A program made the translations under genes and the position numbers. A stretch of DNA of 64,000 bases from Hyphomonas atlantica corrig. (lineage in GTDB: Bacteria; Pseudomonadota; Alphaproteobacteria; Caulobacterales; Hyphomonadaceae), in the NCBI RefSeq assembly GCF_000682715.1, contig NZ_AWFH01000001.1, positions 434,001 through 498,000 of the forward strand, written 5' to 3'. This document shows positions 1-64,000 of this stretch, piece after piece. How positions within the stretch are numbered: position 1 is the stretch's first letter; each line of letters begins with the position of its first letter. The notes under the pieces are model-generated. The model was given only the letters and a program-made list of their open reading frames with translations. It was not told where the DNA came from and did not search any database.

Positions 1-240
1 CGAAGCCTGTTCTTCCCGGCGCTGGGATTCCATCGCCGCCGCGATCAGTTGCGTATCAATATTCTTGATGTCGCTGAGGGCTGTCTCGCCAGCGCTTTCG
101 AGCGCCTCCAGCTTGCGCTCTGCCGCAACGCGCTCAGCTTCCAGCGCGTCGAGCTCTTCACGCGAAAACGTCTCCGGCATCGCCGCCGTCAGGGCGAACG
201 CAGAAAACAGGAACACAAGAGACCGGCACGTCGCGCGCAT
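1..240 (-). CDS. EnvC-like murein hydrolase activator, N-terminal part (cut by window edge)
   Basis: Only the first 80 codons lie in the window and the gene continues past base 1. The visible protein has a hydrophobic signal peptide (about residues 1-22, ending near TAAMPE). A charged, heptad-like helix rich in Glu, Arg, Ala and Leu follows. This layout matches the start of EnvC/NlpD-type coiled-coil proteins, periplasmic activators of amidases at division, but the diagnostic LytM (M23) domain is outside the window. Start chosen at the ATG at 240, with an AAGGGCAGG ribosome site just upstream; an in-frame ATG at 264 is the alternative. Family call is an inference from the coiled coil alone. 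Confidence 0.5.
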   Translation of the reverse strand, partial: MRATCRSLVFLFSAFALTAAMPETFSREELDALEAERVAAERKLEALESAGETALSDIKNIDTQLIAAAMESQRREEQAS

Positions 241-274
241 CCTGCCCTTATCGCAGCTGGTCATGACTTCAATA

Positions 275-805
275 TTAACCAAGTTGCCTCAACGCTGCCT
301 CGATCGCTGTCAGCTCATCCGACACCAAAGCGCAATGGACGGCGTAGTCAGATGGATCAAAGGCTGGCGCACCTTCCAGGAAATGCCGGATCAGGATCAC
401 GCAAGTGTTCGCGTCTCCCACGATAGACGCCGCGCGATCCCCCGCCCCGCCGTGAAGCACATCATTTCGATAGGCCGCCAATCTCAAGACCGCTTCGATC
501 TGGCGCGCCGTTGCCGGCAATTGTTCCGGCGGCAGCAGAAACTCGTCAGAGCGGGCGCGGCGCAGCAACAGTTTCAAGGGCGCCACCTTCGTCGGCGACT
601 TAAGGTCCAGCGTGTCGGCATCGTTTGCCGTCTCATAGGCTGACAGCGCCGCGATGGCTGCGCATTTCAGCGCAGTAACAAGACCGACGCTCACCCAACG
701 CCAGCGCTCCGGGTCGCGCTCGACCTCGGCCACTTCCCGCCTCGCCAGTTTCAGCGCCTCCAAGGCACCTGCCAGAGCTGGCGTGATCTTGTCAGCAGCC
801 GCCAC
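275..805 (-). CDS. Hypothetical alpha-helical protein with HEPN-like RNxxxH motif
   Basis: 176 residues, no signal peptide, predicted mostly helical. The segment AYRNDVLHGG (about residues 112-121) carries the Rx4H pattern, with Asn after the Arg, that marks the active site of HEPN-fold ribonucleases. Conserved charged helices precede it, as expected of a HEPN four-helix bundle. Start is a GTG at 805, 9 bases after the stop of the M28 peptidase gene, so the two are probably co-transcribed. No partner MNT nucleotidyltransferase or obvious antitoxin is adjacent. HEPN membership is inferred from one motif and overall helicity; it may be catalytically inactive or unrelated. Confidence 0.6.
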   Translation of the reverse strand: MAAADKITPALAGALEALKLARREVAEVERDPERWRWVSVGLVTALKCAAIAALSAYETANDADTLDLKSPTKVAPLKLLLRRARSDEFLLPPEQLPATARQIEAVLRLAAYRNDVLHGGAGDRAASIVGDANTCVILIRHFLEGAPAFDPSDYAVHCALVSDELTAIEAALRQLG

Positions 806-814
806 GCGAGGCGC

Positions 815-2239
815 CTATTCTGTGCCCACTGGGCTCATCGGCTCGTTTCGGAAATTCCAGCCTGTGTCGGCTGCGATATAGGTGAACGCCGCGTACACAG
901 CCACGTTCTGGCGGAACTCCTCGGCGTCGATCTTGTCGAATGTGTCGTCTGGCGTGTGGTGATAGTCGAAATAGTCACGGCCGTCCTGACCGGGCGTTAC
1001 GACTGGCACCCCTGCCCGGCGCAGCACGCCGATGTCCGGCCCGCCACCAGCGGCATTGTCACCTGGCGAAACACCCAGAGGCATCAGAACCTCTTTCATG
1101 ATCGCCGCATAGGGCAAAGCAGAGTCGCCAAAATTCGTCTGGAACCGCCAGATGCGCCCTGACCCGAAATCGCTTTCAGCTGCCAGCACGTGCTGTTCGA
1201 GCTCCTCAGCATGCTGGCGGGCATATGCCGCGCCGCCGAACAGGCCGACCTCTTCTGAACCATAGAGAACCACACGGATCGTACGGCGCGGCTTGGTCGG
1301 CAGATCCGCGATCAGCTTTGCCGCACCGACAACGATGCCGCACCCGGCGCCATCGTCCAGCGCACCTGTGCCCAGATCCCAGCTATCGAGGTGGCATCCG
1401 ATCAGGACGATCTCGTCTTTCAGGTCCGTTCCCTCGATTTCAGCAATCACATTTCCTGACGGCGCAGCATCGGCATACTCCACCCCGATATCCAGATTCA
1501 CCGAGACAGGCCCCCGCGCGAGCAGGCGGGTCAGCTGGTCTGCATCCGGGCCGGAAAGCGCGGCTGCCGGAAGATCGCCAAGCGCGCCCTCGCGTGACAT
1601 GCCGCCGGTATGGGGCATGCGACGCGGCTGGGTTCCCACAGACCGGATAAGACACGCGACACCGCCCTTTTCAGCCGCAGCCTTGGCGCAACCGCTACGC
1701 TTGCGCACGGCCAGCCCATAGCCCGCTCCATTCTGCGTCTTGTACATATGCTCGTCTATGAACGCGATCTTGCCTTTGATGGTGGCAGGGTCAGCGGCCT
1801 GCAGCTCCGCGAGCGATTCAAAACGCACAAGTTCCGCTTCCAGTCCGCCTTGCGGCGTCGCGCGGCTGCCGCCCAAGGCCGTGATGACGAGATCCTGTGC
1901 ATTTGGCCCGGTAACGCGCGCACTTTCCCGCGTCCGTGCCCAGTACGGAATGGTGAAGTCTTCCACGCGCACAGCGTCAAAGCCCAGCTCCTTGAGTTCA
2001 TTGATCGACCAGACACGCGCCCGCGCCTCATCAGGCGATCCGGCGAGCCTGGCGCCGATCTCCGTGGTCAGATCCTCGACGAATTTCAGGCCGACGTCAT
2101 CCTGAAGGCCGGCATCGATCAGGCCTTGCGTGGTCGCGGCAATGTCTTCCGGAAGCGCAACGTCCTGCGCCAGTGATGCCTGCCCACACAGTATCCACGC
2201 GCTCGCAAGCACACTCGCAATTGCCCTGCGGTTCTTCAT
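815..2239 (-). CDS. Secreted M28 family zinc peptidase with PA-domain insert
   Basis: 474 residues with a Sec signal peptide (cleavage near SLAQ, residue 25). A PA-like region lies around residues 110-255. The catalytic M28 domain shows the metal and catalytic residues: H283 in GCHLDSWD, D295 in LDDGAG, the Glu pair 329-330 in GSEEVG, D357 in ESDFG and H427/H428 in DYHHTPDD. This is the Q-type carboxypeptidase/aminopeptidase pattern, acting in the periplasm or outside the cell. The start at 2239 has a perfect GGAGGAAAGCG ribosome site; an open frame extends upstream to 2437 but overlaps the redoxin gene and lacks a signal peptide. Substrate is unknown. Confidence 0.9.
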   Translation of the reverse strand: MKNRRAIASVLASAWILCGQASLAQDVALPEDIAATTQGLIDAGLQDDVGLKFVEDLTTEIGARLAGSPDEARARVWSINELKELGFDAVRVEDFTIPYWARTRESARVTGPNAQDLVITALGGSRATPQGGLEAELVRFESLAELQAADPATIKGKIAFIDEHMYKTQNGAGYGLAVRKRSGCAKAAAEKGGVACLIRSVGTQPRRMPHTGGMSREGALGDLPAAALSGPDADQLTRLLARGPVSVNLDIGVEYADAAPSGNVIAEIEGTDLKDEIVLIGCHLDSWDLGTGALDDGAGCGIVVGAAKLIADLPTKPRRTIRVVLYGSEEVGLFGGAAYARQHAEELEQHVLAAESDFGSGRIWRFQTNFGDSALPYAAIMKEVLMPLGVSPGDNAAGGGPDIGVLRRAGVPVVTPGQDGRDYFDYHHTPDDTFDKIDAEEFRQNVAVYAAFTYIAADTGWNFRNEPMSPVGTE

Positions 2240-2309
2240 CGCTTTCCTCCTGCCAGTCCCACGTTGCATGAAGCTTACAAGGCAAGACGGCGCGATGAAC
2301 ACCCCTCTC

Positions 2310-2912
2310 CTAGAGTTGGGCTGCAATATGCAGCACGATCTCCATGGCGGGCCGGTCCTTGTAACTCTCTTCGCGCAGAACAGCGCGGACCGAGCGATCG
2401 GTGTCCACGAAGAAGATCGCCGGGTGCGGCACGCCATAGTAGCGAGAACCGGGAGTCATCCCCTCATTGAGGAGGTTAAAGTCCTTGATGGCCTGAGACT
2501 CCGGATCGGATGCGAATTCATAAGAAAGGCCATGCTTTTCCGAGAACTCAGCCAGCAACTCGGAATCATCATAGGAAACTGCCACGAGCGGCCATCCGAG
2601 CTCAGACAATTCTCCTGCAATTTCGTCGATCTGCTTCAGCTGTTTCTGGCAATAAGGACACCAGTCTACCGACCGGACAAACACAATTGCGGCGCCCCTC
2701 TCCCCCATCAGTTCAGGCAGGTCAGCAATGGCCCCATTCGTGCGAACCAGTTCGACATGCGGCACAGTCTGGCCGATGGCGAGGCCAACATCCGGCGTGG
2801 GGATGGCAGGCGCAGTCCCGCCTTCCTCTGCGCGCATCTCGACAGTTTCGCGCGCGCTTGCGGGTAAGGCGGTCAAAGCGATTGCGAGGCTGAGCAGAAT
2901 CGTACGGATCAT
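2310..2912 (-). CDS. Periplasmic thioredoxin-like AhpC/TSA redoxin
   Basis: 200 residues starting with a signal peptide (MIRTILLSLAIALTALPASA). The redoxin fold includes a CPYC motif at residues 85-88 in VDWCPYCQKQL, followed by peroxiredoxin-like strands (VAVSYDD) and a PAIFFVD segment with the cis-proline typical of thioredoxin folds. It probably reduces or oxidises exported proteins, or acts as a peroxidase. Start at 2912 is supported by AGGAGACGACCC. It sits upstream of the M28 peptidase in the same direction, with a 70-base gap. The precise redox partner cannot be read from sequence. Confidence 0.88.
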   Translation of the reverse strand: MIRTILLSLAIALTALPASARETVEMRAEEGGTAPAIPTPDVGLAIGQTVPHVELVRTNGAIADLPELMGERGAAIVFVRSVDWCPYCQKQLKQIDEIAGELSELGWPLVAVSYDDSELLAEFSEKHGLSYEFASDPESQAIKDFNLLNEGMTPGSRYYGVPHPAIFFVDTDRSVRAVLREESYKDRPAMEIVLHIAAQL

Positions 2913-2998
2913 GGGTCGTCTCCTGAAATCTCCGATGAGGCTTAAGCGCCCGGAACGCCGCTGGCGAGACGAAATGCCCACACCTCACAGAGGCTTGA

Positions 2999-3544
2999 TC
3001 AGGCGTGAGCGCGACGCGCCCGCCACTCATCGGCCGTTTGTCCGTAGACATCCCACATCATGCCCTCGAAAGGTGGTGGAGTCTTTTCCTTGCGCAGATA
3101 CCAGCTGCCAAGGCGTTCTGCCACGCGGATGGAGCCCACATTCTCCGGCAGGATTGTGTGAATGATCTCGGTCCAACCGAGGATATCGACCACATAGTCC
3201 ATCGCAGCCGACGCGCCCTCAGTGGCGTAGCCCTTCCCCCAAGCCGAGCGCGCAAGCCCCCAGCCAATCTCGGTACCGGGCCATCCAGCCGGACGCCACG
3301 GCCCAAGCCTGCCAACCCATGCACCTGTCGACTTCTCGATCACAGAGAACATGGAGAACCCTTCGATCGTCCACGCGCCCGCCATGCCGCAGACTGACCG
3401 CCAGGTCAGTTCAGGCCCCTGAACACCGCCGAGGTGCGCCATGACTTCTGGATCGGAATGGAAGGCATTCCAGGCAGGTAGATCTTCTTTGGCCGGAGGT
3501 CGCAGGACGAGACGTTCCGTCTCCAGGATTGGACCAATCGCCAT
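2999..3544 (-). CDS. GNAT family N-acetyltransferase (RimJ/RimL type)
   Basis: 181 residues. Opens with ETERLVLRPP, the standard beta-1 of RimJ/RimL-like acetyltransferases, and has EIGWGLARSAWGKGYATEG, the acetyl-CoA-binding motif A, followed by PENVGSIRVAERLG, motif B. It transfers an acetyl group from acetyl-CoA to an amine; the substrate is not predictable. Start taken at the ATG at 3544, preceded by AGAGGGAGATTGTC; seven more codons upstream are possible. It lies downstream of a terminator that closes the Bax-inhibitor gene, so it is likely expressed separately. Confidence 0.87.
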   Translation of the reverse strand: MAIGPILETERLVLRPPAKEDLPAWNAFHSDPEVMAHLGGVQGPELTWRSVCGMAGAWTIEGFSMFSVIEKSTGAWVGRLGPWRPAGWPGTEIGWGLARSAWGKGYATEGASAAMDYVVDILGWTEIIHTILPENVGSIRVAERLGSWYLRKEKTPPPFEGMMWDVYGQTADEWRARRAHA

Positions 3545-3568
3545 GACAATCTCCCTCTGCGGCACAAT

Positions 3569-3600
3569 GAAAAAAAGCCCCGCCTTGCAGGCGGGGCTTC
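3569..3600 (-). terminator. Rho-independent terminator of the Bax-inhibitor gene
   Basis: A perfect 10-base stem, AAGCCCCGCC (3575-3584) and GGCGGGGCTT (3590-3599), with loop TTGCA. On the minus strand it is followed by a run of U (A run at 3570-3576). It lies 26 bases beyond the stop of the Bax-inhibitor-1 family gene. Confidence 0.9.
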
Positions 3601-3625
3601 ATCTAAATGCGTTACGCCGATCTGA

Positions 3626-4372
3626 CTAGTCGCGGCCCGACATGATGGCGAGCAGGAACTGGAACATGTTCACGAAATCCAGGTACAGGCTGAGTGCACC
3701 GAAAGTGGTGGCAACGGCCATTGCGCGGGCATTGCCGGCAATCTGGAAGTACATGTTCTTCAGGCGTTGCGTGTCGTAGGCGGTGAGGCCAGCAAATACG
3801 AGCAGACCGACCACGGAAATCACCATGTGGAACATGCTCGACTTGAAGATGAACATGTTCAGGACCGACGCCACGATCACGCCAATGACGCCCATGATCA
3901 GGAATACGCCGAGTCCGGAAAGGTCACGTTTGGTTGTGTAGCCGTAGAGCGACAGGCCCCCGAACGCGATGGCCGTGGTCAGGAAAGCCTTTGACACGAT
4001 CAACATGCCGTCCGGCTGGCGCGCGTACACATAGACGATAGCGCCCATGCCGACACCAATCAGCGAGACGACCGACCAGTAGACGAGATTGGCCGCCGTC
4101 GGCGACGGATTCTTCATCACAAAGCCGGACAGAAGCAGGATTGCCAGCGGGGCAAACATGATGACAAGGCCGATCGGCCCGGTCAGAAGTGTGAGGGTGA
4201 CGCTTTCCGGTACGAGCGCACCGAAGGCATAGGCCAGCGCCGCAGTCAGCAGCAGGCCGAGCGCCATCTTGTTGTAGACGCCCAGCATGAAGCTGCGCAG
4301 GCCCTCATTGACCGACATGTCCATCGTCTGGCCAGTCGGCCCCGGCGAATAGGCACGATTAAAGTCATTCAT
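3626..4372 (-). CDS. Bax inhibitor-1/YccA family inner-membrane protein
   Basis: 248 residues with about seven hydrophobic helices, the layout of the BI-1/YccA/LFG family. The first helix follows a short cytoplasmic N-terminus. The C-terminal part, ALSLYLDFVNMFQFLLAIMSGRD, is the family signature. In bacteria YccA modulates FtsH proteolysis, and ftsH lies about 36 kb away in this window, so a similar role is possible but is inference. The gene is monocistronic: a terminator follows it, and a GC-rich hairpin lies in its 5' leader. Confidence 0.92.
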   Translation of the reverse strand: MNDFNRAYSPGPTGQTMDMSVNEGLRSFMLGVYNKMALGLLLTAALAYAFGALVPESVTLTLLTGPIGLVIMFAPLAILLLSGFVMKNPSPTAANLVYWSVVSLIGVGMGAIVYVYARQPDGMLIVSKAFLTTAIAFGGLSLYGYTTKRDLSGLGVFLIMGVIGVIVASVLNMFIFKSSMFHMVISVVGLLVFAGLTAYDTQRLKNMYFQIAGNARAMAVATTFGALSLYLDFVNMFQFLLAIMSGRD

Positions 4373-4398
4373 AGGTAGATTACCCTTTCTGTGTGATC

Positions 4399-4416
4399 GG
4401 CGGGGATTTCCCCGCC
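4399..4416 (-). promoter_or_regulatory. GC-rich hairpin in the 5' leader of the Bax-inhibitor gene
   Basis: Perfect 7-base inverted repeat GGCGGGG (4399-4405) and CCCCGCC (4410-4416) with a 4-base loop, 26 bases upstream of the start codon. There is no U run after it on either strand, so it does not look like a terminator. It could be a leader structure or protein-binding site. Confidence 0.4.
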
Positions 4417-4640
4417 AAACTTACTGTGAATATGGGTGAGACCAGCGATTTTCGCAAGCTGAACCGGTAGATGACCCGAACGGGCTTTTCAGGCCTGCAA
4501 AGTCCCACCACACATCAAAAGGCCAGCGTAATTGGCAGAAACTGCTAGTAATTGATACTGTTTGATTGATTTCCGCCTAATCAAAGCTTCAAACGAGTAG
4601 TATTCGCTATTTAGTGCTGCTCTCAACTTCGTGTTGTCCA

Positions 4641-4668
4641 TTGACTTGGTTTTGACCAAGGTTAATTT
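4641..4668 (+). promoter_or_regulatory. Possible sigma-70-type promoter overlapping an inverted repeat
   Basis: TTGACT (4641-4646) and TAATTT (4663-4668) are separated by 16 bases and sit about 55 bases upstream of the DUF2853 start. The spacer contains the palindrome CTTGGT-TTTG-ACCAAG, which could be an operator. This rests on consensus similarity only. Confidence 0.3.
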
Positions 4669-4722
4669 TCGTGTTCTGGCGCATTTCCAACAGTGGGGGC
4701 GCTTAGAATGAAGGGGACGTAA

Positions 4723-5055
4723 ATGGCAGACGCATCAGAATATGCCGAAAATATCAAGAAATATGCGAACGGTTACAATCAGGCCGCCGCTGAAAAAATC
4801 GTGGGACGTTTGGGAATTGCTCTTCGCAATCGGGATAGCTCGATTGTGGCGTGCAGCGATTCTGGTGAACTGGACCGCATCCGGGAAAAGTGGTGCCGTG
4901 GCAAGCTGGGGCTGCCGCACACACAGGGCGAGTTGGACGACGCGATCAAGGCTGTTTGCGACAAGATGAGCGCTGAAGGCGGAAACAAATCCCGCGTCAC
5001 GTTCTACTACCTGCTGGCCGAACATTTCGGCAAGCTGGACGCATTGGCCGGCTGA
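4723..5055 (+). CDS. DUF2853 family protein
   Basis: 110 residues, no signal or membrane segment. The pattern fits DUF2853: an N-terminal helix, a central SxxDSxELDRIREKWCRGKLGL block, DDAIKAVCDKM and the C-terminal VTFYYLLAEHFGKLDAL. Members are small soluble helical proteins of unknown function found in alphaproteobacteria and bacteroidetes. It has an AAGGGGACGTAA ribosome site and its own downstream terminator, so it is a single-gene unit. Confidence 0.88.
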   Translation: MADASEYAENIKKYANGYNQAAAEKIVGRLGIALRNRDSSIVACSDSGELDRIREKWCRGKLGLPHTQGELDDAIKAVCDKMSAEGGNKSRVTFYYLLAEHFGKLDALAG

Positions 5056-5082
5056 TACTGCCGACAATCAATCTTCCTGGAA

Positions 5083-5111
5083 GCCCGGCCCGCGCGCCGG
5101 GTTTTCTTTTT
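5083..5111 (+). terminator. Rho-independent terminator of the DUF2853 gene
   Basis: Stem CCCGGC (5084-5089) and GCCGGG (5096-5101) followed by TTTTCTTTTT, 28 bases after the DUF2853 stop codon. Textbook intrinsic terminator shape. Confidence 0.9.
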
Positions 5112-5136
5112 GCGCAGAACAGGCTTCAACCCAGTC

Positions 5137-5670
5137 ATGTATAGATTGTTTGCTGCCATTGCCGTCCCGGACCAGCTCCATCCCGGCTTGATGGAAACTC
5201 AGACCGGGCTTTCCGGCGCGAGCTGGCGACCGGAAGAAAATTTCCACATCACGCTCCGCTTTTTCGGAGACGTCTCGCATACGGACGCACGGGATCTCGA
5301 CGAGCTGCTCGCCGCCATCTCTTGTCCGCCGTTTGAATTGTCCCTCGAAGGCATGGGCTGGTTTGGACGCCGGGAACCATCAGCGGTCTGGGCCCGTGTG
5401 CGAGAAAGTGATCCCTTGCGCGCGCTCTCTGCCAAGTGCGATCAGGCGGCACGGCGTCTCGGCCTGCCATTGGATCGTCGCCCGTTCACGCCCCATGTGA
5501 CCCTCGCCTACCTGCACGGCACGCCACTGGACGAGACCCGCGCCTGGGTCGAACGTCACCACGCCTATCGCAGCGGATCCTTCTGGGTAGAAGGCTTCCA
5601 CCTCTACTCCAGCCACATGGGCAACGGCCCCAGCCGATATGTCGCTGAAGCTGATTACATACTGGAGTGA
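5137..5670 (+). CDS. thpR: RNA 2',3'-cyclic phosphodiesterase ThpR (LigT family)
   Basis: 177 residues, the normal length. The two catalytic HxTx motifs of the 2H phosphoesterase superfamily are present: HITL at residues 37-40 and HVTL at 119-122. The N-terminus MYRLFAAIAVP is the usual strand 1. It hydrolyses 2',3'-cyclic phosphates on RNA ends in the cytoplasm. The ATG at 5137 was chosen because it places the first strand at the family start; an upstream TTG at 5110 lies inside the preceding terminator. The gene may be transcribed with the radical SAM gene 80 bases downstream. Confidence 0.92.
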   Translation: MYRLFAAIAVPDQLHPGLMETQTGLSGASWRPEENFHITLRFFGDVSHTDARDLDELLAAISCPPFELSLEGMGWFGRREPSAVWARVRESDPLRALSAKCDQAARRLGLPLDRRPFTPHVTLAYLHGTPLDETRAWVERHHAYRSGSFWVEGFHLYSSHMGNGPSRYVAEADYILE

Positions 5671-5750
5671 CCCCGCGTCGCAGCGACTGACATAGATTAG
5701 TGCAGCCAAGAAAGTTCCTGATATGTTCTCGCATCAACAGGAGCAGGATC

Positions 5751-7001
5751 ATGGCGCGCCGTACCCTCATTCAGAAGCTGGAAATTCTCGCAGACGCGGC
5801 AAAGTACGACGCGTCATGCGCATCATCCGGATCAAGGAAACGAAACTCGGTTGGCACGAACGGGATTGGTTCAACAGAAGGCATGGGGATTTGCCACTCC
5901 TATGCCCCTGATGGTCGTTGCATATCACTGCTGAAAATTCTGCTGACGAATTTCTGCATCTTCGACTGCCGCTACTGCATCAATCGGTCGTCCTCGAACG
6001 TACAACGCGAGCGGTTTTCCGTTGAAGAAGTCGTCAAACTGACGCTCGACTTCTACAAACGCAACTATATTGAAGGGCTCTTTCTCTCCTCCGGGATTAT
6101 CCGTTCGCCGAATTACACAATGGAGCAATTGCTGGAGGTGGCCCGCAGCCTTCGCGAGGATCATGGCTTTCGCGGCTATATCCACTTGAAAACGATCGCC
6201 GAGGCAGATCCGGAACTGATCCGGCTGGCCGGCAAACATGCGGACCGATTGTCGGTGAATGTGGAGCTGCCATCCGAACAGGGACTGACGCACTACGCCC
6301 CGGAGAAAAGCGGACAGACCATTCGCAAGGCGATGGCGGATATCCGCTATGAGATTGATAACGTAAAGGACGCGAAAGCCAGCCGTATCCTGAAACGCGC
6401 AAAACCTCCGGCGTTTGCGCCCGGTGGACAATCCACACAAATGATTGTCGGCGCAGATGCCTCCAGTGACGCCGACATTCTCAACTCCTCCGCCCGGCTC
6501 TATGCGGGCTATGGCCTGAAGCGCGTCTATTATTCCGCCTACAGCCCGGTTCCAGACGCCAGCGCGGACCTGCCGCCCATCCGCCCTCCCCTGATCCGGG
6601 AACACCGGCTTTACCAGGCCGATTGGATGTTCCGCTTCTATGGGTTCACGACGGCGGAAATCACATCAGTTGCGGACAATGGCATGCTGGACCTCGACGT
6701 GGACCCGAAGCTGTCCTGGGCCCTGCGGAATCGCGGCCTGTTCCCGATGGATATCAACCGGGCGAGCTATAAGGAGTTGCTACGCATCCCGGGCCTGGGC
6801 CCAACCAGTGCCAAACGCATCGTCGCCGCGCGGCGCCACACCCGGCTGACATTGGATGATCTCGGCCGAATCGTTCGCAGCCTGAAAACTGTTCGCCCCT
6901 TCATTACGGCATCCGGATGGTCACCCGGAAAGCTGACAGATACGGCGGACCTGAAGCAGCGATTCCTTCCAGCGCCCAAGCAGCTGGACCTGTTCACATG
7001 A
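5751..7001 (+). CDS. Putative DNA modification/repair radical SAM protein
   Basis: 416 residues. The radical SAM cluster motif CxxxCxxC is at C69, C73 and C76 (CIFDCRYC). A helix-hairpin-helix DNA-binding motif lies near residues 335-372 (NRASYKELLRIPGLGPTSA), and the C-terminus ends QLDLF. This matches the family described as putative DNA modification/repair radical SAM protein (TIGR03916 type), whose reaction is not established as far as I know. Start has AGGAGCAGGATC upstream. Its stop overlaps the next start (ATGA at 6998-7001), so the pair is translationally coupled. Such proteins recur next to DUF4130/UdgX proteins, implying one pathway. Confidence 0.9.
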   Translation: MARRTLIQKLEILADAAKYDASCASSGSRKRNSVGTNGIGSTEGMGICHSYAPDGRCISLLKILLTNFCIFDCRYCINRSSSNVQRERFSVEEVVKLTLDFYKRNYIEGLFLSSGIIRSPNYTMEQLLEVARSLREDHGFRGYIHLKTIAEADPELIRLAGKHADRLSVNVELPSEQGLTHYAPEKSGQTIRKAMADIRYEIDNVKDAKASRILKRAKPPAFAPGGQSTQMIVGADASSDADILNSSARLYAGYGLKRVYYSAYSPVPDASADLPPIRPPLIREHRLYQADWMFRFYGFTTAEITSVADNGMLDLDVDPKLSWALRNRGLFPMDINRASYKELLRIPGLGPTSAKRIVAARRHTRLTLDDLGRIVRSLKTVRPFITASGWSPGKLTDTADLKQRFLPAPKQLDLFT

Positions 7002-8494
7002 TCGCCGCCGAGTTGGAACATGAAACGGATTTCGGAGGATGGCGACGACTCGCACGCGGCCTTCTAGCCGAAGCCATTGCTCCGGATGCGGTCGACTGGA
7101 AGATACAGGGCGCACCCAGCGATCTCTTGTCCGCTGCCACATTCCAACCATCCGCCGCCAAGCCGGCATCTCCGATGCGCGTTTCAAAGCGCTTCATAGA
7201 TTTGGCGCGCCGCACCATTTGTCATACCGACCCGCAGCGATTTGCCCGTCTCTATCACATTCTGTTCCGCCTGCAGGCGCGCACATTGCACATTGATCAG
7301 GTAACAGACGATGACATTCGCTGGCTCATGTCCTGCGACAAGGCGGTACGCCGGGATATCCACAAGACCCATGCCTTTGTTCGGTTCCGGGAGACGGGAA
7401 CCGATCCAGATGGTCGGGAGACCTTCGCGGCGTGGTTCGAGCCGACCCATCGCACGCTGGAGCTTAGCGCGCCCTTCTTCCAGCGCCGGTTTCCAAACAT
7501 GGACTGGATTATCGTCACGCCGGACCGAACCGCCTGTTGGGATGGGCGCTCACTACGCTTCAGCGAGGGTGGCCAGCGATCCGACGTTCCGCCAGATGAC
7601 GCCGTGGAGGACCAATGGCGCACCTATTTCCGCTCCATCTTCAATCCGGCGCGCTTGAAGATCAGTGCGATGACATCGGAAATGCCACGAAAGTACTGGA
7701 AGAATTTGCCGGAAGCGGATTTGATCCCCGAACTGATCGCGACGGCGCCGACCCGAGCCCGCTCCATGCAGGCTCAGCCGCTCCTAGCCCCCAATCCGCT
7801 GGCCACACATCTGGACCGCCAACGCGCCGCTCAAGCCGCCCCTGCCCCGACGCTGGAAACGTTCGCCGGAATCCGCTCGGCAATCTCTGCGTGCCAGCGG
7901 TGTCCGCTCTGCAAGGACGCATCTCAAAGCGTGTCGGGCGAAGGGCCTGAAGACGCACGATTGATGATCGTGGGAGAGCAACCTGGCGATCAGGAAGACA
8001 TTGCCGGACGCCCCTTGATGGGGCCTGCCGGACAATTGCTCGACACGATGCTGGCCGAAGCCGGTCTGGACAGGAGCGCGGCCTATGTCACCAATGCCGT
8101 CAAGCATTTCAAATTCACGCCGCGCGGCAAGCGACGCATGCACCAGCGGCCAAATGCCGGAGAAATCGATACGTGTCGCTGGTGGCTCGACCTGGAACGC
8201 CAGCAGGTTCAACCGGATCTGATCATCGCGCTTGGCGCAAGCGCTGCGCGAGGCGTGCTCGGTCACTCGGTCAGAATATCAGATGTGCGCGGAAAAATTC
8301 AGCCAGTCCCCGGCGGGGCATCCTTGCTCGTGACGGTCCATCCCGCCTATCTCCTCCGCCTGCCTGACGCGGACCGCGCCCTGACCGAACGCCAACATTT
8401 CGCGCAGGATCTACGAATGGCACGCTCATTTCTGGACGGCGCCGTGAAGGGAACGAATTGCAGGGAAGGAAATGGTGCCGCTAAGGTGACTTGA
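6998..8494 (+). CDS. DUF4130 - UdgX fusion: uracil-DNA-binding protein
   Basis: 498 residues in two domains. Residues about 1-255 match the DUF4130 (TIGR03915-type) DNA-metabolism domain. Residues about 285-480 are a UDG-superfamily domain of UdgX type: Cys-rich entry (C299, C302, C305), GEQPGDQED at 327-335, the UdgX R-loop KRRMH with H382, and HPAYLLR at 448-454. In characterised UdgX the R-loop histidine forms a covalent bond with the DNA after uracil release. The start overlaps the radical SAM stop by 4 bases. The last 22 bases lie antisense inside the tRNA-Thr gene, so the final residues are probably non-conserved. Confidence 0.9.
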   Translation: MIAAELEHETDFGGWRRLARGLLAEAIAPDAVDWKIQGAPSDLLSAATFQPSAAKPASPMRVSKRFIDLARRTICHTDPQRFARLYHILFRLQARTLHIDQVTDDDIRWLMSCDKAVRRDIHKTHAFVRFRETGTDPDGRETFAAWFEPTHRTLELSAPFFQRRFPNMDWIIVTPDRTACWDGRSLRFSEGGQRSDVPPDDAVEDQWRTYFRSIFNPARLKISAMTSEMPRKYWKNLPEADLIPELIATAPTRARSMQAQPLLAPNPLATHLDRQRAAQAAPAPTLETFAGIRSAISACQRCPLCKDASQSVSGEGPEDARLMIVGEQPGDQEDIAGRPLMGPAGQLLDTMLAEAGLDRSAAYVTNAVKHFKFTPRGKRRMHQRPNAGEIDTCRWWLDLERQQVQPDLIIALGASAARGVLGHSVRISDVRGKIQPVPGGASLLVTVHPAYLLRLPDADRALTERQHFAQDLRMARSFLDGAVKGTNCREGNGAAKVT

Positions 8495-8548
8495 ACACCT
8501 GACCCCCGCATTACGAATGCGATGCTCTACCAGCTGAGCTATAGCGGC
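8473..8548 (-). tRNA. tRNA-Thr (anticodon CGU)
   Basis: 76 bases including an encoded 3' CCA. The acceptor stem GCCGCTA pairs with TAGCGGC. The D arm is GCTC...GAGC, the anticodon stem TCGCA/TGCGG holds loop TTCGTAA (anticodon CGT, reads ACG), and the T arm is AGGTG-TTCAAGT-CACCT. It is transcribed in the same direction as the HemY gene 91 bases upstream. Its 3' end overlaps the end of the opposing UdgX reading frame by 22 bases. Confidence 0.97.
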
Positions 8549-8639
8549 TTATCCATTTATGAGCCACGCCTCATACCGAGACGGGCGGGATTTCGCAAGA
8601 CGCTTTTGTAGCTGTCTCTGCTGACCGGCGCGCCGGGCG

Positions 8640-10076
8640 TCAGTCGTCGTCGGTTACATAGTCAAGCGGCGGCATGCGTCGCTCATCCGGGGCCTTGGGC
8701 GTGGCGACATCGTCTTCCTCGCCCGGTGCTGGCAGGGCAACGACGCGGCCTGCTTCGAGTTCTCGTCCGAAGGATTCATAGCGCGGATGTACCAGGTCCC
8801 CGACATCGCCAAAGGCATACACAAGACGGCTCCAATCTCTCTGGGAAAAGTCAAACGCCATCCCCTTCGGATCGAGGTCTGACCAGTCCGGCTCGCGCGA
8901 GGCTGAGACAGCCATCCGGCCCCAACGATCCGCCTCAGACGTATCGCCATAGCCTTTGAGCGCGCGTTCCATGAGCAGGCAGAGACGTGCTGTCGGCTTT
9001 TCCTCGACCAGCAGCGCCAGCGCCTTGATGGCAGCGGTCCAGTCAGCAGCATCCATCGACAGTTCAGCCTCAAGGATCCGGCTTTCGCGATGCTGTGGAT
9101 TGGAATTGATCAGCTCCTTCAGGCGAGCCGCAATATTCTCTGGCGCGTCTTGGGGCACAAGACGGCGGGACAATTGCGCCAATGCCGGGTGCGGGCGCGC
9201 TTTCCAGCCGGTTTCCAGCACGGTCTGCGCCGATTTGGCCTTGTCATCCGTCATCAATTGACGTGCGCCATGCCAGGCTGCCGGCGAAAAGGCTGGCGCC
9301 GAGCGCAGCGCTTCGGCAAGTTCCTTTTGCGCCTCCAGCTTGCTGCCAAGCGGCAAGCCGACGGCGCGGGCCGTATGCAACACGGCGCGGCGACGTCGCA
9401 GACTGTCGCCCTTGATCAGGCCGCGCTTCTCGCCAATCGACAGGGTTTCGAGCGCCTTGGTCCATTCGCCCCGCGATACCTGGAGATCAAACAGCGAATT
9501 GAAGGGCCAGTCGGCATTGGACTTGATGCCCAGCGCTTCGCGGGCGCGTGCTTCGGCCGTTTGCTGATCGCCGCGCTCGGCCGCTGCAGTGGCAGACCCG
9601 CGCAGGCCAGCGAGTTGCCCGCCCGGAAGGCGCGTCAGCTGGCCCCAGGCGCGTTCAGCCCCGGCCCAATCATCATTCGCTTCAGCAGCGCGCGCTTCGA
9701 GCAGCAATTGCAACCGCTCATCATCGGCATGCTTGGCCGCCTTTCTGGCAAGCTTCAGAGCTGTATTGGCATCGCCTGCCTCGGCGGCGAGCAGGCCTTC
9801 CGTCAACGCAGAGTTCGCCTTGCGCGTGCGCGACACCTGGCGGTTCTTTCCTATCTTGCCGGGCAGAATGAACAGGCCGCTGACGATCCACCACACGAAG
9901 GCTATCACCCCGCCCAATATCAGCAACAGGAAGGCTGCCAGGCCCGACTGGACCGAAATCTCCTGTTCGCCATACGGGAATGTGACAGCCCCCGGCAGAG
10001 ATAACGCCCACCAGGCAAATGTCGCAGCGACTGCAAACAGCAGCAGGATCAGGACAAACAGGACAATCCGGTTCAT
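8640..10076 (-). CDS. HemY-type inner-membrane TPR protein of the heme cluster
   Basis: 478 residues. Two hydrophobic helices at the N-terminus (about residues 4-25 and 44-68) form the HemY_N module, followed by a long array of helical TPR-like repeats and an acidic Pro-rich tail (GEEDDVATP...VTDDD). This is the COG3898 protein linked to the heme operon, not the protoporphyrinogen oxidase also called HemY. Its start overlaps the upstream Mic60-like gene by 4 bases, showing tight coupling. It probably organises membrane complexes in heme synthesis; the biochemical role is unproven. Confidence 0.85.
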   Translation of the reverse strand: MNRIVLFVLILLLFAVAATFAWWALSLPGAVTFPYGEQEISVQSGLAAFLLLILGGVIAFVWWIVSGLFILPGKIGKNRQVSRTRKANSALTEGLLAAEAGDANTALKLARKAAKHADDERLQLLLEARAAEANDDWAGAERAWGQLTRLPGGQLAGLRGSATAAAERGDQQTAEARAREALGIKSNADWPFNSLFDLQVSRGEWTKALETLSIGEKRGLIKGDSLRRRRAVLHTARAVGLPLGSKLEAQKELAEALRSAPAFSPAAWHGARQLMTDDKAKSAQTVLETGWKARPHPALAQLSRRLVPQDAPENIAARLKELINSNPQHRESRILEAELSMDAADWTAAIKALALLVEEKPTARLCLLMERALKGYGDTSEADRWGRMAVSASREPDWSDLDPKGMAFDFSQRDWSRLVYAFGDVGDLVHPRYESFGRELEAGRVVALPAPGEEDDVATPKAPDERRMPPLDYVTDDD

Positions 10077-11302
10077 GGGGCGCTATTGTTTCCTTCAAGC
10101 AGGCGCTGTTGCAAGCTTTCGAGCGCCGTTTCCAAAGTGATGCGACGGTTTGCCTGTTCGGTCCAGTCAGCCATCTCGGACGCTGAGGCGCCGTCCAGCC
10201 GCTCGACCAGGGCAAGTGCCTCAGCGATCTCGCCTGCTGCCAGGGTCTCCTCGGCGCGCGCGAGAATCGCTTGCGGATCGCTGTCTTCACCGTCAATTCG
10301 GCGAACGCTGACTGCATCCCCGAAAGCGCGATTGAGCCAGGACAGCCCCTCTCCTCCGCCAGACAGAGCCGCCTCCGCGCGGCCTTTCGCTGCCTCAAAA
10401 GAGGTCTGCAGCTCAGCGACTGTGGGGGCACCATCATCAGCGATGGGTGTTAGCTGGCGCACAGAAGCGTCATTCGGAAACTGCGACCTCAGTGTCCGCA
10501 ATTCGGGCGCAAAGCCGCCACCCCTGCGCGAGGCGGCCTCTATGGAAGATACCGCGCGCGCAATCTCTGCCGTTTGCACGGCCGCTTCCGCCGCGCCACG
10601 GGCCTTGGCCTCATCCTGCCGCATGCCTTCAATCAATCCGGCCAATTGTTCGGCATCCTGACGGCTGGAGAGTTTCGCCTCATTCAGATCATCACGTAGT
10701 TCCGCGAGCTGTGTTTCGAGTTCGATAACCCGCTCGACCTCAACGCCGTCCGGCGCTTCCTGCAATTGTTCCACCGATTGAGCCATGCGGTTCAGGCGGG
10801 TTTCGAGGCTGGCGACAGAACGCGACAAGTCCTCGGGGCTGACATCGCCCGAAGTGTCGACAGATTCCAGCGCCGCGATCCGTTGCGCTAGCTCCTGCAA
10901 GGCCTGATCGTCCACTTGACCGTCGGAAGCCGGATCGCGATCCGATAGCGCCTTAACCTCGGATGAGAGCGCCGCCAGATTGGTGCCCAGCCCATCCTGC
11001 TCCCGAATGGTTCGGGCAAGCCTGATGGAAATCTCCTCCTGACCGGCCTTCATCTCATCGAGTCGGCTTTCAACCATGCCGGGATTGGTTGAGGTATCCG
11101 CGATATAGCGTGTGCCCGCCATGCCGAGTATGCCGCCCAGTCCCGCCGCGAACAGGGACAGGATGGTTGCGCCCAGCCAGCCCGGTCCGGCAGACAAGCC
11201 ACGCTTTCCACTCGCGGCCCCTTCGGGCGCTGGCTCGAAATCCGCATCTATCGGCTCGCTCGTGCCAATCGGATCGTCGTCAGGTGTGGCGTTTTCAGTC
11301 AT
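10073..11302 (-). CDS. Mitofilin/Mic60 homologue (COG4223), inner-membrane coiled-coil protein
   Basis: 409 residues. An acidic cytoplasmic N-terminus precedes one transmembrane helix (about residues 38-60, WLGATILSLFAAGLGGILGM). A long coiled coil follows (about 70-260). The C-terminal helical part (about 270-405) resembles the mitofilin signature region. In alphaproteobacteria Mic60 homologues lie between hemD and the HemY-type gene, exactly as here, and have been linked to membrane curvature as in mitochondrial cristae junctions. Start at 11302 has GCAGGATTC upstream; 15 further codons are open upstream. The call rests on domain layout plus gene order. Confidence 0.8.
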   Translation of the reverse strand: MTENATPDDDPIGTSEPIDADFEPAPEGAASGKRGLSAGPGWLGATILSLFAAGLGGILGMAGTRYIADTSTNPGMVESRLDEMKAGQEEISIRLARTIREQDGLGTNLAALSSEVKALSDRDPASDGQVDDQALQELAQRIAALESVDTSGDVSPEDLSRSVASLETRLNRMAQSVEQLQEAPDGVEVERVIELETQLAELRDDLNEAKLSSRQDAEQLAGLIEGMRQDEAKARGAAEAAVQTAEIARAVSSIEAASRRGGGFAPELRTLRSQFPNDASVRQLTPIADDGAPTVAELQTSFEAAKGRAEAALSGGGEGLSWLNRAFGDAVSVRRIDGEDSDPQAILARAEETLAAGEIAEALALVERLDGASASEMADWTEQANRRITLETALESLQQRLLEGNNSAP

Positions 11303-11362
11303 GAATCCTGCTTTCCCTTCAGACGGGAGTTTCCGCCACATTCGCACAGACTATGGCGCCGA

Positions 11363-12091
11363 TCAAAGCCCTTTGCTGGCCTCGCACAGCGCGGCGACAA
11401 GCGCGTCTTCATTCGGCCTGTCCGCTGCAATAATGCGGGATGCGCCAAGCGGTTTCAGCGGAGCTGCTGCGGCCTCCGAAATCGCAATCATTGTCCACGT
11501 TTCAGAGGCAAGCCCCATGGCAAGATCCACGAATGCGGTCGCCGCTTTCGCGGAGTGGATGAGCACAATCGTCTCCTCCCCTGAGCGCAAGGCATCGCTT
11601 GCCTCTTCCGAAAACGCCTGTGCGGGCACTGTCTCATACAAGGGCAAAAATCTCGCGTCGCGCCCGGCAGCCTTCAGGGTGGCCACCAAATTCCCGGCAG
11701 CGGCATCATTGGCCACATGCAGGAAGCCATCACCCTGATCTTCGGACGACAGGATCAGGCGGGCCAGATCGTCCGCATTGCCATCACCGGCGATAATCTT
11801 CTGGAATCCCGCGTCTTCAGCGGCGGCTGTGGTCGCGGGCCCGACACACCAAGCCGACACGTCAGCGACCTGCTCCGTGATCCCGCCAACAGCATCGACA
11901 AAATAGCGGACACCATTCGCACTGGTGAAAACGAGATTGTAAATTCCGCCCAGATCTGGCGCCACCGCATTCAACGGGCACAAGGTCAGCATGGGGGACA
12001 GGATCGGGCTTAGCCCCTGCTCGCGCACACGCGCGACCGTTTCGGACGCGCCCGGCTCGGCCCGCGTCACGATGACGGGGGGCTTCACCAT
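11363..12091 (-). CDS. hemD: Uroporphyrinogen-III synthase HemD
   Basis: 242 residues. Starts [12 protein letters not shown], the usual HemD N-terminus, and has [13 protein letters not shown] and [11 protein letters not shown], typical of the two Rossmann-like lobes. It closes hydroxymethylbilane with ring-D inversion to give uroporphyrinogen III. The start at 12091 lies inside the end of hemC (7-base overlap), as expected for a hemCD operon. Sequence is divergent, which is normal for HemD. A longer open frame to 12214 is only the antisense/overlap of hemC. Confidence 0.9.
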
Positions 12092-13068
12092 GCGCCACCA
12101 AAGGCCGGGAGCTCTCCCCCTGCCGCATCTTTGATCTTGCCCGCAAGCTCTGCCCCGAGCGCGGCGAGCGCATCCTGCGACGTATTCTTCACGCATGATC
12201 CGCTTGCGGACCAAGTTTGCTTGCCGTCCAGCGACAGAACTTCACCCCGCATGAACCAGGTCTCGCCCTCGTCAAACGTATGCGCCGCGATAGGGGTCCG
12301 GCAACTTCCATCCAGCGCGGCCAGAAAGGCGCGCTCGATATGTGCGGCTGCCTCGGTCGGCGCGTGGTTCATCTTTGCAAAGGCCGCCGCCGCATCCTCT
12401 GGCAGGTCTTCCCGTGCCACGACACCGACGATGCCCTGTCCCGCTGCCGGTAGCATGTCGTCAAGCGGAATGGGATTGGCGAGATGTGCCATGCCGAGAC
12501 GGGTCAGGCCCGCCATTGCGAGATACGTCGCGTCCGCCAGGCCGTCTTCGAGCTTGCGCATGCGTGTGGCGACATTCCCCCGGAAGGTCACGATCTCGAC
12601 ATCGGGGCGCTGGGCAAGTGTCTGCGCCTCCCGGCGGAGGGAGGCAGTCCCGACCCGCGCACCCTGTTTCAGGTCGGCGAGAGATTTCGCATGCGGCGAC
12701 AGGAAGCCCTCGCGCGGATCTTCGCGTTCCGGAAACGCCACAAATCGCTGGCCGTCAGGCAACACAGACGGCACGTCTTTCAGGCTATGCACCGTGACAT
12801 CGACCTCGCCACGATCCAGCGCCGCATCAAGTTCGCGGGTGAACAGGCCCTTGCCGCCCGCATCAATCAGCCGCTCGGTTGTCAATTGGTCGCCGGATGT
12901 CGTGAACGTCACGATCTCTCCACGCCAAGCGCCGCCGGAATGGATTTCGAGCGCCGCCGCCACTTGCCGCGCCTGCACAAGCGCCAGGGGAGATCCCCGC
13001 GTGCCGACACGGAGGACGCGCTGGTCATTGCGGGAAGTATCATCAGGAGAAATACGTGGATCAGTCAT
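12085..13068 (-). CDS. hemC: Hydroxymethylbilane synthase HemC (porphobilinogen deaminase)
   Basis: 327 residues. [15 protein letters not shown] is the N-terminal signature. DLTVHSLKD-type sequence ([10 protein letters not shown], residues 91-100), conserved arginines in [10 protein letters not shown] and [11 protein letters not shown], and C256 in GSCRTPIAA, which carries the dipyrromethane cofactor, are all present. It joins four porphobilinogens into hydroxymethylbilane. It is the first gene of the minus-strand heme cluster hemC-hemD-Mic60-HemY. The 105 bases up to the divergent DUF885 gene hold the promoters for both directions. Confidence 0.97.
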
Positions 13069-13173
13069 CCCCCTCCCCTAGCGCCCATAAAGGCACTTGC
13101 CAATTGACACAGCGCCGCGGAAAGGAATACCAAGTCTTATCGTTATTCGAGAAAAATTTTCCGGAGTTCCCTC

Positions 13174-15045
13174 ATGATCAAGCAAACCGCCACCGCGATT
13201 GCCCTTGCCCTCGCGCTGACCGCGTGCGGCCCAACCACGCCAGCCGCCGAACCGGACAAGCCCGAAATCACCGCCGAGGAGATGGCCGCGAACGGGGAAC
13301 GCCTGAATGCCTGGTTCGACGCCAAGTATGAAGAAGAGCTGCAATTCAGCCCGGTTGGCCTGACATTTCTCGGCCGGAAGGACAAGAATGACCAGATCGA
13401 TTGCTTCACCATCGAATGCTACAAGGAGCAGCTCGCCTGGCGCGTGGCCGCGACCGAAGAGATGGAGCGCGAGTTCGACTATGACGCGCTCTCACCCGCC
13501 GACAAGATTTCCTACGACATCTGGAAGTACCAGACCGAGCAAGAAGTCGCTGGCGACGCATATCTCTACAATGGCTATGTCTTTGATCAGATGAACGGAC
13601 CGCAGGGCTTTGTCCCGACCTTCCTGATTAATTTCCATTCCGTGGACTCCGTGGAAGATCTGGACGCGCTGATCACCCGGATCAGCGAAAGTGGCCGCGC
13701 CATGAACGAAGCCATTGATCTGGCGCGCGAGTCTGCTGCGCGCGGCGTGCATGCGCCGAAATTCGCCTATGAAGGCGTGATCGACCAGTCGCAGAAAGTC
13801 ATCACTGGCGCGCCGTTTACAGAGGGCGAAGACAGCGCCCTATACGCGGACGTGAAGTCTGAAATTGCCAAGCTGAAAGAGTCCGGTGACCTGACCGAGG
13901 AAGAGGCGGACGCCAAGCTGGAACAAGCCCGCATTGCCCTCGTCGACTACTTCCTGCCCGCCTATGAAGCGATCATCGCCTTTGCCGAGGAAGACATGGC
14001 GAATTCGCCAGACTCCGACAAACCGGTCGGTGCGGACACGCAACCGGATGGCAAGGCATATTACAATCACCTCCTCGCCACGCAGACGACAACGAACCTG
14101 ACCGCTGACGAGATCCACGAGATCGGCCTCAAGGAAGTGGCACGCATCCACGAAGAAATGGAAGCCATCAAGCAGGAAGTCGGTTTCGAAGGCACGTTGC
14201 AGGAATTCTTCACGATGCTGCGCGATTCCAAGGATGATGAGCGCTTCTACTATCCGAATACGGATGAGGGGCGTCAGGCCTATATCGACGACGCGACCCG
14301 CGACATCGAGAACATCAAGGAGAATTTGCCGGAATTCTTCGGTATCCTGCCGAAGGCCGACCTCGTCGTGAAGCGCGTGGAGCCGTTCCGTGAGCAGGAT
14401 GGCGCAGCCCAGCACTACTATCCGGGCACGCCCGATGGCACACGTCCCGGCACGTATTACGCTCACCTGTCAGACATGACAGCGATGCCAAAGCGCGAAC
14501 TGGAAGTGATCGCCTATCATGAGGGCATTCCGGGTCACCACATGCAGATCTCCATCGCGCAGGAACTGGAAGGCGTGCCGCAATTCCGTACCCAGGCCGG
14601 CTTCACCGCCTATATCGAAGGCTGGGCGCTTTATTCCGAATGGCTCGCCACGGAATTCCCGGACACCTACCAGAACCCCTACTCCGATTTCGGCCGACTC
14701 GGCTCTGAAATCTGGCGCGCCATCCGGCTGGTCGTGGACACCGGCCTTCACTCCAAGGGCTGGACTGAGGAAGAAGCAGTCCAATACTTCCTGAACAATA
14801 CAGCCATCACAGAGGCGCAGGCCCGCTCGGAGATCCAGCGCTACATCGTGATGCCGGGACAGGCGACCAGCTACAAGATCGGCATGATGAAGCTCCAGCA
14901 GCTGCGCAAGAAGGCCGAAGACGAACTGGGCGACAAGTTCGACATCAAGGGCTTCCACGACACGGTTCTAGGTGGCGGTGCCATGCCACTGGAAATCCTC
15001 GAACGTAGGGTCGACCAGTGGATCGCGGAACAACAGGCGGCGTAA
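13174..15045 (+). CDS. DUF885 family lipoprotein, probable zinc metallopeptidase
   Basis: 623 residues. A lipobox (LTACG, Cys at residue 18) marks it as a lipoprotein. The DUF885 domain carries HEGIPGHH (residues 449-456), a gluzincin-like HExxH variant, and a downstream Glu in YIEGWALYSE as likely third zinc ligand. Family members are annotated as peptidases, but few are characterised. It has a GGAGTTCCCTC ribosome site and a strong terminator at 15083. A second family member lies at 33802-35550 with the same motif but a different export signal. Confidence 0.9.
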   Translation: MIKQTATAIALALALTACGPTTPAAEPDKPEITAEEMAANGERLNAWFDAKYEEELQFSPVGLTFLGRKDKNDQIDCFTIECYKEQLAWRVAATEEMEREFDYDALSPADKISYDIWKYQTEQEVAGDAYLYNGYVFDQMNGPQGFVPTFLINFHSVDSVEDLDALITRISESGRAMNEAIDLARESAARGVHAPKFAYEGVIDQSQKVITGAPFTEGEDSALYADVKSEIAKLKESGDLTEEEADAKLEQARIALVDYFLPAYEAIIAFAEEDMANSPDSDKPVGADTQPDGKAYYNHLLATQTTTNLTADEIHEIGLKEVARIHEEMEAIKQEVGFEGTLQEFFTMLRDSKDDERFYYPNTDEGRQAYIDDATRDIENIKENLPEFFGILPKADLVVKRVEPFREQDGAAQHYYPGTPDGTRPGTYYAHLSDMTAMPKRELEVIAYHEGIPGHHMQISIAQELEGVPQFRTQAGFTAYIEGWALYSEWLATEFPDTYQNPYSDFGRLGSEIWRAIRLVVDTGLHSKGWTEEEAVQYFLNNTAITEAQARSEIQRYIVMPGQATSYKIGMMKLQQLRKKAEDELGDKFDIKGFHDTVLGGGAMPLEILERRVDQWIAEQQAA

Positions 15046-15082
15046 TCTCCGCTGGAACCTGATCGTCCAACCGGGCGACGCG

Positions 15083-15124
15083 AGGGCAGGGCTTGCTTGA
15101 GGCAGGCCCTGCCCTACGCTTTTG
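15083..15124 (+). terminator. Terminator-like hairpin after the DUF885 lipoprotein gene
   Basis: Perfect 10-base stem AGGGCAGGGC (15083-15092) and GCCCTGCCCT (15106-15115), with a further partial inner pairing in the loop and ACGCTTTT downstream. It lies 18-27 bases ahead of the acyl-CoA dehydrogenase start, whose ribosome site GGCAGGGAG partly repeats the left arm, so it may also influence that gene. Confidence 0.75.
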
Positions 15125-15141
15125 GGCAGGGAGAAAACGCC

Positions 15142-16326
15142 ATGAATCTAGACTTCAGCCCAGAGACCGAAACCTTTCGGCAGACGGTCCGCCGCTTCTT
15201 CGAGACCGAATTTCCGAAGGACATCATCGAGAAGAACCGCGCAGGGCTTGCCCTGACCACAACAGAAGTCCGCCGGTCCGAAATGGCGCTCGGCGCAAAG
15301 GGCTGGCTCGCCAGTGCGTGGCCGGAGGAATATGGCGGCCCCGGCTGGTCGGTCGAGGAGCAATACGTCTTTGACGAAGAACTGGAACGCGCCGGCGTGC
15401 CGACCGTCACGCCGATGGGCGTCGTCTATGTCGGCCCTGTTATCTACACATTCGGGTCTGATGCGCAGAAGGAAAAATGGCTGCCCGGCATCCGCGACGG
15501 CTCAGTCGGCTGGGCGCAAGGTTATTCCGAGCCGGGTTCGGGATCAGACCTTGCCTCTCTCCAGTTCAGCGCTGTTTTGGAGAATGGCACCTACACGCTG
15601 AACGGCCACAAGATCTGGACGTCCGCCGCGCAGCATGCGGACTGGATCTTCCTGCTCACGCGCACCTCGGATGCTGGCAAGAAGCAGGAAGGCATCACCT
15701 TCATCTGCTGTCCGATTGATGCCCCCGGTGTGACCGTGAAGCCGATCATCACAATCGATGGCAAACATGTGCTGAACGAGGTCTTCTTCGATAATATCAC
15801 CGTGCCCGAAGACTATCGCATCGGCGAGGAAGGCAAAGGCTGGACCTATTCGCAATACCTGCTCGGTTTCGAGCGCACCTCCTATGCCCGCATTGGCGGC
15901 AAGCGCGCCATGCTGCGCCATGTTCGCGACATCGCCCGCGAAATGCCGGAAAATGGCAATTACCGCCTGATTGATGATCCGGGATTTGCCCGCAAGCTGA
16001 CGGAAGCGGAAATGGCCGTCGATGGGCTGGAGATGACCGTGTTCCGCATATTATCCGCCCTCTCCGCAGGCGGATCACCGGGAGACGCAGCATCGACGGT
16101 AAAGATTCTGGCCACAACAACGCACCAACAGATTACGGAATTGATGCTGGATGCTGTCGGCCATTTCGGCCAGCCCTTCGGCAAGGCCGGGGATTTGCCA
16201 GATAGCCTGCCCGCATTCGCCGCGCCGGACGTCGCCACCTATTTCGGCGGCCGGGCTCAATCAATCTATGGCGGGACCAACGAGATCCAGCGCAACATCA
16301 TCGCCAAGAAGGTGCTAGGCCTCTAG
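15142..16326 (+). CDS. Acyl-CoA dehydrogenase family protein
   Basis: 394 residues with the usual three-part fold: helical N-domain (1-120), beta middle domain (GYSEPGSGSDLASL, FAD-binding) and helical C-domain ending IYGGTNEIQRNIIAKKVLGL, the family signature. It removes hydrogens from a CoA thioester with FAD; the acyl substrate is not clear. Arg or Asp variations at the catalytic base position prevent assigning chain length. Start at 15142 has GGCAGGGAGAAAACGCC. It is convergent with the SDHAF4-like gene. Confidence 0.92.
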   Translation: MNLDFSPETETFRQTVRRFFETEFPKDIIEKNRAGLALTTTEVRRSEMALGAKGWLASAWPEEYGGPGWSVEEQYVFDEELERAGVPTVTPMGVVYVGPVIYTFGSDAQKEKWLPGIRDGSVGWAQGYSEPGSGSDLASLQFSAVLENGTYTLNGHKIWTSAAQHADWIFLLTRTSDAGKKQEGITFICCPIDAPGVTVKPIITIDGKHVLNEVFFDNITVPEDYRIGEEGKGWTYSQYLLGFERTSYARIGGKRAMLRHVRDIAREMPENGNYRLIDDPGFARKLTEAEMAVDGLEMTVFRILSALSAGGSPGDAASTVKILATTTHQQITELMLDAVGHFGQPFGKAGDLPDSLPAFAAPDVATYFGGRAQSIYGGTNEIQRNIIAKKVLGL

Positions 16327-16340
16327 CGCCGGACTCGCGA

Positions 16341-16556
16341 TCAAAAATCGTAAGCGATGCCCTTGCGTTCCCAGTCACCATACCGGGTCGGCTCGATCTT
16401 TCGGGGGCCACCGCGTTCGTCTTCCGGAAGCGCAGCGGCGTCTTCAGCCTCTTTGGCCTTTCGGGCATCGGCCTCTTCCAGGGCGCGCCGCGCCGCAGCA
16501 GGCAAAGTATTCCGGCGCGCTATTTCGGCCTCATCAAGAAAGTCTGGTGTGCTCAT
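16341..16556 (-). CDS. DUF1674 / SDHAF4-like protein (succinate dehydrogenase assembly factor)
   Basis: 71 residues. The C-terminal motif RKIEPTRYGDWERKGIAYDF is the DUF1674 signature shared with mitochondrial SDHAF4, which binds the flavinylated SdhA subunit and protects it until assembly with SdhB. The N-terminal half is Ala/Glu-rich and probably disordered. Start at 16556 follows a clear GGGGAG ribosome site. The sdhCDAB operon is about 19 kb away, so the factor is unlinked but in the same region. Function in bacteria is by homology. Confidence 0.88.
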   Translation of the reverse strand: MSTPDFLDEAEIARRNTLPAAARRALEEADARKAKEAEDAAALPEDERGGPRKIEPTRYGDWERKGIAYDF

Positions 16557-16646
16557 TTGCACTCCCCAATTCGTTAACAATCCCCATATAGATTAGTGGG
16601 AAGTTTAAACACCCCCAAGACTGAAACTACCGGAGACGTGTCACCC

Positions 16647-17543
16647 ATGGGTACCGCAAAAACCTTCATGTTACTTGCCGCGCTGACCGCGCTGTTCATG
16701 GCGGTGGGCTATCTGGTTGGCGGCGCAATGGGCATGATCATCGCCTTTGTCGTTGCGGCGGGCATGAACATTTTTTCCTGGTGGAATGCAGACAGGATCG
16801 TGTTGCGCATGCAGGGCGCAAAAGAAGTGACGCCTGAAACCTCCTCCCCCATGTTGCGCACCTTCGCAGCGGATGTCGCCCGCATGGCAGAGCGTGCAGG
16901 CATGCCCGCGCCCCGCGTCTATGTCATCGAGACACCGCAACCGAACGCCTTTGCCACTGGCCGTAATCCGGAAAACGCCGCCGTTGCAGCAACTTCGGGA
17001 CTGCTTGGTTCGCTCTCGCGCGAAGAAGTTGCCGGCGTCATGGCGCACGAACTTGCCCATGTTCAGAACCGCGACACGCTGACCATGACTGTGACGGCCA
17101 CGATTGCTGGCGCCATCGGCATGCTTGCCAATTTTGCCATGTTCTTTGGCCGGGAGCGTTCGGGCCTGATCGGCTCTCTGGCGATCATGATCTTCGCACC
17201 CATGGCAGCGGCCCTCGTGCAGATGGCAATCAGCCGGTCGCGCGAATACGAGGCTGACAAGCGCGGCGCGGAAATCTGCGGAAATCCGCTCTGGCTCGCC
17301 TCAGCCCTTCAGAAGATTGAACGCGGCACACGGTCGTCCGTGAACATGGCGGCAGAGCGCAATCCGGCGATGGCGCACATGTACATCGCCAATCCGCTTA
17401 GTGGTCGCGGCGCAGATAATCTGTTCTCAACCCACCCGGCAACCGCTAACCGGATCGAGGCCCTGCGCCGCATGGCCGCCGAAATGGGCGTGAGCTCGGA
17501 AAAAGCCGAGACCCCACGCCGACAAGCCGGCCCGTGGGGCTGA
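16647..17543 (+). CDS. htpX: Membrane zinc metalloprotease HtpX
   Basis: 298 residues, M48 family. Two N-terminal membrane helices (residues 5-45), the zinc motif HELAH at 134-138, two further helices around 145-190 and the [12 protein letters not shown] third-ligand region are all present. It degrades misfolded inner-membrane proteins and overlaps functionally with FtsH, also encoded here. Start chosen at the ATG at 16647, where [11 protein letters not shown] aligns with the family start; a GTG at 16596 is possible. rsmB follows after 16 bases, probably in one transcript. Confidence 0.94.
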
Positions 17544-17559
17544 AGGGAAAAGACACAGG

Positions 17560-18828
17560 ATGAGCGGAGCCCAAACACGGCGCGCAGCAGCAGAACTGCT
17601 GATGCTGACGCTGGACAGTCGTCGAACGCTTGATGAAGCGATGGCGAAGACAGACAGTTACAATGACCTGGAAGGCCCGGATCGCGGCTTTGCGCGCGTG
17701 ATGGCGAGCGCCGCGCTGCGGGAACTCGGTCGGATTGATGCTGGGCTCTCCCCTCTTCTCTCCCGCCCTCTTGAGGCAACAAGCCCCGCCATTCGCGCGC
17801 TGCTGCGCATCGGCGCGGTACAGCTCTGGCGACTGGACACACCGGCGCACGCGGCGGTGTCCGAGACCGTTGAGGCCGCCAAGGGGTGGCCGGACGCCCG
17901 CTCAGGCGGCAGCTTCCTCAATGCCGTCTTGCGCCGGGCCGCGGACACGGATCCGGGACTGGACGCCATGCCCGCAATCTCCGTCTGGCCAGACTGGTTG
18001 GCTGACCGGTTCGCGGCAGACCTCGGCGCGGAGGGCGCTGAAAGGCTCGCGGCGCATCAATTGTCAGAGGCGCCTCTTTTCCTGTCCGCGCGATCAGACC
18101 CAGCTGAAGTCGCGACGGCGACACATGGCGACCTGCTGCCGACCGGTTCTGTTCGCCTCGGGCACTCGAACGTCGAAACGCTTCCAGGCTATGACAGCGG
18201 AGACTGGTGGGTTCAGGATGCAGCCGCTGCCCTGCCTGCCCGGCTACTCGGCGCGACAGAAGACGACAAGATCATAGATCTTTGCGCGGCCCCCGGCGGC
18301 AAAACGCTACAATTGGCGACAAGCGGCGCACAGGTCACGGCAGTTGATCGCTCCAAGCCGCGATTGGAACGGCTCAGGGAAAACCTCGCACGAACCGGCC
18401 TGTCGGCCGACATCATCGCGGCAAACGCCGACGAATGGCGACCGAATGCGCCCGTCTCGAAATTGCTGCTGGATGCCCCCTGCTCGGCTCTAGGCACGCT
18501 GCGACGCCACCCGGAAGGCGCGTGGATCAAGCGCGAAGCAGAGATCGACCGTTTCCCAACCGCGCAGGCCAGATTGCTCGCCGCCGCTGCAGACATGGTC
18601 GTCTCGGGCGGGACCGTGATCTACTGCGTTTGCACGCCGCTCAAGTCTGAGGGGCTTGAGATCGTGGAAGGCGCGCTCTCGAACGGCCTCTATACGCGCC
18701 ATGCGATTGAACCGGACGAAATCCCCGGCTTCGAGCACTGCCTCACCGAAGCTGGCGATCTACTGACCATTCCGAGCGAAGGCGCTGGGCATGATGCGTT
18801 CTTCATCACCAGACTGACACGCCTCTGA
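17560..18828 (+). CDS. rsmB: 16S rRNA m5C967 methyltransferase RsmB family
   Basis: 422 residues. The N-terminal NusB-like helical domain (1-140) is followed by the SAM-dependent methyltransferase domain: LCAAPGGKTLQLA (motif I), DAPCSALGTLRRHPE (motif IV with conserved Cys) and YCVCTP (motif VI with the second, nucleophilic Cys). It methylates C5 of a cytosine in 16S rRNA. The partial order htpX-rsmB-lipoprotein-rpe is conserved in related alphaproteobacteria, to my knowledge. A structured intergenic hairpin follows. Confidence 0.9.
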   Translation: MSGAQTRRAAAELLMLTLDSRRTLDEAMAKTDSYNDLEGPDRGFARVMASAALRELGRIDAGLSPLLSRPLEATSPAIRALLRIGAVQLWRLDTPAHAAVSETVEAAKGWPDARSGGSFLNAVLRRAADTDPGLDAMPAISVWPDWLADRFAADLGAEGAERLAAHQLSEAPLFLSARSDPAEVATATHGDLLPTGSVRLGHSNVETLPGYDSGDWWVQDAAAALPARLLGATEDDKIIDLCAAPGGKTLQLATSGAQVTAVDRSKPRLERLRENLARTGLSADIIAANADEWRPNAPVSKLLLDAPCSALGTLRRHPEGAWIKREAEIDRFPTAQARLLAAAADMVVSGGTVIYCVCTPLKSEGLEIVEGALSNGLYTRHAIEPDEIPGFEHCLTEAGDLLTIPSEGAGHDAFFITRLTRL

Positions 18829-18869
18829 CCCGGCCGCTTTGATGGTTTCCAATCTTTAAATTGACGCGC

Positions 18870-18916
18870 CACAAAAACGCCCCGCAGAGTTCATCTGCCA
18901 TTCAGGGCGCTTTGTG
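18870..18916 (+). terminator. Extended stem-loop between rsmB and the glycine-zipper lipoprotein
   Basis: Outer arms CACAAAAACGCCC (18870-18882) and GGGCGCTTTGTG (18905-18916) pair almost completely. The loop between them holds a second perfect 5-base stem, GCAGA and TCTGC, around GTTCA. It starts 41 bases after the rsmB stop and ends 39 bases before the next start. The U tract is weak, so it may be a terminator or leader structure. Confidence 0.5.
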
Positions 18917-18955
18917 CAAAATCGCCCCATCAAAATGTGCAAGGAGCACTCGAAC

Positions 18956-19441
18956 ATGATTACCGAATTTTCCCCCCGGAAGGTCGCTGTGGGTGCCTTT
19001 GCTGCCCTGACACTTGCGCTGACCGGATGTGCAAACAGCTATGGCGCAGGCACCGCAACCCCAGGCGCTGTCGGCCAGGCCTCGACCGTATATCAGGGCA
19101 CTGTGACCTCGGTGCGCGCGGTGACGATCCAGTCTGACCGCTCCCTCATCGGCACGGCAACCGGCGCTGTTCTAGGCGGCCTCGCCGGCTCTGAACTCGG
19201 CGGTGGTGACAAGGCCCAGACGGCCGGCGCCATTGGCGGTGCCGTGATCGGCGGTATTGCCGGTAACGCAGCGGGCAAAGCGGTCGGCAAGCAACAGGGC
19301 TATGCCTACATCGTGCGGTTTTCGACGGGCGACGTGAAGGAAATCATCCAGGGCGCAGACGTCTATATCGCGCCGGGCACCCCGGTTGACATCATCGCTG
19401 GTGCCGACGGCTGGAAACTCGTTCCGGCAGCAGCCTACTAA
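18956..19441 (+). CDS. Glycine-zipper outer-membrane lipoprotein (SlyB-like)
   Basis: 161 residues with a lipobox LTGCA (Cys about residue 24). A Gly-rich stretch follows (TGAVLGGLAGSELGGG and GGAVIGGIAGNAAGKAVG, about residues 75-115), the glycine-zipper 2TM pattern of SlyB/RcsF-linked lipoproteins. A C-terminal strand region ends DVYIAPGTPVDIIAGADGW. It probably contributes to outer-membrane integrity. Start at 18956 is backed by AAGGAGCACTCGAAC. It sits between two hairpins and is likely a separate transcription unit. Confidence 0.88.
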   Translation: MITEFSPRKVAVGAFAALTLALTGCANSYGAGTATPGAVGQASTVYQGTVTSVRAVTIQSDRSLIGTATGAVLGGLAGSELGGGDKAQTAGAIGGAVIGGIAGNAAGKAVGKQQGYAYIVRFSTGDVKEIIQGADVYIAPGTPVDIIAGADGWKLVPAAAY

Positions 19442-19462
19442 GCCGCTTCACGCATATTCCGG

Positions 19463-19489
19463 CAGCCGACCGCCTTGTGCGGTTGGCTG
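19463..19489 (+). terminator. Stem-loop after the glycine-zipper lipoprotein gene
   Basis: CAGCCGACCGC (19463-19473) pairs with GCGGTTGGCTG (19479-19489), one G-U pair, loop CTTGT. It lies 21 bases after the stop and 20 bases before the rpe start. There is only a short TT after it, so it is a weak terminator or attenuating hairpin. Confidence 0.5.
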
Positions 19490-19509
19490 TTCCGGCATAG
19501 GGAGGGGGC

Positions 19510-20178
19510 ATGCGCGACGTGCTTATTTCTCCCTCGATTCTCTCCGCAGATTTCTCCCGTCTCGGTGAGGAAATTGCCGCCATCGACCATGCTGGCGCAG
19601 ATATGATCCACATCGATGTCATGGATGGGCACTTCGTGCCAAACCTGACATTCGGGGCTCCCGTCATCGAGAAACTGCGGAAATGCACAGACAAGCCCTT
19701 CGACGTGCACCTGATGATCGCCCCAGTGGACCCGTTCATTTCGGCGTTTGCAAAAGCTGGCGCAAACATCCTGACCGTGCATCCGGAAGCAGGGCCCCAT
19801 CTGCACCGTACCCTTCAGGCCATACGCGCCGCCGGCATGAAACCGGGTGTCGCCCTGAACCCGGGCACCCCTGCAAGCATTCTTGAACTCGTTCTCGACG
19901 AGACCGACCTGATCCTTGTCATGTCCGTCAATCCGGGTTTCGGAGGCCAGGCCTTCATCGACAGCCAGCTGCGCAAGGTCGAGCAGTTGCGGAGCATGAT
20001 CGACGCGACAGGACGCGACATCATTCTTGAGATTGATGGCGGCCTGAATGCAGAAACTGCCCCAAAAGCGATCTCTGCCGGCGTAAACGCCATCGTGGCC
20101 GGATCTGCCGTTTTCAAGGGCGGTCCAAACGCCTATGCTGAGAATATTCGGTCACTCAGGCCGCACGTAAAAGTATAG
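19510..20178 (+). CDS. rpe: Ribulose-phosphate 3-epimerase
   Basis: 222 residues, a TIM barrel. [15 protein letters not shown], the metal-site [32 protein letters not shown] and EIDGGLN are all classic Rpe signatures. It interconverts ribulose 5-phosphate and xylulose 5-phosphate in the pentose phosphate pathway. The start follows a GGGAGGGGGC ribosome site. The heparinase-like gene begins 18 bases downstream in the same direction. Confidence 0.97.
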
Positions 20179-20196
20179 TTTGAGACAGAATGGACG

Positions 20197-21930
20197 GTGA
20201 GCGTGGGAGGCGGAGACAGCGAAATCCTGGCTGACCGCACCAGAACGGGGGCTGATGACGCCGCGCTCTGGCGCAGGTTTCGCGGGATATCCGGAGATGA
20301 TGTGAAAGTCTCGGCCTTGCAGCGCTCTGGCGTTTCCGGGCCTGTTCCGGAACAATTCTCTCATCATCTGAACCGCCTCATCCCGTCGGATGATCGCCGC
20401 GGCGAAGCCCTCATGCAGGATATCTGGCGCATCGGCATGCAGCGCATGACGCTGGCACCGGGTCAGTCCCCGTGGTCAACACCCCTGCCCTCGAAGCATT
20501 TCGCAGATCGTCTGCATCGGTTTTCATGGCTGCCTGACCTGCTAGATCAAGGCAATGAAGGCACCGAACGTGCCGTCAGATTTGTCGATGAATGGATACA
20601 GTCTCACGGCAACTTTAACGGGTTTTCCTGGCGATTGGCGCCTACGAGCGTGCGATGCTGGAATTGGCTGCTTTGCGGTCGGGAAGTGTTCGAAACCGGC
20701 TCGACAAGCGAGCGGGAAGTCCGGCTGGACTGTCTCGTCCGCCAGCTCCGCTACATCTCGGGGCAAGTGGATGCGGCGACAGACCCGAAGGCCAGGTGGT
20801 TTGCATCGGTCACAATGGTTGCTGCTGCGCTTTGTATAGATCGCGCGATGAGCCTGGACGCAGCGGTCGCCCGCCTCGACGCGGAATGCACAGCCCAGAT
20901 CCTGCCAGACGGTGGCCACGTCACGCGCAGCCCGTCACGCGGGCTCAACACACTCATCCACTTGCTGACCCTGCAGGACTTGTTCCATCGCGCAGGTCAC
21001 CCCGAGCCAGATTTTCTCGAGAAATGGATTTCGCGTGTCGGCGCGATGGTCGCATTCTTTCAGGTAGAGGATGGTGCACTAAGCCCGTTCAATGACGGAG
21101 ACGAATCCCGTCCCGAGGCCGTTGAAGCTGCCCTCGCCCGGCTCCCTTCGCCACCACGCCGATTCATGTTTGCACCGAAATCTGGCTTCCAGAAGCTTGA
21201 AAAGAATGGATTAAAACTAATTCTTGATTGTGGGGACGCACCGGAGAGACCCTTCAGCGACTTCGCCCATGCCGGCGCATTGGGATTTGAACTCTCTGAC
21301 GGCCCATGTCGGCTGGTCACATCATGTGGGTACAGCGCCGAAGTGAACGTCGACTGGCAGGCGGCCGTTCGTCGATCAGGTGCACATTCAACCCTTGTTC
21401 TTTCCGGTCGTGACTCTGCGACTTTCTCGCTGAACGAAGAGTCCAGATTGCTGTCTGCGCACGGGCCGGAAGGCATATCGGCCAAACGCCTGGAAGAAGC
21501 CGACGAGATCTGGCTGGACGCCCAGCACGGCGGTTACAAGGCGGCCTGCGGTTTGCTTCATCGTCGTCGCCTCTTCATGTCGGGTGACGGAAAACGCCTT
21601 ACCGGCGAGGATTCGCTGGTCCGCCCCGTCTCACAGCCACCCGCAGATGACCGGAAGTTCATTGGCTTCGAAATTCGCTTTCATCTACATCCCACGGTGA
21701 CGGCAATCATGGGAAAAGACGCGATTCGTCTTGTCTGCGACGACGGCGCAGTGTGGAAATTCAAGACGAGTCATGAGGGCGCCCGGCTTGAAAGAACCGT
21801 TTATTTGGCGCGCGGAGTGGTTGAAAGACCTGAGCAAATCGTTATGGCTGGATTCGCAGATCCGAATGGGGACGGGCAGCAGCCTCCGAATTGTATTCGG
21901 TGGGCATTTCTGAAGGAAAGATCCGCATGA
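20197..21930 (+). CDS. Heparinase II/III family protein
   Basis: 577 residues. An all-helical alginate-lyase-like region comes first, including FNGFSWRLAPTSVRCWNWL. The C-terminal Hepar_II_III beta domain includes DFAHAGALGFELSDG and AHSTLVLSGRDSATF. No signal peptide is visible, although this family often handles polysaccharide. Start assigned to a GTG at 20197; no ATG is in frame nearby. Its stop overlaps the start of the next gene by 4 bases. In alphaproteobacteria this gene commonly lies between ribosomal methyltransferase/Rpe genes and purH. Enzymatic activity and substrate are not known. Confidence 0.87.
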   Translation: MSVGGGDSEILADRTRTGADDAALWRRFRGISGDDVKVSALQRSGVSGPVPEQFSHHLNRLIPSDDRRGEALMQDIWRIGMQRMTLAPGQSPWSTPLPSKHFADRLHRFSWLPDLLDQGNEGTERAVRFVDEWIQSHGNFNGFSWRLAPTSVRCWNWLLCGREVFETGSTSEREVRLDCLVRQLRYISGQVDAATDPKARWFASVTMVAAALCIDRAMSLDAAVARLDAECTAQILPDGGHVTRSPSRGLNTLIHLLTLQDLFHRAGHPEPDFLEKWISRVGAMVAFFQVEDGALSPFNDGDESRPEAVEAALARLPSPPRRFMFAPKSGFQKLEKNGLKLILDCGDAPERPFSDFAHAGALGFELSDGPCRLVTSCGYSAEVNVDWQAAVRRSGAHSTLVLSGRDSATFSLNEESRLLSAHGPEGISAKRLEEADEIWLDAQHGGYKAACGLLHRRRLFMSGDGKRLTGEDSLVRPVSQPPADDRKFIGFEIRFHLHPTVTAIMGKDAIRLVCDDGAVWKFKTSHEGARLERTVYLARGVVERPEQIVMAGFADPNGDGQQPPNCIRWAFLKERSA

Positions 21931-23816
21931 CGCCACAACAGGCCGCCCGCAGGGCGATGGCGCTGACACTCGGATTTGATGTGTTCATTGCAGTTTGCGC
22001 AATGGGATTCTCCGGATTGTTGATTTGGTCGTCCGAAAACCCTCGACCAGAATTCCCCGTTTCATCCATAGCAATCAGCACATGCTTCTTCGCACTCGCG
22101 GTCACAGTGGCCTTTCTGATTCTTGGAATCCAGAAGCAGGTCTGGCGCCACATGGGGTGGCCGGACGCTGTACGGGTTTTTCAGGGAGTCTGCCTGTCGG
22201 CGCTGATATACCTACCCGTCATGTTGATGTTGAATGGGTTGCTGGCAACACCGTACACAACCCTCACGTCCGCCCTCATCATATGGACGATCGGCTTGTT
22301 CATCGGGCGCATGTTCGCCCTGTCTCGCACCACCCATGCCCCGTTCCAGATTTTCAGCCCGATCGCGAAAAACGGTCAGCCGGTCTTGCTCGTAGGAGAT
22401 TCGCAAAGCTGCGTGCACGTCATCCGGCGGCTTCAATCGTCTGCTCAAACAAACCGGATCCGCCTGCTCGGTTTGGTCGATGTTCAGCCAACAGAAACCG
22501 GGCGCGCCATTCGGGGAATCCCTATTCTCGGATCGCTTGATGAACTCGGTGATCTGATCGACGTCCTTGCTGTTCGCTACAAGCAGACCCCTTGGGTCGC
22601 ACTGACCGGAACAGCTCGCCAGCGTGACAAGACAATCCGCATTCTGGAAATTGCTTCAGACCATGGCGCTGAGATCATGGCGCTGAGCAAGGATCAAACC
22701 GCACAAGTGCTTGAACCTGTGCGCCCGTCAGACTTGCTGTCACGTCCTGAAAGGCACCTGAACATTGAGCCGGTACGAAATCTCGTGGCCGGCTCCAACG
22801 TACTCGTTTCCGGGGGTGGCGGCACAATCGGCTCTGAGCTGACCCGCCAGGTTGCTCGTCTGAACCCGGCCTCTCTCACGGTGATGGATGCGTCGGAGTA
22901 CAATCTCTACTCTATTGATATGGAGCTATCGCGCCTCTTGCCAGGTCGGCATCAAGCCCGACTAGGTGATGTGCGCGACATGAAACGCGTTTCCGACATC
23001 ATGGCTCACGCCAAGCCGGACGTCGTCATTCATGCGGCGGCCCTCAAGCATGTACCGCTAATGGAACGGAATCTGTGCGAGGCAATCCTGACCAACGTGT
23101 TCGGGGCCGTGAACGCTGCTGAAGCAGCAGCCGCGGCTGGAGCCAAACGGTTTGTGTTCATCTCGACCGACAAGGCTGTAGACCCAGACAATGTCATGGG
23201 AGCCACGAAACGCCTGGCTGAGATAGCAATCTCGCGCATTGCCAGCAGAACCGGAATGGCGGCGTCTATCGTCAGATTTGGCAACGTGCTCGGTTCGTCC
23301 GGATCAGTGGTGCCATTGTTCGAGCGCCAGATCGCCGAAGGCGGCCCGATTACGCTTACCGACCCCGGCGTGACGCGGTACTTCATGACCGTCGAAGAAG
23401 CGTCCGCTCTTGTGCTGCAATCGGCAGCAATACAGGACAAGACAGCGCAGACAGGCCTTTACGTTCTCGATATGGGCGAACCCATGCCCATCCTGCAGCT
23501 CGCCGAAACAATGATCCGCATGAAAGGCCTCGTGCCCGGCGTGGATATCCAGATCACGACGACCGGCTTGCGTGAAGGTGAGAAGATGCACGAAGCGCTC
23601 ACCTATGAACATGAGGCCGTCAGCTCAACGACCGTGGATGGCGTCTGGCAAGTCGAGAATGTGCACACCCTTTCCGAATTGTTCGATAAACGGCTGGCTG
23701 AGCTGATCGAAGCCGCATCGAGACGGGAACGGTCAGAGGCTCTGAGGCTGCTCGGCGTGCTCGTTCCCGAATATGCGAGCGAACGCGCCGAACGTGCGCG
23801 GCGCTGGAGCGCTTGA
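21927..23816 (+). CDS. Membrane nucleotide-sugar 4,6-dehydratase (WbpM/CapD/PglF-like, SMK type)
   Basis: 629 residues. Four N-terminal membrane helices (about 12-130) precede a CoA-binding-like Rossmann region (152-265) and the SDR catalytic domain. The NAD site is GGGGTIG at 296-302. The catalytic region is STDKAVDPDNVMGATK: the usual SDR tyrosine is Met (M424) with K428, as in WbpM/PglF-type enzymes that convert UDP-GlcNAc to its 4-keto-6-deoxy form. It likely serves surface polysaccharide or lipid-linked glycan synthesis. The start (ATGA) overlaps the heparinase stop. Confidence 0.9.
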   Translation: MTPQQAARRAMALTLGFDVFIAVCAMGFSGLLIWSSENPRPEFPVSSIAISTCFFALAVTVAFLILGIQKQVWRHMGWPDAVRVFQGVCLSALIYLPVMLMLNGLLATPYTTLTSALIIWTIGLFIGRMFALSRTTHAPFQIFSPIAKNGQPVLLVGDSQSCVHVIRRLQSSAQTNRIRLLGLVDVQPTETGRAIRGIPILGSLDELGDLIDVLAVRYKQTPWVALTGTARQRDKTIRILEIASDHGAEIMALSKDQTAQVLEPVRPSDLLSRPERHLNIEPVRNLVAGSNVLVSGGGGTIGSELTRQVARLNPASLTVMDASEYNLYSIDMELSRLLPGRHQARLGDVRDMKRVSDIMAHAKPDVVIHAAALKHVPLMERNLCEAILTNVFGAVNAAEAAAAAGAKRFVFISTDKAVDPDNVMGATKRLAEIAISRIASRTGMAASIVRFGNVLGSSGSVVPLFERQIAEGGPITLTDPGVTRYFMTVEEASALVLQSAAIQDKTAQTGLYVLDMGEPMPILQLAETMIRMKGLVPGVDIQITTTGLREGEKMHEALTYEHEAVSSTTVDGVWQVENVHTLSELFDKRLAELIEAASRRERSEALRLLGVLVPEYASERAERARRWSA

Positions 23817-23882
23817 CGCAATCGGCGGTCATGCTACCCCCCGCGGCAACAGCTTGAAGCCTGCGCCAAAGGATTTCCCAAC

Positions 23883-25487
23883 ATGACAGATGCCGCCTCT
23901 CGCGGAGCCCCCGTTCGCATTCGCCGCGCCCTGCTTTCCGTGTCGGACAAGACCGGACTGGTGGAGCAAGCCCAGAAGCTCGCCGCGATGGGTGTCGAAC
24001 TCGTCTCCACGGGTGGCACCTCCAAGCTCCTGAAAGAGGCAGGGCTGGACGTGAAGGACGTGGCAGATCTTACCGGCTTTCCGGAAATGATGGATGGACG
24101 CGTGAAAACGCTTCACCCCGCAGTTCATGGCGGCCTGCTCTATCTACGGGACAATCCTTCCCATGTGAAAGATGCCGAGACGCACGGTATTGGTGCAATC
24201 GACCTGATTTACGTGAACCTCTACCCCTTCGAAGCGACCGTCGCTTCCGGCGCGGACTTCGAAACCTGCATTGAAAACATCGACATTGGCGGACCGGCCA
24301 TGTTGCGGGCCGCGGCAAAGAATGGCGCGTTCGTGGCCGTCTGTACCGATGGCGGCGATGTCGATGCTGTGCTGGCCGAAATGGAGGCGGCCAATGGCGA
24401 GGTCAGCGTGGCACTTTGCCGAAAACTCGCGGCCAAGACTTATGCACGCACAGCAGCCTACGATTCCGCCATCTCGACCTGGTATGCCGAACAACTGGGC
24501 GAGCCGGCTCCGGATTGGGCAAGCCTTGGCGGCAAGCGACAGCAGAGCCTGCGCTATGGCGAGAACCCGCACCAGAAGGCAGCCTTCTACGTGACCGGTG
24601 AGAAACGCCCCGGCGTCGCCACCGCGAAGCAACTACAAGGCAAGGAACTGTCCTACAACAATATCAACGATACCGACGCGGCCTATGAACTGATCGGCGA
24701 ACTGGGCGCCGAGACACCAGCCGTCGCCATCATCAAGCACGCCAATCCGTGCGGCGTGGCGCAAGGCTCCAGCATCATTGAAGCCTATCGCGCGGCTCTG
24801 GCCTGCGACTCCACGTCGGCCTTTGGCGGCATCGTGGCCCTGAACCGCGCGCTGGACGAAGAGACCGCGGCCGAAATCTCCCAGATCTTCACCGAAGTCG
24901 TCATCGCCCCCGGCGCTGATGAAGCGGCTCAAGCCATCTTCGCCAAAAAGAAAAATCTCCGCCTCCTGATTACGGAAGGCTTGCCAGACCCGGCAGCGGG
25001 CGGACGGTTCGTGAAAACGGTCGCTGGCGGCTTCCTGATGCAGGACCGCGATTTTGGCCGCATCACGCGTGAAGACCTGAAAGTCGTGACGAAGAAAGCG
25101 CCATCCGAACAGGAATTGGAAGACATGCTGTTTGCGTGGCGCGTCGCAAAGCACGTAAAATCCAACACGATCATCTATGCGAAAGATGGCGCAACTGTTG
25201 GCATCGGTGCTGGCCAGATGAGCCGCATCGACTCAGCCCGCATTGCGGCACGCAAAGCCGAAGACGCCGCCGAAGCGGCCGGCTGGTCCGAACCAAAGAC
25301 CAAAGGCTGTGTGGCAGCATCGGATGCGTTCTTCCCCTTCCCTGATGGTCTTCTGCAAGCCGCTTCAGCGGGTGCGACAGCCGTCATTCAGCCGGGTGGC
25401 TCGATCCGCGACGATGAAGTCATCGCCGCCGCCGATGAGGCTGGCCTCGCCATGGTCTTCACCGGCATGCGCCACTTCCGCCACTAG
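23883..25487 (+). CDS. purH: Bifunctional AICAR transformylase / IMP cyclohydrolase PurH
   Basis: 534 residues. The MGS-like IMP cyclohydrolase domain (1-150) includes [14 protein letters not shown] and [13 protein letters not shown]. The AICAR transformylase domain follows, with [29 protein letters not shown] and the C-terminal [11 protein letters not shown] and [11 protein letters not shown]. It catalyses the last two steps of purine synthesis. Start has AAAGGATTTCCCAAC. The small lipoprotein gene follows after 9 bases. Confidence 0.98.
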
Positions 25488-25496
25488 GATTGTCTG

Positions 25497-26072
25497 ATGC
25501 GCGCTCTGCTTCCCCTTGTAACGATACTGGCTCTCAGCGCCTGTAGCGGACAGGACTCAAGGGAAGCAGAGTTCATGCACCGCCTGTCCCAGCTTTGCGG
25601 ACAAGCTTTCGAGGGGCGGATCGTCAGCGAAGACAAGGAAGATGATTCCTGGCGCGCTGAACGCGTTGTCATGCATGTCCGTGAATGCTCCGATGACGAA
25701 ATCCGTATCCCGCTTCACGTGGGCGATGATCATTCCCGCACATGGGTCATCCACCACGAAGGTGGACGCCTCACCCTGCACCATGACCATCGTCATGAGG
25801 ATGGCAGCCTGGACGCCATTACCTGGTATGGCGGCGCGCGCGACGATCGCCTGAGCGGCAGCCGGATGAACTTTCCGGCGGATGACGCCACCAAGGCCTT
25901 GTTCGACGCCGAGGGAATTCCTCAGTCGAAGGAAAATACATGGGCCATCGAAGTGCGCCCCACGCATACGCTATTTGCTTACGAAATGGAGCGGCCGAAC
26001 CGGTTTTTCCGCGTCGAGTTCGATACGTCAAAACCGGTCGCAACACCGCCCGCGCCCTGGGGCGCCGAATAG
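25497..26072 (+). CDS. Small secreted lipoprotein of unknown function
   Basis: 191 residues with a signal peptide and lipobox LSACS (Cys at residue 16). The mature part has a His/Asp-rich strand pair (LTLHHDHRHEDG, about residues 92-103) and WYGGARDDRLSGSRMNFPAD. I recognise similar alphaproteobacterial proteins annotated only as hypothetical or secreted. It directly follows purH by 9 bases, so it is probably co-transcribed. The His cluster could bind metal, but that is speculation. Confidence 0.75.
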   Translation: MRALLPLVTILALSACSGQDSREAEFMHRLSQLCGQAFEGRIVSEDKEDDSWRAERVVMHVRECSDDEIRIPLHVGDDHSRTWVIHHEGGRLTLHHDHRHEDGSLDAITWYGGARDDRLSGSRMNFPADDATKALFDAEGIPQSKENTWAIEVRPTHTLFAYEMERPNRFFRVEFDTSKPVATPPAPWGAE

Positions 26073-26078
26073 CCTGCC

Positions 26079-26897
26079 CTAGAGGCTGAAGCTGCCCTTG
26101 ATCACGGTCACGGATTGGCCGATCAGCTTCACGCGGTCCCCCTGAAGCTTTGTATCGATGTAAGCGCCGCGGCCCGGGTACGCCTGAAAACAACTCATTG
26201 CATCCAGATCGAACCGCTCACGCATCACACGCGCAAGCATGGTATGCCAGCTTCCTGTAGCCGGGTCTTCGTCAATGCCGCTTCCCGGCGCGAAGAAACG
26301 GCTGGTCACATCCACACCGTCGCCGCCCGCTGCAAAACAGCCAAAGTTCCCACGGTCCCAGCCCTCGCCCGGCGCGCCGAGATCTTTCAATGCTTTCAGG
26401 TCAGGCGCCAGGGCATGCACTTGGTCCGGCGTATCAAACCGGGCGGCATAGAACATGCCACCCCAAGCCTGCGCCGGTCGTGCGCCCAGAGCCGTCGCTA
26501 CCTCGTCCGTGACAGGAATTTCTGTGACAGGTCCAGATGGAAAGTCCATCTCCAGGCGGCCATCATCCAGCCGCCGGACAGTCAGCCGGCCTGACTTCAC
26601 CGTGTCGAACGCAATAGACTCTCCGGAAAATCCCAGCTCTTCATAGAGGACATGTGCCGTCGCAAGCGTCGCATGGCCGCAAAGCGGTACTTCCACAGCA
26701 GGCGTGAACCAGCGCAGCGTCCACACCCCCTCCCCTGAAGGGACAATATAGGCTGTCTCGGCAACATTGTTTTCGGCGGCGATCGCCTGAAGCGTTTCAT
26801 CCGGCAGAAAGGCGTCCAGCGGCATGACGCAGGCCTGGTTTCCTTCGAACGGCTTCGAGGCAAATGCATCTATCTGATAGAATGGCAGGGTTGGCAT
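26079..26897 (-). CDS. PhzF family isomerase-like protein
   Basis: 272 residues. YQIDAFASKPFEGNQACVMPL is the PhzF opening. The catalytic Glu is likely E47 in NNVAETAYI, and PLCGHATLATAHVL and DEDPATGSWHTMLA complete the signature. It has the diaminopimelate-epimerase-like double fold. PhzF proteins isomerise small metabolites; outside phenazine clusters the substrate is unknown, and no phenazine genes are present here. Start at 26897 follows GGAGACATCGCC. It is convergent with the lipoprotein gene, leaving 6 bases between. Confidence 0.93.
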   Translation of the reverse strand: MPTLPFYQIDAFASKPFEGNQACVMPLDAFLPDETLQAIAAENNVAETAYIVPSGEGVWTLRWFTPAVEVPLCGHATLATAHVLYEELGFSGESIAFDTVKSGRLTVRRLDDGRLEMDFPSGPVTEIPVTDEVATALGARPAQAWGGMFYAARFDTPDQVHALAPDLKALKDLGAPGEGWDRGNFGCFAAGGDGVDVTSRFFAPGSGIDEDPATGSWHTMLARVMRERFDLDAMSCFQAYPGRGAYIDTKLQGDRVKLIGQSVTVIKGSFSL

Positions 26898-26982
26898 GGC
26901 GATGTCTCCAAAGAAGAAGACCTGAATGCCACGGCAGTCCGTTCTGGAAAAACGATGAATTCTGAACACCCGTTAAGGGGGG

Positions 26983-27798
26983 CTATTCCTCGTCCAGAAC
27001 CCAGCCGTGATGAACCGGGCCGTGACCGCTTCCGAAGCCTTTCGCTTCACGGATGGCTTTCATCAGGTACTCACGCGCCTGTTCAACCGAATCCGGAACA
27101 CTGATGCCTTGCGCAAGACGCGCAGCAATCGCTGAGGCCAGCGTGCAGCCGGTTCCGTGCGTGGAGGTCGTATCAATCCGCGGGCTTTCGAAGATCCACT
27201 CCCCCGTCGTGGTCTGAAGAACGTCGGTGATCACATCCCCGCCAATATGGCCGCCTTTCACCAATGCTCCGTTCGCGCCCAATTCCAGCAATGCTTCAGC
27301 CGCCCGTCTCTGTCCGCTGACGGTTTCGACTGCCTTGCCGGTAAGGACTTCGGCTTCGGGCGCATTTGGGGTCACCACACGGGCCAGGGGCACGAGTTCC
27401 GCCCGGATTGCCTCAACGGCTTTCGCATCCACGAGACGGTCACCGGACGTGGCGACCATTACCGGATCTATCACCCTCGGTACGAACTGCGCGCGCTCTG
27501 ACAGAATTTCTGCGACCGCTTCAACCAGAGGCGCGGAGCCGAGCATGCCGGTCTTGATGGAATCTGCGCCAATGTCGGCTAGCGTCACCTGCATTTGGCC
27601 GGTAACGGCCTCGATCGGTACAGGCCAGACACCATGCACACCGCGCGTATCCTGTACGGTAATCGCGGTCACCGCAGTCATCGCATAGCCGCCAAGCATG
27701 CTGACGGCCTTGATGTCGGCCTGGATACCAGCACCACCGCCGGAGTCAGATCCGGCGATGATGAGAACACGACCGCGTGGGCCGTCTGACTGGGTCAT
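26983..27798 (-). CDS. thiD: Hydroxymethylpyrimidine/phosphomethylpyrimidine kinase ThiD
   Basis: 271 residues, a ribokinase-like fold. AGSDSGGGAGIQADIKA at the N-terminus, TAITVQDTRGV, VIDPVMVATSGDRL and the anion-hole motif STHGTGCTLASAIAA are diagnostic. It phosphorylates hydroxymethylpyrimidine twice for thiamine synthesis or salvage. It starts 5 bases after the transaldolase stop, so it is in that transcript; I saw no TPP riboswitch upstream. Confidence 0.96.
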   Translation of the reverse strand: MTQSDGPRGRVLIIAGSDSGGGAGIQADIKAVSMLGGYAMTAVTAITVQDTRGVHGVWPVPIEAVTGQMQVTLADIGADSIKTGMLGSAPLVEAVAEILSERAQFVPRVIDPVMVATSGDRLVDAKAVEAIRAELVPLARVVTPNAPEAEVLTGKAVETVSGQRRAAEALLELGANGALVKGGHIGGDVITDVLQTTTGEWIFESPRIDTTSTHGTGCTLASAIAARLAQGISVPDSVEQAREYLMKAIREAKGFGSGHGPVHHGWVLDEE

Positions 27799-27803
27799 GA
27801 CAC

Positions 27804-28454
27804 TCAGACCTTGATGCCGGCCTTTTCAGCGTCCGCCAGGAAGGTCTCAAGACCCTTGTCGGTCAGCGGATGCTTGACCAGTCCCTTGATGACGGCTGGC
27901 GGCATTGTGGCCACGTCAGCGCCGGCCAGAGCCGAAAGCTTCACATGGTTTGCCGTGCGGATCGACGCGGCAAGGATTTCCGTGTCGAACAGGTAATTGT
28001 CATAGATCTGGCGGATGTCGGAGATCAGCTCCATGCCATCCACATTGATATCATCCAAGCGGCCGATGAAGGGCGAGATGAAGGTCGCGCCAGCTTTCGC
28101 TGCCAACAGCGCCTGATTGGCGGAGAAGCAAAGCGTGACGTTCACCATCGTGCCGTCATCCGAGAGGGTACGGCAAGCTTTAAGGCCATCCAGGGTCAGC
28201 GGGAGCTTTACGGCAACGTTGTCAGCGATCTTCGCCAATTTACGGCCTTCGGTGATCATCCCATCATAATCGGTTGCAACAACTTCTGCGCTGACCGGCC
28301 CGGAGACGATCTCGCAGATTTCCTTGATGACATCGGCGAACGGGCGACCGGATTTGGCGACCAGCGATGGGTTGGTGGTCACCCCGTCGATCAGGCCGGT
28401 GGCGGCCAGCTCGGCGATGTCGCCTGTATCGGCTGTATCTACGAAAAATTTCAT
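27804..28454 (-). CDS. Transaldolase / fructose-6-phosphate aldolase (small type)
   Basis: 216 residues, the short TalB/Fsa-like family. [33 protein letters not shown] with the Schiff-base Lys (about residue 84) and [10 protein letters not shown] are typical. It acts in the pentose phosphate pathway, with Rpe nearby, or as an aldolase; sequence alone does not separate the two. It lies between ugd and thiD on the minus strand with short gaps (26 and 5 bases). Confidence 0.93.
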
Positions 28455-28480
28455 GTTCAGAATCCTGTTTTCCTGACGTC

Positions 28481-29791
28481 TCAGACCAACGGGCGCCCAA
28501 TGGACGTGTACTGGAATCCACGGCCCGCCATGTCCTCAGGTGAATAGATGTTCCGGAGGTCAACCACAATGTTTGAATTGAGTGCCGCCTTGATCCGATC
28601 GAGGTCCAGCGCACGGAACTGGTCCCATTCCGTCACAATCACCATCGCATCCGCCTGCTCGACCGCATCATACGCGTTCTTCGCAAACTCGATATCGCTG
28701 AGCAGGTGAGATGCCTCTTCCATCGCTTCAGGGTCAAACGCGCGAATTTTCGCACCGGCCGCCTGAAGCGCCGGAATGATGTCGAGGCTCGGCGCGTCGC
28801 GCATGTCGTCGGTGTTCTGCTTGAATGCCAGGCCCAGAACGCCAATCGTCTTGCCTTTCACATCGCCGCCCATTGCCGCGATCACCTTGTCCGCCATCGC
28901 TTTCTTGCGGGCCGCATTGACCTCGACAACCGTGTCCACGATCCGAACCGGTGAATTGTAGTCATTTGCCGTCTTCGTCAGCGCGAGTGTATCTTTCGGG
29001 AAGCAGGATCCACCATAGCCCGGTCCGGCATTCAGGAATTTCTTGCCAATACGGCCATCGAGTCCGATTCCCCGCGACACTTCCTGGACATTGGCCCCAA
29101 CCTTTTCACACAGATCCGCCATTTCATTGATGAACGTGATCTTCACAGCCAGGAATGCGTTGGCGGCGTATTTAATAAGCTCTGACGTACGACGCGCTGT
29201 AAACAGGATTGGCGTCTCATTCAGGAACAATGGGCGATAGAGTTCCGTCATCACCTCACGGGCGCGCTCATCATCCGTTCCAACGACCACACGGTCTGGA
29301 ATCTTGAAGTCCTTGATGGCGGCGCCTTCGCGGAGGAATTCCGGATTGGAGACAACTGCGAAATCGCCATCGGGGCGCTTCTTGCGGATGATTTCCTCAA
29401 CCTCGTCGCCAGTTCCAACTGGAACAGTTGATTTGGTTACAACGACAGTGAAGCCGTCCATCAGTTCGGCGATTTCTTCTGCTGCCGCGTAGACGTAAGA
29501 CAGGTCGGCATGCCCATCGCCGCGGCGGGATGGCGTGCCAACTGCGATGAACACTGCGTCGGCATTGCGGATCGCGTCCCTGGCTTCAGTTGTGAAGAAC
29601 AGACGCTCTTCCTTGACGTTCTTCTCGACCAGACTGTCCAGGCCCGGCTCGTAAATAGGCATAACGCCCGCTTCGAGCTTCTCAATCTTTGACGCGTCCT
29701 TGTCGACGCACGTCACAACGTGTCCGAAATCTGCAAAACAGGCCCCGCTCACAAGGCCGACATAGCCTGTCCCAATCATCGCAACACGCAT
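28481..29791 (-). CDS. UDP-glucose 6-dehydrogenase
   Basis: 436 residues. [19 protein letters not shown] is the NAD-binding N-terminus. [34 protein letters not shown] and the catalytic C263 in [12 protein letters not shown] confirm the family. It oxidises UDP-glucose to UDP-glucuronate for surface polysaccharide synthesis. It leads a minus-strand run ugd-transaldolase-thiD; 161 bases separate it from the divergent GST gene. Together with the mutase at 30619 it supplies sugar nucleotides. Confidence 0.97.
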
Positions 29792-29952
29792 GAGATTTCC
29801 TCACTTCAAACAAACCATATGGATTGATCGCGAGGGGTGCGATTTTTGTGCCAATCGGTCAAGAGGGCCAGTGCGGGAACACCGGCCTGAGGTCGAAGGA
29901 GTGAGTCCGGTATCCTTCTGGCAATGCTGCACGCACCAGACTAGGATAGTGC

Positions 29953-30618
29953 ATGGAAAATCCATTGGGGATAATGATGACGAAGCTGACCTTTTACACG
30001 AACCCCATGTCGCGCGGCCGGATCGCACGCTGGATGCTGGAAGAGACCGGCGCAGACTATGAAACTGTTCTGCTGCACTACGGGCCGGAAATGCAGTCAG
30101 ACAACTACAAAGCCATCAATCCCATGATGAAAGTGCCTGCCATCGTCCATGGGGGAAAAACGGTGACAGAATGCGGCGCCATCTGCGCCTATCTCGCCGA
30201 AGCGTTTCCCGATGCGGGTCTCGCTCCCCTGCCCGAAGAGCGGGCCGATTATTATCGCTGGATGTTCTTTGCCGCTGGCCCCTGGGAGCAGGCAAGCACG
30301 AACAGGGCAATGGGGTTCAACGTGCCATCCGAACATTCCGGCATGGCCGGTTATGGCGATTTCGAGCGCACACTTGCGACGCTGACCTCGATCCTGGATG
30401 ACCGGCCCCACATCTGTGGTGATCGATTTACCGCAGCCGACATCTATGTCGGTTCACAGATCGCCTGGGGCGTTCAGTTCGGCACCATACCCACAACCCC
30501 ACGCCTGACGAACTACATCTCACGCGGCATGGCCCGCCCCGCCTTCCAGCGCGCGACCGAGAAGGACGACGCTGAAATGGACGGGTACGGACCGGAAACT
30601 CCGCCGGCAAATGCCTGA
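29953..30618 (+). CDS. Glutathione S-transferase family protein
   Basis: 221 residues, or 213 if the ATG at 29977 is used, which places KLTFYTNPMSRGRIARWML at the start as in most GSTs. The upstream ATG at 29953 has an AGGA at good spacing, so the start is unsettled. The thioredoxin-like N-domain has MMKVPAIV with the cis-Pro and the glutathione motif VTECGAICAYLAE. The helical C-domain has DRFTAADIYVGSQ. The substrate is unknown. Its stop abuts the stop of the convergent mutase gene. Confidence 0.92.
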   Translation: MENPLGIMMTKLTFYTNPMSRGRIARWMLEETGADYETVLLHYGPEMQSDNYKAINPMMKVPAIVHGGKTVTECGAICAYLAEAFPDAGLAPLPEERADYYRWMFFAAGPWEQASTNRAMGFNVPSEHSGMAGYGDFERTLATLTSILDDRPHICGDRFTAADIYVGSQIAWGVQFGTIPTTPRLTNYISRGMARPAFQRATEKDDAEMDGYGPETPPANA

Positions 30619-32136
30619 TCAGATTTCCTGATTGTAGGCACCAACTTCCGGATGCTTGCCAAGGCGTGGCTTCACTTCCTTGTGGAACAGGTCCCGCATG
30701 TCATCCGCGCTGGCCATGGATTCTACCACGACGACCAGTTCCGGCTTGTTTGAGGACGCCCGCACGAGCACCCAGGAGCCGTCTTCAAGCGTTACGCGGG
30801 CGCCGTTGACTGTGTTCACGTCAACGACCTTCCGCCCAAGGATCTCCGTACCATTGAGGCTCTTGTATTCCTCAACCATCTTGTCAACGATGCCATACTT
30901 GGTTTCATCATCGCAATGCGGAGACATGGTGAGAGACGTGTAAGCAACACCCAGCTCACCTTTGAGGTCGGCCATGTTCTTGTCCGGATTGCGATCCAGC
31001 ATTTCCAGAACCGCCTTTGCCGCCACCAGGCCATCATCATAGCCGAGGCCGATTGGCTCACGGAAGAAGAAGTGGCCGGACTTTTCAAAGCCCGCAAGTG
31101 CGCCAAGGTCTGTCGTGCGGCGTTTGATGTAGGAGTGACCGGTCTTGTAATAATCGACTGTCGCGCCATTCTCCTGCAAGACGGGGTCTGTCTTGTAGAG
31201 GCCTGTGGATTTCACATCGACCACGAATTTTGCGTTTGGATAGATCTTTGAGAGGTCGCGTGCCAGCATCAGGCCGATCTTGTCAGCAAAGATTTCCTCA
31301 CCCGTATTGTCGACCACACCACAGCGGTCGCCGTCACCGTCAAAGCCCAGCGCCACATCGGCGCCAGTCTCGCGCACCATCTCGGCCATGGCATGCAGCA
31401 TTTCGGAATCTTCCGGATTCGGATTGTATTTCGGGAACGTCATGTCGAGATTGCAATCCATCTCGATAACTTCGGCGCCCATCATGCGCAGCGCATCCGG
31501 AGCGAACGCACCTGCCGTACCGTTTCCGCATGCCGCGACCACCTTCAGCGGACGCGTCAGCTTGGTGTCGCCCACAACCGCCTCGATATACTTCTCGCGA
31601 ATGCCATCGACGCGGTGATGCGCGCCGCCAGCGCGTGGCTGGAAGTCGCCACCCATGACGATTTCCTTCAGGCGGCCCATTTCATCCGGCCCGAAAGTCA
31701 GCGGGCGGTTGGCGCCCATCTTCACACCGGTCCAGCCATTCTCATTATGGCTCGCCGTCACCATCGCACAGCATGGCACGTCCAGCTCGAATTGGCTCCA
31801 GTACACCATTGGCGAGAGGGCCAGCCCCACATCCAGGACTTCACATCCGCCCTGCACCAGGCCGAGAATCAACGCGTTCTTGATCGGTTGGCTGATAGAG
31901 CGGAAATCGTGGCCGGTTACCACTTTCGGTTCCACGCCCAGCTCATGGAAGAGCGTCGCCATGCCAAGGCCCAGCGCCTGCACGCCTGTCAGGTTCAGCT
32001 CAGGCGCTTTTTCCTTGCCAATGCCGTTGAACCACCAGCGAGCATCATATTCACGAAAGCCGGTCGGCTTCACGAGCGGAAGAATTTCAAATTCCAGCGT
32101 GTTCGGCTGAATATCAGCCAATGGTTTGGGCATCAT
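30619..32136 (-). CDS. Phosphomannomutase/phosphoglucomutase
   Basis: 505 residues, alpha-D-phosphohexomutase family. The phosphoserine loop TASHNENGWTG (S129), the metal site FDGDGDRCG, the sugar-binding GFEKSGHFFF and the phosphate-binding RASSNKPELVV are all present. It interconverts hexose 1- and 6-phosphates for GDP-mannose or UDP-glucose supply. A tandem ATG starts it, with GGAGAC upstream. The 172-base gap to the divergent outer-membrane gene carries both promoters. Confidence 0.93.
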   Translation of the reverse strand: MMPKPLADIQPNTLEFEILPLVKPTGFREYDARWWFNGIGKEKAPELNLTGVQALGLGMATLFHELGVEPKVVTGHDFRSISQPIKNALILGLVQGGCEVLDVGLALSPMVYWSQFELDVPCCAMVTASHNENGWTGVKMGANRPLTFGPDEMGRLKEIVMGGDFQPRAGGAHHRVDGIREKYIEAVVGDTKLTRPLKVVAACGNGTAGAFAPDALRMMGAEVIEMDCNLDMTFPKYNPNPEDSEMLHAMAEMVRETGADVALGFDGDGDRCGVVDNTGEEIFADKIGLMLARDLSKIYPNAKFVVDVKSTGLYKTDPVLQENGATVDYYKTGHSYIKRRTTDLGALAGFEKSGHFFFREPIGLGYDDGLVAAKAVLEMLDRNPDKNMADLKGELGVAYTSLTMSPHCDDETKYGIVDKMVEEYKSLNGTEILGRKVVDVNTVNGARVTLEDGSWVLVRASSNKPELVVVVESMASADDMRDLFHKEVKPRLGKHPEVGAYNQEI

Positions 32137-32308
32137 GAGTCTTGTGTCTCCAGGCTTAATGCGTCCCTACACGTCGAGTGTATCATTTCGATTAGGATAT
32201 GCATGAGGTGCGCCATAGGCGTCAAAACATGACTCTTTATTAATCATCCGATCTTTCACTCGGTTCGTACTCCCTGATGACACCAACCCTGTCATTGAGG
32301 AACCCCCC

Positions 32309-33082
32309 ATGAAACTCTCACACATATCGGTTACCATCTCCGTGGCGGCATTGCTCGCCGCCCCCGCCATGGCCCAGGACTGGTACGCTGCCGGATCAGT
32401 CAGCTACCTGAATCAGTCAGACAGCGACAATTCTGGCACGACCGGCGCGTTCACCACCGGTAATCTTGGCGACGGAACGACACTCGATGTCGCCGCTGGC
32501 ACGCCATATGGCTGGAACACGGAATTCGATAATGGCACAGGTTTCAGCGCTGAAGTCGGCGCACGCTATGGCAATGGTTTCCGCGGCGCAGTCGAACTCG
32601 CCTACTCCAGTGCCGATGTCGACACTCATACCGGCGTTACACTCGGCGGCGGCAGCATTGATGCCCTCGACGCCGCGTCCATCGCGGGCAGCCCGACGCC
32701 CCTCGGCGCAACCGTAGCGGATGTCGTCGCAGACGGTCGGGGTGACATTTCAAGCACCTCTGTCTTTGCGAACCTGTACTATGACTTCAACAACGGTGGC
32801 ACAGTCCAGCCCTATGCGGGCGCCGGCATCGGCTTTTCCGATGTGGACGTACAATACAACCCATCAGGCGTTGGCGTAGTTGATGATGGCGAGACCAAAT
32901 TTGCCTACCAGCTCAAGGCCGGTTTGACCTGGCTGGCGTCAGAGACCTGGGAAGTCTATGGCGAATATGCCTACCGGGCGACCGAAGACATTGAGGTCAA
33001 CAATGACCTCTTCCCCGGCAATCTCGAAATCGAGAACCAACAGAACCTGTTCACGGTCGGCGTACGCTATCGTTTCGGCTAA
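32309..33082 (+). CDS. Outer-membrane beta-barrel protein (OmpA-like porin family)
   Basis: 257 residues with a signal peptide cut after AMAQ (residue 23). Alternating amphipathic strands follow, many Gly and Asp in loops (SYLNQSDSDNSGTTG), and the last strand ends with FTVGVRYRFG, typical of a barrel terminus. Probably an 8-10 stranded barrel. Function may be structural, adhesion or a porin; not resolvable. Start has GAGGAACCCCCC. It overlaps the end of the convergent amidotransferase gene by 4 bases. Confidence 0.85.
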   Translation: MKLSHISVTISVAALLAAPAMAQDWYAAGSVSYLNQSDSDNSGTTGAFTTGNLGDGTTLDVAAGTPYGWNTEFDNGTGFSAEVGARYGNGFRGAVELAYSSADVDTHTGVTLGGGSIDALDAASIAGSPTPLGATVADVVADGRGDISSTSVFANLYYDFNNGGTVQPYAGAGIGFSDVDVQYNPSGVGVVDDGETKFAYQLKAGLTWLASETWEVYGEYAYRATEDIEVNNDLFPGNLEIENQQNLFTVGVRYRFG

Positions 33083-33795
33083 CGCCCGGATGTCAGGAAG
33101 TTTGCGATCCAGACGCCCAGCCGCTGACTGTCCAGCGGCGCGTTGAGGCTCTCGATTGCCCCATGAACGGCGGCCTCTGTCAGGGGCCGCCCTTTTCGAC
33201 TGCGGTAGAGCGCGGCGGAATACTCGGCATTGAATTCAGGATGGCACTGAAACGAGACCGCTGGCGTCTTGCCGTAATCGATGGCTGCCATTGGGGTGAA
33301 GTCTGATCTCGCCATCACGCTTGCGCCCGGCGGCAACTCCACCACCTGGTCCTGATGGCTCACCGGCACCGATATGGTCGCCGGGCAATTGCCCTCCATC
33401 CAGTCCGGACAGGCTTTCATCTCGTAGGTGTGCAGGCCAATCCCCCACCCTTTTGGCGACTTGATCACCTTGCCGCCCAATGCCTCGGCCATGATCTGGT
33501 GGCCGAAACAGATGCCCACTTGCGGAACGCCAGCCTTCGCCGCCCCTCGGATGAAGTCCTCAAGCGGCGCGATCCATGGAAAGTCATCATAAACGCCCGC
33601 CGGCGAGCCTGTGATCAGGATACCTTCCAACGTCGACGGATCGGGCAGGGCCTCGCCCTTGATCACCGAAACTGTCTCGAACTCCATGTCAGGACTGGCC
33701 ACCGAGATCAGGTCCCGGAACATCTCGGGATAGTCGACAAAGTCCGCCCGAATGGCCTCGGGCACGAGTCCGGTCTCGATAATGGTCAATTTCAT
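33079..33795 (-). CDS. Class I glutamine amidotransferase-like protein
   Basis: 238 residues. The catalytic triad of class I GATases is visible: C96 in GICFGHQIMAEALGG, H185 and E187 in CHPEF. The family resembles stand-alone GMP-synthase-like amidotransferases that may hydrolyse gamma-glutamyl bonds. No synthase partner is adjacent. It lies 6 bases downstream of the DUF885 peptidase stop region in the reverse direction and is likely transcribed independently or with it. Confidence 0.92.
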   Translation of the reverse strand: MKLTIIETGLVPEAIRADFVDYPEMFRDLISVASPDMEFETVSVIKGEALPDPSTLEGILITGSPAGVYDDFPWIAPLEDFIRGAAKAGVPQVGICFGHQIMAEALGGKVIKSPKGWGIGLHTYEMKACPDWMEGNCPATISVPVSHQDQVVELPPGASVMARSDFTPMAAIDYGKTPAVSFQCHPEFNAEYSAALYRSRKGRPLTEAAVHGAIESLNAPLDSQRLGVWIANFLTSGR

Positions 33796-33801
33796 TGGGG
33801 A

Positions 33802-35550
33802 TCAGTCTGCAAGCGTATCGGTGTTTGAAGCGGTGGAATGTTGCGCGGCGATCCAGTCATCAATGCGCGCCTCCATTACATCGAGCGGCACAGCGCCTTC
33901 TGCAAGAAACGCATCATGAAATTCCCGCACATCAAACGAGTCGCCCAATGAGGCTTCGGCGCGCGCGCGCAATTCGCGGATCTTGAGTTCCCCGACCTTG
34001 TAGGCCACGGCCTGGCCCGGCCAGCCTATATAGCGCGTCACTTCGGTCTGAATGTTGAGCGGCGCCAAGGCGGAATTCTCGATGAAACAGGCTTCAGCTG
34101 CGCTTCGGGTCCAGCCATACCAGTGCAGTCCCGTATCGGCCACGAGACGGCACGCGCGCCACATTTCATAGGACAGCGCCCCGAACCGCTCATAGGGCGT
34201 GCGATAGATGCCCGCTTCACCCGCAATCCGTTCTGCATACAGACCCCACCCTTCGCCAAAGGCGGTTGCGTAATAGTCCTGCCGGAATTTCGGCTGATCA
34301 CTCATTTCCTGGGCAAGGGCGATCTGAAGGTGATGCCCTGGCACGGCCTCATGCGCTGACAAGGCGGGCAGCTCATAGAGCGGTCGCTGGTCGAGGGCGT
34401 AGGTATTCACAAGGTAAATGCCCAGCCGACCCTCCTCCGGATCGCCGGATACATAGCGGCCTGTTGTATAGCCCGGCGCAATCGCGTCCGGCACAGGCTG
34501 CACCTCAAACTCCAGCTCTGGCAGATTCCCGAAATAGTCTGGCAGACTGGCCCGCAGACGCGATGAAATCTCTTCTGCTGCCGCCATCAACTCGTCAGCG
34601 GATTGCGCATAGAATTTCGGATCTGTCCTCAGATGGGTCAGAAATTCCTCGAAACTCCCCTCAAAGCCGATTTCAGCAATGATCGCCTCCATTTCAGAAC
34701 GGATCCGCGCAACTTCGCTGAGGCCAAGCTGGTGGATCTCAACCGGCGAATACCCCGCGCCCGCCGTATGGTATTCAACCATCGCCGCATAAACGGATTG
34801 ACCGTTCTCGAGGCCCGCAATGCCTGCGCCCTGTCTCAGATAGGGTTTGTACTCGATTTCGAGGAACCGCCAGGCATCCAGATAGGCATCCATTGCGCGC
34901 CGCGTCGCAGTCAGGCCTTCAGCCTTCAGTCGCTCGGCAACCGCCGGGTCCATATTTTCAGGCAGGGACAGGAACGGCGCATAAAGGTCGCTTTCCGCCG
35001 GATCATCCACAACCTGCTCTCGAATTTGCGCGATCACCGTGTCCAGCGGATCCTTGTGCGCGGTCCAGCCTGTCTCGATCCCCCGGCGCATGTTTGCGAT
35101 ATTCTCATCAAAGTATCGCGGCACGTCATTCAGGCGTGCGATCCAGGCTTCAGCGGCCGCCTCGCTGTCGAGATTTACCCGCAGGGCTGCAAAAACCGGC
35201 TCTGCCTGAAACCCCCAATCCCCGACAAACGGTATGCGCGCCGAATCGGTCTCTGCCCATACGATATCCGAGTCGAGCAGCCGGATCAGGATGGCCTGAT
35301 CTATCTCGCGCTCAGTTTCAGCTTTTTGCACTTCTTCCAACAAGGCTCTCGCCGCATCGGCCTGCTCAGCAATCGCTTCAGGCGTCACATCAGACCAGCG
35401 ATCCGGCGCCAGACCTGCCGTGCGCGCAGCGCCTTCGGGGCTGTTGGCATCTACATAGGCCTCATATTCAGGCACGAGCGTGTCCAGTGGGTCCGCGACG
35501 GCAACGCTGGCCAGCCCACCAAAAGCCACTGCAAAAAGAAAAGGTTTCAT
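33802..35550 (-). CDS. DUF885 family exported protein, probable zinc metallopeptidase (second copy)
   Basis: 582 residues with a Sec signal peptide (MKPFLFAVAFGGLASVAVAD) and no lipobox. The DUF885 domain carries HEAVPGHH and the downstream Glu in FGEGWGLYAE as likely zinc ligands. It is a paralogue of the lipoprotein at 13174-15045, sharing the same block order (EVARIRSEMEAI, GFEGSFEEF). Start at 35550 has GGGAGCGACAAT; the longer frame to 36483 is antisense to sdhC/sdhD and rejected. It is divergent from sdhC across 96 bases. Confidence 0.92.
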   Translation of the reverse strand: MKPFLFAVAFGGLASVAVADPLDTLVPEYEAYVDANSPEGAARTAGLAPDRWSDVTPEAIAEQADAARALLEEVQKAETEREIDQAILIRLLDSDIVWAETDSARIPFVGDWGFQAEPVFAALRVNLDSEAAAEAWIARLNDVPRYFDENIANMRRGIETGWTAHKDPLDTVIAQIREQVVDDPAESDLYAPFLSLPENMDPAVAERLKAEGLTATRRAMDAYLDAWRFLEIEYKPYLRQGAGIAGLENGQSVYAAMVEYHTAGAGYSPVEIHQLGLSEVARIRSEMEAIIAEIGFEGSFEEFLTHLRTDPKFYAQSADELMAAAEEISSRLRASLPDYFGNLPELEFEVQPVPDAIAPGYTTGRYVSGDPEEGRLGIYLVNTYALDQRPLYELPALSAHEAVPGHHLQIALAQEMSDQPKFRQDYYATAFGEGWGLYAERIAGEAGIYRTPYERFGALSYEMWRACRLVADTGLHWYGWTRSAAEACFIENSALAPLNIQTEVTRYIGWPGQAVAYKVGELKIRELRARAEASLGDSFDVREFHDAFLAEGAVPLDVMEARIDDWIAAQHSTASNTDTLAD

Positions 35551-35646
35551 ATTGTCGCTCCCACGCCCTGTGCCGTTGACAGAAGCATAGAGAAACCTAG
35601 AACCCAAGCCAAAGCATTCATTGCAGGCAAGCAAGGTCATTCCCTC

Positions 35647-36045
35647 ATGACAAGCACTACACGGGCAGATACGCGCCCATTGTCGCCTCATCTTCAGATT
35701 TGGCGGTTCCACATCACGATGGCTGCGTCCATCACACACCGGTTTACGGGCATGGCCCTGTATTTCGGAACATTCCTCATCACAGCATGGATCATTGCCC
35801 TCGCAACCAGCGCAGGCTGGTACAGCGTGATCGAAGACATCGTGTCCGCCTGGTATGGTCAGGTCATCCTGTTCCTCTGGGCTGTGGCGGTCATGTACCA
35901 CTTCCTGAACGGCATTCGTCACCTGCTCTGGGACGGACCACATGTCGGATTTGACCCGAAGACCGCCAGCACGGTTTCGGTGTTCATCTACCTCTTCTCC
36001 ATCATTGGTGCCGCGGCAATTTTTGCTGCTGCCACCTGGCTTTAA
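35647..36045 (+). CDS. sdhC: Succinate dehydrogenase cytochrome b556 subunit SdhC
   Basis: 132 residues. RPLSPHLQIWRFHITMAASITHR at the N-terminus is the SdhC signature. Three membrane helices follow, with the heme-ligating His probably in YHFLNGIRHLLWD. It anchors complex II and binds ubiquinone. The start at 35647 was chosen inside a longer open frame that is antisense to the DUF885 gene; GGTCATTCCCTC precedes it. It is the first gene of the sdhCDAB operon. Confidence 0.93.
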   Translation: MTSTTRADTRPLSPHLQIWRFHITMAASITHRFTGMALYFGTFLITAWIIALATSAGWYSVIEDIVSAWYGQVILFLWAVAVMYHFLNGIRHLLWDGPHVGFDPKTASTVSVFIYLFSIIGAAAIFAAATWL

Positions 36046-36057
36046 GGGGCGACTGAC

Positions 36058-36453
36058 ATGGCATCGAACAATTTCATCACGCCCGCCAAGGCGGCCCGCG
36101 GTCTCGGCTCTGCCAAGTCGGGCACCGAAACCCATATCCGCCAGCGCGTCTCCGCGATTGCGCTGATCTTCCTCGTCCCGTGGTTCGTCTTCTCCATCAT
36201 CAATGCGATGGGCGGTGACCTCGCCTCTGCTCAGGCCTGGGCCGCAAAGCCGTGGAACGCCATCCTGCTGATACTGACCGCCGGCGCGGCGTTCTACCAC
36301 ATGCGTATCGGTATGCAGGTGGTCGTCGAGGACTATATCGCAAAAACGGGAACCAAGTCGGCCCTGCTGATCCTGAACAGCTTCGTGTGCATCGCGCTGT
36401 TCGTGACTGTGGCTCTTTCGGTTCTCAAACTCTGGATTGGCGCGGGCGCCTAG
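36058..36453 (+). CDS. sdhD: Succinate dehydrogenase membrane anchor SdhD
   Basis: 131 residues. [26 protein letters not shown] and [15 protein letters not shown], with the conserved His, are typical of SdhD. Three membrane helices are predicted. It completes the heme/quinone membrane anchor of complex II. Ribosome site AAGGGGCGACTGAC, 12 bases after sdhC. Confidence 0.94.
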
Positions 36454-36475
36454 AGCCCGCGGGAGAAGCAACAAG

Positions 36476-38263
36476 ATGAGCAATTACACCTGGACCGACC
36501 ATACATATGATGTCGTGGTTGTGGGCGCTGGCGGCTCTGGCCTCCGTGCTGCCCTGGGCGCCGCACAGGCCGGCCTGAAAACCGCCTGTATCTCGAAAGT
36601 TTTCCCAACGCGCTCCCACACGGTTGCCGCACAGGGCGGCATCGCTGCCTCGCTCGGCAATATGGGTGAGGATGACTGGCGCTGGCACATGTACGACACC
36701 GTCAAAGGGTCTGACTGGCTGGGCGACCAGGACGCGATTGAATATCTCTGCCGTGAAGCGCCCGCCGCTGTTTACGAGCTGGAGCATTGGGGAATGCCCT
36801 TCTCCCGGACCGATGAAGGCAAGATCTACCAGCGCGCCTTCGGCGGCATGACCCGCGAATTCGGCAAGGGCCCCGTGCAGCGTACCTGCGCTGCGGCTGA
36901 CCGGACCGGGCACGCCATGCTGCACACGCTGTATGGCCAGTGCGTCAAGGAAGAGACCGAATTCTTCATCGAGTATTTCGCGCTCGACCTGATCATGGAT
37001 GAAGAAGGCGCCTGCCGCGGTGTCACGGCATGGAAACTGGATGACGGCACGCTTCACCGGTTCCGCGCGCAAAAGGTTGTCCTGGCAACTGGCGGATACG
37101 GACGTGCCTTCTTCTCGTGTACCTCTGCCCACACATGTACGGGCGACGGCAACGCCATGGTGCTGCGCGCCGGCCTGCCGCTGCAGGACATGGAATTCGT
37201 TCAGTTCCACCCGACCGGCATCTACGGGTCCGGCTGCCTGATCACCGAAGGCTCCCGCGGCGAAGGCGGATACCTGACCAATTCCGAAGGTGAGCGCTTC
37301 ATGGAGCGTTATGCCCCATCCGCAAAAGACCTCGCCTCCCGCGATGTTGTCTCCCGCGCGATGACGATGGAAATCCGCGAAGGTCGCGGCGTTGGCGCAG
37401 AGAAAGACCACATCCACCTGCACCTTGAGCATCTCGGCGCAGATGTGCTGGCGGCGCGCCTGCCGGGCATCTCCGAGACCGCGAAAATCTTCGCAGGCGT
37501 CGACGTCACGAAAGAGCCGATCCCGGTTCTGCCAACCGTTCACTACAATATGGGCGGCATCCCGACCAATTATCACGGTGAAGTGCTGACCAAGAAGAAT
37601 GGCGATCCGGACTCCGTGGTGCCAGGCCTGATGGCTGTTGGCGAAGCGGCCTGTGTGTCCGTGCATGGCGCAAACCGTCTCGGTTCCAACTCCCTGATCG
37701 ACCTTGTTGTGTTCGGCCGTGCAGCCGGCCAGCGCTGCGGCGCAACCACCGAAGCCGGGGCGACCCAGCCGGAACTGCCAAAAGGCGCGACCGACAAGCA
37801 TCTTGAGCGCCTGGACCGCCTGCGCAACGCAACCGGCGACCAGCCGGTCGCCAAGCTGCGCCTGGAAATGCAGAAGGGTATGCAGAACAATTGCGCAGTG
37901 TTCCGCACCGGCGACGTTCTGAAGGACGGTGTCGACGCCATCGAGGAAGTCTACAAGAAGGCTCCGGGCATCGATGTGAAAGACCGCGGCATGGTCTGGA
38001 ATACCGATCTTCTCGAAGCCCTCGAATTCGACAACCTCATCGCTCAGGCCGCCGTTACCGTGAATTCGGCTGCCAACCGGGAAGAAAGCCGCGGTGCCCA
38101 TGCCCGCGAAGACTATTCCGAGCGCGATGACGAGAAGTGGATGAAGCACACGCTCGCCTGGTGTGACGAGGCCGGCAAGGTCACGATCGACTATCGCGAA
38201 GTGCACAATTACACGCTCTCGAACGAAATCAGCTACATCGAGCCGAAGGCCCGGGTGTACTAA
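36476..38263 (+). CDS. sdhA: Succinate dehydrogenase flavoprotein subunit SdhA
   Basis: 595 residues. The FAD-binding [14 protein letters not shown] and [10 protein letters not shown] with H48, the covalent FAD attachment site, are present. [21 protein letters not shown] and [18 protein letters not shown] complete the signature. It oxidises succinate to fumarate in the TCA cycle and respiratory chain. Start at 36476 has GGGAGAAGCAACAAG. The SDHAF4-like protein at 16341 is its likely assembly partner. Confidence 0.98.
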
Positions 38264-38284
38264 GGACAGCAAGGCACGCAAGAC

Positions 38285-39067
38285 ATGGTACAGCTTACCC
38301 TCCCCAAAGGCTCCGCGCCTAAAAAAGGCAAGACCTGGCCAAAGCCGCAAGGCGCGACCAATCTTCGCCAGTTCAAGATCTATCGCTACAGCCCCGAAGA
38401 GGGCGGCAATCCGCGCTGGGATGTCTACTGGGTAGACATGGACAAGGCCGGCACGATGATCCTGGACGTGCTGTTCTACATCAAGAACACCATTGACCCG
38501 ACTTTGGCCTTCCGTCGCTCCTGCCGCGAAGGCGTGTGTGGGTCCTGCGCAATGAACATTGCCGGGCAGAACACGATTGCCTGCACCAAGGGCTTTGACG
38601 AATTGCCGGGCGGCGTAATCTCGATCGCGCCCCTTCCCCACCAGCCAGTGGTGAAAGACCTGATCCCGGACCTGACCAATTTCTACGCGCAGCACGCCTA
38701 TGTGCAGCCCTATCTGAAAACGGTGACGCCAGAGCCTGAAAAGGAATGGAAGCAATCCGAGGAAGACCGCGAAGAGCTGAACGGCCTTTACGAATGTATC
38801 CTTTGCGCATCCTGCACGACGTCCTGCCCGTCCTATTGGTGGAATGGCGACAAGTATCTCGGCCCTGCCGCGCTGCTTCAGGCCTATCGCTGGTTGATCG
38901 ATAGCCGCGATGAAGCCACCGGCGAGCGTCTGGACGATCTGGAAGATCCGTTCAAACTGTATCGCTGCCACACAATCATGAACTGCGCGCAGGTCTGCCC
39001 GAAAGGCCTGAACCCGGCCAAGGCCATCGCCAAGATCAAGCACATGATGGTGGAGCGGGTTTCCTAA
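38285..39067 (+). CDS. sdhB: Succinate dehydrogenase iron-sulfur subunit SdhB
   Basis: 260 residues. The 2Fe-2S ligands are in [14 protein letters not shown], and the 4Fe-4S and 3Fe-4S ligands in [16 protein letters not shown] and [11 protein letters not shown]. It carries electrons from SdhA to quinone. Last gene of sdhCDAB; its stop overlaps the convergent GNAT gene by 4 bases. Confidence 0.98.
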
Positions 39068-39660
39068 GCGGTCCCGCCTGCATTCACGGCAAAGACTTTT
39101 CGCAAACCCTCCGGACGTTCCATCGTTCGGAGGGTTTCGATCAATTGGGCGACATCAAACTCCCAGAGTGTCGTTGGCGGCATGGGCCGGATCACTTTCC
39201 CGCCCAGCGCCTTGAACAGGCTGTTTGCCTTGCGGTTTTCCGGCAGCGTTTCCGCCTCCAACGTGATGATGCCGCGCGCCCGGCAGGACAGGGCAACAGA
39301 CGCGATCAAAAGCCGTGAGAGGCCATGCGCCTGATACTGGTCCAGCACACCCAGCGCCAGTTCCGCCCGGTCGCTCCCCTCTTCACTGCGTATCGCATGG
39401 GCCGCAGCCATCAACGGCGTGCCATCCTCGCCCTCATCCAGAATGCCCCAGGCGATATGCTTGTGCCCGTCTGCATCAGCAAGGGATCGGACCACCGCAT
39501 CCGGCACGGGGTTCGCCCCACTGAAAAATCGCAGGTAGCGGGATTCCGGAGACATTGCCCGGAAGATTTGCTGGAACTTCGACTCATCCTCAATCCCGAC
39601 GGGCCGCAGCAACACATCATGGCCAGTATCCAGAGAGACCTGAAGCGGAGCGTTACACAT
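39064..39660 (-). CDS. GNAT family N-acetyltransferase
   Basis: 198 residues. [30 protein letters not shown] is the start typical of the acetyltransferase module found in Pat/AcuA-like proteins, and [19 protein letters not shown] is the acetyl-CoA loop. It may acetylate proteins, as the larger Pat enzymes do, but it lacks their CoA-ligase-like domain. The ATG at 39660 was chosen because the 46 upstream residues show no family similarity. Convergent with sdhB, overlapping by 4 bases. Confidence 0.82.
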
Positions 39661-39809
39661 AAGGCCTGCCAGCCTCCGTCTAGAGTTCCCACCAGTCGGC
39701 TCACCTGTGCCGATGGCTCCAACGCATAAATCCCGAGCGGAATGTTCGTTCCGGATTCGCCTCACAACGGTAGTGCCCCTATCCTCAAAGGCAAGCACTT
39801 CCAGAAACG

Positions 39810-39842
39810 CAAAAAGCGCGACCGACCTGGCCGCGCTTTTCG
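39810..39842 (-). terminator. Rho-independent terminator of ftsH
   Basis: AAAAAGCGCG (39811-39820) pairs with CGCGCTTTT (39832-39840). On the minus strand the stem is followed by U-rich sequence. It lies 26 bases past the ftsH stop and closes the tol-pal-tilS-ftsH block. Confidence 0.85.
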
Positions 39843-39867
39843 AGTTTTGTCACTTGAGCTGAACCTG

Positions 39868-41790
<1,923 letters not shown>

Positions 41791-41883
41791 ATCGCGTCTC
41801 GCTCCAGATTCCGGTGTTCGTTCCGTAAGATAGGAAGCTTATGGCACGAAAACGACTCAAAAGCTCTTAAAATGGCTGTTTTG

Positions 41884-42906
41884 TCACGTACCGGCGCCAT
41901 ACAGGCTGCGAATTGCCGCGAACCGGGCGCGAGCCAGCTTTTCCTCTGCAGCATCGCCTGAAACCTCTGGCTCGGGCGCAAGACTTACATGATCGCGATT
42001 GCGATAGATCATGACGCCGCCAAGCGTCGCGCCCGAGAAGGGCTCATCACTGGTCAGCCGCATGGCAAGCGGCTCCACCGCATCCTTTCGCGGCGGCGTC
42101 TCACGCCCTCCAACAATCTGTAGCATCACGCCCAAGGCGCGGATCAGGCGCTCCTCCGGCAGTCCCGACAAATCAAGCTGGAACACACCTTCGCCATCGA
42201 TCGAAACCTGTTCGCGCATCCAGTGTGCAATCAGTCGTTCTTCGAGCCGCCGCAGATCCTGAAGCCGGGCCTGACAGGCAAGGATTCGGGTTTTCAGCCG
42301 GTCTTGCCCTGCCAGCAAGGTGCGAACCCGCACGCGTTCATAGGCCGGATTTCGATTGGAAGGGTCGTCGATCCAGTCGACGCCGCGCCGTTCCAGTTCC
42401 TCCCGCAAATCCGCGCGCGAGCGCTTCAGAACCGGACGGGCAATCCGCACGCCCTGCCCTTCCGGCCAGACGGGCGACAGCGCGATGGGCTGCATACCCG
42501 CCAATCCATACCAGGTGGACCCTTGCCGGGCGCGCATCAGAAAAGTCTCAACCTGATCGTCAGCTGTATGCCCCAGAAGAAGGTGCGTGCCGCCCTCGGC
42601 CCGCAGCGCCTCAGCCATCATTGCGTGACGGGCCCGCCGGGCCAGTGCCTGCTTCCCTTTCGGGGCACGCCAGACCAATGTCTGATGGGGCACATTGAGG
42701 CCTGCACAAATCTCTGCCACCGCGCGGGCTTCGTCAGCGGCTTCCGGGCGCAATCTGTGATCGACCGTGAACGCGACAAGCGCCCGACCGGACTGCTCCG
42801 CCCATTCATGCGCGAGGATGAGCAGCGCAAGGGAATCGCTGCCACCTGAGACCGCAACGCCAACCGGCCCTGTGGCCTTGCCGCAGAGCCGGTCAAACAG
42901 GTCCAT
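41884..42906 (-). CDS. tilS: tRNA(Ile)-lysidine synthase TilS
   Basis: 340 residues. The PP-loop ATP motif SGGSDSLALL, VDHRLRPEAADEA, GHTADDQVETFLMRARQG and RPVLKRSRADLR are diagnostic. It converts C34 of tRNA-Ile(CAU) to lysidine. The C-terminal domain is short. Start at 42906 was chosen just past the cpoB stop; its ribosome site is weak, and a TTG at 42924 is possible. It lies between cpoB and ftsH as in other alphaproteobacteria. Confidence 0.93.
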   Translation of the reverse strand: MDLFDRLCGKATGPVGVAVSGGSDSLALLILAHEWAEQSGRALVAFTVDHRLRPEAADEARAVAEICAGLNVPHQTLVWRAPKGKQALARRARHAMMAEALRAEGGTHLLLGHTADDQVETFLMRARQGSTWYGLAGMQPIALSPVWPEGQGVRIARPVLKRSRADLREELERRGVDWIDDPSNRNPAYERVRVRTLLAGQDRLKTRILACQARLQDLRRLEERLIAHWMREQVSIDGEGVFQLDLSGLPEERLIRALGVMLQIVGGRETPPRKDAVEPLAMRLTSDEPFSGATLGGVMIYRNRDHVSLAPEPEVSGDAAEEKLARARFAAIRSLYGAGT

Positions 42907-42925
42907 CAGACGACAGACGTGCAAA

Positions 42926-43921
42926 TCAGTTGTCGCAACCGGACTTGGTGCGCTCCACCGCGGCCAGGTCACGTGTCACGCCGGAGGCATTGGGATACCG
43001 GCTCGGCAAGGTGCCAAGCGCCAGGCAGGCCTTTTCCTTGTCACCGATCAGGCGCATTGCGCGGGCGAGCTTCACAAGCGCATCAGGGGCACGCGGATCA
43101 TCCGGATAAGAGCGGATCATGGTCGTATAGGCCGCACCGCTATCAGCATAGGCCTTCTGCTGGTAAAGCGACTCTCCCAACCAGTAATGCGCTTCGCCCG
43201 CCTGCGGATCATCTCCGAACCGGTCAAGGAAAGCCCGGAACGCTTCTTCTGCGCCCGCATAGTCGAACTGGATCAGGCGAGACTTGGCGAGTGCGAACAA
43301 TGGCCCCGCCTCCCCCGGCAACGCGCTGGCAGGAATGGTGCCGAGTGAGCCTTCCGGCAACGCGTCATTCTCTGCAAGGGTGCTGGCAGGCGTCAGGCGC
43401 GTAGGTCCGGATTGGGATTCAGGTTCAGGCTCCGGCATTTCGCTCAGCCCGTTGAGGCGGCGCGGGCCGGATGCCGCAGAATCGCCGAGACCCGTCATCG
43501 CATCATCCGGGAACGCGCCCGTCATACCGTCCGGTGTCGGCTCGGTTTCCGGCATCAGGCCAGCTGACGCCATGAAGGATTTCAATGCGGCCATGTCCTC
43601 AGATTGCGCGTCCAGCTGGGTGCGCAGATCATCAATCTCGTCAATCAGGGCTTCATTGTCGCGTTGGAGGTTTTCGGTCTGCTCGCGCGATTGCTGAAGC
43701 TGGAACTCCAGGGTTTCAACGCGGCCCGTCAGCTGCATCACATCGCCGGTCAGGCCGTTTACCTCAACCTGCACCTGAGCGCTCTGTTGACGCGCCTGCG
43801 CCACCTGCTGGGAAAGATCTGAACTCGTCACCCCCTGAGTGATCGGCGCACTCCGCTGAGCGATGGCAGGGCTGGCCACGAGGCACAGGCTGGCGAGGAC
43901 AAGAGCGGGCGCTTTGAACAT
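42926..43921 (-). CDS. cpoB: Tol-Pal coordinator CpoB (YbgF)
   Basis: 331 residues with a signal peptide (cut after AIAQ, about residue 23). A coiled coil follows (about 35-115), then a Pro-rich acidic linker and TPR repeats (GEAHYWLGESLYQQKAYADSGAAY and SYPDDPRAPDALVKLARAM). CpoB coordinates peptidoglycan synthesis with outer-membrane constriction at division. GGAGGCTCATCC precedes the start. A hairpin separates it from pal. Confidence 0.94.
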   Translation of the reverse strand: MFKAPALVLASLCLVASPAIAQRSAPITQGVTSSDLSQQVAQARQQSAQVQVEVNGLTGDVMQLTGRVETLEFQLQQSREQTENLQRDNEALIDEIDDLRTQLDAQSEDMAALKSFMASAGLMPETEPTPDGMTGAFPDDAMTGLGDSAASGPRRLNGLSEMPEPEPESQSGPTRLTPASTLAENDALPEGSLGTIPASALPGEAGPLFALAKSRLIQFDYAGAEEAFRAFLDRFGDDPQAGEAHYWLGESLYQQKAYADSGAAYTTMIRSYPDDPRAPDALVKLARAMRLIGDKEKACLALGTLPSRYPNASGVTRDLAAVERTKSGCDN

Positions 43922-43955
43922 GGATGAGCCTCCGGAGGATTTCTTGGATTCATAC

Positions 43956-43990
43956 GAAAACAGCCGGGGCCAAATTAAGGCACCCGGCTG
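43956..43990 (-). terminator. Terminator-like hairpin between pal and cpoB
   Basis: Arms CAGCCGGGGCC (43961-43971) and GGC-A-CCCGGCTG (about 43979-43990) pair with one bulged A; the loop is AT-rich. On the minus strand it is followed by UUUUCG. It lies 31 bases past the pal stop, so cpoB expression may depend on partial readthrough or its own promoter. Confidence 0.7.
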
Positions 43991-44020
43991 CATCTTGTGA
44001 AGCTATTCGCGACAGAAAGC

Positions 44021-44572
44021 TTAGCTTGTGGTCGCGCCGGAAACGATTTGCGTGAAGCCGTTCCGGTTCAGTGCCCATGCTTGCTCGTCAGAACCAGCAG
44101 CGATCGGGCGCTCTTTACCGTAGGAGATCGTGTCGATGCGGGACGGGTCGACGCCGAGGCTGACCAGATAGTCCTTCACGATGGATGCACGACGCTCGCC
44201 GAGGGCAAGGTTGTACTCACGCGTGCCGCGCTCGTCGCAGTTGCCTGCCACGATGATGCGAACAGCTGGGTAGGAAGACAGCCAGGCAGCCTGACGCTTC
44301 AGGACTTCCTGATCGTCGACGTCGAGGCGGTAGCCGTTGAGGTCAAAGTAAACGCGCTCGCCAACATTGACGCGGAAGTCTTCGAGAGACCCTGCGAGCG
44401 GGCCAGCCGGTGCGGCAGGCTCTTCAACGACGGGTGCCGGAGCAGGTGCCGGTTCGGCAACTTCTACCGGTGCCGGTTCTTCAACCTGTTCGACAGGCTC
44501 CGGCTGGGATGCACATGCGCTGATGGAAAGAACAACTGCTGCAGCAGCTGCAAGTTTGAAAGTGGTATTCAT
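44021..44572 (-). CDS. pal: Peptidoglycan-associated lipoprotein Pal
   Basis: 183 residues. The lipobox SISACA has Cys at residue 20. A Pro/Glu-rich linker (about 23-58) precedes the OmpA-like domain with VYFDLNGYRLD and GNCDERGTREYNLALGERRA, the peptidoglycan-binding signature. It tethers the outer membrane to the cell wall and binds TolB. The 224-base gap to tolB is long, with a hairpin after tolB, so pal probably has its own promoter. Confidence 0.96.
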   Translation of the reverse strand: MNTTFKLAAAAAVVLSISACASQPEPVEQVEEPAPVEVAEPAPAPAPVVEEPAAPAGPLAGSLEDFRVNVGERVYFDLNGYRLDVDDQEVLKRQAAWLSSYPAVRIIVAGNCDERGTREYNLALGERRASIVKDYLVSLGVDPSRIDTISYGKERPIAAGSDEQAWALNRNGFTQIVSGATTS

Positions 44573-44750
44573 TGCTATTCAGACTCCCCTGGATGTCCTG
44601 AGTGCTAATTGACGCCGTACGGCTGGCGTTTGTCAACGTTGTGCCGGATGTAGCGGGTATCTGTCTCCATATTCTGACAGAATTCGGGCGACAATCGGGC
44701 GGAAGCAGAGCAGCAACCCCGATTTCGCGATATTTTGACGGTTTATCTCC

Positions 44751-44781
44751 AAAAAGCAACGCCCCCGGATAAAAACCGGGG
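44751..44781 (-). terminator. Terminator-like hairpin after tolB
   Basis: CCCCGG (44763-44768) pairs with CCGGGG (44776-44781) around ATAAAAA. On the minus strand GCGUUGCUUUUU follows. It lies 16 bases beyond the tolB stop, between tolB and pal. Confidence 0.72.
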
Positions 44782-44796
44782 ACGAAGTGTATGAAA

Positions 44797-46152
44797 TTAT
44801 TGCAACAACGGTGACCAGGCCGGGTCAGACGCATCTGTTTGCGTCGGCAGACGGCGCTCATTCCGGCCAGACAGGTCCACCGACCAGAGCTGCGGTCCTG
44901 CGCCGGGGCGGCTCTCGCGGAAATACACGATCACGCGGCCATTCGGAGACCAGTCCGGACCTTCATCCAGATACGATTCGGTCAGAAGGCGCTCGCCTTT
45001 GCCGTCCGTGCCGATGACACCGATATAAAAGCGGCCACCAAGCTGCTTCGTGAAGGCGACCAGATCGCCTCGCGGGCTCCAGACCGGCGTGGAATACTGG
45101 CCTTTATTGAAGGTGATCCGGCATGCCACGTCACGACCACCTGACGGGCAGGTGCGCGGGCTGCCATCGGTATTCATGATGTAGAGCTGTGGGCTGCCAC
45201 CCCGGTCGGACGTGAAGACAATGCCCCGCCCATCCGGCGACATGGACGGTGAGGTATCAATCGCCGGATGATCCGTCAGGCGGCGTGATTGGCGCGTCTG
45301 GAGGTTCATCAGATAGATATCGGAATTACCGCCCTGCGCCTGCGTCAGCAGAACGCTTTCCCCATCCCGGGAGAAGCGCGGCGCGAACGTCATGCCAGGG
45401 AAGTTGCCGAGCAATTCCTGACGGCCTGTCTCGATATTGAAGAGATAGACGCGCGGGCGCCCGCCTTCATAGGACATGTAGGTGATTTCCTGCGCCGACG
45501 GGCTGAAGCGCGGCGTCAGCACGGTGTTCGTACCACCGGTCAGATATTGCTGGTTCGCACCATCGGCATCCATGATCGCCAGGCGCTTCACGCGCTCGGT
45601 CTTCGGGCCGGTCTCCGCAATGTAAACGATGCGCGTATCGAAATACGGATCTTCACCGGTCAGGCGCGTATAGATCGAGTCGGCAATCTTGTGCGCAATG
45701 CGGCGCCAATTGTCCGGCGTGGTCGTCAGGCGGCGGCCCGGCTGGCCATTGATGCGCATGACTTCACCGCCATAAACGTCCCAAAGGCGGAACGAGACCG
45801 CGATCTTGCCGTCCGGCAATTCCTCATATGCGCCCACCACAAGACCTTCGGTCTGGATGATGCGCCAGTCCGGGAAGCGTGGCTGAACATCAATCGACAG
45901 ATCCTTCTGGATGAAGGAGGCCGGGTTCTGAATGTCGAACAGGCCGGTCGATTCCAGATCGGCGCGGACAACATCGGCGATGTCCTCTGCCATTTCAGCG
46001 TTCGTGCCGCGAACTTCAAAGTCCGGGATAGCCAGGGGTGTGGGCTGGAAATTGCCCTCATCGACGCGGACCTGCAGCTGCGCAGCGGCAGGCATGGCGA
46101 GGCCAAATGGCGTCAGGAGGACCAGCATTAGCGCTGTCAGGATGCGGGTCAT
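44797..46152 (-). CDS. tolB: Tol-Pal periplasmic protein TolB
   Basis: 451 residues with a signal peptide (cut after AAAQ, about residue 24). The N-terminal domain (25-165) contacts TolA; the C-terminal six-bladed propeller repeats show DADGANQQYLT, RFSPSAQEITYMSYE, FSRDGESVLLT and SMSPDGRGIVFTSDR. It links Pal to the inner-membrane TolQRA machine. Gap of 30 bases from tolA. Confidence 0.97.
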   Translation of the reverse strand: MTRILTALMLVLLTPFGLAMPAAAQLQVRVDEGNFQPTPLAIPDFEVRGTNAEMAEDIADVVRADLESTGLFDIQNPASFIQKDLSIDVQPRFPDWRIIQTEGLVVGAYEELPDGKIAVSFRLWDVYGGEVMRINGQPGRRLTTTPDNWRRIAHKIADSIYTRLTGEDPYFDTRIVYIAETGPKTERVKRLAIMDADGANQQYLTGGTNTVLTPRFSPSAQEITYMSYEGGRPRVYLFNIETGRQELLGNFPGMTFAPRFSRDGESVLLTQAQGGNSDIYLMNLQTRQSRRLTDHPAIDTSPSMSPDGRGIVFTSDRGGSPQLYIMNTDGSPRTCPSGGRDVACRITFNKGQYSTPVWSPRGDLVAFTKQLGGRFYIGVIGTDGKGERLLTESYLDEGPDWSPNGRVIVYFRESRPGAGPQLWSVDLSGRNERRLPTQTDASDPAWSPLLQ

Positions 46153-46182
46153 TTGAAAGTCTCCTCAGAATCTCGGTTCAGG

Positions 46183-47148
46183 TCACTTGAGCGGGCCAAT
46201 CGTGACCTCAATGTCTTTCCACTCGTCGTAATCGTCTTCAGGCAATTGATAGTTCGCACACTGGCGCACCGCTGTCAGGGCCCGTTGGACCACAACACCC
46301 CGGCGGCCAATCGGCATGGAGCGCGGGGTCACCAGATTCACATTGCCGTCCAGAGAGCCATCCACATTGAGTCTCACTCGGATCACAACGTCGAACTGGT
46401 CTTCCTTGGGCAGATCATCCACACCATTCCAGCAATAGCCGATCTGGCGGCGCATGGCGGCCTGAAGCGAAGCAGTATTGCCGCGGCGGTCCCCTGCCCC
46501 CTTGCGGGGTTGCTGCACGTCTTTCAGCACCGGCTTGTTGATCGGCGGTGGCGCCTGCTCCTGCGCGACCTTGCGCTGGGTTTGCGCCTTGTCCTTCAGG
46601 ATGTCTTCAAAGTCGTTCAGGAAGTCGAGATCGTCAGACTCCGATTTCGGCTTCTGCTTCTCGATCAGCTTTGGCTCCTTTTTCGGAGGCTCTTCCTTCT
46701 TCGGCTCAGGTTCCTTGGGCTGTTCCTCGGGCTCGGCCTTCGTGTCTTCCACGACCGGTTCTTCCTCGGCCGTTTCGGTCTCGCGGGTCTCGTTCACCTC
46801 TTCCTGTTCTTCAGGCGGGTCCTCGACGATCTCGGCATCTTCTTCCACCGGATCGGGCTGTTCTTCCGGCTCGGGCTCTTCGACCTCTTCCTCTGGCGGC
46901 TCTTCCGCCTTCTGGATCGGCGCCACATCGGTCACGAGCCCAATGTCGACAATATCAATCGGCACGTCGATCGTGCTGGCACATTGCGGCAGGCGCATGA
47001 GGATATCGACCGGCGACAGGCCGGGCTCCTCGCGCTCCAGCCGCTCGATCTCTCGATCGCATTTGCTTTTCTGCATCGGCCACGTCATCACCGCCGCGGC
47101 GAGCACGGTGGCGTGAAGCACAGTCGAGATGGTAAAGCCGCGAAGCAT
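46183..47148 (-). CDS. tolA: TolA-like energy transducer of the Tol system
   Basis: 321 residues. One N-terminal membrane helix (about 5-23) precedes a very acidic and Pro-rich domain (about 80-175, repeated PEEEVEEPEPEE-like stretches), then a Lys/Pro-rich section. The C-terminal TonB/TolA-like domain (about 225-321) contains QIGYCWNGVDDLP and VVQRALTAVRQCANYQLP. Identity rests mainly on position between tolR and tolB and on this layout. The acidic linker differs from the Ala/Lys helix of enteric TolA. Confidence 0.92.
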   Translation of the reverse strand: MLRGFTISTVLHATVLAAAVMTWPMQKSKCDREIERLEREEPGLSPVDILMRLPQCASTIDVPIDIVDIGLVTDVAPIQKAEEPPEEEVEEPEPEEQPDPVEEDAEIVEDPPEEQEEVNETRETETAEEEPVVEDTKAEPEEQPKEPEPKKEEPPKKEPKLIEKQKPKSESDDLDFLNDFEDILKDKAQTQRKVAQEQAPPPINKPVLKDVQQPRKGAGDRRGNTASLQAAMRRQIGYCWNGVDDLPKEDQFDVVIRVRLNVDGSLDGNVNLVTPRSMPIGRRGVVVQRALTAVRQCANYQLPEDDYDEWKDIEVTIGPLK

Positions 47149-47164
47149 GTGGGGCGATGCGCTC

Positions 47165-47605
47165 CTACTTCTTCTGTTCAGTCACAAAGGATACGCGCGT
47201 ATAGCCGGCAGCCCGGATTTCGGCGGTCACTTCCATGATCCGGCCATAGGGCGTGTTCTCGTCACCGCGCAGGTAAATTGGCTGCTCATAGCCTTCGCCG
47301 ATGATGGCCTGAAGCTGCGGGCCCAGCGTCGAAACATCCTCCACCAGGGTCGTCTGGATAAACACATCCCCGTTCTCCCGGATGGAAATCGCCAGCGGAT
47401 CGTCATTCGGTTCGGTCTTGATCGGCCCCGAACTCGTCTTGGGCAGGTTCACTTCCTCCCCGCGCACCAGCAGGGGCGCCGTGATCATGAACACGATGAG
47501 CAGAACCAGCATGACGTCCACAAAGGGTGTCACGTTGATTTCAGCGTTCAACGCGCGTCGCCCGCGCCGTCCGCCCTTCCCGCCTGAACCGAGGATCAAT
47601 CCCAT
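47165..47605 (-). CDS. tolR: TolR, biopolymer transport protein ExbD/TolR family
   Basis: 146 residues. NAEINVTPFVDVMLVLLIVFMITAPLL is the single membrane helix with the essential Asp (about residue 30) for proton use. The periplasmic domain ends with YTRVSFVTEQK. It works with TolQ to harvest the proton motive force and energise TolA. Gaps are 3 bases to tolQ and 16 to tolA. Confidence 0.96.
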   Translation of the reverse strand: MGLILGSGGKGGRRGRRALNAEINVTPFVDVMLVLLIVFMITAPLLVRGEEVNLPKTSSGPIKTEPNDDPLAISIRENGDVFIQTTLVEDVSTLGPQLQAIIGEGYEQPIYLRGDENTPYGRIMEVTAEIRAAGYTRVSFVTEQKK

Positions 47606-47608
47606 CGC

Positions 47609-48322
47609 CTAGTCCCTCGCGGATTCGGAGGCGCGGCGCGACAGGCGCACAAGCACGTCCTGAGAGAATGTGTCGAGCTGGTCGCCCAGCTTGGTCAGGT
47701 CGCCAGTGAACTTGTTGTAGAAAATAACCGCCGGGATAGCGGCCACGAGGCCGAGGCCGGTGGCGAACAGGGCCTCTGCAATCGGGCCGGCCACGGTGCC
47801 AAGGCTCGTATCCTGTTGTTCGGCAATGTTGAGGAAGGCATTCATGATGCCCCAGACGGTTCCGAACAGGCCGATGAAGGGAGAGGCTGAACCGATCGTC
47901 GCGAGCACGCCCAGACCACTGCCGGCCCGGCCAAGTTCACGATCGACAGCGGCGCGCATGGAGCGCTCCGCCCGGCTCACGATTGCGGCGGCTTCGGCAG
48001 GATTGTGGGACTGGCGGCGTGCATCGGACCATTCGCGCGCAGCCGCGGCAAACACGCGGCTGGCCGCATCATTGGTGGCCTGACCGGGGCGCATGTCGAA
48101 ATCTTCAGTGCGGCCACTCCAGAAGGCCTCTTCAAACTGGCGCGATTTCTTGCGCAGGCCGCCAAGGGAGAACAGCTTCTCGCCAATCACCATCCACGAC
48201 CAGATCGAGGCCAGCAGCAGGAACAGGAGGACCAGTTTGACAACCGGGTCAGCCGCCATGATGAGGCTGAACAGCGAGAAGTCGGCATGACTTGCGGCGG
48301 TGCCTATCGCTTCTGATTCCAT
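47609..48322 (-). CDS. tolQ: TolQ, MotA/ExbB-type channel protein
   Basis: 237 residues. Three membrane helices with the ExbB/TolQ signature in LGVLATIGSASPFIGLFGTVWGIM and AEALFATGLGLVAAIPAVIFYNKF. It forms the proton channel stator with TolR. Second gene of the ybgC-tolQRAB-pal-cpoB cluster; 167 bases separate it from ybgC, so a promoter may lie there. Confidence 0.97.
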   Translation of the reverse strand: MESEAIGTAASHADFSLFSLIMAADPVVKLVLLFLLLASIWSWMVIGEKLFSLGGLRKKSRQFEEAFWSGRTEDFDMRPGQATNDAASRVFAAAAREWSDARRQSHNPAEAAAIVSRAERSMRAAVDRELGRAGSGLGVLATIGSASPFIGLFGTVWGIMNAFLNIAEQQDTSLGTVAGPIAEALFATGLGLVAAIPAVIFYNKFTGDLTKLGDQLDTFSQDVLVRLSRRASESARD

Positions 48323-48489
48323 GGGGGCTAATGCTCCTGTCTACGTATCATGGGTGATCAGCCGCATCCCACCCGGGACCGGCACACCCCTTCATCCACA
48401 CCAAATCCGGCAGAAACACGGCAGAATTGCCAGTTTCCGCAGCTCTCTTGGGGGCTAGGCTGGAACGGTTAAGATTTTATGGCAGCGCG

Positions 48490-48951
48490 TTAACGCTCTT
48501 TCGGTTCCCAGCGATACGCTTCCAGATGCTTGACCAGTTCGCGGATCGGGCGGCGCGGGCGGCCATCGGCGTGGATCATCACAGCTGTGATTTCGCCATC
48601 GGCAATGATCTCCTCGCCCCGGAAACAGGTCTGCGAAAAGCGGATACGCGGCCCCTCAGTGCCGATATAGCGCGTGCGTATGTGCAGCAAATCGTCGACC
48701 TTGGCGGCTTTGCGATAGTCCACCTCAACGCGCGTCAGGGTGAAGGCAGCCGGGTCTTCCCGCTCCAGCAGGGACTGATGGGAAATACCCGCATCGCGCA
48801 GATGATCAGACCGGCCCCGCTCGAAAAAACGAAGATAATTGGCGTGATACACCATGCCGGTGAAGTCGGTATCCTCGTAATAGACACGCACACTGATCCA
48901 GTGCTGGCGGTCCGCATCGAAATTCTGGGCGTCAAGGTCTGGCAGGCTCAT
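48490..48951 (-). CDS. ybgC: Tol-Pal-associated acyl-CoA thioesterase YbgC
   Basis: 153 residues, hotdog fold. VYYEDTDFTGMVYHANYLRFFERGR carries the catalytic Asp and the family signature. It hydrolyses short or medium acyl-CoA (or acyl-ACP) thioesters and is regularly the first gene of tol clusters. The start at 48951 has CGGAAATC upstream, a weak ribosome site. Confidence 0.95.
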   Translation of the reverse strand: MSLPDLDAQNFDADRQHWISVRVYYEDTDFTGMVYHANYLRFFERGRSDHLRDAGISHQSLLEREDPAAFTLTRVEVDYRKAAKVDDLLHIRTRYIGTEGPRIRFSQTCFRGEEIIADGEITAVMIHADGRPRRPIRELVKHLEAYRWEPKER

Positions 48952-48982
48952 GATTTCCGCGTAGCAAAGCCCGCCCCCAGCG

Positions 48983-49537
48983 TCACCCCTGTTCCGCCTG
49001 AACCGTCATCTCCAAGGGCTCGGTTGCATATCCAAGCGCCTCGGCGCGCTGCTTCAGCCCATCCAGCACCACCGGGTCCAACTGCGCGGTGCGGGACAGG
49101 ATCCAGAGATACTTGCCATCCGGGCTGCCAACCAGCACGGCGGAATAGTCCGGCTCCAGCGCCAGCACCCAGTAATCGCCCGATGCAAACGGCACCCAGG
49201 CCGGCGCAAATTTCACTTTCAGCTTTGTGTTGTTGCTGCCTTCGACAATCCGGGCCGTGCCCTCTGCAACATCCTTCTCGCCATCGAGCGATCCCTTGTA
49301 ACAGGTATTGGTCACGCTCACCGTGCCGTCGTCGTTCAGACCGTATTCGGCGGTCACGCCCGTGCAGTTTTTCTCAAAGGAATTGGGGTAGCGCGCAATC
49401 TCGTACCAAAGGCCCGAATAGCGCTCCAGATCCACCGAATCGACAGTCGGCGGTGGCGCCGTCTCCGCACGGTAATCAGGCTGGCTGGTACAGGCGGCAA
49501 CCAGGGCGGCGGCAAGTGTCGACAGGGCAATGCGCAT
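48983..49537 (-). CDS. Blc-type outer-membrane lipocalin
   Basis: 184 residues, lipobox VAACT (Cys at residue 16). YSGLWYEIARYPNSFEKNCTGVTAEYGL is the lipocalin motif, and GDYWVLALEPDYSAVLVGSPDGKYLWILSR the central barrel strands. Binds lipids, probably lysophospholipids, and helps membrane maintenance. GGAGAAGGAGATTTCTC precedes the start. Lies 31 bases upstream of ybgC in the same direction. Confidence 0.95.
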   Translation of the reverse strand: MRIALSTLAAALVAACTSQPDYRAETAPPPTVDSVDLERYSGLWYEIARYPNSFEKNCTGVTAEYGLNDDGTVSVTNTCYKGSLDGEKDVAEGTARIVEGSNNTKLKVKFAPAWVPFASGDYWVLALEPDYSAVLVGSPDGKYLWILSRTAQLDPVVLDGLKQRAEALGYATEPLEMTVQAEQG

Positions 49538-49596
49538 GAGAAATCTCCTTCTCCCCTCTTACGCTTGACCCGCCTGTTCGGTTTCGCAAATACGTA

Positions 49597-50616
49597 TCAC
49601 CCCCCATTCTGAGGCGCGATGTCCAGCGGATCGACAATGTCTGACGGCGTCTCCTCAGCATGGAGGCCCGCAAGGAAGGCGCGCAGATCGGCGACAGACT
49701 CCGCCGCCTTCTCCTCCTGCGGGATGTGCCCCGTTTGCGGATAGATAATCAATTCAGCGCCCGGAATGGCGTCCGCGAATTTCTGCCCATGCGCAACCGG
49801 GATCAGATTGTCGCTGTCCCCATGCATGACCAGGGTCGGTGCGGTGATGTTTCCGAGCAGCTCCTCCGACGCCAAAATCCGCAGCGTCGCGCCGCTCATC
49901 AGGTTCAGCAATGCATCCCGGTGACACGGCGCGCGCGACATGGCCGAGTAGCGGTCCACCATTTCGTCAGTCACAAATGCCGGATCATAAAAACTGTCTT
50001 CGAGGCCGGATCGGATCAGCGCTGACATATCGAGATCCTTCATCACACTGCGCGCCACGCCATTGCGCAGCAGCTTGAATATGAAGGGGTCGGACTCCCC
50101 TTCCCCCGGCGCATCCAGCCAACCGGCAGCATCGACCAGGACGAGGCCGTCGAGTTTCTCGGGATGTTCCAGCGCATAGGCCCAGGCAGTGTGACCGCCC
50201 ATGGAATTGCCGACCAGGGTAAACCGCTCAACGTCCAGCGTGCGCGCAACACGGTCCACGGTCTCGACGAATTGCTCGATACCGATGGAGTCATTATCAG
50301 GGCAGCGAGACAAGCCATGCCCCGGAAGGTCCAGACGGATGACCCGGTAATCCTTGCGAAGTTTCCGCGCCCAGGCATCCCAAGTCTGAAGCGAGGCGGA
50401 ATAACCGTGCACCAGAACAACAACCGGCGCATCGCGCGGGCCAGAATCCGTGAAATGAATCTCGACGTCCTTGCCGGATTTCAGGAAGCGACTGTTGGAT
50501 TTCGAATAGACCGATTCGAGCGTCGTGTAGGATATGTCATCCCGGCGAAGCATCCACCATCCCGCCGTCAATATGATCGCAAGCGTCACCAGCACGACAA
50601 ACAGTCGTTTCAACAC
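49597..50616 (-). CDS. Alpha/beta hydrolase with N-terminal membrane anchor or signal
   Basis: 339 residues. A hydrophobic N-terminus (about 4-23) is followed by an alpha/beta-hydrolase fold: oxyanion-hole LVHGYSAS, DLPGHGLS, nucleophile elbow GNSMGGH with S138, acid Asp probably in MHGDSDNLIP, and His in TGHIPQEE. Likely a periplasm-facing or membrane-bound esterase. Substrate unknown. Transcribed toward the lipocalin gene, with 59 bases between. Confidence 0.9.
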   Translation of the reverse strand: MLKRLFVVLVTLAIILTAGWWMLRRDDISYTTLESVYSKSNSRFLKSGKDVEIHFTDSGPRDAPVVVLVHGYSASLQTWDAWARKLRKDYRVIRLDLPGHGLSRCPDNDSIGIEQFVETVDRVARTLDVERFTLVGNSMGGHTAWAYALEHPEKLDGLVLVDAAGWLDAPGEGESDPFIFKLLRNGVARSVMKDLDMSALIRSGLEDSFYDPAFVTDEMVDRYSAMSRAPCHRDALLNLMSGATLRILASEELLGNITAPTLVMHGDSDNLIPVAHGQKFADAIPGAELIIYPQTGHIPQEEKAAESVADLRAFLAGLHAEETPSDIVDPLDIAPQNGG

Positions 50617-50680
50617 AATCCCGAACTCCCTACATGCACACCAAAGGGTGACGCACTAAAGCCCTGCGTCTCGTGACAAG

Positions 50681-51433
50681 TCAAATTCTGCGATCAGTCC
50701 CACAGATCGGGCATGCAGCATCCCACCGCAAAACAACCGACCGCTGACGGGTGGAAAGCCCGTCAACCAAAGCGAGCCGCCCGATCAATGGCTCCCCCGC
50801 ACCGGTGATCAGCTTGATCACCTCCAGTGCCATCAGTGTAGAAATCATTCCTGTAACTGGCCCTACAACACCAATCTCATCACAGGCCTCGGCATCCGGT
50901 GGCGTCTCCGGCACCCAGCATTGATAACAGGGCGCGTCCGCAACGTATCCAGACGCAAACACGCTGGCCTGTCCGCTCCACCCCGCCGCGGCGCCATGCA
51001 CCAGCGGACGCTCGCTCTGATGCGCGACCCTGTTCAACGCATAGCGCGCAGGGAAATTGTCCGTTGCATCGACCAGTATGTCGCCTGACAACGCATCGTC
51101 CTTCGACCAGCGCTTTCGTCGGCCCAGAACATGTGTGGACGGATGATCTGCTGTCAGGCGCGCGGCCATCACCTCCACTTTCGACTTTCCGAGACTGTTC
51201 TCTCCGAACTGGATCTGTCTTTGCAGGTTTGAGCGTTCGACATGATCATCGTCCCAGAGCTCCAGCTGGCCGACACCCGCAGCAGCCAGGTACATCGCGC
51301 ACGGCCCGCCCAACGCCCCTGCCCCAACGATCGATACGCGCGCCGCGCGCAGCTTCTGCACGCCGGGCCCGCCAATCTCCCTCAGCATGATATGCCGCTT
51401 GTGGCGGGCAAGTTCTTCCGGGCTGAGGCTCAT
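50681..51433 (-). CDS. ThiF/MoeB/HesA family adenylyltransferase
   Basis: 250 residues. The nucleotide site GAGALGGPCAMYLAAAGVG, VERSNLQRQIQF with the Arg finger and DATDNFPARYALN are typical E1-like features. Zinc Cys pairs are in CYQC and CPIC, and DEIGVVGPVTGMISTLMALEVIK is conserved. It adenylates the C-terminus of a ubiquitin-like sulfur carrier (ThiS or MoaD) for thiamine or molybdopterin synthesis; which one is not decidable here. Starts inside the nadD stop (4-base overlap). Confidence 0.92.
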   Translation of the reverse strand: MSLSPEELARHKRHIMLREIGGPGVQKLRAARVSIVGAGALGGPCAMYLAAAGVGQLELWDDDHVERSNLQRQIQFGENSLGKSKVEVMAARLTADHPSTHVLGRRKRWSKDDALSGDILVDATDNFPARYALNRVAHQSERPLVHGAAAGWSGQASVFASGYVADAPCYQCWVPETPPDAEACDEIGVVGPVTGMISTLMALEVIKLITGAGEPLIGRLALVDGLSTRQRSVVLRWDAACPICGTDRRI

Positions 51434-52029
51434 GACGCAGCCTTCATCTGACGAATGGCGGTAGAGGAAATCGGATCCAGCGGCGCGGTGAGATAGACCC
51501 AGGCGGGCGGCGCGAGACCTGGCAAGATCGTCGCCTCCGCTTCAGGAATACGACTATGAGCGAACCGCCGCGCAAAGGGCGAGTTTCGCGCGCCCGGCCC
51601 CACGCCGGGGCGCGCAACAATCGCAATCGGCATCATGCGCGCAATTTCCTGCCACTCACTCCACATATGGAAGTTCACCATATTGTCCGCGCCCATCAGC
51701 CAGACAAAGTCCGCATCCGGCGCAATATGCGTGATCGCGGAAAGGGTTCGATAGGTATAGGTCAGGCCAAGACGCGATTCGATATCAGTCACGCGCATGC
51801 GGGGATGATCGGCAACAGCCATCGCAGACCAGAAACGTTCCCCGAAGTCTCCGTGCCCGGTCTTGAGTGGATTTCCCCGCGCCACAATCCACCAGACCCA
51901 GTCCAGCTGCAGACGCTTCATTGCGGTCGTGGCCACATGGAGGTGCCCTGAATGGGCCGGATTGAAACTGCCCCCGAACAATCCGATGCGCAGGCCACGC
52001 GCTGGCCCTGGTAGAAGTGCTCTGCTCAA
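51430..52029 (-). CDS. nadD: Nicotinate-nucleotide adenylyltransferase NadD
   Basis: 199 residues. The nucleotidyltransferase motif GLFGGSFNPAHSGHLHVA, WIVARGNPLK and the C-terminal ISSTAIRQ (I-S-S/T-x-I-R) are diagnostic. It makes deamido-NAD from NaMN and ATP. It overlaps proA by 4 bases and the ThiF-like gene by 4 bases, so the three form one tight operon. Confidence 0.96.
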   Translation of the reverse strand: MSRALLPGPARGLRIGLFGGSFNPAHSGHLHVATTAMKRLQLDWVWWIVARGNPLKTGHGDFGERFWSAMAVADHPRMRVTDIESRLGLTYTYRTLSAITHIAPDADFVWLMGADNMVNFHMWSEWQEIARMMPIAIVARPGVGPGARNSPFARRFAHSRIPEAEATILPGLAPPAWVYLTAPLDPISSTAIRQMKAAS

Positions 52030-53300
52030 GGACGAACCTGCCCATTTCCGCGCACGACGTACTTGTAGGTCGTCAATTGGTCTGCGCCTACCGGGCCGCG
52101 CGCATGAATGCGGCCTGTGGCAATACCGATCTCCGCGCCCATGCCGAACTCGCCCCCATCAGCGAACTGGGTTGACGCATTGTGCAACAGGATCGCGCTA
52201 TCGACCGTAGCAAAGAAACGCTCAGCAGCCGCCTCGTCCTCAGTGATGATGCATTCTGTATGCCCGGACGACCAGGTGCCGATATGGTCCAGCGCGGCAG
52301 TGAGATCATCCACGACAGCCACTGCCAGGATCGGCGCGAGATATTCCGTTGACCAGTCCGCCTCTGTCGCCTCGACCATATCAGGTACAATCGCCCGCGC
52401 GCGCGCATCGCCGCGCAGCTCACACCCCGCATCCGTCAGGGCCGCCGCCATCTTCGGCAGCAGGTCATCCGCCACTGCCGCATCCACCAGCAACGTCTCG
52501 GCAGACCCGCAAATTCCAGTGCGGCGCATCTTTGCATTGAGCACAATCGACACCGCCTTTTCCGGATCTGCTGCCTTGTCCACTATCACATGGCAAAGAC
52601 CTTCAAGATGTCCGATCACCGGAACGCGGGCGTCTTTCTGGACCCGCTCAACCAGGCTGCGGCCCCCACGTGGCACGATGACATCCACATTGCCCTCCAG
52701 CCCGGCCAGCATATGCCCGACGGCGGCGCGATCCCTGGTCATCACCAATTGCACCGCATCTTCCGGCAGGCCTTCCTGTTTGAGGGCGCTGCGCATGGCC
52801 GCAACAATCGCGCGGGATGACTGGGTGCTTTCCGATCCGCAGCGCAGGATGGCCGCATTGCCGGAGCGCAGGCAGAGCGCGCCCGCATCCGCCGTCACGT
52901 TCGGGCGGCTCTCGTAAATAATGCCGATCACGCCCAGCGGCACGGCCACGCGCGCAATATCCAGCCCGTTCGGACGCTCCCACCGCGCAAGCTCGCGTCC
53001 GATGGGATCGCCCAGTTCAGCCACCGCCTCAACACTGGATGCAATGCCTTCCAGCCGCGCCGCATCCAGCGCCAGCCGGTCGAGCATGGCGGCGTCCAGC
53101 CCCTTCTCTCGCGCAGCGGTCATATCGGCTTCGTTCGCGCTGAGGATCTTGTCAGACGCCGCCCGGATCGCGCCGGCCACCGCCTTCAGGCCCCGCGTCC
53201 GGTCTGCCGGGCTCATCCGGCCCAGCTTGCGCGAAGCCTCACGGGCATTGCGCCCCACCCGAAGCATGGTTTCGCCGAGATCTGCGGTCTGGTCTGTCAT
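52026..53300 (-). CDS. proA: Gamma-glutamyl phosphate reductase ProA
   Basis: 424 residues, aldehyde-dehydrogenase fold. GVIGIIYESRPNVTADAGALCLRSGNA, VIVPRGGRSLV and the catalytic Cys in MRRTGICGSAETLLVD are diagnostic. It reduces gamma-glutamyl phosphate in proline synthesis. The start is uncertain among ATGs at 53300, 53309 and 53312. First visible gene of proA-nadD-thiF; proB is not upstream in the window. Confidence 0.96.
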   Translation of the reverse strand: MTDQTADLGETMLRVGRNAREASRKLGRMSPADRTRGLKAVAGAIRAASDKILSANEADMTAAREKGLDAAMLDRLALDAARLEGIASSVEAVAELGDPIGRELARWERPNGLDIARVAVPLGVIGIIYESRPNVTADAGALCLRSGNAAILRCGSESTQSSRAIVAAMRSALKQEGLPEDAVQLVMTRDRAAVGHMLAGLEGNVDVIVPRGGRSLVERVQKDARVPVIGHLEGLCHVIVDKAADPEKAVSIVLNAKMRRTGICGSAETLLVDAAVADDLLPKMAAALTDAGCELRGDARARAIVPDMVEATEADWSTEYLAPILAVAVVDDLTAALDHIGTWSSGHTECIITEDEAAAERFFATVDSAILLHNASTQFADGGEFGMGAEIGIATGRIHARGPVGADQLTTYKYVVRGNGQVRP

Positions 53301-53471
53301 CGTATCCATCATGGCGATGGATGTGCCGGAAACCCGGCCTGTCTGCAAGATGCGCCAATGATGCATTCGGCTATGGCTGCAATGACTACAAGGCGCGGCG
53401 ACGGGCTGACTCTTCGAAAATTTGCCCTAGTATGAAAGTCGAGGAAACAAAACACCATCCGGAGGAAGTAC

Positions 53472-55043
53472 ATGATCGACGTTAAGGCGATGCCGCATCT
53501 GGCGGATATTCCGCGTGTCCAGGCCGGCATCCGTCCGGACGCAACCGCGTTCTGGTTCGAAGGCGAAACCACCAGCTTTGCCCAGCTTGAGACCCGGTCT
53601 ACTCAGGTTGCAAACGGCCTGATCGCGCTCGGCGTCCAGACAGATGACCGCGTCGGCTATCTCGCGAAGAACACATCTGTCTATTACGAGATGATGTTCG
53701 GCGCGGCCAAGGCGCGCGCGGCGATGACGGCGGTGAATACGCGCCTTGCCCCGCCTGAGGTCCAGTTCATCCTGTCGGACGCCCGCGTGAAGATCCTGTT
53801 CGTCGGCAAGGATTTCTACAGCATGATCGACCAGATCCGCGCTGACCTGCCCGATCTGGAACAGGTCATCGCGATTGATGGCGAACGCGATGACTGGCCA
53901 TCCTACACAATCTGGCGCGACGGCCAGTCGACCGACGCCCCCGGCATCGAAACGCATGATACGGATGATGTGATCCAGCTCTATACGTCCGGCACGACCG
54001 GCATGCCGAAGGGCGTGCAGCTGACCAATGGCAACTACCGCGCCATCTTCGAACAGGCTGGCCAGCTCGACTGGGCCAGCTATGATGTGGGCGATGCCGT
54101 CATGAACGCGATGCCGCTATTTCATGTGGCAGGCGTGAACATTGGCATCCTGACCGCAGCGCAGGGTGCAAACGCTGTTGTCCTGCGGGAAATCGACCCG
54201 ACGCTCATCCTGAAACTGATCCCGGAGCACAAGATCGCACATGCCTTCTGGGTGCCGGCGGTGATCCTGATGCTGACGCAGATGCCGAATGTACGCGACA
54301 TTGACTGGACCCCGCTGAAACAGGTCTTCTATGGCGCCTCGCCGATCGCAGAAAGCCTGCTCCTCGACGCCAAGGAGATCATGGGCGCAAAATTCACGCA
54401 GCTTTATGGCCTGACAGAAACGGGCGGATGCGGAACATATCTTCCACCAGAGGCGCATGATCCGTCCTGGGGCAAGCTGCGTTCCTGCGGTGTCCCCTAC
54501 CCGGCAACCATTGTCCGCTGCCTGGACGCGGAGGGCAATTCCGTGCCGACCGGCGAAGTTGGCGAGATCGCCATCAAATCGGCTTTTGTGATGAAGGGCT
54601 ACTGGAACCGTCCCGACGCCACCGCCGAAGCGATTGACGAGTACGGCTTCTTCCGCACTGGGGATGCAGGCTATTTCGACGAGGACGGATTTCTCTACAT
54701 CCATGACCGCGTGAAAGACATGATCGTCTCTGGCGGAGAGAACATCTATCCGGCTGAAGTCGAGAATGCGATCTTTGGCCACCCAGGTGTGGCCGATGTC
54801 GCCGTGATCGGCGTGCCGGACGAGAAATGGGGCGAAGCCGTAAAGGCCATCATCGTGGTCAAGCCCGGCGAATCTCCGACACAGGAAGACATTATCGCCT
54901 ATGCGCGCGAGCGTATCGCCGGATACAAATGTCCGAAGACGGTCGAATTTATCGAGGCCCTGCCCCGCAATCCATCCGGAAAGATCCTGCGCAAGGATCT
55001 GCGCGAGGTTTACTGGAAAGACCAGGAACGCCGCGTCAGCTGA
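53472..55043 (+). CDS. Acyl-CoA synthetase, AMP-binding family (FadD-like)
   Basis: 523 residues. The ANL-family core motifs are YTSGTTGMPKG, YGLTETGGCGTYL and RTGDAGYFDEDGFLYIHDRVKDMI, with the catalytic Lys in NPSGKILRKDLR near the C-terminus. It activates a carboxylic acid with ATP and CoA; chain length unknown. GGAGGAAGTAC precedes the start. Its stop lies in the left arm of a long hairpin shared with the convergent Sel1-like gene. Confidence 0.94.
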   Translation: MIDVKAMPHLADIPRVQAGIRPDATAFWFEGETTSFAQLETRSTQVANGLIALGVQTDDRVGYLAKNTSVYYEMMFGAAKARAAMTAVNTRLAPPEVQFILSDARVKILFVGKDFYSMIDQIRADLPDLEQVIAIDGERDDWPSYTIWRDGQSTDAPGIETHDTDDVIQLYTSGTTGMPKGVQLTNGNYRAIFEQAGQLDWASYDVGDAVMNAMPLFHVAGVNIGILTAAQGANAVVLREIDPTLILKLIPEHKIAHAFWVPAVILMLTQMPNVRDIDWTPLKQVFYGASPIAESLLLDAKEIMGAKFTQLYGLTETGGCGTYLPPEAHDPSWGKLRSCGVPYPATIVRCLDAEGNSVPTGEVGEIAIKSAFVMKGYWNRPDATAEAIDEYGFFRTGDAGYFDEDGFLYIHDRVKDMIVSGGENIYPAEVENAIFGHPGVADVAVIGVPDEKWGEAVKAIIVVKPGESPTQEDIIAYARERIAGYKCPKTVEFIEALPRNPSGKILRKDLREVYWKDQERRVS

Positions 55044-55090
55044 TCATAGGGCGGATGGCGCAGCGTCCCCTGCGCTGTCCGCCATGATCA
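55041..55090. terminator. Long convergent hairpin between acyl-CoA synthetase and Sel1-like genes
   Basis: Three consecutive 6-base stems pair: GATCAT (55042-55047) with ATGATC (55084-55089), GGCGGA (55050-55055) with TCCGCC (55078-55083), and GCGCAG (55058-55063) with CTGCGC (55070-55075). Small internal mismatches separate them. It fills most of the 54-base gap between convergent stops and overlaps one stop codon. No strong U tract. Confidence 0.7.
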
Positions 55091-55097
55091 CGTCGCC

Positions 55098-55367
55098 TTA
55101 GTTGGCGAGGCTCAGCCAGTCGCGCGCTGCCGACAGCGCCACCTTGACTTCATCCGTGCTCAGCATGTCAGCCATTTCCTGACGCTGCAGCTTGGCCTCG
55201 TCATGGCCCTTGGAGGCTGCGAGGTTGAACCATTTGTGCGCGGAGATCAGGTCGATGTCAGATCCGACACCGGCTGCACAGGCGAGACCCGCCTGATAGA
55301 ATTCATCCGCATTTGCCTCGGCACCCAGCAGGCCGCCTGGCTGTATTTCCATCTCTGAAAAGGGCAT
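55098..55367 (-). CDS. Sel1-repeat-like small protein
   Basis: 89 residues, no signal peptide. ADEFYQAGLACAAGVGSDIDLISAHKWFNLAASKGHDEA is one Sel1/TPR-like helical repeat (AHKWFNLAASKG is the core). The rest, MADMLSTDEVKVALSAARDWL, is a helical extension. Such short proteins are common in alphaproteobacteria; the partner is unknown. AGGAGAAACAAG precedes the start. Confidence 0.82.
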   Translation of the reverse strand: MPFSEMEIQPGGLLGAEANADEFYQAGLACAAGVGSDIDLISAHKWFNLAASKGHDEAKLQRQEMADMLSTDEVKVALSAARDWLSLAN

Positions 55368-55457
55368 CTTGTTTCTCCTGTCACCCTGCCCGTGCCGCCA
55401 CCCTTTTTGGGCATGTCAGCCTGAGCATCCATCCGCCACCGGATCGTTCCGGCGACA

Positions 55458-55484
55458 GGCAAAGAGTGCCTGCTCTCCTTTGCC
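55458..55484. repeat. Inverted repeat upstream of the Sel1-like gene
   Basis: GGCAAAG (55458-55464) and CTTTGCC (55478-55484) form a perfect 7-base palindrome around a 13-base spacer. It lies about 90 bases upstream of the Sel1-like start. It could be an operator or leader hairpin; there is no other evidence. Confidence 0.3.
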
Positions 55485-55575
55485 GTATGGTTAACAGCGA
55501 TCTGACGAAACCGCGGCTTTTTTAATGGAATTACGCCCAATCTTCACGAATGACGGGTTTTTCGGACCCAAACAC

Positions 55576-55609
55576 GAAAAACCCCCGCCCGGTGTTCACC
55601 AGACGGGGG
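55576..55609 (-). terminator. Rho-independent terminator of carD
   Basis: Arms CCCCCG (55582-55587) and CGGGGG (55604-55609), with a further inner stem GGTG/CACC around TT. On the minus strand UUUUU follows. It lies 29 bases past the carD stop. Confidence 0.9.
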
Positions 55610-55637
55610 CCTTGCATGATCGAAAAGGAAAGAGGCC

Positions 55638-56159
55638 TTAGGCGGCGACTTTCTTCTTTGCGAGGGATTGAGCAAGTTTTTCCATGGCGTCGTCCTTGTC
55701 GATGTTTTCGACAGCGGCGAGTTCGCGGGCCATACGGTCCAGCGCATTTTCGTAAAGCTGACGCTCGGAATAGGATTGTTCCGGCTGGTCTTCGCCGCGG
55801 TGCAGGTCGCGCACGACTTCCGCGATGGAGATCAGGTCACCGGAATTGATCTTCGCTTCGTATTCCTGCGCACGGCGCGACCACATGGTGCGCTTGATGC
55901 GGGCGCGGCCGCCCAGCGTCTTCAGAGCGTCATCAACCAGCTTGGAGCCGGCCAGAGCGCGCATGCCGGAAGCTTCGGCGCGGTTGGTTGGAACGCGAAG
56001 GATCATCTTGTCCTGGTCAAAGGAGACCACGTAGACCTCCAGATCCATGCCGGCCACAGTCTGCTTCTCGACGCTCGTGATCTTGCCCACCCCGTGTGCG
56101 GGGTAAACGACGCTTTGACCCACTTCAAACGCCAGTTCCGCAGATGCTTTTTTAGCCAT
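55638..56159 (-). CDS. CarD family transcription regulator
   Basis: 173 residues. The N-terminal RNA-polymerase-interacting domain opens FEVGQSVVYPAHGVGKITSVEKQ, and the C-terminal helical domain includes RRAQEYEAKINSGDLISIAEVVRDLHR. CarD/CdnL stabilises RNA polymerase open complexes, often at rRNA and growth genes. A strong terminator follows, and 245 bases of intergenic sequence precede fdxA's end. Single-gene unit. Confidence 0.96.
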   Translation of the reverse strand: MAKKASAELAFEVGQSVVYPAHGVGKITSVEKQTVAGMDLEVYVVSFDQDKMILRVPTNRAEASGMRALAGSKLVDDALKTLGGRARIKRTMWSRRAQEYEAKINSGDLISIAEVVRDLHRGEDQPEQSYSERQLYENALDRMARELAAVENIDKDDAMEKLAQSLAKKKVAA

Positions 56160-56371
56160 GTTGGATATCGCCCTTTTTTACGCAAATAGAGCCGATAAAG
56201 TCCTTCCCAGTCCGACGCAGTTGACGGTCTGAGTTGAAGATTCCGGCTCTTGTCAGTTATTACTCAAGTCTGAACACTAGCATAAATGTGCAGGTTTTTC
56301 AACAGACACGCCCAGATGCTAACCAAGAGTAAAGTTCTCAAGGCCTCTGATTTTGTTAACCTTTATTGAGA

Positions 56372-56391
56372 AACCCTGCAAAATCAGGGTT
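56372..56391 (-). terminator. Hairpin after fdxA
   Basis: AACCCTG (56372-56378) and CAGGGTT (56385-56391) pair perfectly around a 6-base loop. It lies 14 bases past the fdxA stop. The U tract on the minus strand is interrupted (UCUC), so terminator strength is uncertain. Confidence 0.6.
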
Positions 56392-56404
56392 CGGACGGGC
56401 TGAC

Positions 56405-56749
56405 TCAGACGTCGCCTTCACCCGGCTTGGGGCTGAAATATTTTTCCAATTTGCCGGTCTCTTGCGCAAATTGTTCGCGATCTGCAGGCGGTTCCTTCAT
56501 CCGGGTGATGTTCGGCCAGACCTTCGCATATTCGCTGTTGAGTTTCAGCCATTTCCCGTCCGGGTCGTCCTCGGTGTCAGGTACGATCGCCTCTGCCGGG
56601 CATTCCGGCTCGCACACGCCGCAATCAATGCACTCATCCGGATGGATGACCAGCATGTTCTCGCCTTCATAGAAGCAATCAACCGGGCAAACCTCGACGC
56701 AATCCATGTATTTGCAACGGATACAGGCGTCGACGACGATATAGGTCAT
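56405..56749 (-). CDS. fdxA: Seven-iron ferredoxin FdxA
   Basis: 114 residues. Cysteines at 9, 12, 17, 21, 25, 40, 43, 46 and 50 reproduce the Azotobacter-type FdI pattern that binds one 3Fe-4S and one 4Fe-4S cluster. Family-typical C-terminus follows ([16 protein letters not shown]). It is a low-potential electron carrier. The start at 56749 has a poor ribosome site, but TYIVVDACI is the family start. It lies 85 bases downstream of the TerB gene. Confidence 0.96.
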
Positions 56750-56834
56750 GGGCGGGAGGGCCTTCTGCAATTTGTGCACGGGCGAAATGGCGCGCGCAGG
56801 CGCTTATGTCAATGAGGCGAGCTGACAGGTCTCT

Positions 56835-57281
56835 TCAGGAAGCGTCAGTGATCCGCTGTTCCGCCGCCTGCCGGGCCTGGGCCCGTGAAATATCGTCGAT
56901 ATACAGCAGTGACGCCACATGGCGGATATAGGCGTCCTCGATATCGCTCTTTTCCCCATCCGCCAGCGCCACCCGGTACAGCCCCTCAATGATGGAGACC
57001 CGCTCTGCCACTGGCAGCTTCTTCACATGCTTGGTGAATTGGTGAGAGCCGACAGCCTCTTCGGCCAGCGCCTCCCCTTCCGCCAGCACGGCATCGGCCT
57101 TGTCGGCGTCAAACCCGAACGCCTCCAGAAGGATTTCGGCGATCATGTCGCTTTCGATGTTCACATAGACACCATCAGACAAGGCCGCCTCGACCAACAG
57201 GGCCGCTGCCGCCACTTGCGGATCCATCGACCGTTCCGCAGGTGTTTTCTGCCGGAACAGGTTTTTCAGCGCGCTCATCAT
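56835..57281 (-). CDS. TerB family protein
   Basis: 148 residues, all-helical TerB-like fold with metal-binding Asp/Glu positions in ALLVEAALSDGVY and RVALADGEKSDIEDAYIRHVASLL. Single TerB proteins of this kind are widespread in alphaproteobacteria; a tellurite role is not implied because no other ter genes are present. Overlaps the S4 gene by 4 bases. Confidence 0.87.
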   Translation of the reverse strand: MMSALKNLFRQKTPAERSMDPQVAAAALLVEAALSDGVYVNIESDMIAEILLEAFGFDADKADAVLAEGEALAEEAVGSHQFTKHVKKLPVAERVSIIEGLYRVALADGEKSDIEDAYIRHVASLLYIDDISRAQARQAAEQRITDAS

Positions 57282-57565
57282 TCGTCCATCTCCAACGTTT
57301 GGTACAGCGCCGCTGCCTCGTCCGCGGGTCCACGCCGTGTGCCGAGGTCCAGCACTTCAACAGCCTTGATATGCCCCCCGAGGGCCATTGTGACAATATC
57401 CGCTACCGCAATGGTTGCGCCGGGCTTATTAACGCGCCGCGTCTGGCCATTCCGGGTGAGGCGAATACCGCGCTTGCGGATATGCGCGCCGGAGAGTGCG
57501 CGCGTCTTGAAAAACCGTGCCCGCCACAACCATACATCCAGGCGCAGCGTCGGCGTTTCCGTCAT
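57278..57565 (-). CDS. S4-domain RNA-binding protein (HslR/Hsp15-like)
   Basis: 95 residues. LRLDVWLWRARFFKTRALSGAHIRKRGIRLTRNG is an S4 RNA-binding domain, as in Hsp15, which rescues stalled 50S subunits. Overlaps the helicase and TerB genes by 4 bases each, so helicase-S4-TerB are translated as a coupled set. Role in the helicase context is inferred. Confidence 0.9.
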   Translation of the reverse strand: MTETPTLRLDVWLWRARFFKTRALSGAHIRKRGIRLTRNGQTRRVNKPGATIAVADIVTMALGGHIKAVEVLDLGTRRGPADEAAALYQTLEMDE

Positions 57566-60273
57566 TGGAAGGGCGTATAGGTGAAGTCGCTGCCGGTTTC
57601 AGGCGCGCCGCTTTCTGCCTTGGGCTTTGGCTTGCGCTTCTTTTTCTTGGGCTTCGGCTTTTCCTCTGGCAACAGGGCTGCCAGCGCCGCGAACGGGCTG
57701 TCCGGGTCAGGCTTGCGAGACGCCGGCGCATTGCGCGAGGGACCACGTCCGCCCCCCTGAGGCTTGCCGCCCCGCGGGCCCTTGCCGCCCTTGCCACCCG
57801 CATTCTGGTGCGGGGCGCCGCCCTGATTGCGGCCACGCTCCGGGCGACCCTCCGGCCGCGCCCGCGCCGCATAGCGCCATAGCAAGACGGCGTCGGTTTC
57901 CTTGTCCTTCTCTGCCGGGGCAAGACCAAAGCCTTTCAGCACGGCAGGCCAGTTATCGGCTGGACAGGACACAACCGAAGCCAGGTCAATCTCGATGGGG
58001 AAGGCATTCTTCCCGGCTTCCTTGCGGCGCTTGGCAATTTCCCAGCCCAGGCGCTCTGCCAGGTCCGCCCGCACGGCCCGCTTGCCGAAGCGCAGATAGC
58101 CATTCGCGGCCAGCGCCTCTTCCGGCCATGTGCCGTCAAGCGCGAAAGACCCCGCCCCTTCCGGCGCAAGCGGGAAAGGCTGGCCTTCAAACACTGCGCG
58201 CAGAATGGCGATCATGCGCTGGCCTGCGGGCTTTTGCGCATCCGGCACATGGGCCGCCACACGGCCGGCGCGAATGCCGATCCCCTTCAGGGCTTCGCGC
58301 TGTTCAGCGGTGAGCCGCAGGCCGGGATCATCCTGGCGCAGATCGACCGCCGCGCCGCTTTCCAGCACACGGAAGGCAATGCCGCGCGCCAATCCGTCCA
58401 GCGCGTCTCCCGCCTTTTCGACGGCCAGTTTCGTATGTGTGGGCAGGATGCGGGCGGTTTCCTTTGTCGCCCATTGTTCCAGCCGTTGCCGCGCGGCTTC
58501 GCGCTCTGCCGGGTCAACTTCGGCCGCGCCGATGATCTCCACGCGCGGAGACATCCAGCCAGAGCCCTTCACCAATTGGCCCACAGGCGAATTGATATGC
58601 TCCACCTGGCCTTCATCATTCAGCTTGAACGCGTCATCCGGCGCCGCCACGATCAGGCTGAGCCGCTCCACGATCAGAGGGCGAACGGCGGCCTGCGCTG
58701 CGCCGCGCACGGCCTTGCCTTCCAGTGTCCGCGCATCCAGCACAGGCTCGAATGTCAGGCCTTTGAGGCGTCCAACAACATGGCCTTCCACACGGACATC
58801 TCCTTCCGGGGTCAATTCGGTCACGAGGGCGTCTTCCTTCTTCAGGCTGGCAAGCAAAGCGGTTGTGCGCCGGTCCACAAACCGGGCTGTAAGGGCTTCG
58901 TGTAGCGCGTCTGACAGGGAGTCTTCAATCTCCCTCGTACGATCTTGCCATTTTTCGGGGTTTTCCAGCCAGTCAGGCCGGTGGGCGGCATAGGTCCATG
59001 TCCGGATATTGGCAAGCCGTTGCTGCAGCTTTGCGATGTCTCCCTGCGTTGAGGAAAGATCATCCAGCCGCCGCTCAAGCCCCGTGTCAGACAGGCGCGC
59101 ATCGGGGTCTGCCAGCGTTTCGGCAAGGCCGAGCACAAGTCGCGCATGCCCTTCCGGCCCGGCTTTGCGAAAGTCCGGCAAGCGGGCCAGATCCCACAAA
59201 CGCTTCACCCGGCGCGCCCCGGCCACATTCGGCCCGATGGCGCCATCCTCACTCATCCGCCGCAGCACCCATTCATCCAGCGCATGCGGATTGTGGATCA
59301 GGGCCGGATGACCGGACGGCTTTTCAAGGCTCAGGATCAGGCGACGCAGGCTGGAAAAGTCCAGCGCCGAATTGCGCCATTGCAGATGGTCCACCGGATC
59401 GAACCGGTGCGCCTCGATCGCTTTCCAGGTTTCTTCGTCAAAGTGCGGACAGGTCGCCGTCTCGCCAAACTCGCCATCGGTGCGAAAGCGCCCGGCCCGG
59501 CCCGCAATCTGCGCGCACTCGGCAGGTGTCAGCAGGCGATGACGCCGCCCGTCGAATTTCGAGCGCGAGGCAAACACCACCCGGTCGACATCCAGGTTGA
59601 GCCCCATGCCAATGGCGTCCGTCGCAACAATGTAATCCACCTCGCCTGACTGATACATGGCGACCTGCGCATTGCGGGTACGCGGGCTCAGCGCGCCCAT
59701 CACGATGGCGGCCCCGCCCTTCTGACGGCGGAGCAATTCACCAATCGCGTAGACTTCGTCGGTGCTGAAGGCGACAATGGCCGTCCGCTTCGGCAGTTTG
59801 GTGATCTTGCAATGGCCCGCATAGCGCAGCTCTGAAAAACGCTCGCGCGGCTCGGTCTCTGCGCCCAAATCCAGCGTGCGCAACACGCCGCGCATCGTAT
59901 CGCTGCCCAGCAACAGGGTCTCGTGAGATCCGCGCAAATTCAGGATGCGGTCTGTGAAGACATGGCCGCGATCCTGGTCTTCGGCCAGCTGGATCTCGTC
60001 AATCGCCACAAAGTCCACCCGCACATCGACCGGCATGGACTCCACGGTACAGACCCAATAGCGCGCCGTGGACGGAACAATCCGCTCCTCGCCGGTGACC
60101 AGCGCCACATGCGCCGCGCCCTTGCGCTCGACCACCCGGTCATACACCTCCCGCGCGAGCAGGCGCAGCGGCAAACCGATCATGCCGGTGCCATAGCCCG
60201 TCATCCGCTCAATGGCGTAATGCGTCTTGCCAGTATTGGTGGGGCCGAGAATGGCCTTCAGCGTGGAACTCAT
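57562..60273 (-). CDS. Suv3-like DExH RNA helicase with basic low-complexity tail
   Basis: 903 residues. Walker A GPTNTGKT is at residues 10-17, the DEIQ box at 92-95, and helicase motifs V and VI in TDAIGMGLNLDVDRVVF and QIAGRAGRF. This is the Suv3/SUPV3L1-related family common in alphaproteobacteria. The C-terminal ~120 residues are Gly/Arg/Lys-rich (GGKGGKGPRGGK, KPKPKKKKRKPK) and likely bind RNA. Start at 60273 aligns the Walker A motif; an upstream extension to 60390 lacks family similarity. Leads the coupled set with the S4 and TerB genes. Confidence 0.93.
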   Translation of the reverse strand: MSSTLKAILGPTNTGKTHYAIERMTGYGTGMIGLPLRLLAREVYDRVVERKGAAHVALVTGEERIVPSTARYWVCTVESMPVDVRVDFVAIDEIQLAEDQDRGHVFTDRILNLRGSHETLLLGSDTMRGVLRTLDLGAETEPRERFSELRYAGHCKITKLPKRTAIVAFSTDEVYAIGELLRRQKGGAAIVMGALSPRTRNAQVAMYQSGEVDYIVATDAIGMGLNLDVDRVVFASRSKFDGRRHRLLTPAECAQIAGRAGRFRTDGEFGETATCPHFDEETWKAIEAHRFDPVDHLQWRNSALDFSSLRRLILSLEKPSGHPALIHNPHALDEWVLRRMSEDGAIGPNVAGARRVKRLWDLARLPDFRKAGPEGHARLVLGLAETLADPDARLSDTGLERRLDDLSSTQGDIAKLQQRLANIRTWTYAAHRPDWLENPEKWQDRTREIEDSLSDALHEALTARFVDRRTTALLASLKKEDALVTELTPEGDVRVEGHVVGRLKGLTFEPVLDARTLEGKAVRGAAQAAVRPLIVERLSLIVAAPDDAFKLNDEGQVEHINSPVGQLVKGSGWMSPRVEIIGAAEVDPAEREAARQRLEQWATKETARILPTHTKLAVEKAGDALDGLARGIAFRVLESGAAVDLRQDDPGLRLTAEQREALKGIGIRAGRVAAHVPDAQKPAGQRMIAILRAVFEGQPFPLAPEGAGSFALDGTWPEEALAANGYLRFGKRAVRADLAERLGWEIAKRRKEAGKNAFPIEIDLASVVSCPADNWPAVLKGFGLAPAEKDKETDAVLLWRYAARARPEGRPERGRNQGGAPHQNAGGKGGKGPRGGKPQGGGRGPSRNAPASRKPDPDSPFAALAALLPEEKPKPKKKKRKPKPKAESGAPETGSDFTYTPFQ

Positions 60274-60474
60274 CGTCGCTGCGTGGCGGGCCGGTTCGCG
60301 GAAGTCAAGCGGGCGACGCCGGGCCCGACCGCAAAACGCCCGGAAATCATGCAGTTTCACGTCAACCTGATCGCGAGCTGTCACTTCCAAAAATTGTTTT
60401 TATTCCGGGATTTAAACCTTGCCGTTCATTTTCTGTTAACCTAAACATCCTCGCTCAGAAGTGGGGACAATATC

Positions 60475-61617
60475 GTGTCAGGAACCGCCGCAAACCCGGC
60501 TCTCTCATCCGTGCAGCGGTTTCATGCCCTGGACGGTATGCGCGGCATCGCAGCAATCGTTGTGATGCTGTATCACTATGTTGGCGCGTCCCAGTCCCGG
60601 CTGTTCATGAACAGCTATATCGCTGTGGACCTTTTCTTCATCCTGAGCGGCTTTGTCATCTATCACGCCTATGCCACGGCCATACTCGGCGGCATGCCGG
60701 CGGGCGTGTTTGCCAACAAGCGCATATCGCGCCTCGCTCCCACCGTGGCGGGGGGCGTGGTGCTGGGTGCCATTGCCGCGCTGATCGTGATGCTGGAAAC
60801 AGGACGGGATTTCAGTCCGTTGGACTTTGCCCTTACGCATATGGGCCATTTCGCTTTCGTGCCGGCCCTGTCCGACTATCAGATACCCGCCAGCGATTCC
60901 CTGATCCTGTTTCCATCCAATCCGCCGCTCTGGTCCATTTTCTACGAACTTGTCGCCAGCCTGGCCTTCATCTGGATTGCGCGCATTCCACGCTGGCGGC
61001 TGGTCGGTGCGGCCCTTGCCGCCTTCTCCCTCTACCTGTTCTGCTGTCTCGCCTTGTCCCGCATGACCGGAACCGCGTTGACGGCCAATGTCGGCTGGAA
61101 TCATGCGACGTTTTTCTTCGGCTTCCCCCGGGTGTTTTCCGGCTTCCTGATGGGCATCATCATCTATCGCCTGCTCAGGCGTCTGGATGACTGGATCGAG
61201 ACGCACCTGCCGCGCCTCGCCGGACCACTGCCAACGCTTGGCCTGTTCGCGGCGACGCTCTGTGTCCTGATGTGCCCCTTTTACGCCAAGGGCGTCTATC
61301 AATTCGTGGCCATCGGAATGCTCTGCCCTCTGCTGATCCTGGTGGGAGCGCGCGTCACGCCGGGGCGCAGCTGGCTGACTGCAGTTTGTGACGGCCTCGG
61401 CACACTGTCTTTCCCACTCTACTGCGTGCACGAACCCGTGCGACACATGACGAATATCCTGCTGAAACGGATCGGCCTGCCGGACAGCGCATTGGGCCTG
61501 CGCGTCACCATTACAGTAATCCTAGCCTTCCTCGCCTCGGGCATGCTGCTCTGGCTACTCGGCCAGCTACGCGCCCGCCATCGCCTCAGCTCCGGACTGA
61601 AGCCGTTTCTGGGCTGA
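60475..61617 (+). CDS. Acyltransferase 3 family membrane protein
   Basis: 380 residues with about ten membrane helices. The N-terminal FHALDGMRGIAAIVVMLYHY, with catalytic His H34, is the acyltransferase-3 motif, and FFILSGFVIYHAYA is the family's second block. It O-acylates sugars of cell-surface glycans. The start is a GTG at 60475 after GTGGGGACAATATC. Divergent from the helicase, sharing an AT-rich 201-base gap. A surface-polysaccharide link with the sugar genes at 20-32 kb is inference. Confidence 0.9.
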   Translation: MSGTAANPALSSVQRFHALDGMRGIAAIVVMLYHYVGASQSRLFMNSYIAVDLFFILSGFVIYHAYATAILGGMPAGVFANKRISRLAPTVAGGVVLGAIAALIVMLETGRDFSPLDFALTHMGHFAFVPALSDYQIPASDSLILFPSNPPLWSIFYELVASLAFIWIARIPRWRLVGAALAAFSLYLFCCLALSRMTGTALTANVGWNHATFFFGFPRVFSGFLMGIIIYRLLRRLDDWIETHLPRLAGPLPTLGLFAATLCVLMCPFYAKGVYQFVAIGMLCPLLILVGARVTPGRSWLTAVCDGLGTLSFPLYCVHEPVRHMTNILLKRIGLPDSALGLRVTITVILAFLASGMLLWLLGQLRARHRLSSGLKPFLG

Positions 61618-61696
61618 AACACAGACTGTCGGGTTATCGGTCTGGTGATATGGACATGCTCATATCCTCCCCTGCTACACAGGGCAGGAAAGCCAC

Positions 61697-62512
61697 CTAT
61701 GCCACAACTGCGATACGGGCCTCGTTCACGCTCGGCACGTCATCCTTCACGGCGTGCGGCTGGAAGTGCAGCAATTCCCAGCGGCCGTCATGATGCTCGA
61801 CAAGGGCGGTGCAGCTTTCCACCCAGTCGCCATCATTCATGTAGGTAATGCCGTCAATCTCGCGCATTTCGGCGACATGGATATGGCCACAGATCGCACC
61901 ATCGAATTCCTTGCGGCGGCAATAGTCCGCCACATGCCCCTCGAAATTGTGGATATGGTTCAGCGCGCGCTTGGTCCGCTTCTTCAGCGCCTGCGAGAGA
62001 GACCAGTACGGCATGCCGAGCCGGCGGCGGATCGCGTTCAGCTTCGTGTTCGCCCAGAGCAGGAAATTGTAGGCGTGATCGCCCAGATGCATGATCCATT
62101 TGCGGTCGGCCCGCATCATGCCGTCGAACATGTCGCCGTGTACAACGAGATAGCGCTTGCCATCCTCGCCCTCATGCACCGCGCGGTTCTTCACCTTGAT
62201 CTCACCAAAGGCCAGGCGAAACTGCAGGAAAGCCCGCAGGAACTCGTCATGATTGCCGATGATATAGGTCACATCCGTGCCACGCTTGGCGGCCGTCAGG
62301 ATACGGCGGATGACATTGGTATGCGATTGCGGCCAGTACCATTTCTTCCGCATACGCCAGCCATCAATGATGTCGCCCACCAGATAGAGCTGCTCTGACG
62401 TATGCGTCTTCATGAAGGCGCACAGCGCATCGGCCTGACACCCGGCGCTGCCGAGGTGCACATCCGAAATGAAGATCGAGCGATAATCCGGGCGTTTGTC
62501 TGGACGGGTCAT
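61697..62512 (-). CDS. LpxH-like metallophosphoesterase (UDP-2,3-diacylglucosamine diphosphatase family)
   Basis: 271 residues. The metal-binding motifs are DVH (17-19), GDIID (46-50), GNHD (86-89), H125 in VVHGDMFD and GHIH (209-212). Resembles LpxH-type enzymes of lipid A synthesis, but many alphaproteobacteria use LpxI for that step, so this may be a paralogue with another phosphoester substrate. Start at 62512 has a weak ribosome site. Convergent with the acyltransferase gene, leaving 79 bases. Confidence 0.85.
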   Translation of the reverse strand: MTRPDKRPDYRSIFISDVHLGSAGCQADALCAFMKTHTSEQLYLVGDIIDGWRMRKKWYWPQSHTNVIRRILTAAKRGTDVTYIIGNHDEFLRAFLQFRLAFGEIKVKNRAVHEGEDGKRYLVVHGDMFDGMMRADRKWIMHLGDHAYNFLLWANTKLNAIRRRLGMPYWSLSQALKKRTKRALNHIHNFEGHVADYCRRKEFDGAICGHIHVAEMREIDGITYMNDGDWVESCTALVEHHDGRWELLHFQPHAVKDDVPSVNEARIAVVA

Positions 62513-62647
62513 GGGAACGGCCCATAAGCCAGTTCGGTATGAGTTTTATGACAGCAATCCCCCTAATTTCGTCACAAAACCGCAATGAAAACAGCGATGA
62601 GCGATTAGTATGTCCTCCCCCTCCGGGAACGGAGCTATACTGCGTGC

Positions 62648-63049
62648 ATGGATCACCTGTTCGCCCCGCCCCAGAATCTGCCGCCGGAAATGGAACCCCG
62701 CCGGTTCTGGATCTGGCTGCAACTGATCCTCCTGCGCCTCCATGTGCGCATGGTGAAGGGCGCGGACGCGAATTTTCTCTATGGATTGACCCGCACCGGA
62801 CAGGTCTTCCTCGTCGAGATCGGCGACACGAAGGCCGAGCATCAGGCGGCGCTTGCCCGCAAGAAACAGCAGGACATGCTGAACTGGACGCCGTCAAAGG
62901 CTTTCACAGCAGCGCTGGACGGCGCGTCCCTCCTGTCCGCGCACCCCATCGAAGGCGGGGCCCCGGAAGCGAACGCCTTCCTTGCGCCTGTCGCGCCCGC
63001 GGCCTGCGCCCCTATTGCGGGCTGCACTCTGCCACCCCCAGACACCTGA
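62648..63049 (+). CDS. Hypothetical protein
   Basis: 133 residues. The N-terminal half has EPRRFWIWLQLILLRLHVRMVKGAD, amphipathic, and a short strand region FLYGLTRTGQVFLVEIGD. The C-terminal half is Ala/Pro-rich and probably disordered. Codon use is strongly GC-biased at the third position, as in neighbouring genes, which supports coding; the opposing frame at 62546-62842 does not. No family recognised. Confidence 0.6.
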   Translation: MDHLFAPPQNLPPEMEPRRFWIWLQLILLRLHVRMVKGADANFLYGLTRTGQVFLVEIGDTKAEHQAALARKKQQDMLNWTPSKAFTAALDGASLLSAHPIEGGAPEANAFLAPVAPAACAPIAGCTLPPPDT

Positions 63050-63121
63050 CCGGTCTCCTTACAGAAGAAAACTCGATTTCCAGAAACGAAGCGCCTTCAC
63101 GGGCGTCGCATGTGCAGCTGC

Positions 63122-64000
63122 CTACCCGGTTTTCACGCCGCCGCCACGCCGGGCGAGCCAGACCCCGCCAAGGATCAATGCGAAAGCGATCAGCGCATGC
63201 CAACTCTGGGTCTCCCGGAAAAAGATCCATCCGAGCACGGCGCTGACCACCGGAATGGCATAGCCGGTCAATGAGAGGAACGTCGCGCTGGTCCGCGCTA
63301 TCAGAAACATGTAGAGCGCCTGCGCAATCGCGGTCGGGATAACGCCAAGGCCCACAACGCCCGCCCAATGGGTCCAGTCCGCATTCACGTCGGACGGATC
63401 CACCGTGAAGACCAGAGGCCATGAAACGATCGCCGCCAGCGTGACAAAGCCGGTGGCAAAGGGAATGGCCTCGATCTTCGGCGCGCCCCGCGCCATCAAA
63501 CTGGCCGCCGCATAATTCATCGTTGCCAGGATCAACAGAAGCTGCGCCACCACGCTCGCATTGCCCAGCCCCTTCATCGCGTCCGGCCCGAACAACACCG
63601 CCACGCCCGCAAACCCGGCCAGTACGCCCACCGCCGTACCGCGCGTCATGCGCTCATCCGCAAACAGAAAGGTTGCGCCACTGACCACGAAGATCGGCAC
63701 CGCCGCCGTATAGAGCGCCGCGAGGCTGGAATTCACCGTCTCCTGCGCCGTGGTGATCAGGAAGAAGGGAAAGACAGACCCGGCCAGCCCCATGCCAATG
63801 ATGGCGATCCAGCGTGGCTTGTCCCGGAAGGATGGCAGTTTCTGCCCGCGCGCCAGCATGACGATCCACAGCAATGCCGCGCCGATGGTCAGGCGGCCCG
63901 GCAACACCCAGCCAACCGGCAGGCCTGCGTCCGGATTGCCCTTGTCAACCGCCACGCGCGTCAGGGCATAGGCCCCGGCCCAGAACAGGGTCAGCAGCGC
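63122..64000 (-). CDS. DMT superfamily EamA transporter (5' end outside window)
   Basis: 292 visible residues, open past base 64000, so the first helix is only partly present (LLTLFWAGAYALTRVAVD). About ten membrane helices in two EamA repeats are visible, with the repeat pattern at ITTAQETVNSSLAALYTAAVPIFVVSGATFLFADE and MFLIARTSATFLSLTGYAIPVVSAVLGWIFFRE. Drug/metabolite exporter of unknown substrate. A GTG at 63955 could be read as a start, but the open frame and hydrophobic sequence continue upstream. Confidence 0.92.
   Translation of the reverse strand, partial: ALLTLFWAGAYALTRVAVDKGNPDAGLPVGWVLPGRLTIGAALLWIVMLARGQKLPSFRDKPRWIAIIGMGLAGSVFPFFLITTAQETVNSSLAALYTAAVPIFVVSGATFLFADERMTRGTAVGVLAGFAGVAVLFGPDAMKGLGNASVVAQLLLILATMNYAAASLMARGAPKIEAIPFATGFVTLAAIVSWPLVFTVDPSDVNADWTHWAGVVGLGVIPTAIAQALYMFLIARTSATFLSLTGYAIPVVSAVLGWIFFRETQSWHALIAFALILGGVWLARRGGGVKTG

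Follow-up and report, generated by a model that had tools for sequence, protein, structure and literature searches.

Using a combination of methods (profile searches, alignments of relatives and structure comparison), we found that the radical SAM gene and the DUF4130 gene of the window (the whole 64,000-nucleotide stretch of DNA that was analysed) form a constant pair, to which the UdgX domain is an optional addition. From this pairing, and from the neighbouring motifs and genes described below, we propose, as a reading that we consider close to an even call, that the pair is an SOS-induced, clamp-recruited lesion-processing module of the replication fork, linked in many lineages to ImuA-ImuB-DnaE2. 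The radical SAM-DUF4130-UdgX linkage is itself already catalogued (TIGR03914/TIGR03915/TIGR03916) and partly published (available excerpts of PMC3765255 and PMC8565304), and the window locus departs in nothing from these linked families or from the COG1573-COG4277 SOS operon, with which it shares both the families and the predicted SOS control (PMC8565304, excerpt); what is described here in addition is the clamp motif, the further cysteines of the radical SAM protein and the distinction between a constant and an optional partner. The features are as follows (rows are aligned relatives, defined below).

5714..5728, + strand: LexA-type (SOS) box in its alphaproteobacterial form, GTTCCTGATATGTTC, 22 bases upstream of the radical SAM start
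5751..7001, + strand: radical SAM gene, 416 aa, NCBIfam TIGR03916
5817..5921, + strand: extra conserved C23, C48, H49 and C57 (each in 129/130 rows), which may form a second metal or Fe-S site
5955..5978, + strand: radical SAM cluster motif C69xxxC73xxC76 (130/130 rows)
6750..6839, + strand: helix-hairpin-helix DNA-binding motif, residues 334-363 (Pfam HHH_3 at 334-362, 9e-8; partial TIGR01259 match)
6981..6995, + strand: QLDLF, putative beta-sliding-clamp-binding motif, residues 411-415 of 416, at the radical SAM C-terminus
6998..8494, + strand: DUF4130-UdgX fusion gene, 498 aa, with an ATGA overlap with the radical SAM stop
7016..7717, + strand: DUF4130 domain (TIGR03915), fusion residues 7-240 (196.3 bits; predicted structure with mean pLDDT 91.9)
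7721..8419, + strand: UdgX domain (TIGR03914), residues 242-474 (314.8 bits; 178.5 bits to 6iod)
7973..7987, + strand: UdgX motif A, GEQPG, residues 326-330, with E327 and Q328 (96/96 fused rows)
8129..8143, + strand: UdgX R-loop, KRRMH, residues 378-382, with the covalent-trap histidine H382 (R380 and H382 in 96/96 fused rows)
8339..8359, + strand: UdgX motif B, HPAYLLR, residues 448-454 (read from the sequence)
8473..8548, - strand: tRNA-Thr(CGT), running opposite to the fusion gene and overlapping its 3' end; a boundary, outside the mechanism

In the NCBIfam profile search, the radical SAM ORF scored 557.6 bits against TIGR03916 (curated cut-off 343.5), a family that we take to be the same as COG4277, and the fusion protein matched TIGR03915 and TIGR03914 in one chain. 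An earlier note on this DNA had described a radical SAM protein with C69/C73/C76 and a helix-hairpin-helix, a four-base overlap between the two genes, and a DUF4130 domain joined to a UdgX domain with H382 in KRRMH. The first description is borne out by the TIGR03916 and HHH_3 matches, the second by the position of the second start (6998) inside the first stop, and the third by the two domain matches, with a residue numbering that is right for the 6998 start. An alternative fusion start at 6917 (525 aa) is also open; we preferred 6998 because it matches the domain start and because an in-frame four-base start/stop overlap occurs in 32/78 named relatives (from the best 80 of 587 matches).

TIGR03916 was found over its cut-off in 53 of the 299 sampled genomes of the phylum, and TIGR03915 was over its cut-off in all 53 of these carriers; the two genes were adjacent and on the same strand in 51/53, so that their pairing is not due to chance. 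Both profiles also gave matches in Caulobacter vibrioides, which served as a control genome. These counts support the single pathway claimed previously, and the co-occurrence check that had been proposed for it, with conserved separation of the genes as the refuting outcome, revealed no such separation. DUF4130 occurred without the radical SAM gene in three genomes, in one of which (G330) the contig has only 1.2 kb upstream. As for UdgX, it followed DUF4130 in 41/56 matches and was missing over the cut-off beside the other 15 (one of these, in G324, lies at a contig end and has a UdgX piece on another contig), and 14/55 over-cut-off UdgX matches lay away from DUF4130. Similarly, among 78 named relatives (from the best 80 of 587 matches), UdgX was in the same frame in 68, in a separate frame in one (L053), and not seen in nine within the stretch examined around each locus. 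The 15/56 matches and the nine relatives rule out UdgX as a constant core, and the part of the earlier proposal that made it one is not supported.

Conservation in the radical SAM protein was counted over 130 rows, all from loci scoring above 150 bits, after omission of L001, L007, L127, L128, L129, L130 and L133 (duplicate, truncated or gene-less); L131, L135, L136, L139 and L140 repeat genomes already present, and further repeats are possible. The set includes as an outgroup L124, a distant radical SAM protein devoid of C23, C48 and C57, of a DUF4130 match and of the tail motif. Alignment A3 comprises the window and 43 of the 80 named loci (best 80 of 587 matches). Besides the cluster-binding triad, three more cysteines are nearly invariant, which hints at a second metal-binding site.

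The C-terminal QLDLF lies in an exposed tail (model confidence 54 in the last block) and fits QxxLF or QL[S/D]LF, the latter being the beta-clamp-binding consensus given in the available excerpt of PMC12309361. The motif was present in its strict form in 110/130 tails and in a relaxed form in 17/130, and was lacking in 3/130 (20/130 tails thus depart from the strict form); the background was 4 occurrences over the 50,892 other positions of these proteins. The radical SAM protein seems to engage the replication clamp. We found no mention of a clamp motif on the TIGR03916 family in the open-access literature, as far as its text was accessible.

The box upstream of the pair has the form GTTC-N7-GTTC, the alphaproteobacterial LexA motif according to the excerpt of PMC8565304, which also predicts that the COG1573-COG4277 operon of Bacteroidetes is under SOS control and cites reports for Verrucomicrobia and Alphaproteobacteria. 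A LexA-type box was present upstream in 74 of the 80 named relatives (the best 80 of 587 matches; Alphaproteobacteria by name, except two Xanthomonas and L049, named only as Pseudomonadota), as compared to 17/6140 background windows, and the relatives devoid of the box include the two Xanthomonas. Since the window contains a single GTTC-N7-GTTC match, for a chance mean of 1.65, the evidence for the box lies in its position and conservation. The motif was not enriched in the whole genome from which the window comes (94 matches, versus 100 for the reversed control). From these 94 boxes, 18 were picked by eye for an AT-rich spacer; 18 ORFs were found near them (four stretches had no nearby ORF), ten of which were scanned, and 7/10 matched DNA-repair-type families, mostly below curated cut-offs. 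The position and conservation of its box indicate that the gene pair is probably switched on by DNA damage, under the control of LexA.

The neighbourhood of the pair connects it to the mutasome in some lineages. The same-strand order imuA, imuB, radical SAM, DUF4130/UdgX, dnaE2 occurs in L043, L053, L055, L062, L068, L079 and L086; in some Sphingomonadales, imuB and dnaE2 flank the pair, and elsewhere it can diverge from imuA. In 5/7 of the same-strand clusters, imuB and the radical SAM gene are 0.5-1.3 kb apart, and the pair retains its own LexA-type box, so that co-transcription with imuB is only possible. An imuB match was found in 10 of the 80 named loci (best 80 of 587), with flanks of up to 4 kb. 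DnaE2 was over its cut-off in 45/53 carriers and in 69/246 other genomes, and within class the association is modest (34/36 versus 37/50, p = 0.02; the p values ignore kinship); dnaE2 was within 2.5 kb of the pair in 8/53 carriers, and in the genome studied here it is on a different contig (C61). The pair and the ImuA-ImuB-DnaE2 mutasome have LexA-type control in common and are clustered or divergent neighbours in some lineages, but the pair has no polymerase and DnaE2 was below its cut-off or absent in 8/53 carriers (in one of them, G188, it is in two pieces). Together, the LexA-type boxes, the clamp-type motif and the mutasome neighbourhood lend indirect support to the DNA-related role suggested earlier.

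The DUF4130 domain, which also matched Pfam PF13566 (3.6e-36), is linked with radical SAM proteins and uracil-DNA glycosylases in the accessible part of PMC3765255. Its structure comparison with RecJ gave a VIA Z score of 7.3 (rmsd 3.7-3.8 over 178-181 residues), a range that the tool calls common. The VIA rows that it matched are presumably members of the DHH superfamily (DHH/DHHA1, RecJ/Cdc45). We rejected a RecJ-type nuclease, for which this weak fold hint stands alone: Foldseek returned no match at 1e-3; hhalign gave a probability of 0.1 against RecJ- and AlaRS-type alignments; Pfam, searched up to an E-value of 10, returned nothing below 0.011 besides DUF4130 itself; and the DHH catalytic motif is absent from fusion residues 1-251 and from the consensus of alignment A2. 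This alignment comprises the window and 54 of 72 usable relatives, six of the 78 named relatives (from the best 80 of 587 matches) having been dropped, five by a motif filter and L041 for an unknown letter.

The UdgX residues were counted in 96 of 98 aligned rows (the window and 95 fused rows), found with a profile seeded with rows picked by GE[QR]PG; H382 was kept in all 98. Similarly to the UdgX of Mycobacterium smegmatis (6ajo, 6iod), the window protein has GEQPG, the R-loop KRRxH and HP...LLR, but it is fused behind DUF4130 and its motif B is HPAYLLR instead of HPS(S/A)(L/V)(L/V)R, the H and R being kept while S is replaced by A and S/A by Y (the commonest residues across the fused rows are HPSYLLR). 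UdgX makes an abasic site from uracil and bonds covalently to it via a histidine (PMC10359453, available excerpt); the fusion partner is a candidate for such trapping at uracils in DNA.

In the lesion-processing module that we propose, the sliding clamp, through the QLDLF tail, and the helix-hairpin-helix would bring the radical SAM protein to DNA, where, using a 5'-deoxyadenosyl radical and perhaps a second cluster, it would process a base that is damaged or has been misincorporated. DUF4130, the constant partner, would probably hold nucleic acid. The optional UdgX would recognise and remove uracil and bond the abasic site via H382, thereby anchoring the complex and shielding the site. We think unlikely the bolder version of this proposal, in which radical SAM and DUF4130 together form a working component of the DnaE2 mutasome that has so far gone unrecognised, namely a clamp-tethered two-cluster radical enzyme that chemically edits or repairs a fork-blocking base during translesion synthesis, with UdgX as its covalent uracil-site anchor. 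No reaction for the radical SAM-DUF4130-UdgX pair was found in the accessible text of the open-access literature.

Spore photoproduct lyase (SplB) is a radical SAM enzyme that acts on DNA, and the DUF4130-associated radical SAM enzymes are labelled 'SplB-like' and said to be ones that 'might modify thymines' in the excerpt of PMC3765255. Accordingly, the radical SAM protein could directly reverse a pyrimidine photoproduct or similar damage, with DUF4130 as the lesion-binding subunit and UdgX as a side tool, in line with its radical SAM fold and DNA-binding motif, the LexA-type box and the dispensability of UdgX. Against this, no spore photoproduct lyase family was among the NCBIfam matches of the window proteins at 1e-3; the barrel resembles lipoyl synthase and HydE (VIA Z of about 17), which together with biotin synthase lead the 50 VIA matches listed (spore photoproduct lyase is not among these 50, although it may rank lower); and the extra conserved cysteines hint at another chemistry. 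The window protein also differs from SplB in its clamp-type tail and helix-hairpin-helix. We regard direct reversal as unlikely.

One pattern among radical SAM maturases is that their gene always comes with a single small partner, and the 53/53 pairing would suit an enzyme whose substrate is a protein (DUF4130 or a replication protein being the likeliest) and not DNA; the helix-hairpin-helix and the clamp-type motif borne by the radical SAM protein itself make this improbable. It is distinctly improbable that radical SAM-DUF4130 serves to release UdgX crosslinked at abasic sites, or other crosslinked proteins, from DNA: the covalent bond of UdgX (PMC10359453, excerpt) and its fusion to DUF4130 in 68/78 named relatives (best 80 of 587) speak for it, but UdgX adducts cannot be the sole substrate, since 15/56 DUF4130 matches (one at a contig end) have no over-cut-off UdgX alongside; in addition, 14/55 over-cut-off UdgX matches lie away from DUF4130. 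That the pair installs a modified base read by UdgX, an option raised in the earlier note and one that the NCBIfam name 'putative DNA modification/repair radical SAM protein' speaks for, is very improbable, given that the LexA-type boxes and the mutasome neighbourhood point to a damage response.

If the lesion-processing reading is true, radical DNA chemistry belongs to bacterial damage tolerance outside spores. The clamp-type motif, the LexA-type box and, in some lineages, the placement between imuB and dnaE2 turn the label 'putative DNA modification/repair protein' into concrete tests. A parallel exists in SRAP/HMCES (YedK), a protein family other than UdgX, in which HMCES binds covalently to abasic sites. 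This abasic-site shield is SOS-linked (PMC3765255, excerpt), as is predicted for the window pair, whereas UdgX itself creates the abasic site, from uracil, and a histidine forms the bond to it.

A phage system was also considered and rejected: the radical SAM protein had one viral-contig match (L120), with no DUF4130 relative there. Matches to it occurred in 10/50,697 phage records, one of which (L122) contains glyQS and resembles host DNA, and in 158/72,556 plasmid records. A hemerythrin-like gene was noted beside the pair.

The gene pair lies directly behind a LexA-type box in the window, as follows.

5714-5728, forward strand: LexA-type box GTTCCTGATATGTTC (match to the pattern GTTC-N7-GTTC)
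5751-7001, forward strand: radical SAM gene (open reading frame and profile TIGR03916)
6998-8494, forward strand: DUF4130-UdgX gene (open reading frame and profiles TIGR03915 and TIGR03914)

This pair is real and already catalogued. In profile searches, the radical SAM protein scores 557.6 bits against TIGR03916 and the fusion 196.3 and 314.8 bits against TIGR03915 and TIGR03914, and the Pfam domains Radical_SAM, HHH_3, DUF4130 and UDG all exceed their own cut-offs. The genes overlap at ATGA, and the translated sequences confirmed the cysteines C69/C73/C76 and the KRRMH motif (residues 378-382) recorded in an earlier note. Henriciella pelagia is the closest named genome among the matches listed (76% identity of the radical SAM protein). 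The DUF4130-UdgX gene shares its 3' end with a tRNA-Thr(CGT) on the opposite strand (8473-8548, reverse strand), within which the final residues of the fusion are encoded.

The radical SAM and DUF4130 genes form a constant pair, whereas UdgX is optional. First, counting matches over cut-off in 299 genomes of the phylum, we found TIGR03916 in 53 and TIGR03915 in 56; all 53 TIGR03916 carriers also possess TIGR03915, which bears out the co-occurrence looked for when a coupled DNA modification or repair pathway was proposed. Second, the two matches lie on the same strand with less than 800 bases between them in 51 of these carriers, and about 3 kb apart in the remaining two; in three genomes DUF4130 is present but the radical SAM gene is not, and one of these three (G330) has it at the edge of a contig. 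Third, UdgX over cut-off directly follows DUF4130 in 41 of 56 cases, and 14 of the 55 UdgX matches over cut-off are not beside DUF4130 (a contig break in genome G324 accounts for one case of each kind). Fourth, among the named loci (the best 80 of 587 matches), DUF4130 stands behind the radical SAM gene in 78, the contig stopping 114 and 688 bases past that gene in the other two; UdgX is in frame with DUF4130 in 68 of the 78, and a four-base start/stop overlap occurs in 32. Where UdgX is fused, its trap is, judging from the alignment, under strong selection, because GEQPG, R380 and H382 are invariant in 96/96 fused rows. The UdgX histidine bonds to the sugar C1', according to PMC10359453.

There are good signs for the predicted SOS control of the pair. 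A box in either orientation occurs between −100 and +10 of the start in 74 of the 80 named loci (best 80 of 587), versus 17 among 6140 further windows taken from these loci. Over the window's genome as a whole the pattern shows no enrichment (94 matches versus 100 for the reversed control). Eighteen of these 94 were picked by eye for an AT-rich spacer, and 10 of the 18 nearby ORFs were scanned: seven match recN, uvrA, imuA, rmuC, Pol IV-like, photolyase-like and PA0069-type radical SAM families, one matches YifB and two have no match at 1e-8. Only YifB and PA0069 reach a curated cut-off, and the recN and uvrA ORFs are truncated by the end of the stretch examined. The PA0069 protein, a second radical SAM protein of the window's genome, lies at its box on contig C61 (L156, 367-1530, reverse strand). 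We take COG4277 to be the TIGR03916 family. SOS control was predicted for a two-gene COG1573-COG4277 operon in Bacteroidetes by PMC8565304, which cites SOS reports for Verrucomicrobia and Alphaproteobacteria.

In seven named loci from erythrobacters and other Sphingomonadales (L043, L053, L055, L062, L068, L079 and L086), imuA, imuB, the radical SAM gene, DUF4130 with UdgX, and dnaE2 follow one another in this order on one strand, and all seven have a LexA-type box before the radical SAM gene. This gene directly adjoins imuB in L043 and L053 and is separated from it by 0.5-1.3 kb in the other five; four further loci (L044, L059, L076 and L103) have a partial cluster. The 1.1-1.3 kb interval between imuB and the radical SAM gene in L055, L079 and L076 (at about 2.7-4.0 kb) may hold a further cluster gene. 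The pair is divergent from imuA in L105 and L106 and from imuB-dnaE2 in L012, and DUF4130 without the radical SAM gene is divergent from imuA-imuB-dnaE2 in L129 (2550-4115, reverse strand; with UdgX) and L130 (2160-2840, reverse strand; alone). Within flanks of up to 4 kb, 10 of the 80 named loci (best 80 of 587) have an imuB match. Across the 299 genomes, DnaE2 (NF004225 over cut-off) occurs in 45/53 pair carriers versus 69/246 others (p = 1e-14), within the class in 34/36 versus 37/50 (p = 0.02) and outside it in 11/17 versus 32/196 (p = 3e-5), all uncorrected for kinship; dnaE2 lies within 2.5 kb of the pair in eight carriers. A link to mutagenesis had been drawn before: PMC3765255 placed DUF4130 in an SOS gene network and predicted it to be a mutagenesis-related enzyme that is associated with radical SAM proteins of SplB-like type and with uracil-DNA glycosylases; the imuB-dnaE2 placement was not found in the sections of its text that were searched.

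The window's radical SAM protein ends in QLDLFT, and the bacterial clamp-binding consensus is given as QL[S/D]LF, or more widely QxxLF, in PMC12309361. Within the last 22 residues of 130 aligned proteins, 110 have the strict form Q[LM]xL[FLI], 17 a relaxed form and three neither, namely L132 (ending QMALW), L126 (QLSIF inside the tail) and the distant outgroup L124; in the rest of these sequences the strict form turns up four times in 50,892 positions. The motif is not only alphaproteobacterial, since relatives in Fusobacterium and Pusillibacter have QLKLF and QLSLF. The L124 protein, from a Gemmatirosa plasmid, is 35% identical, lacks C23/C48/C57, a DUF4130 match and the clamp tail, and belongs to a related but different family.

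The predicted radical SAM structure (mean pLDDT 85) matches the barrels of lipoyl synthase, HydE and biotin synthase (VIA Z 17.8 to 16.0; rmsd 2.4-3.4 over 211-231 residues). Conservation of C23, C48, C57 and H49 in 129 of the 130 rows suggests a candidate second cluster, in a model whose block of residues 21-50 has confidences of only 50 to 60. For DUF4130 (mean pLDDT 91.9), Foldseek returned no match at 1e-3; the VIA list is headed by PAP phosphatase, RecJ and Cdc45 (Z at most 7.6, a range rated common by the tool), and hhalign against RecJ and AlaRS-type alignments gave a probability of 0.1. The modelled likeness to this fold is a lead only. We add four points: the clamp-type motif, the additional conserved cysteines, the division into a constant pair and an optional UdgX, and the position between imuB and dnaE2. 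None of them was found in the portion of the open-access literature searched.

The pair is patchy in the genus and its site swaps content: 3 of 41 sampled genomes, the window's included, carry the radical SAM gene, and two non-carriers have, between the RNA 2',3'-cyclic phosphodiesterase gene and tRNA-Thr, a hydrolase gene instead (L196, 2713-4296, and L197, 2066-3649, both reverse strand; serine beta-lactamase/esterase-like by eye). The pair is on 158 of 72,556 plasmid records. In some sphingomonad-type loci the radical SAM and DUF4130 genes have a hemerythrin-like gene, recognized by eye, between them or close to one of the two (L036, 5291-5797; L049, 5277-5768; L080, 5317-5799; further matches in L003, L114, L120, L127 and L128), and the product of this hemerythrin-like gene is perhaps an oxygen guard of the Fe-S enzyme. 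In L122, labelled Acinetobacter phage MD-2021a, glyQ, glyS and other housekeeping genes flank the pair, and the record is probably host chromosome.
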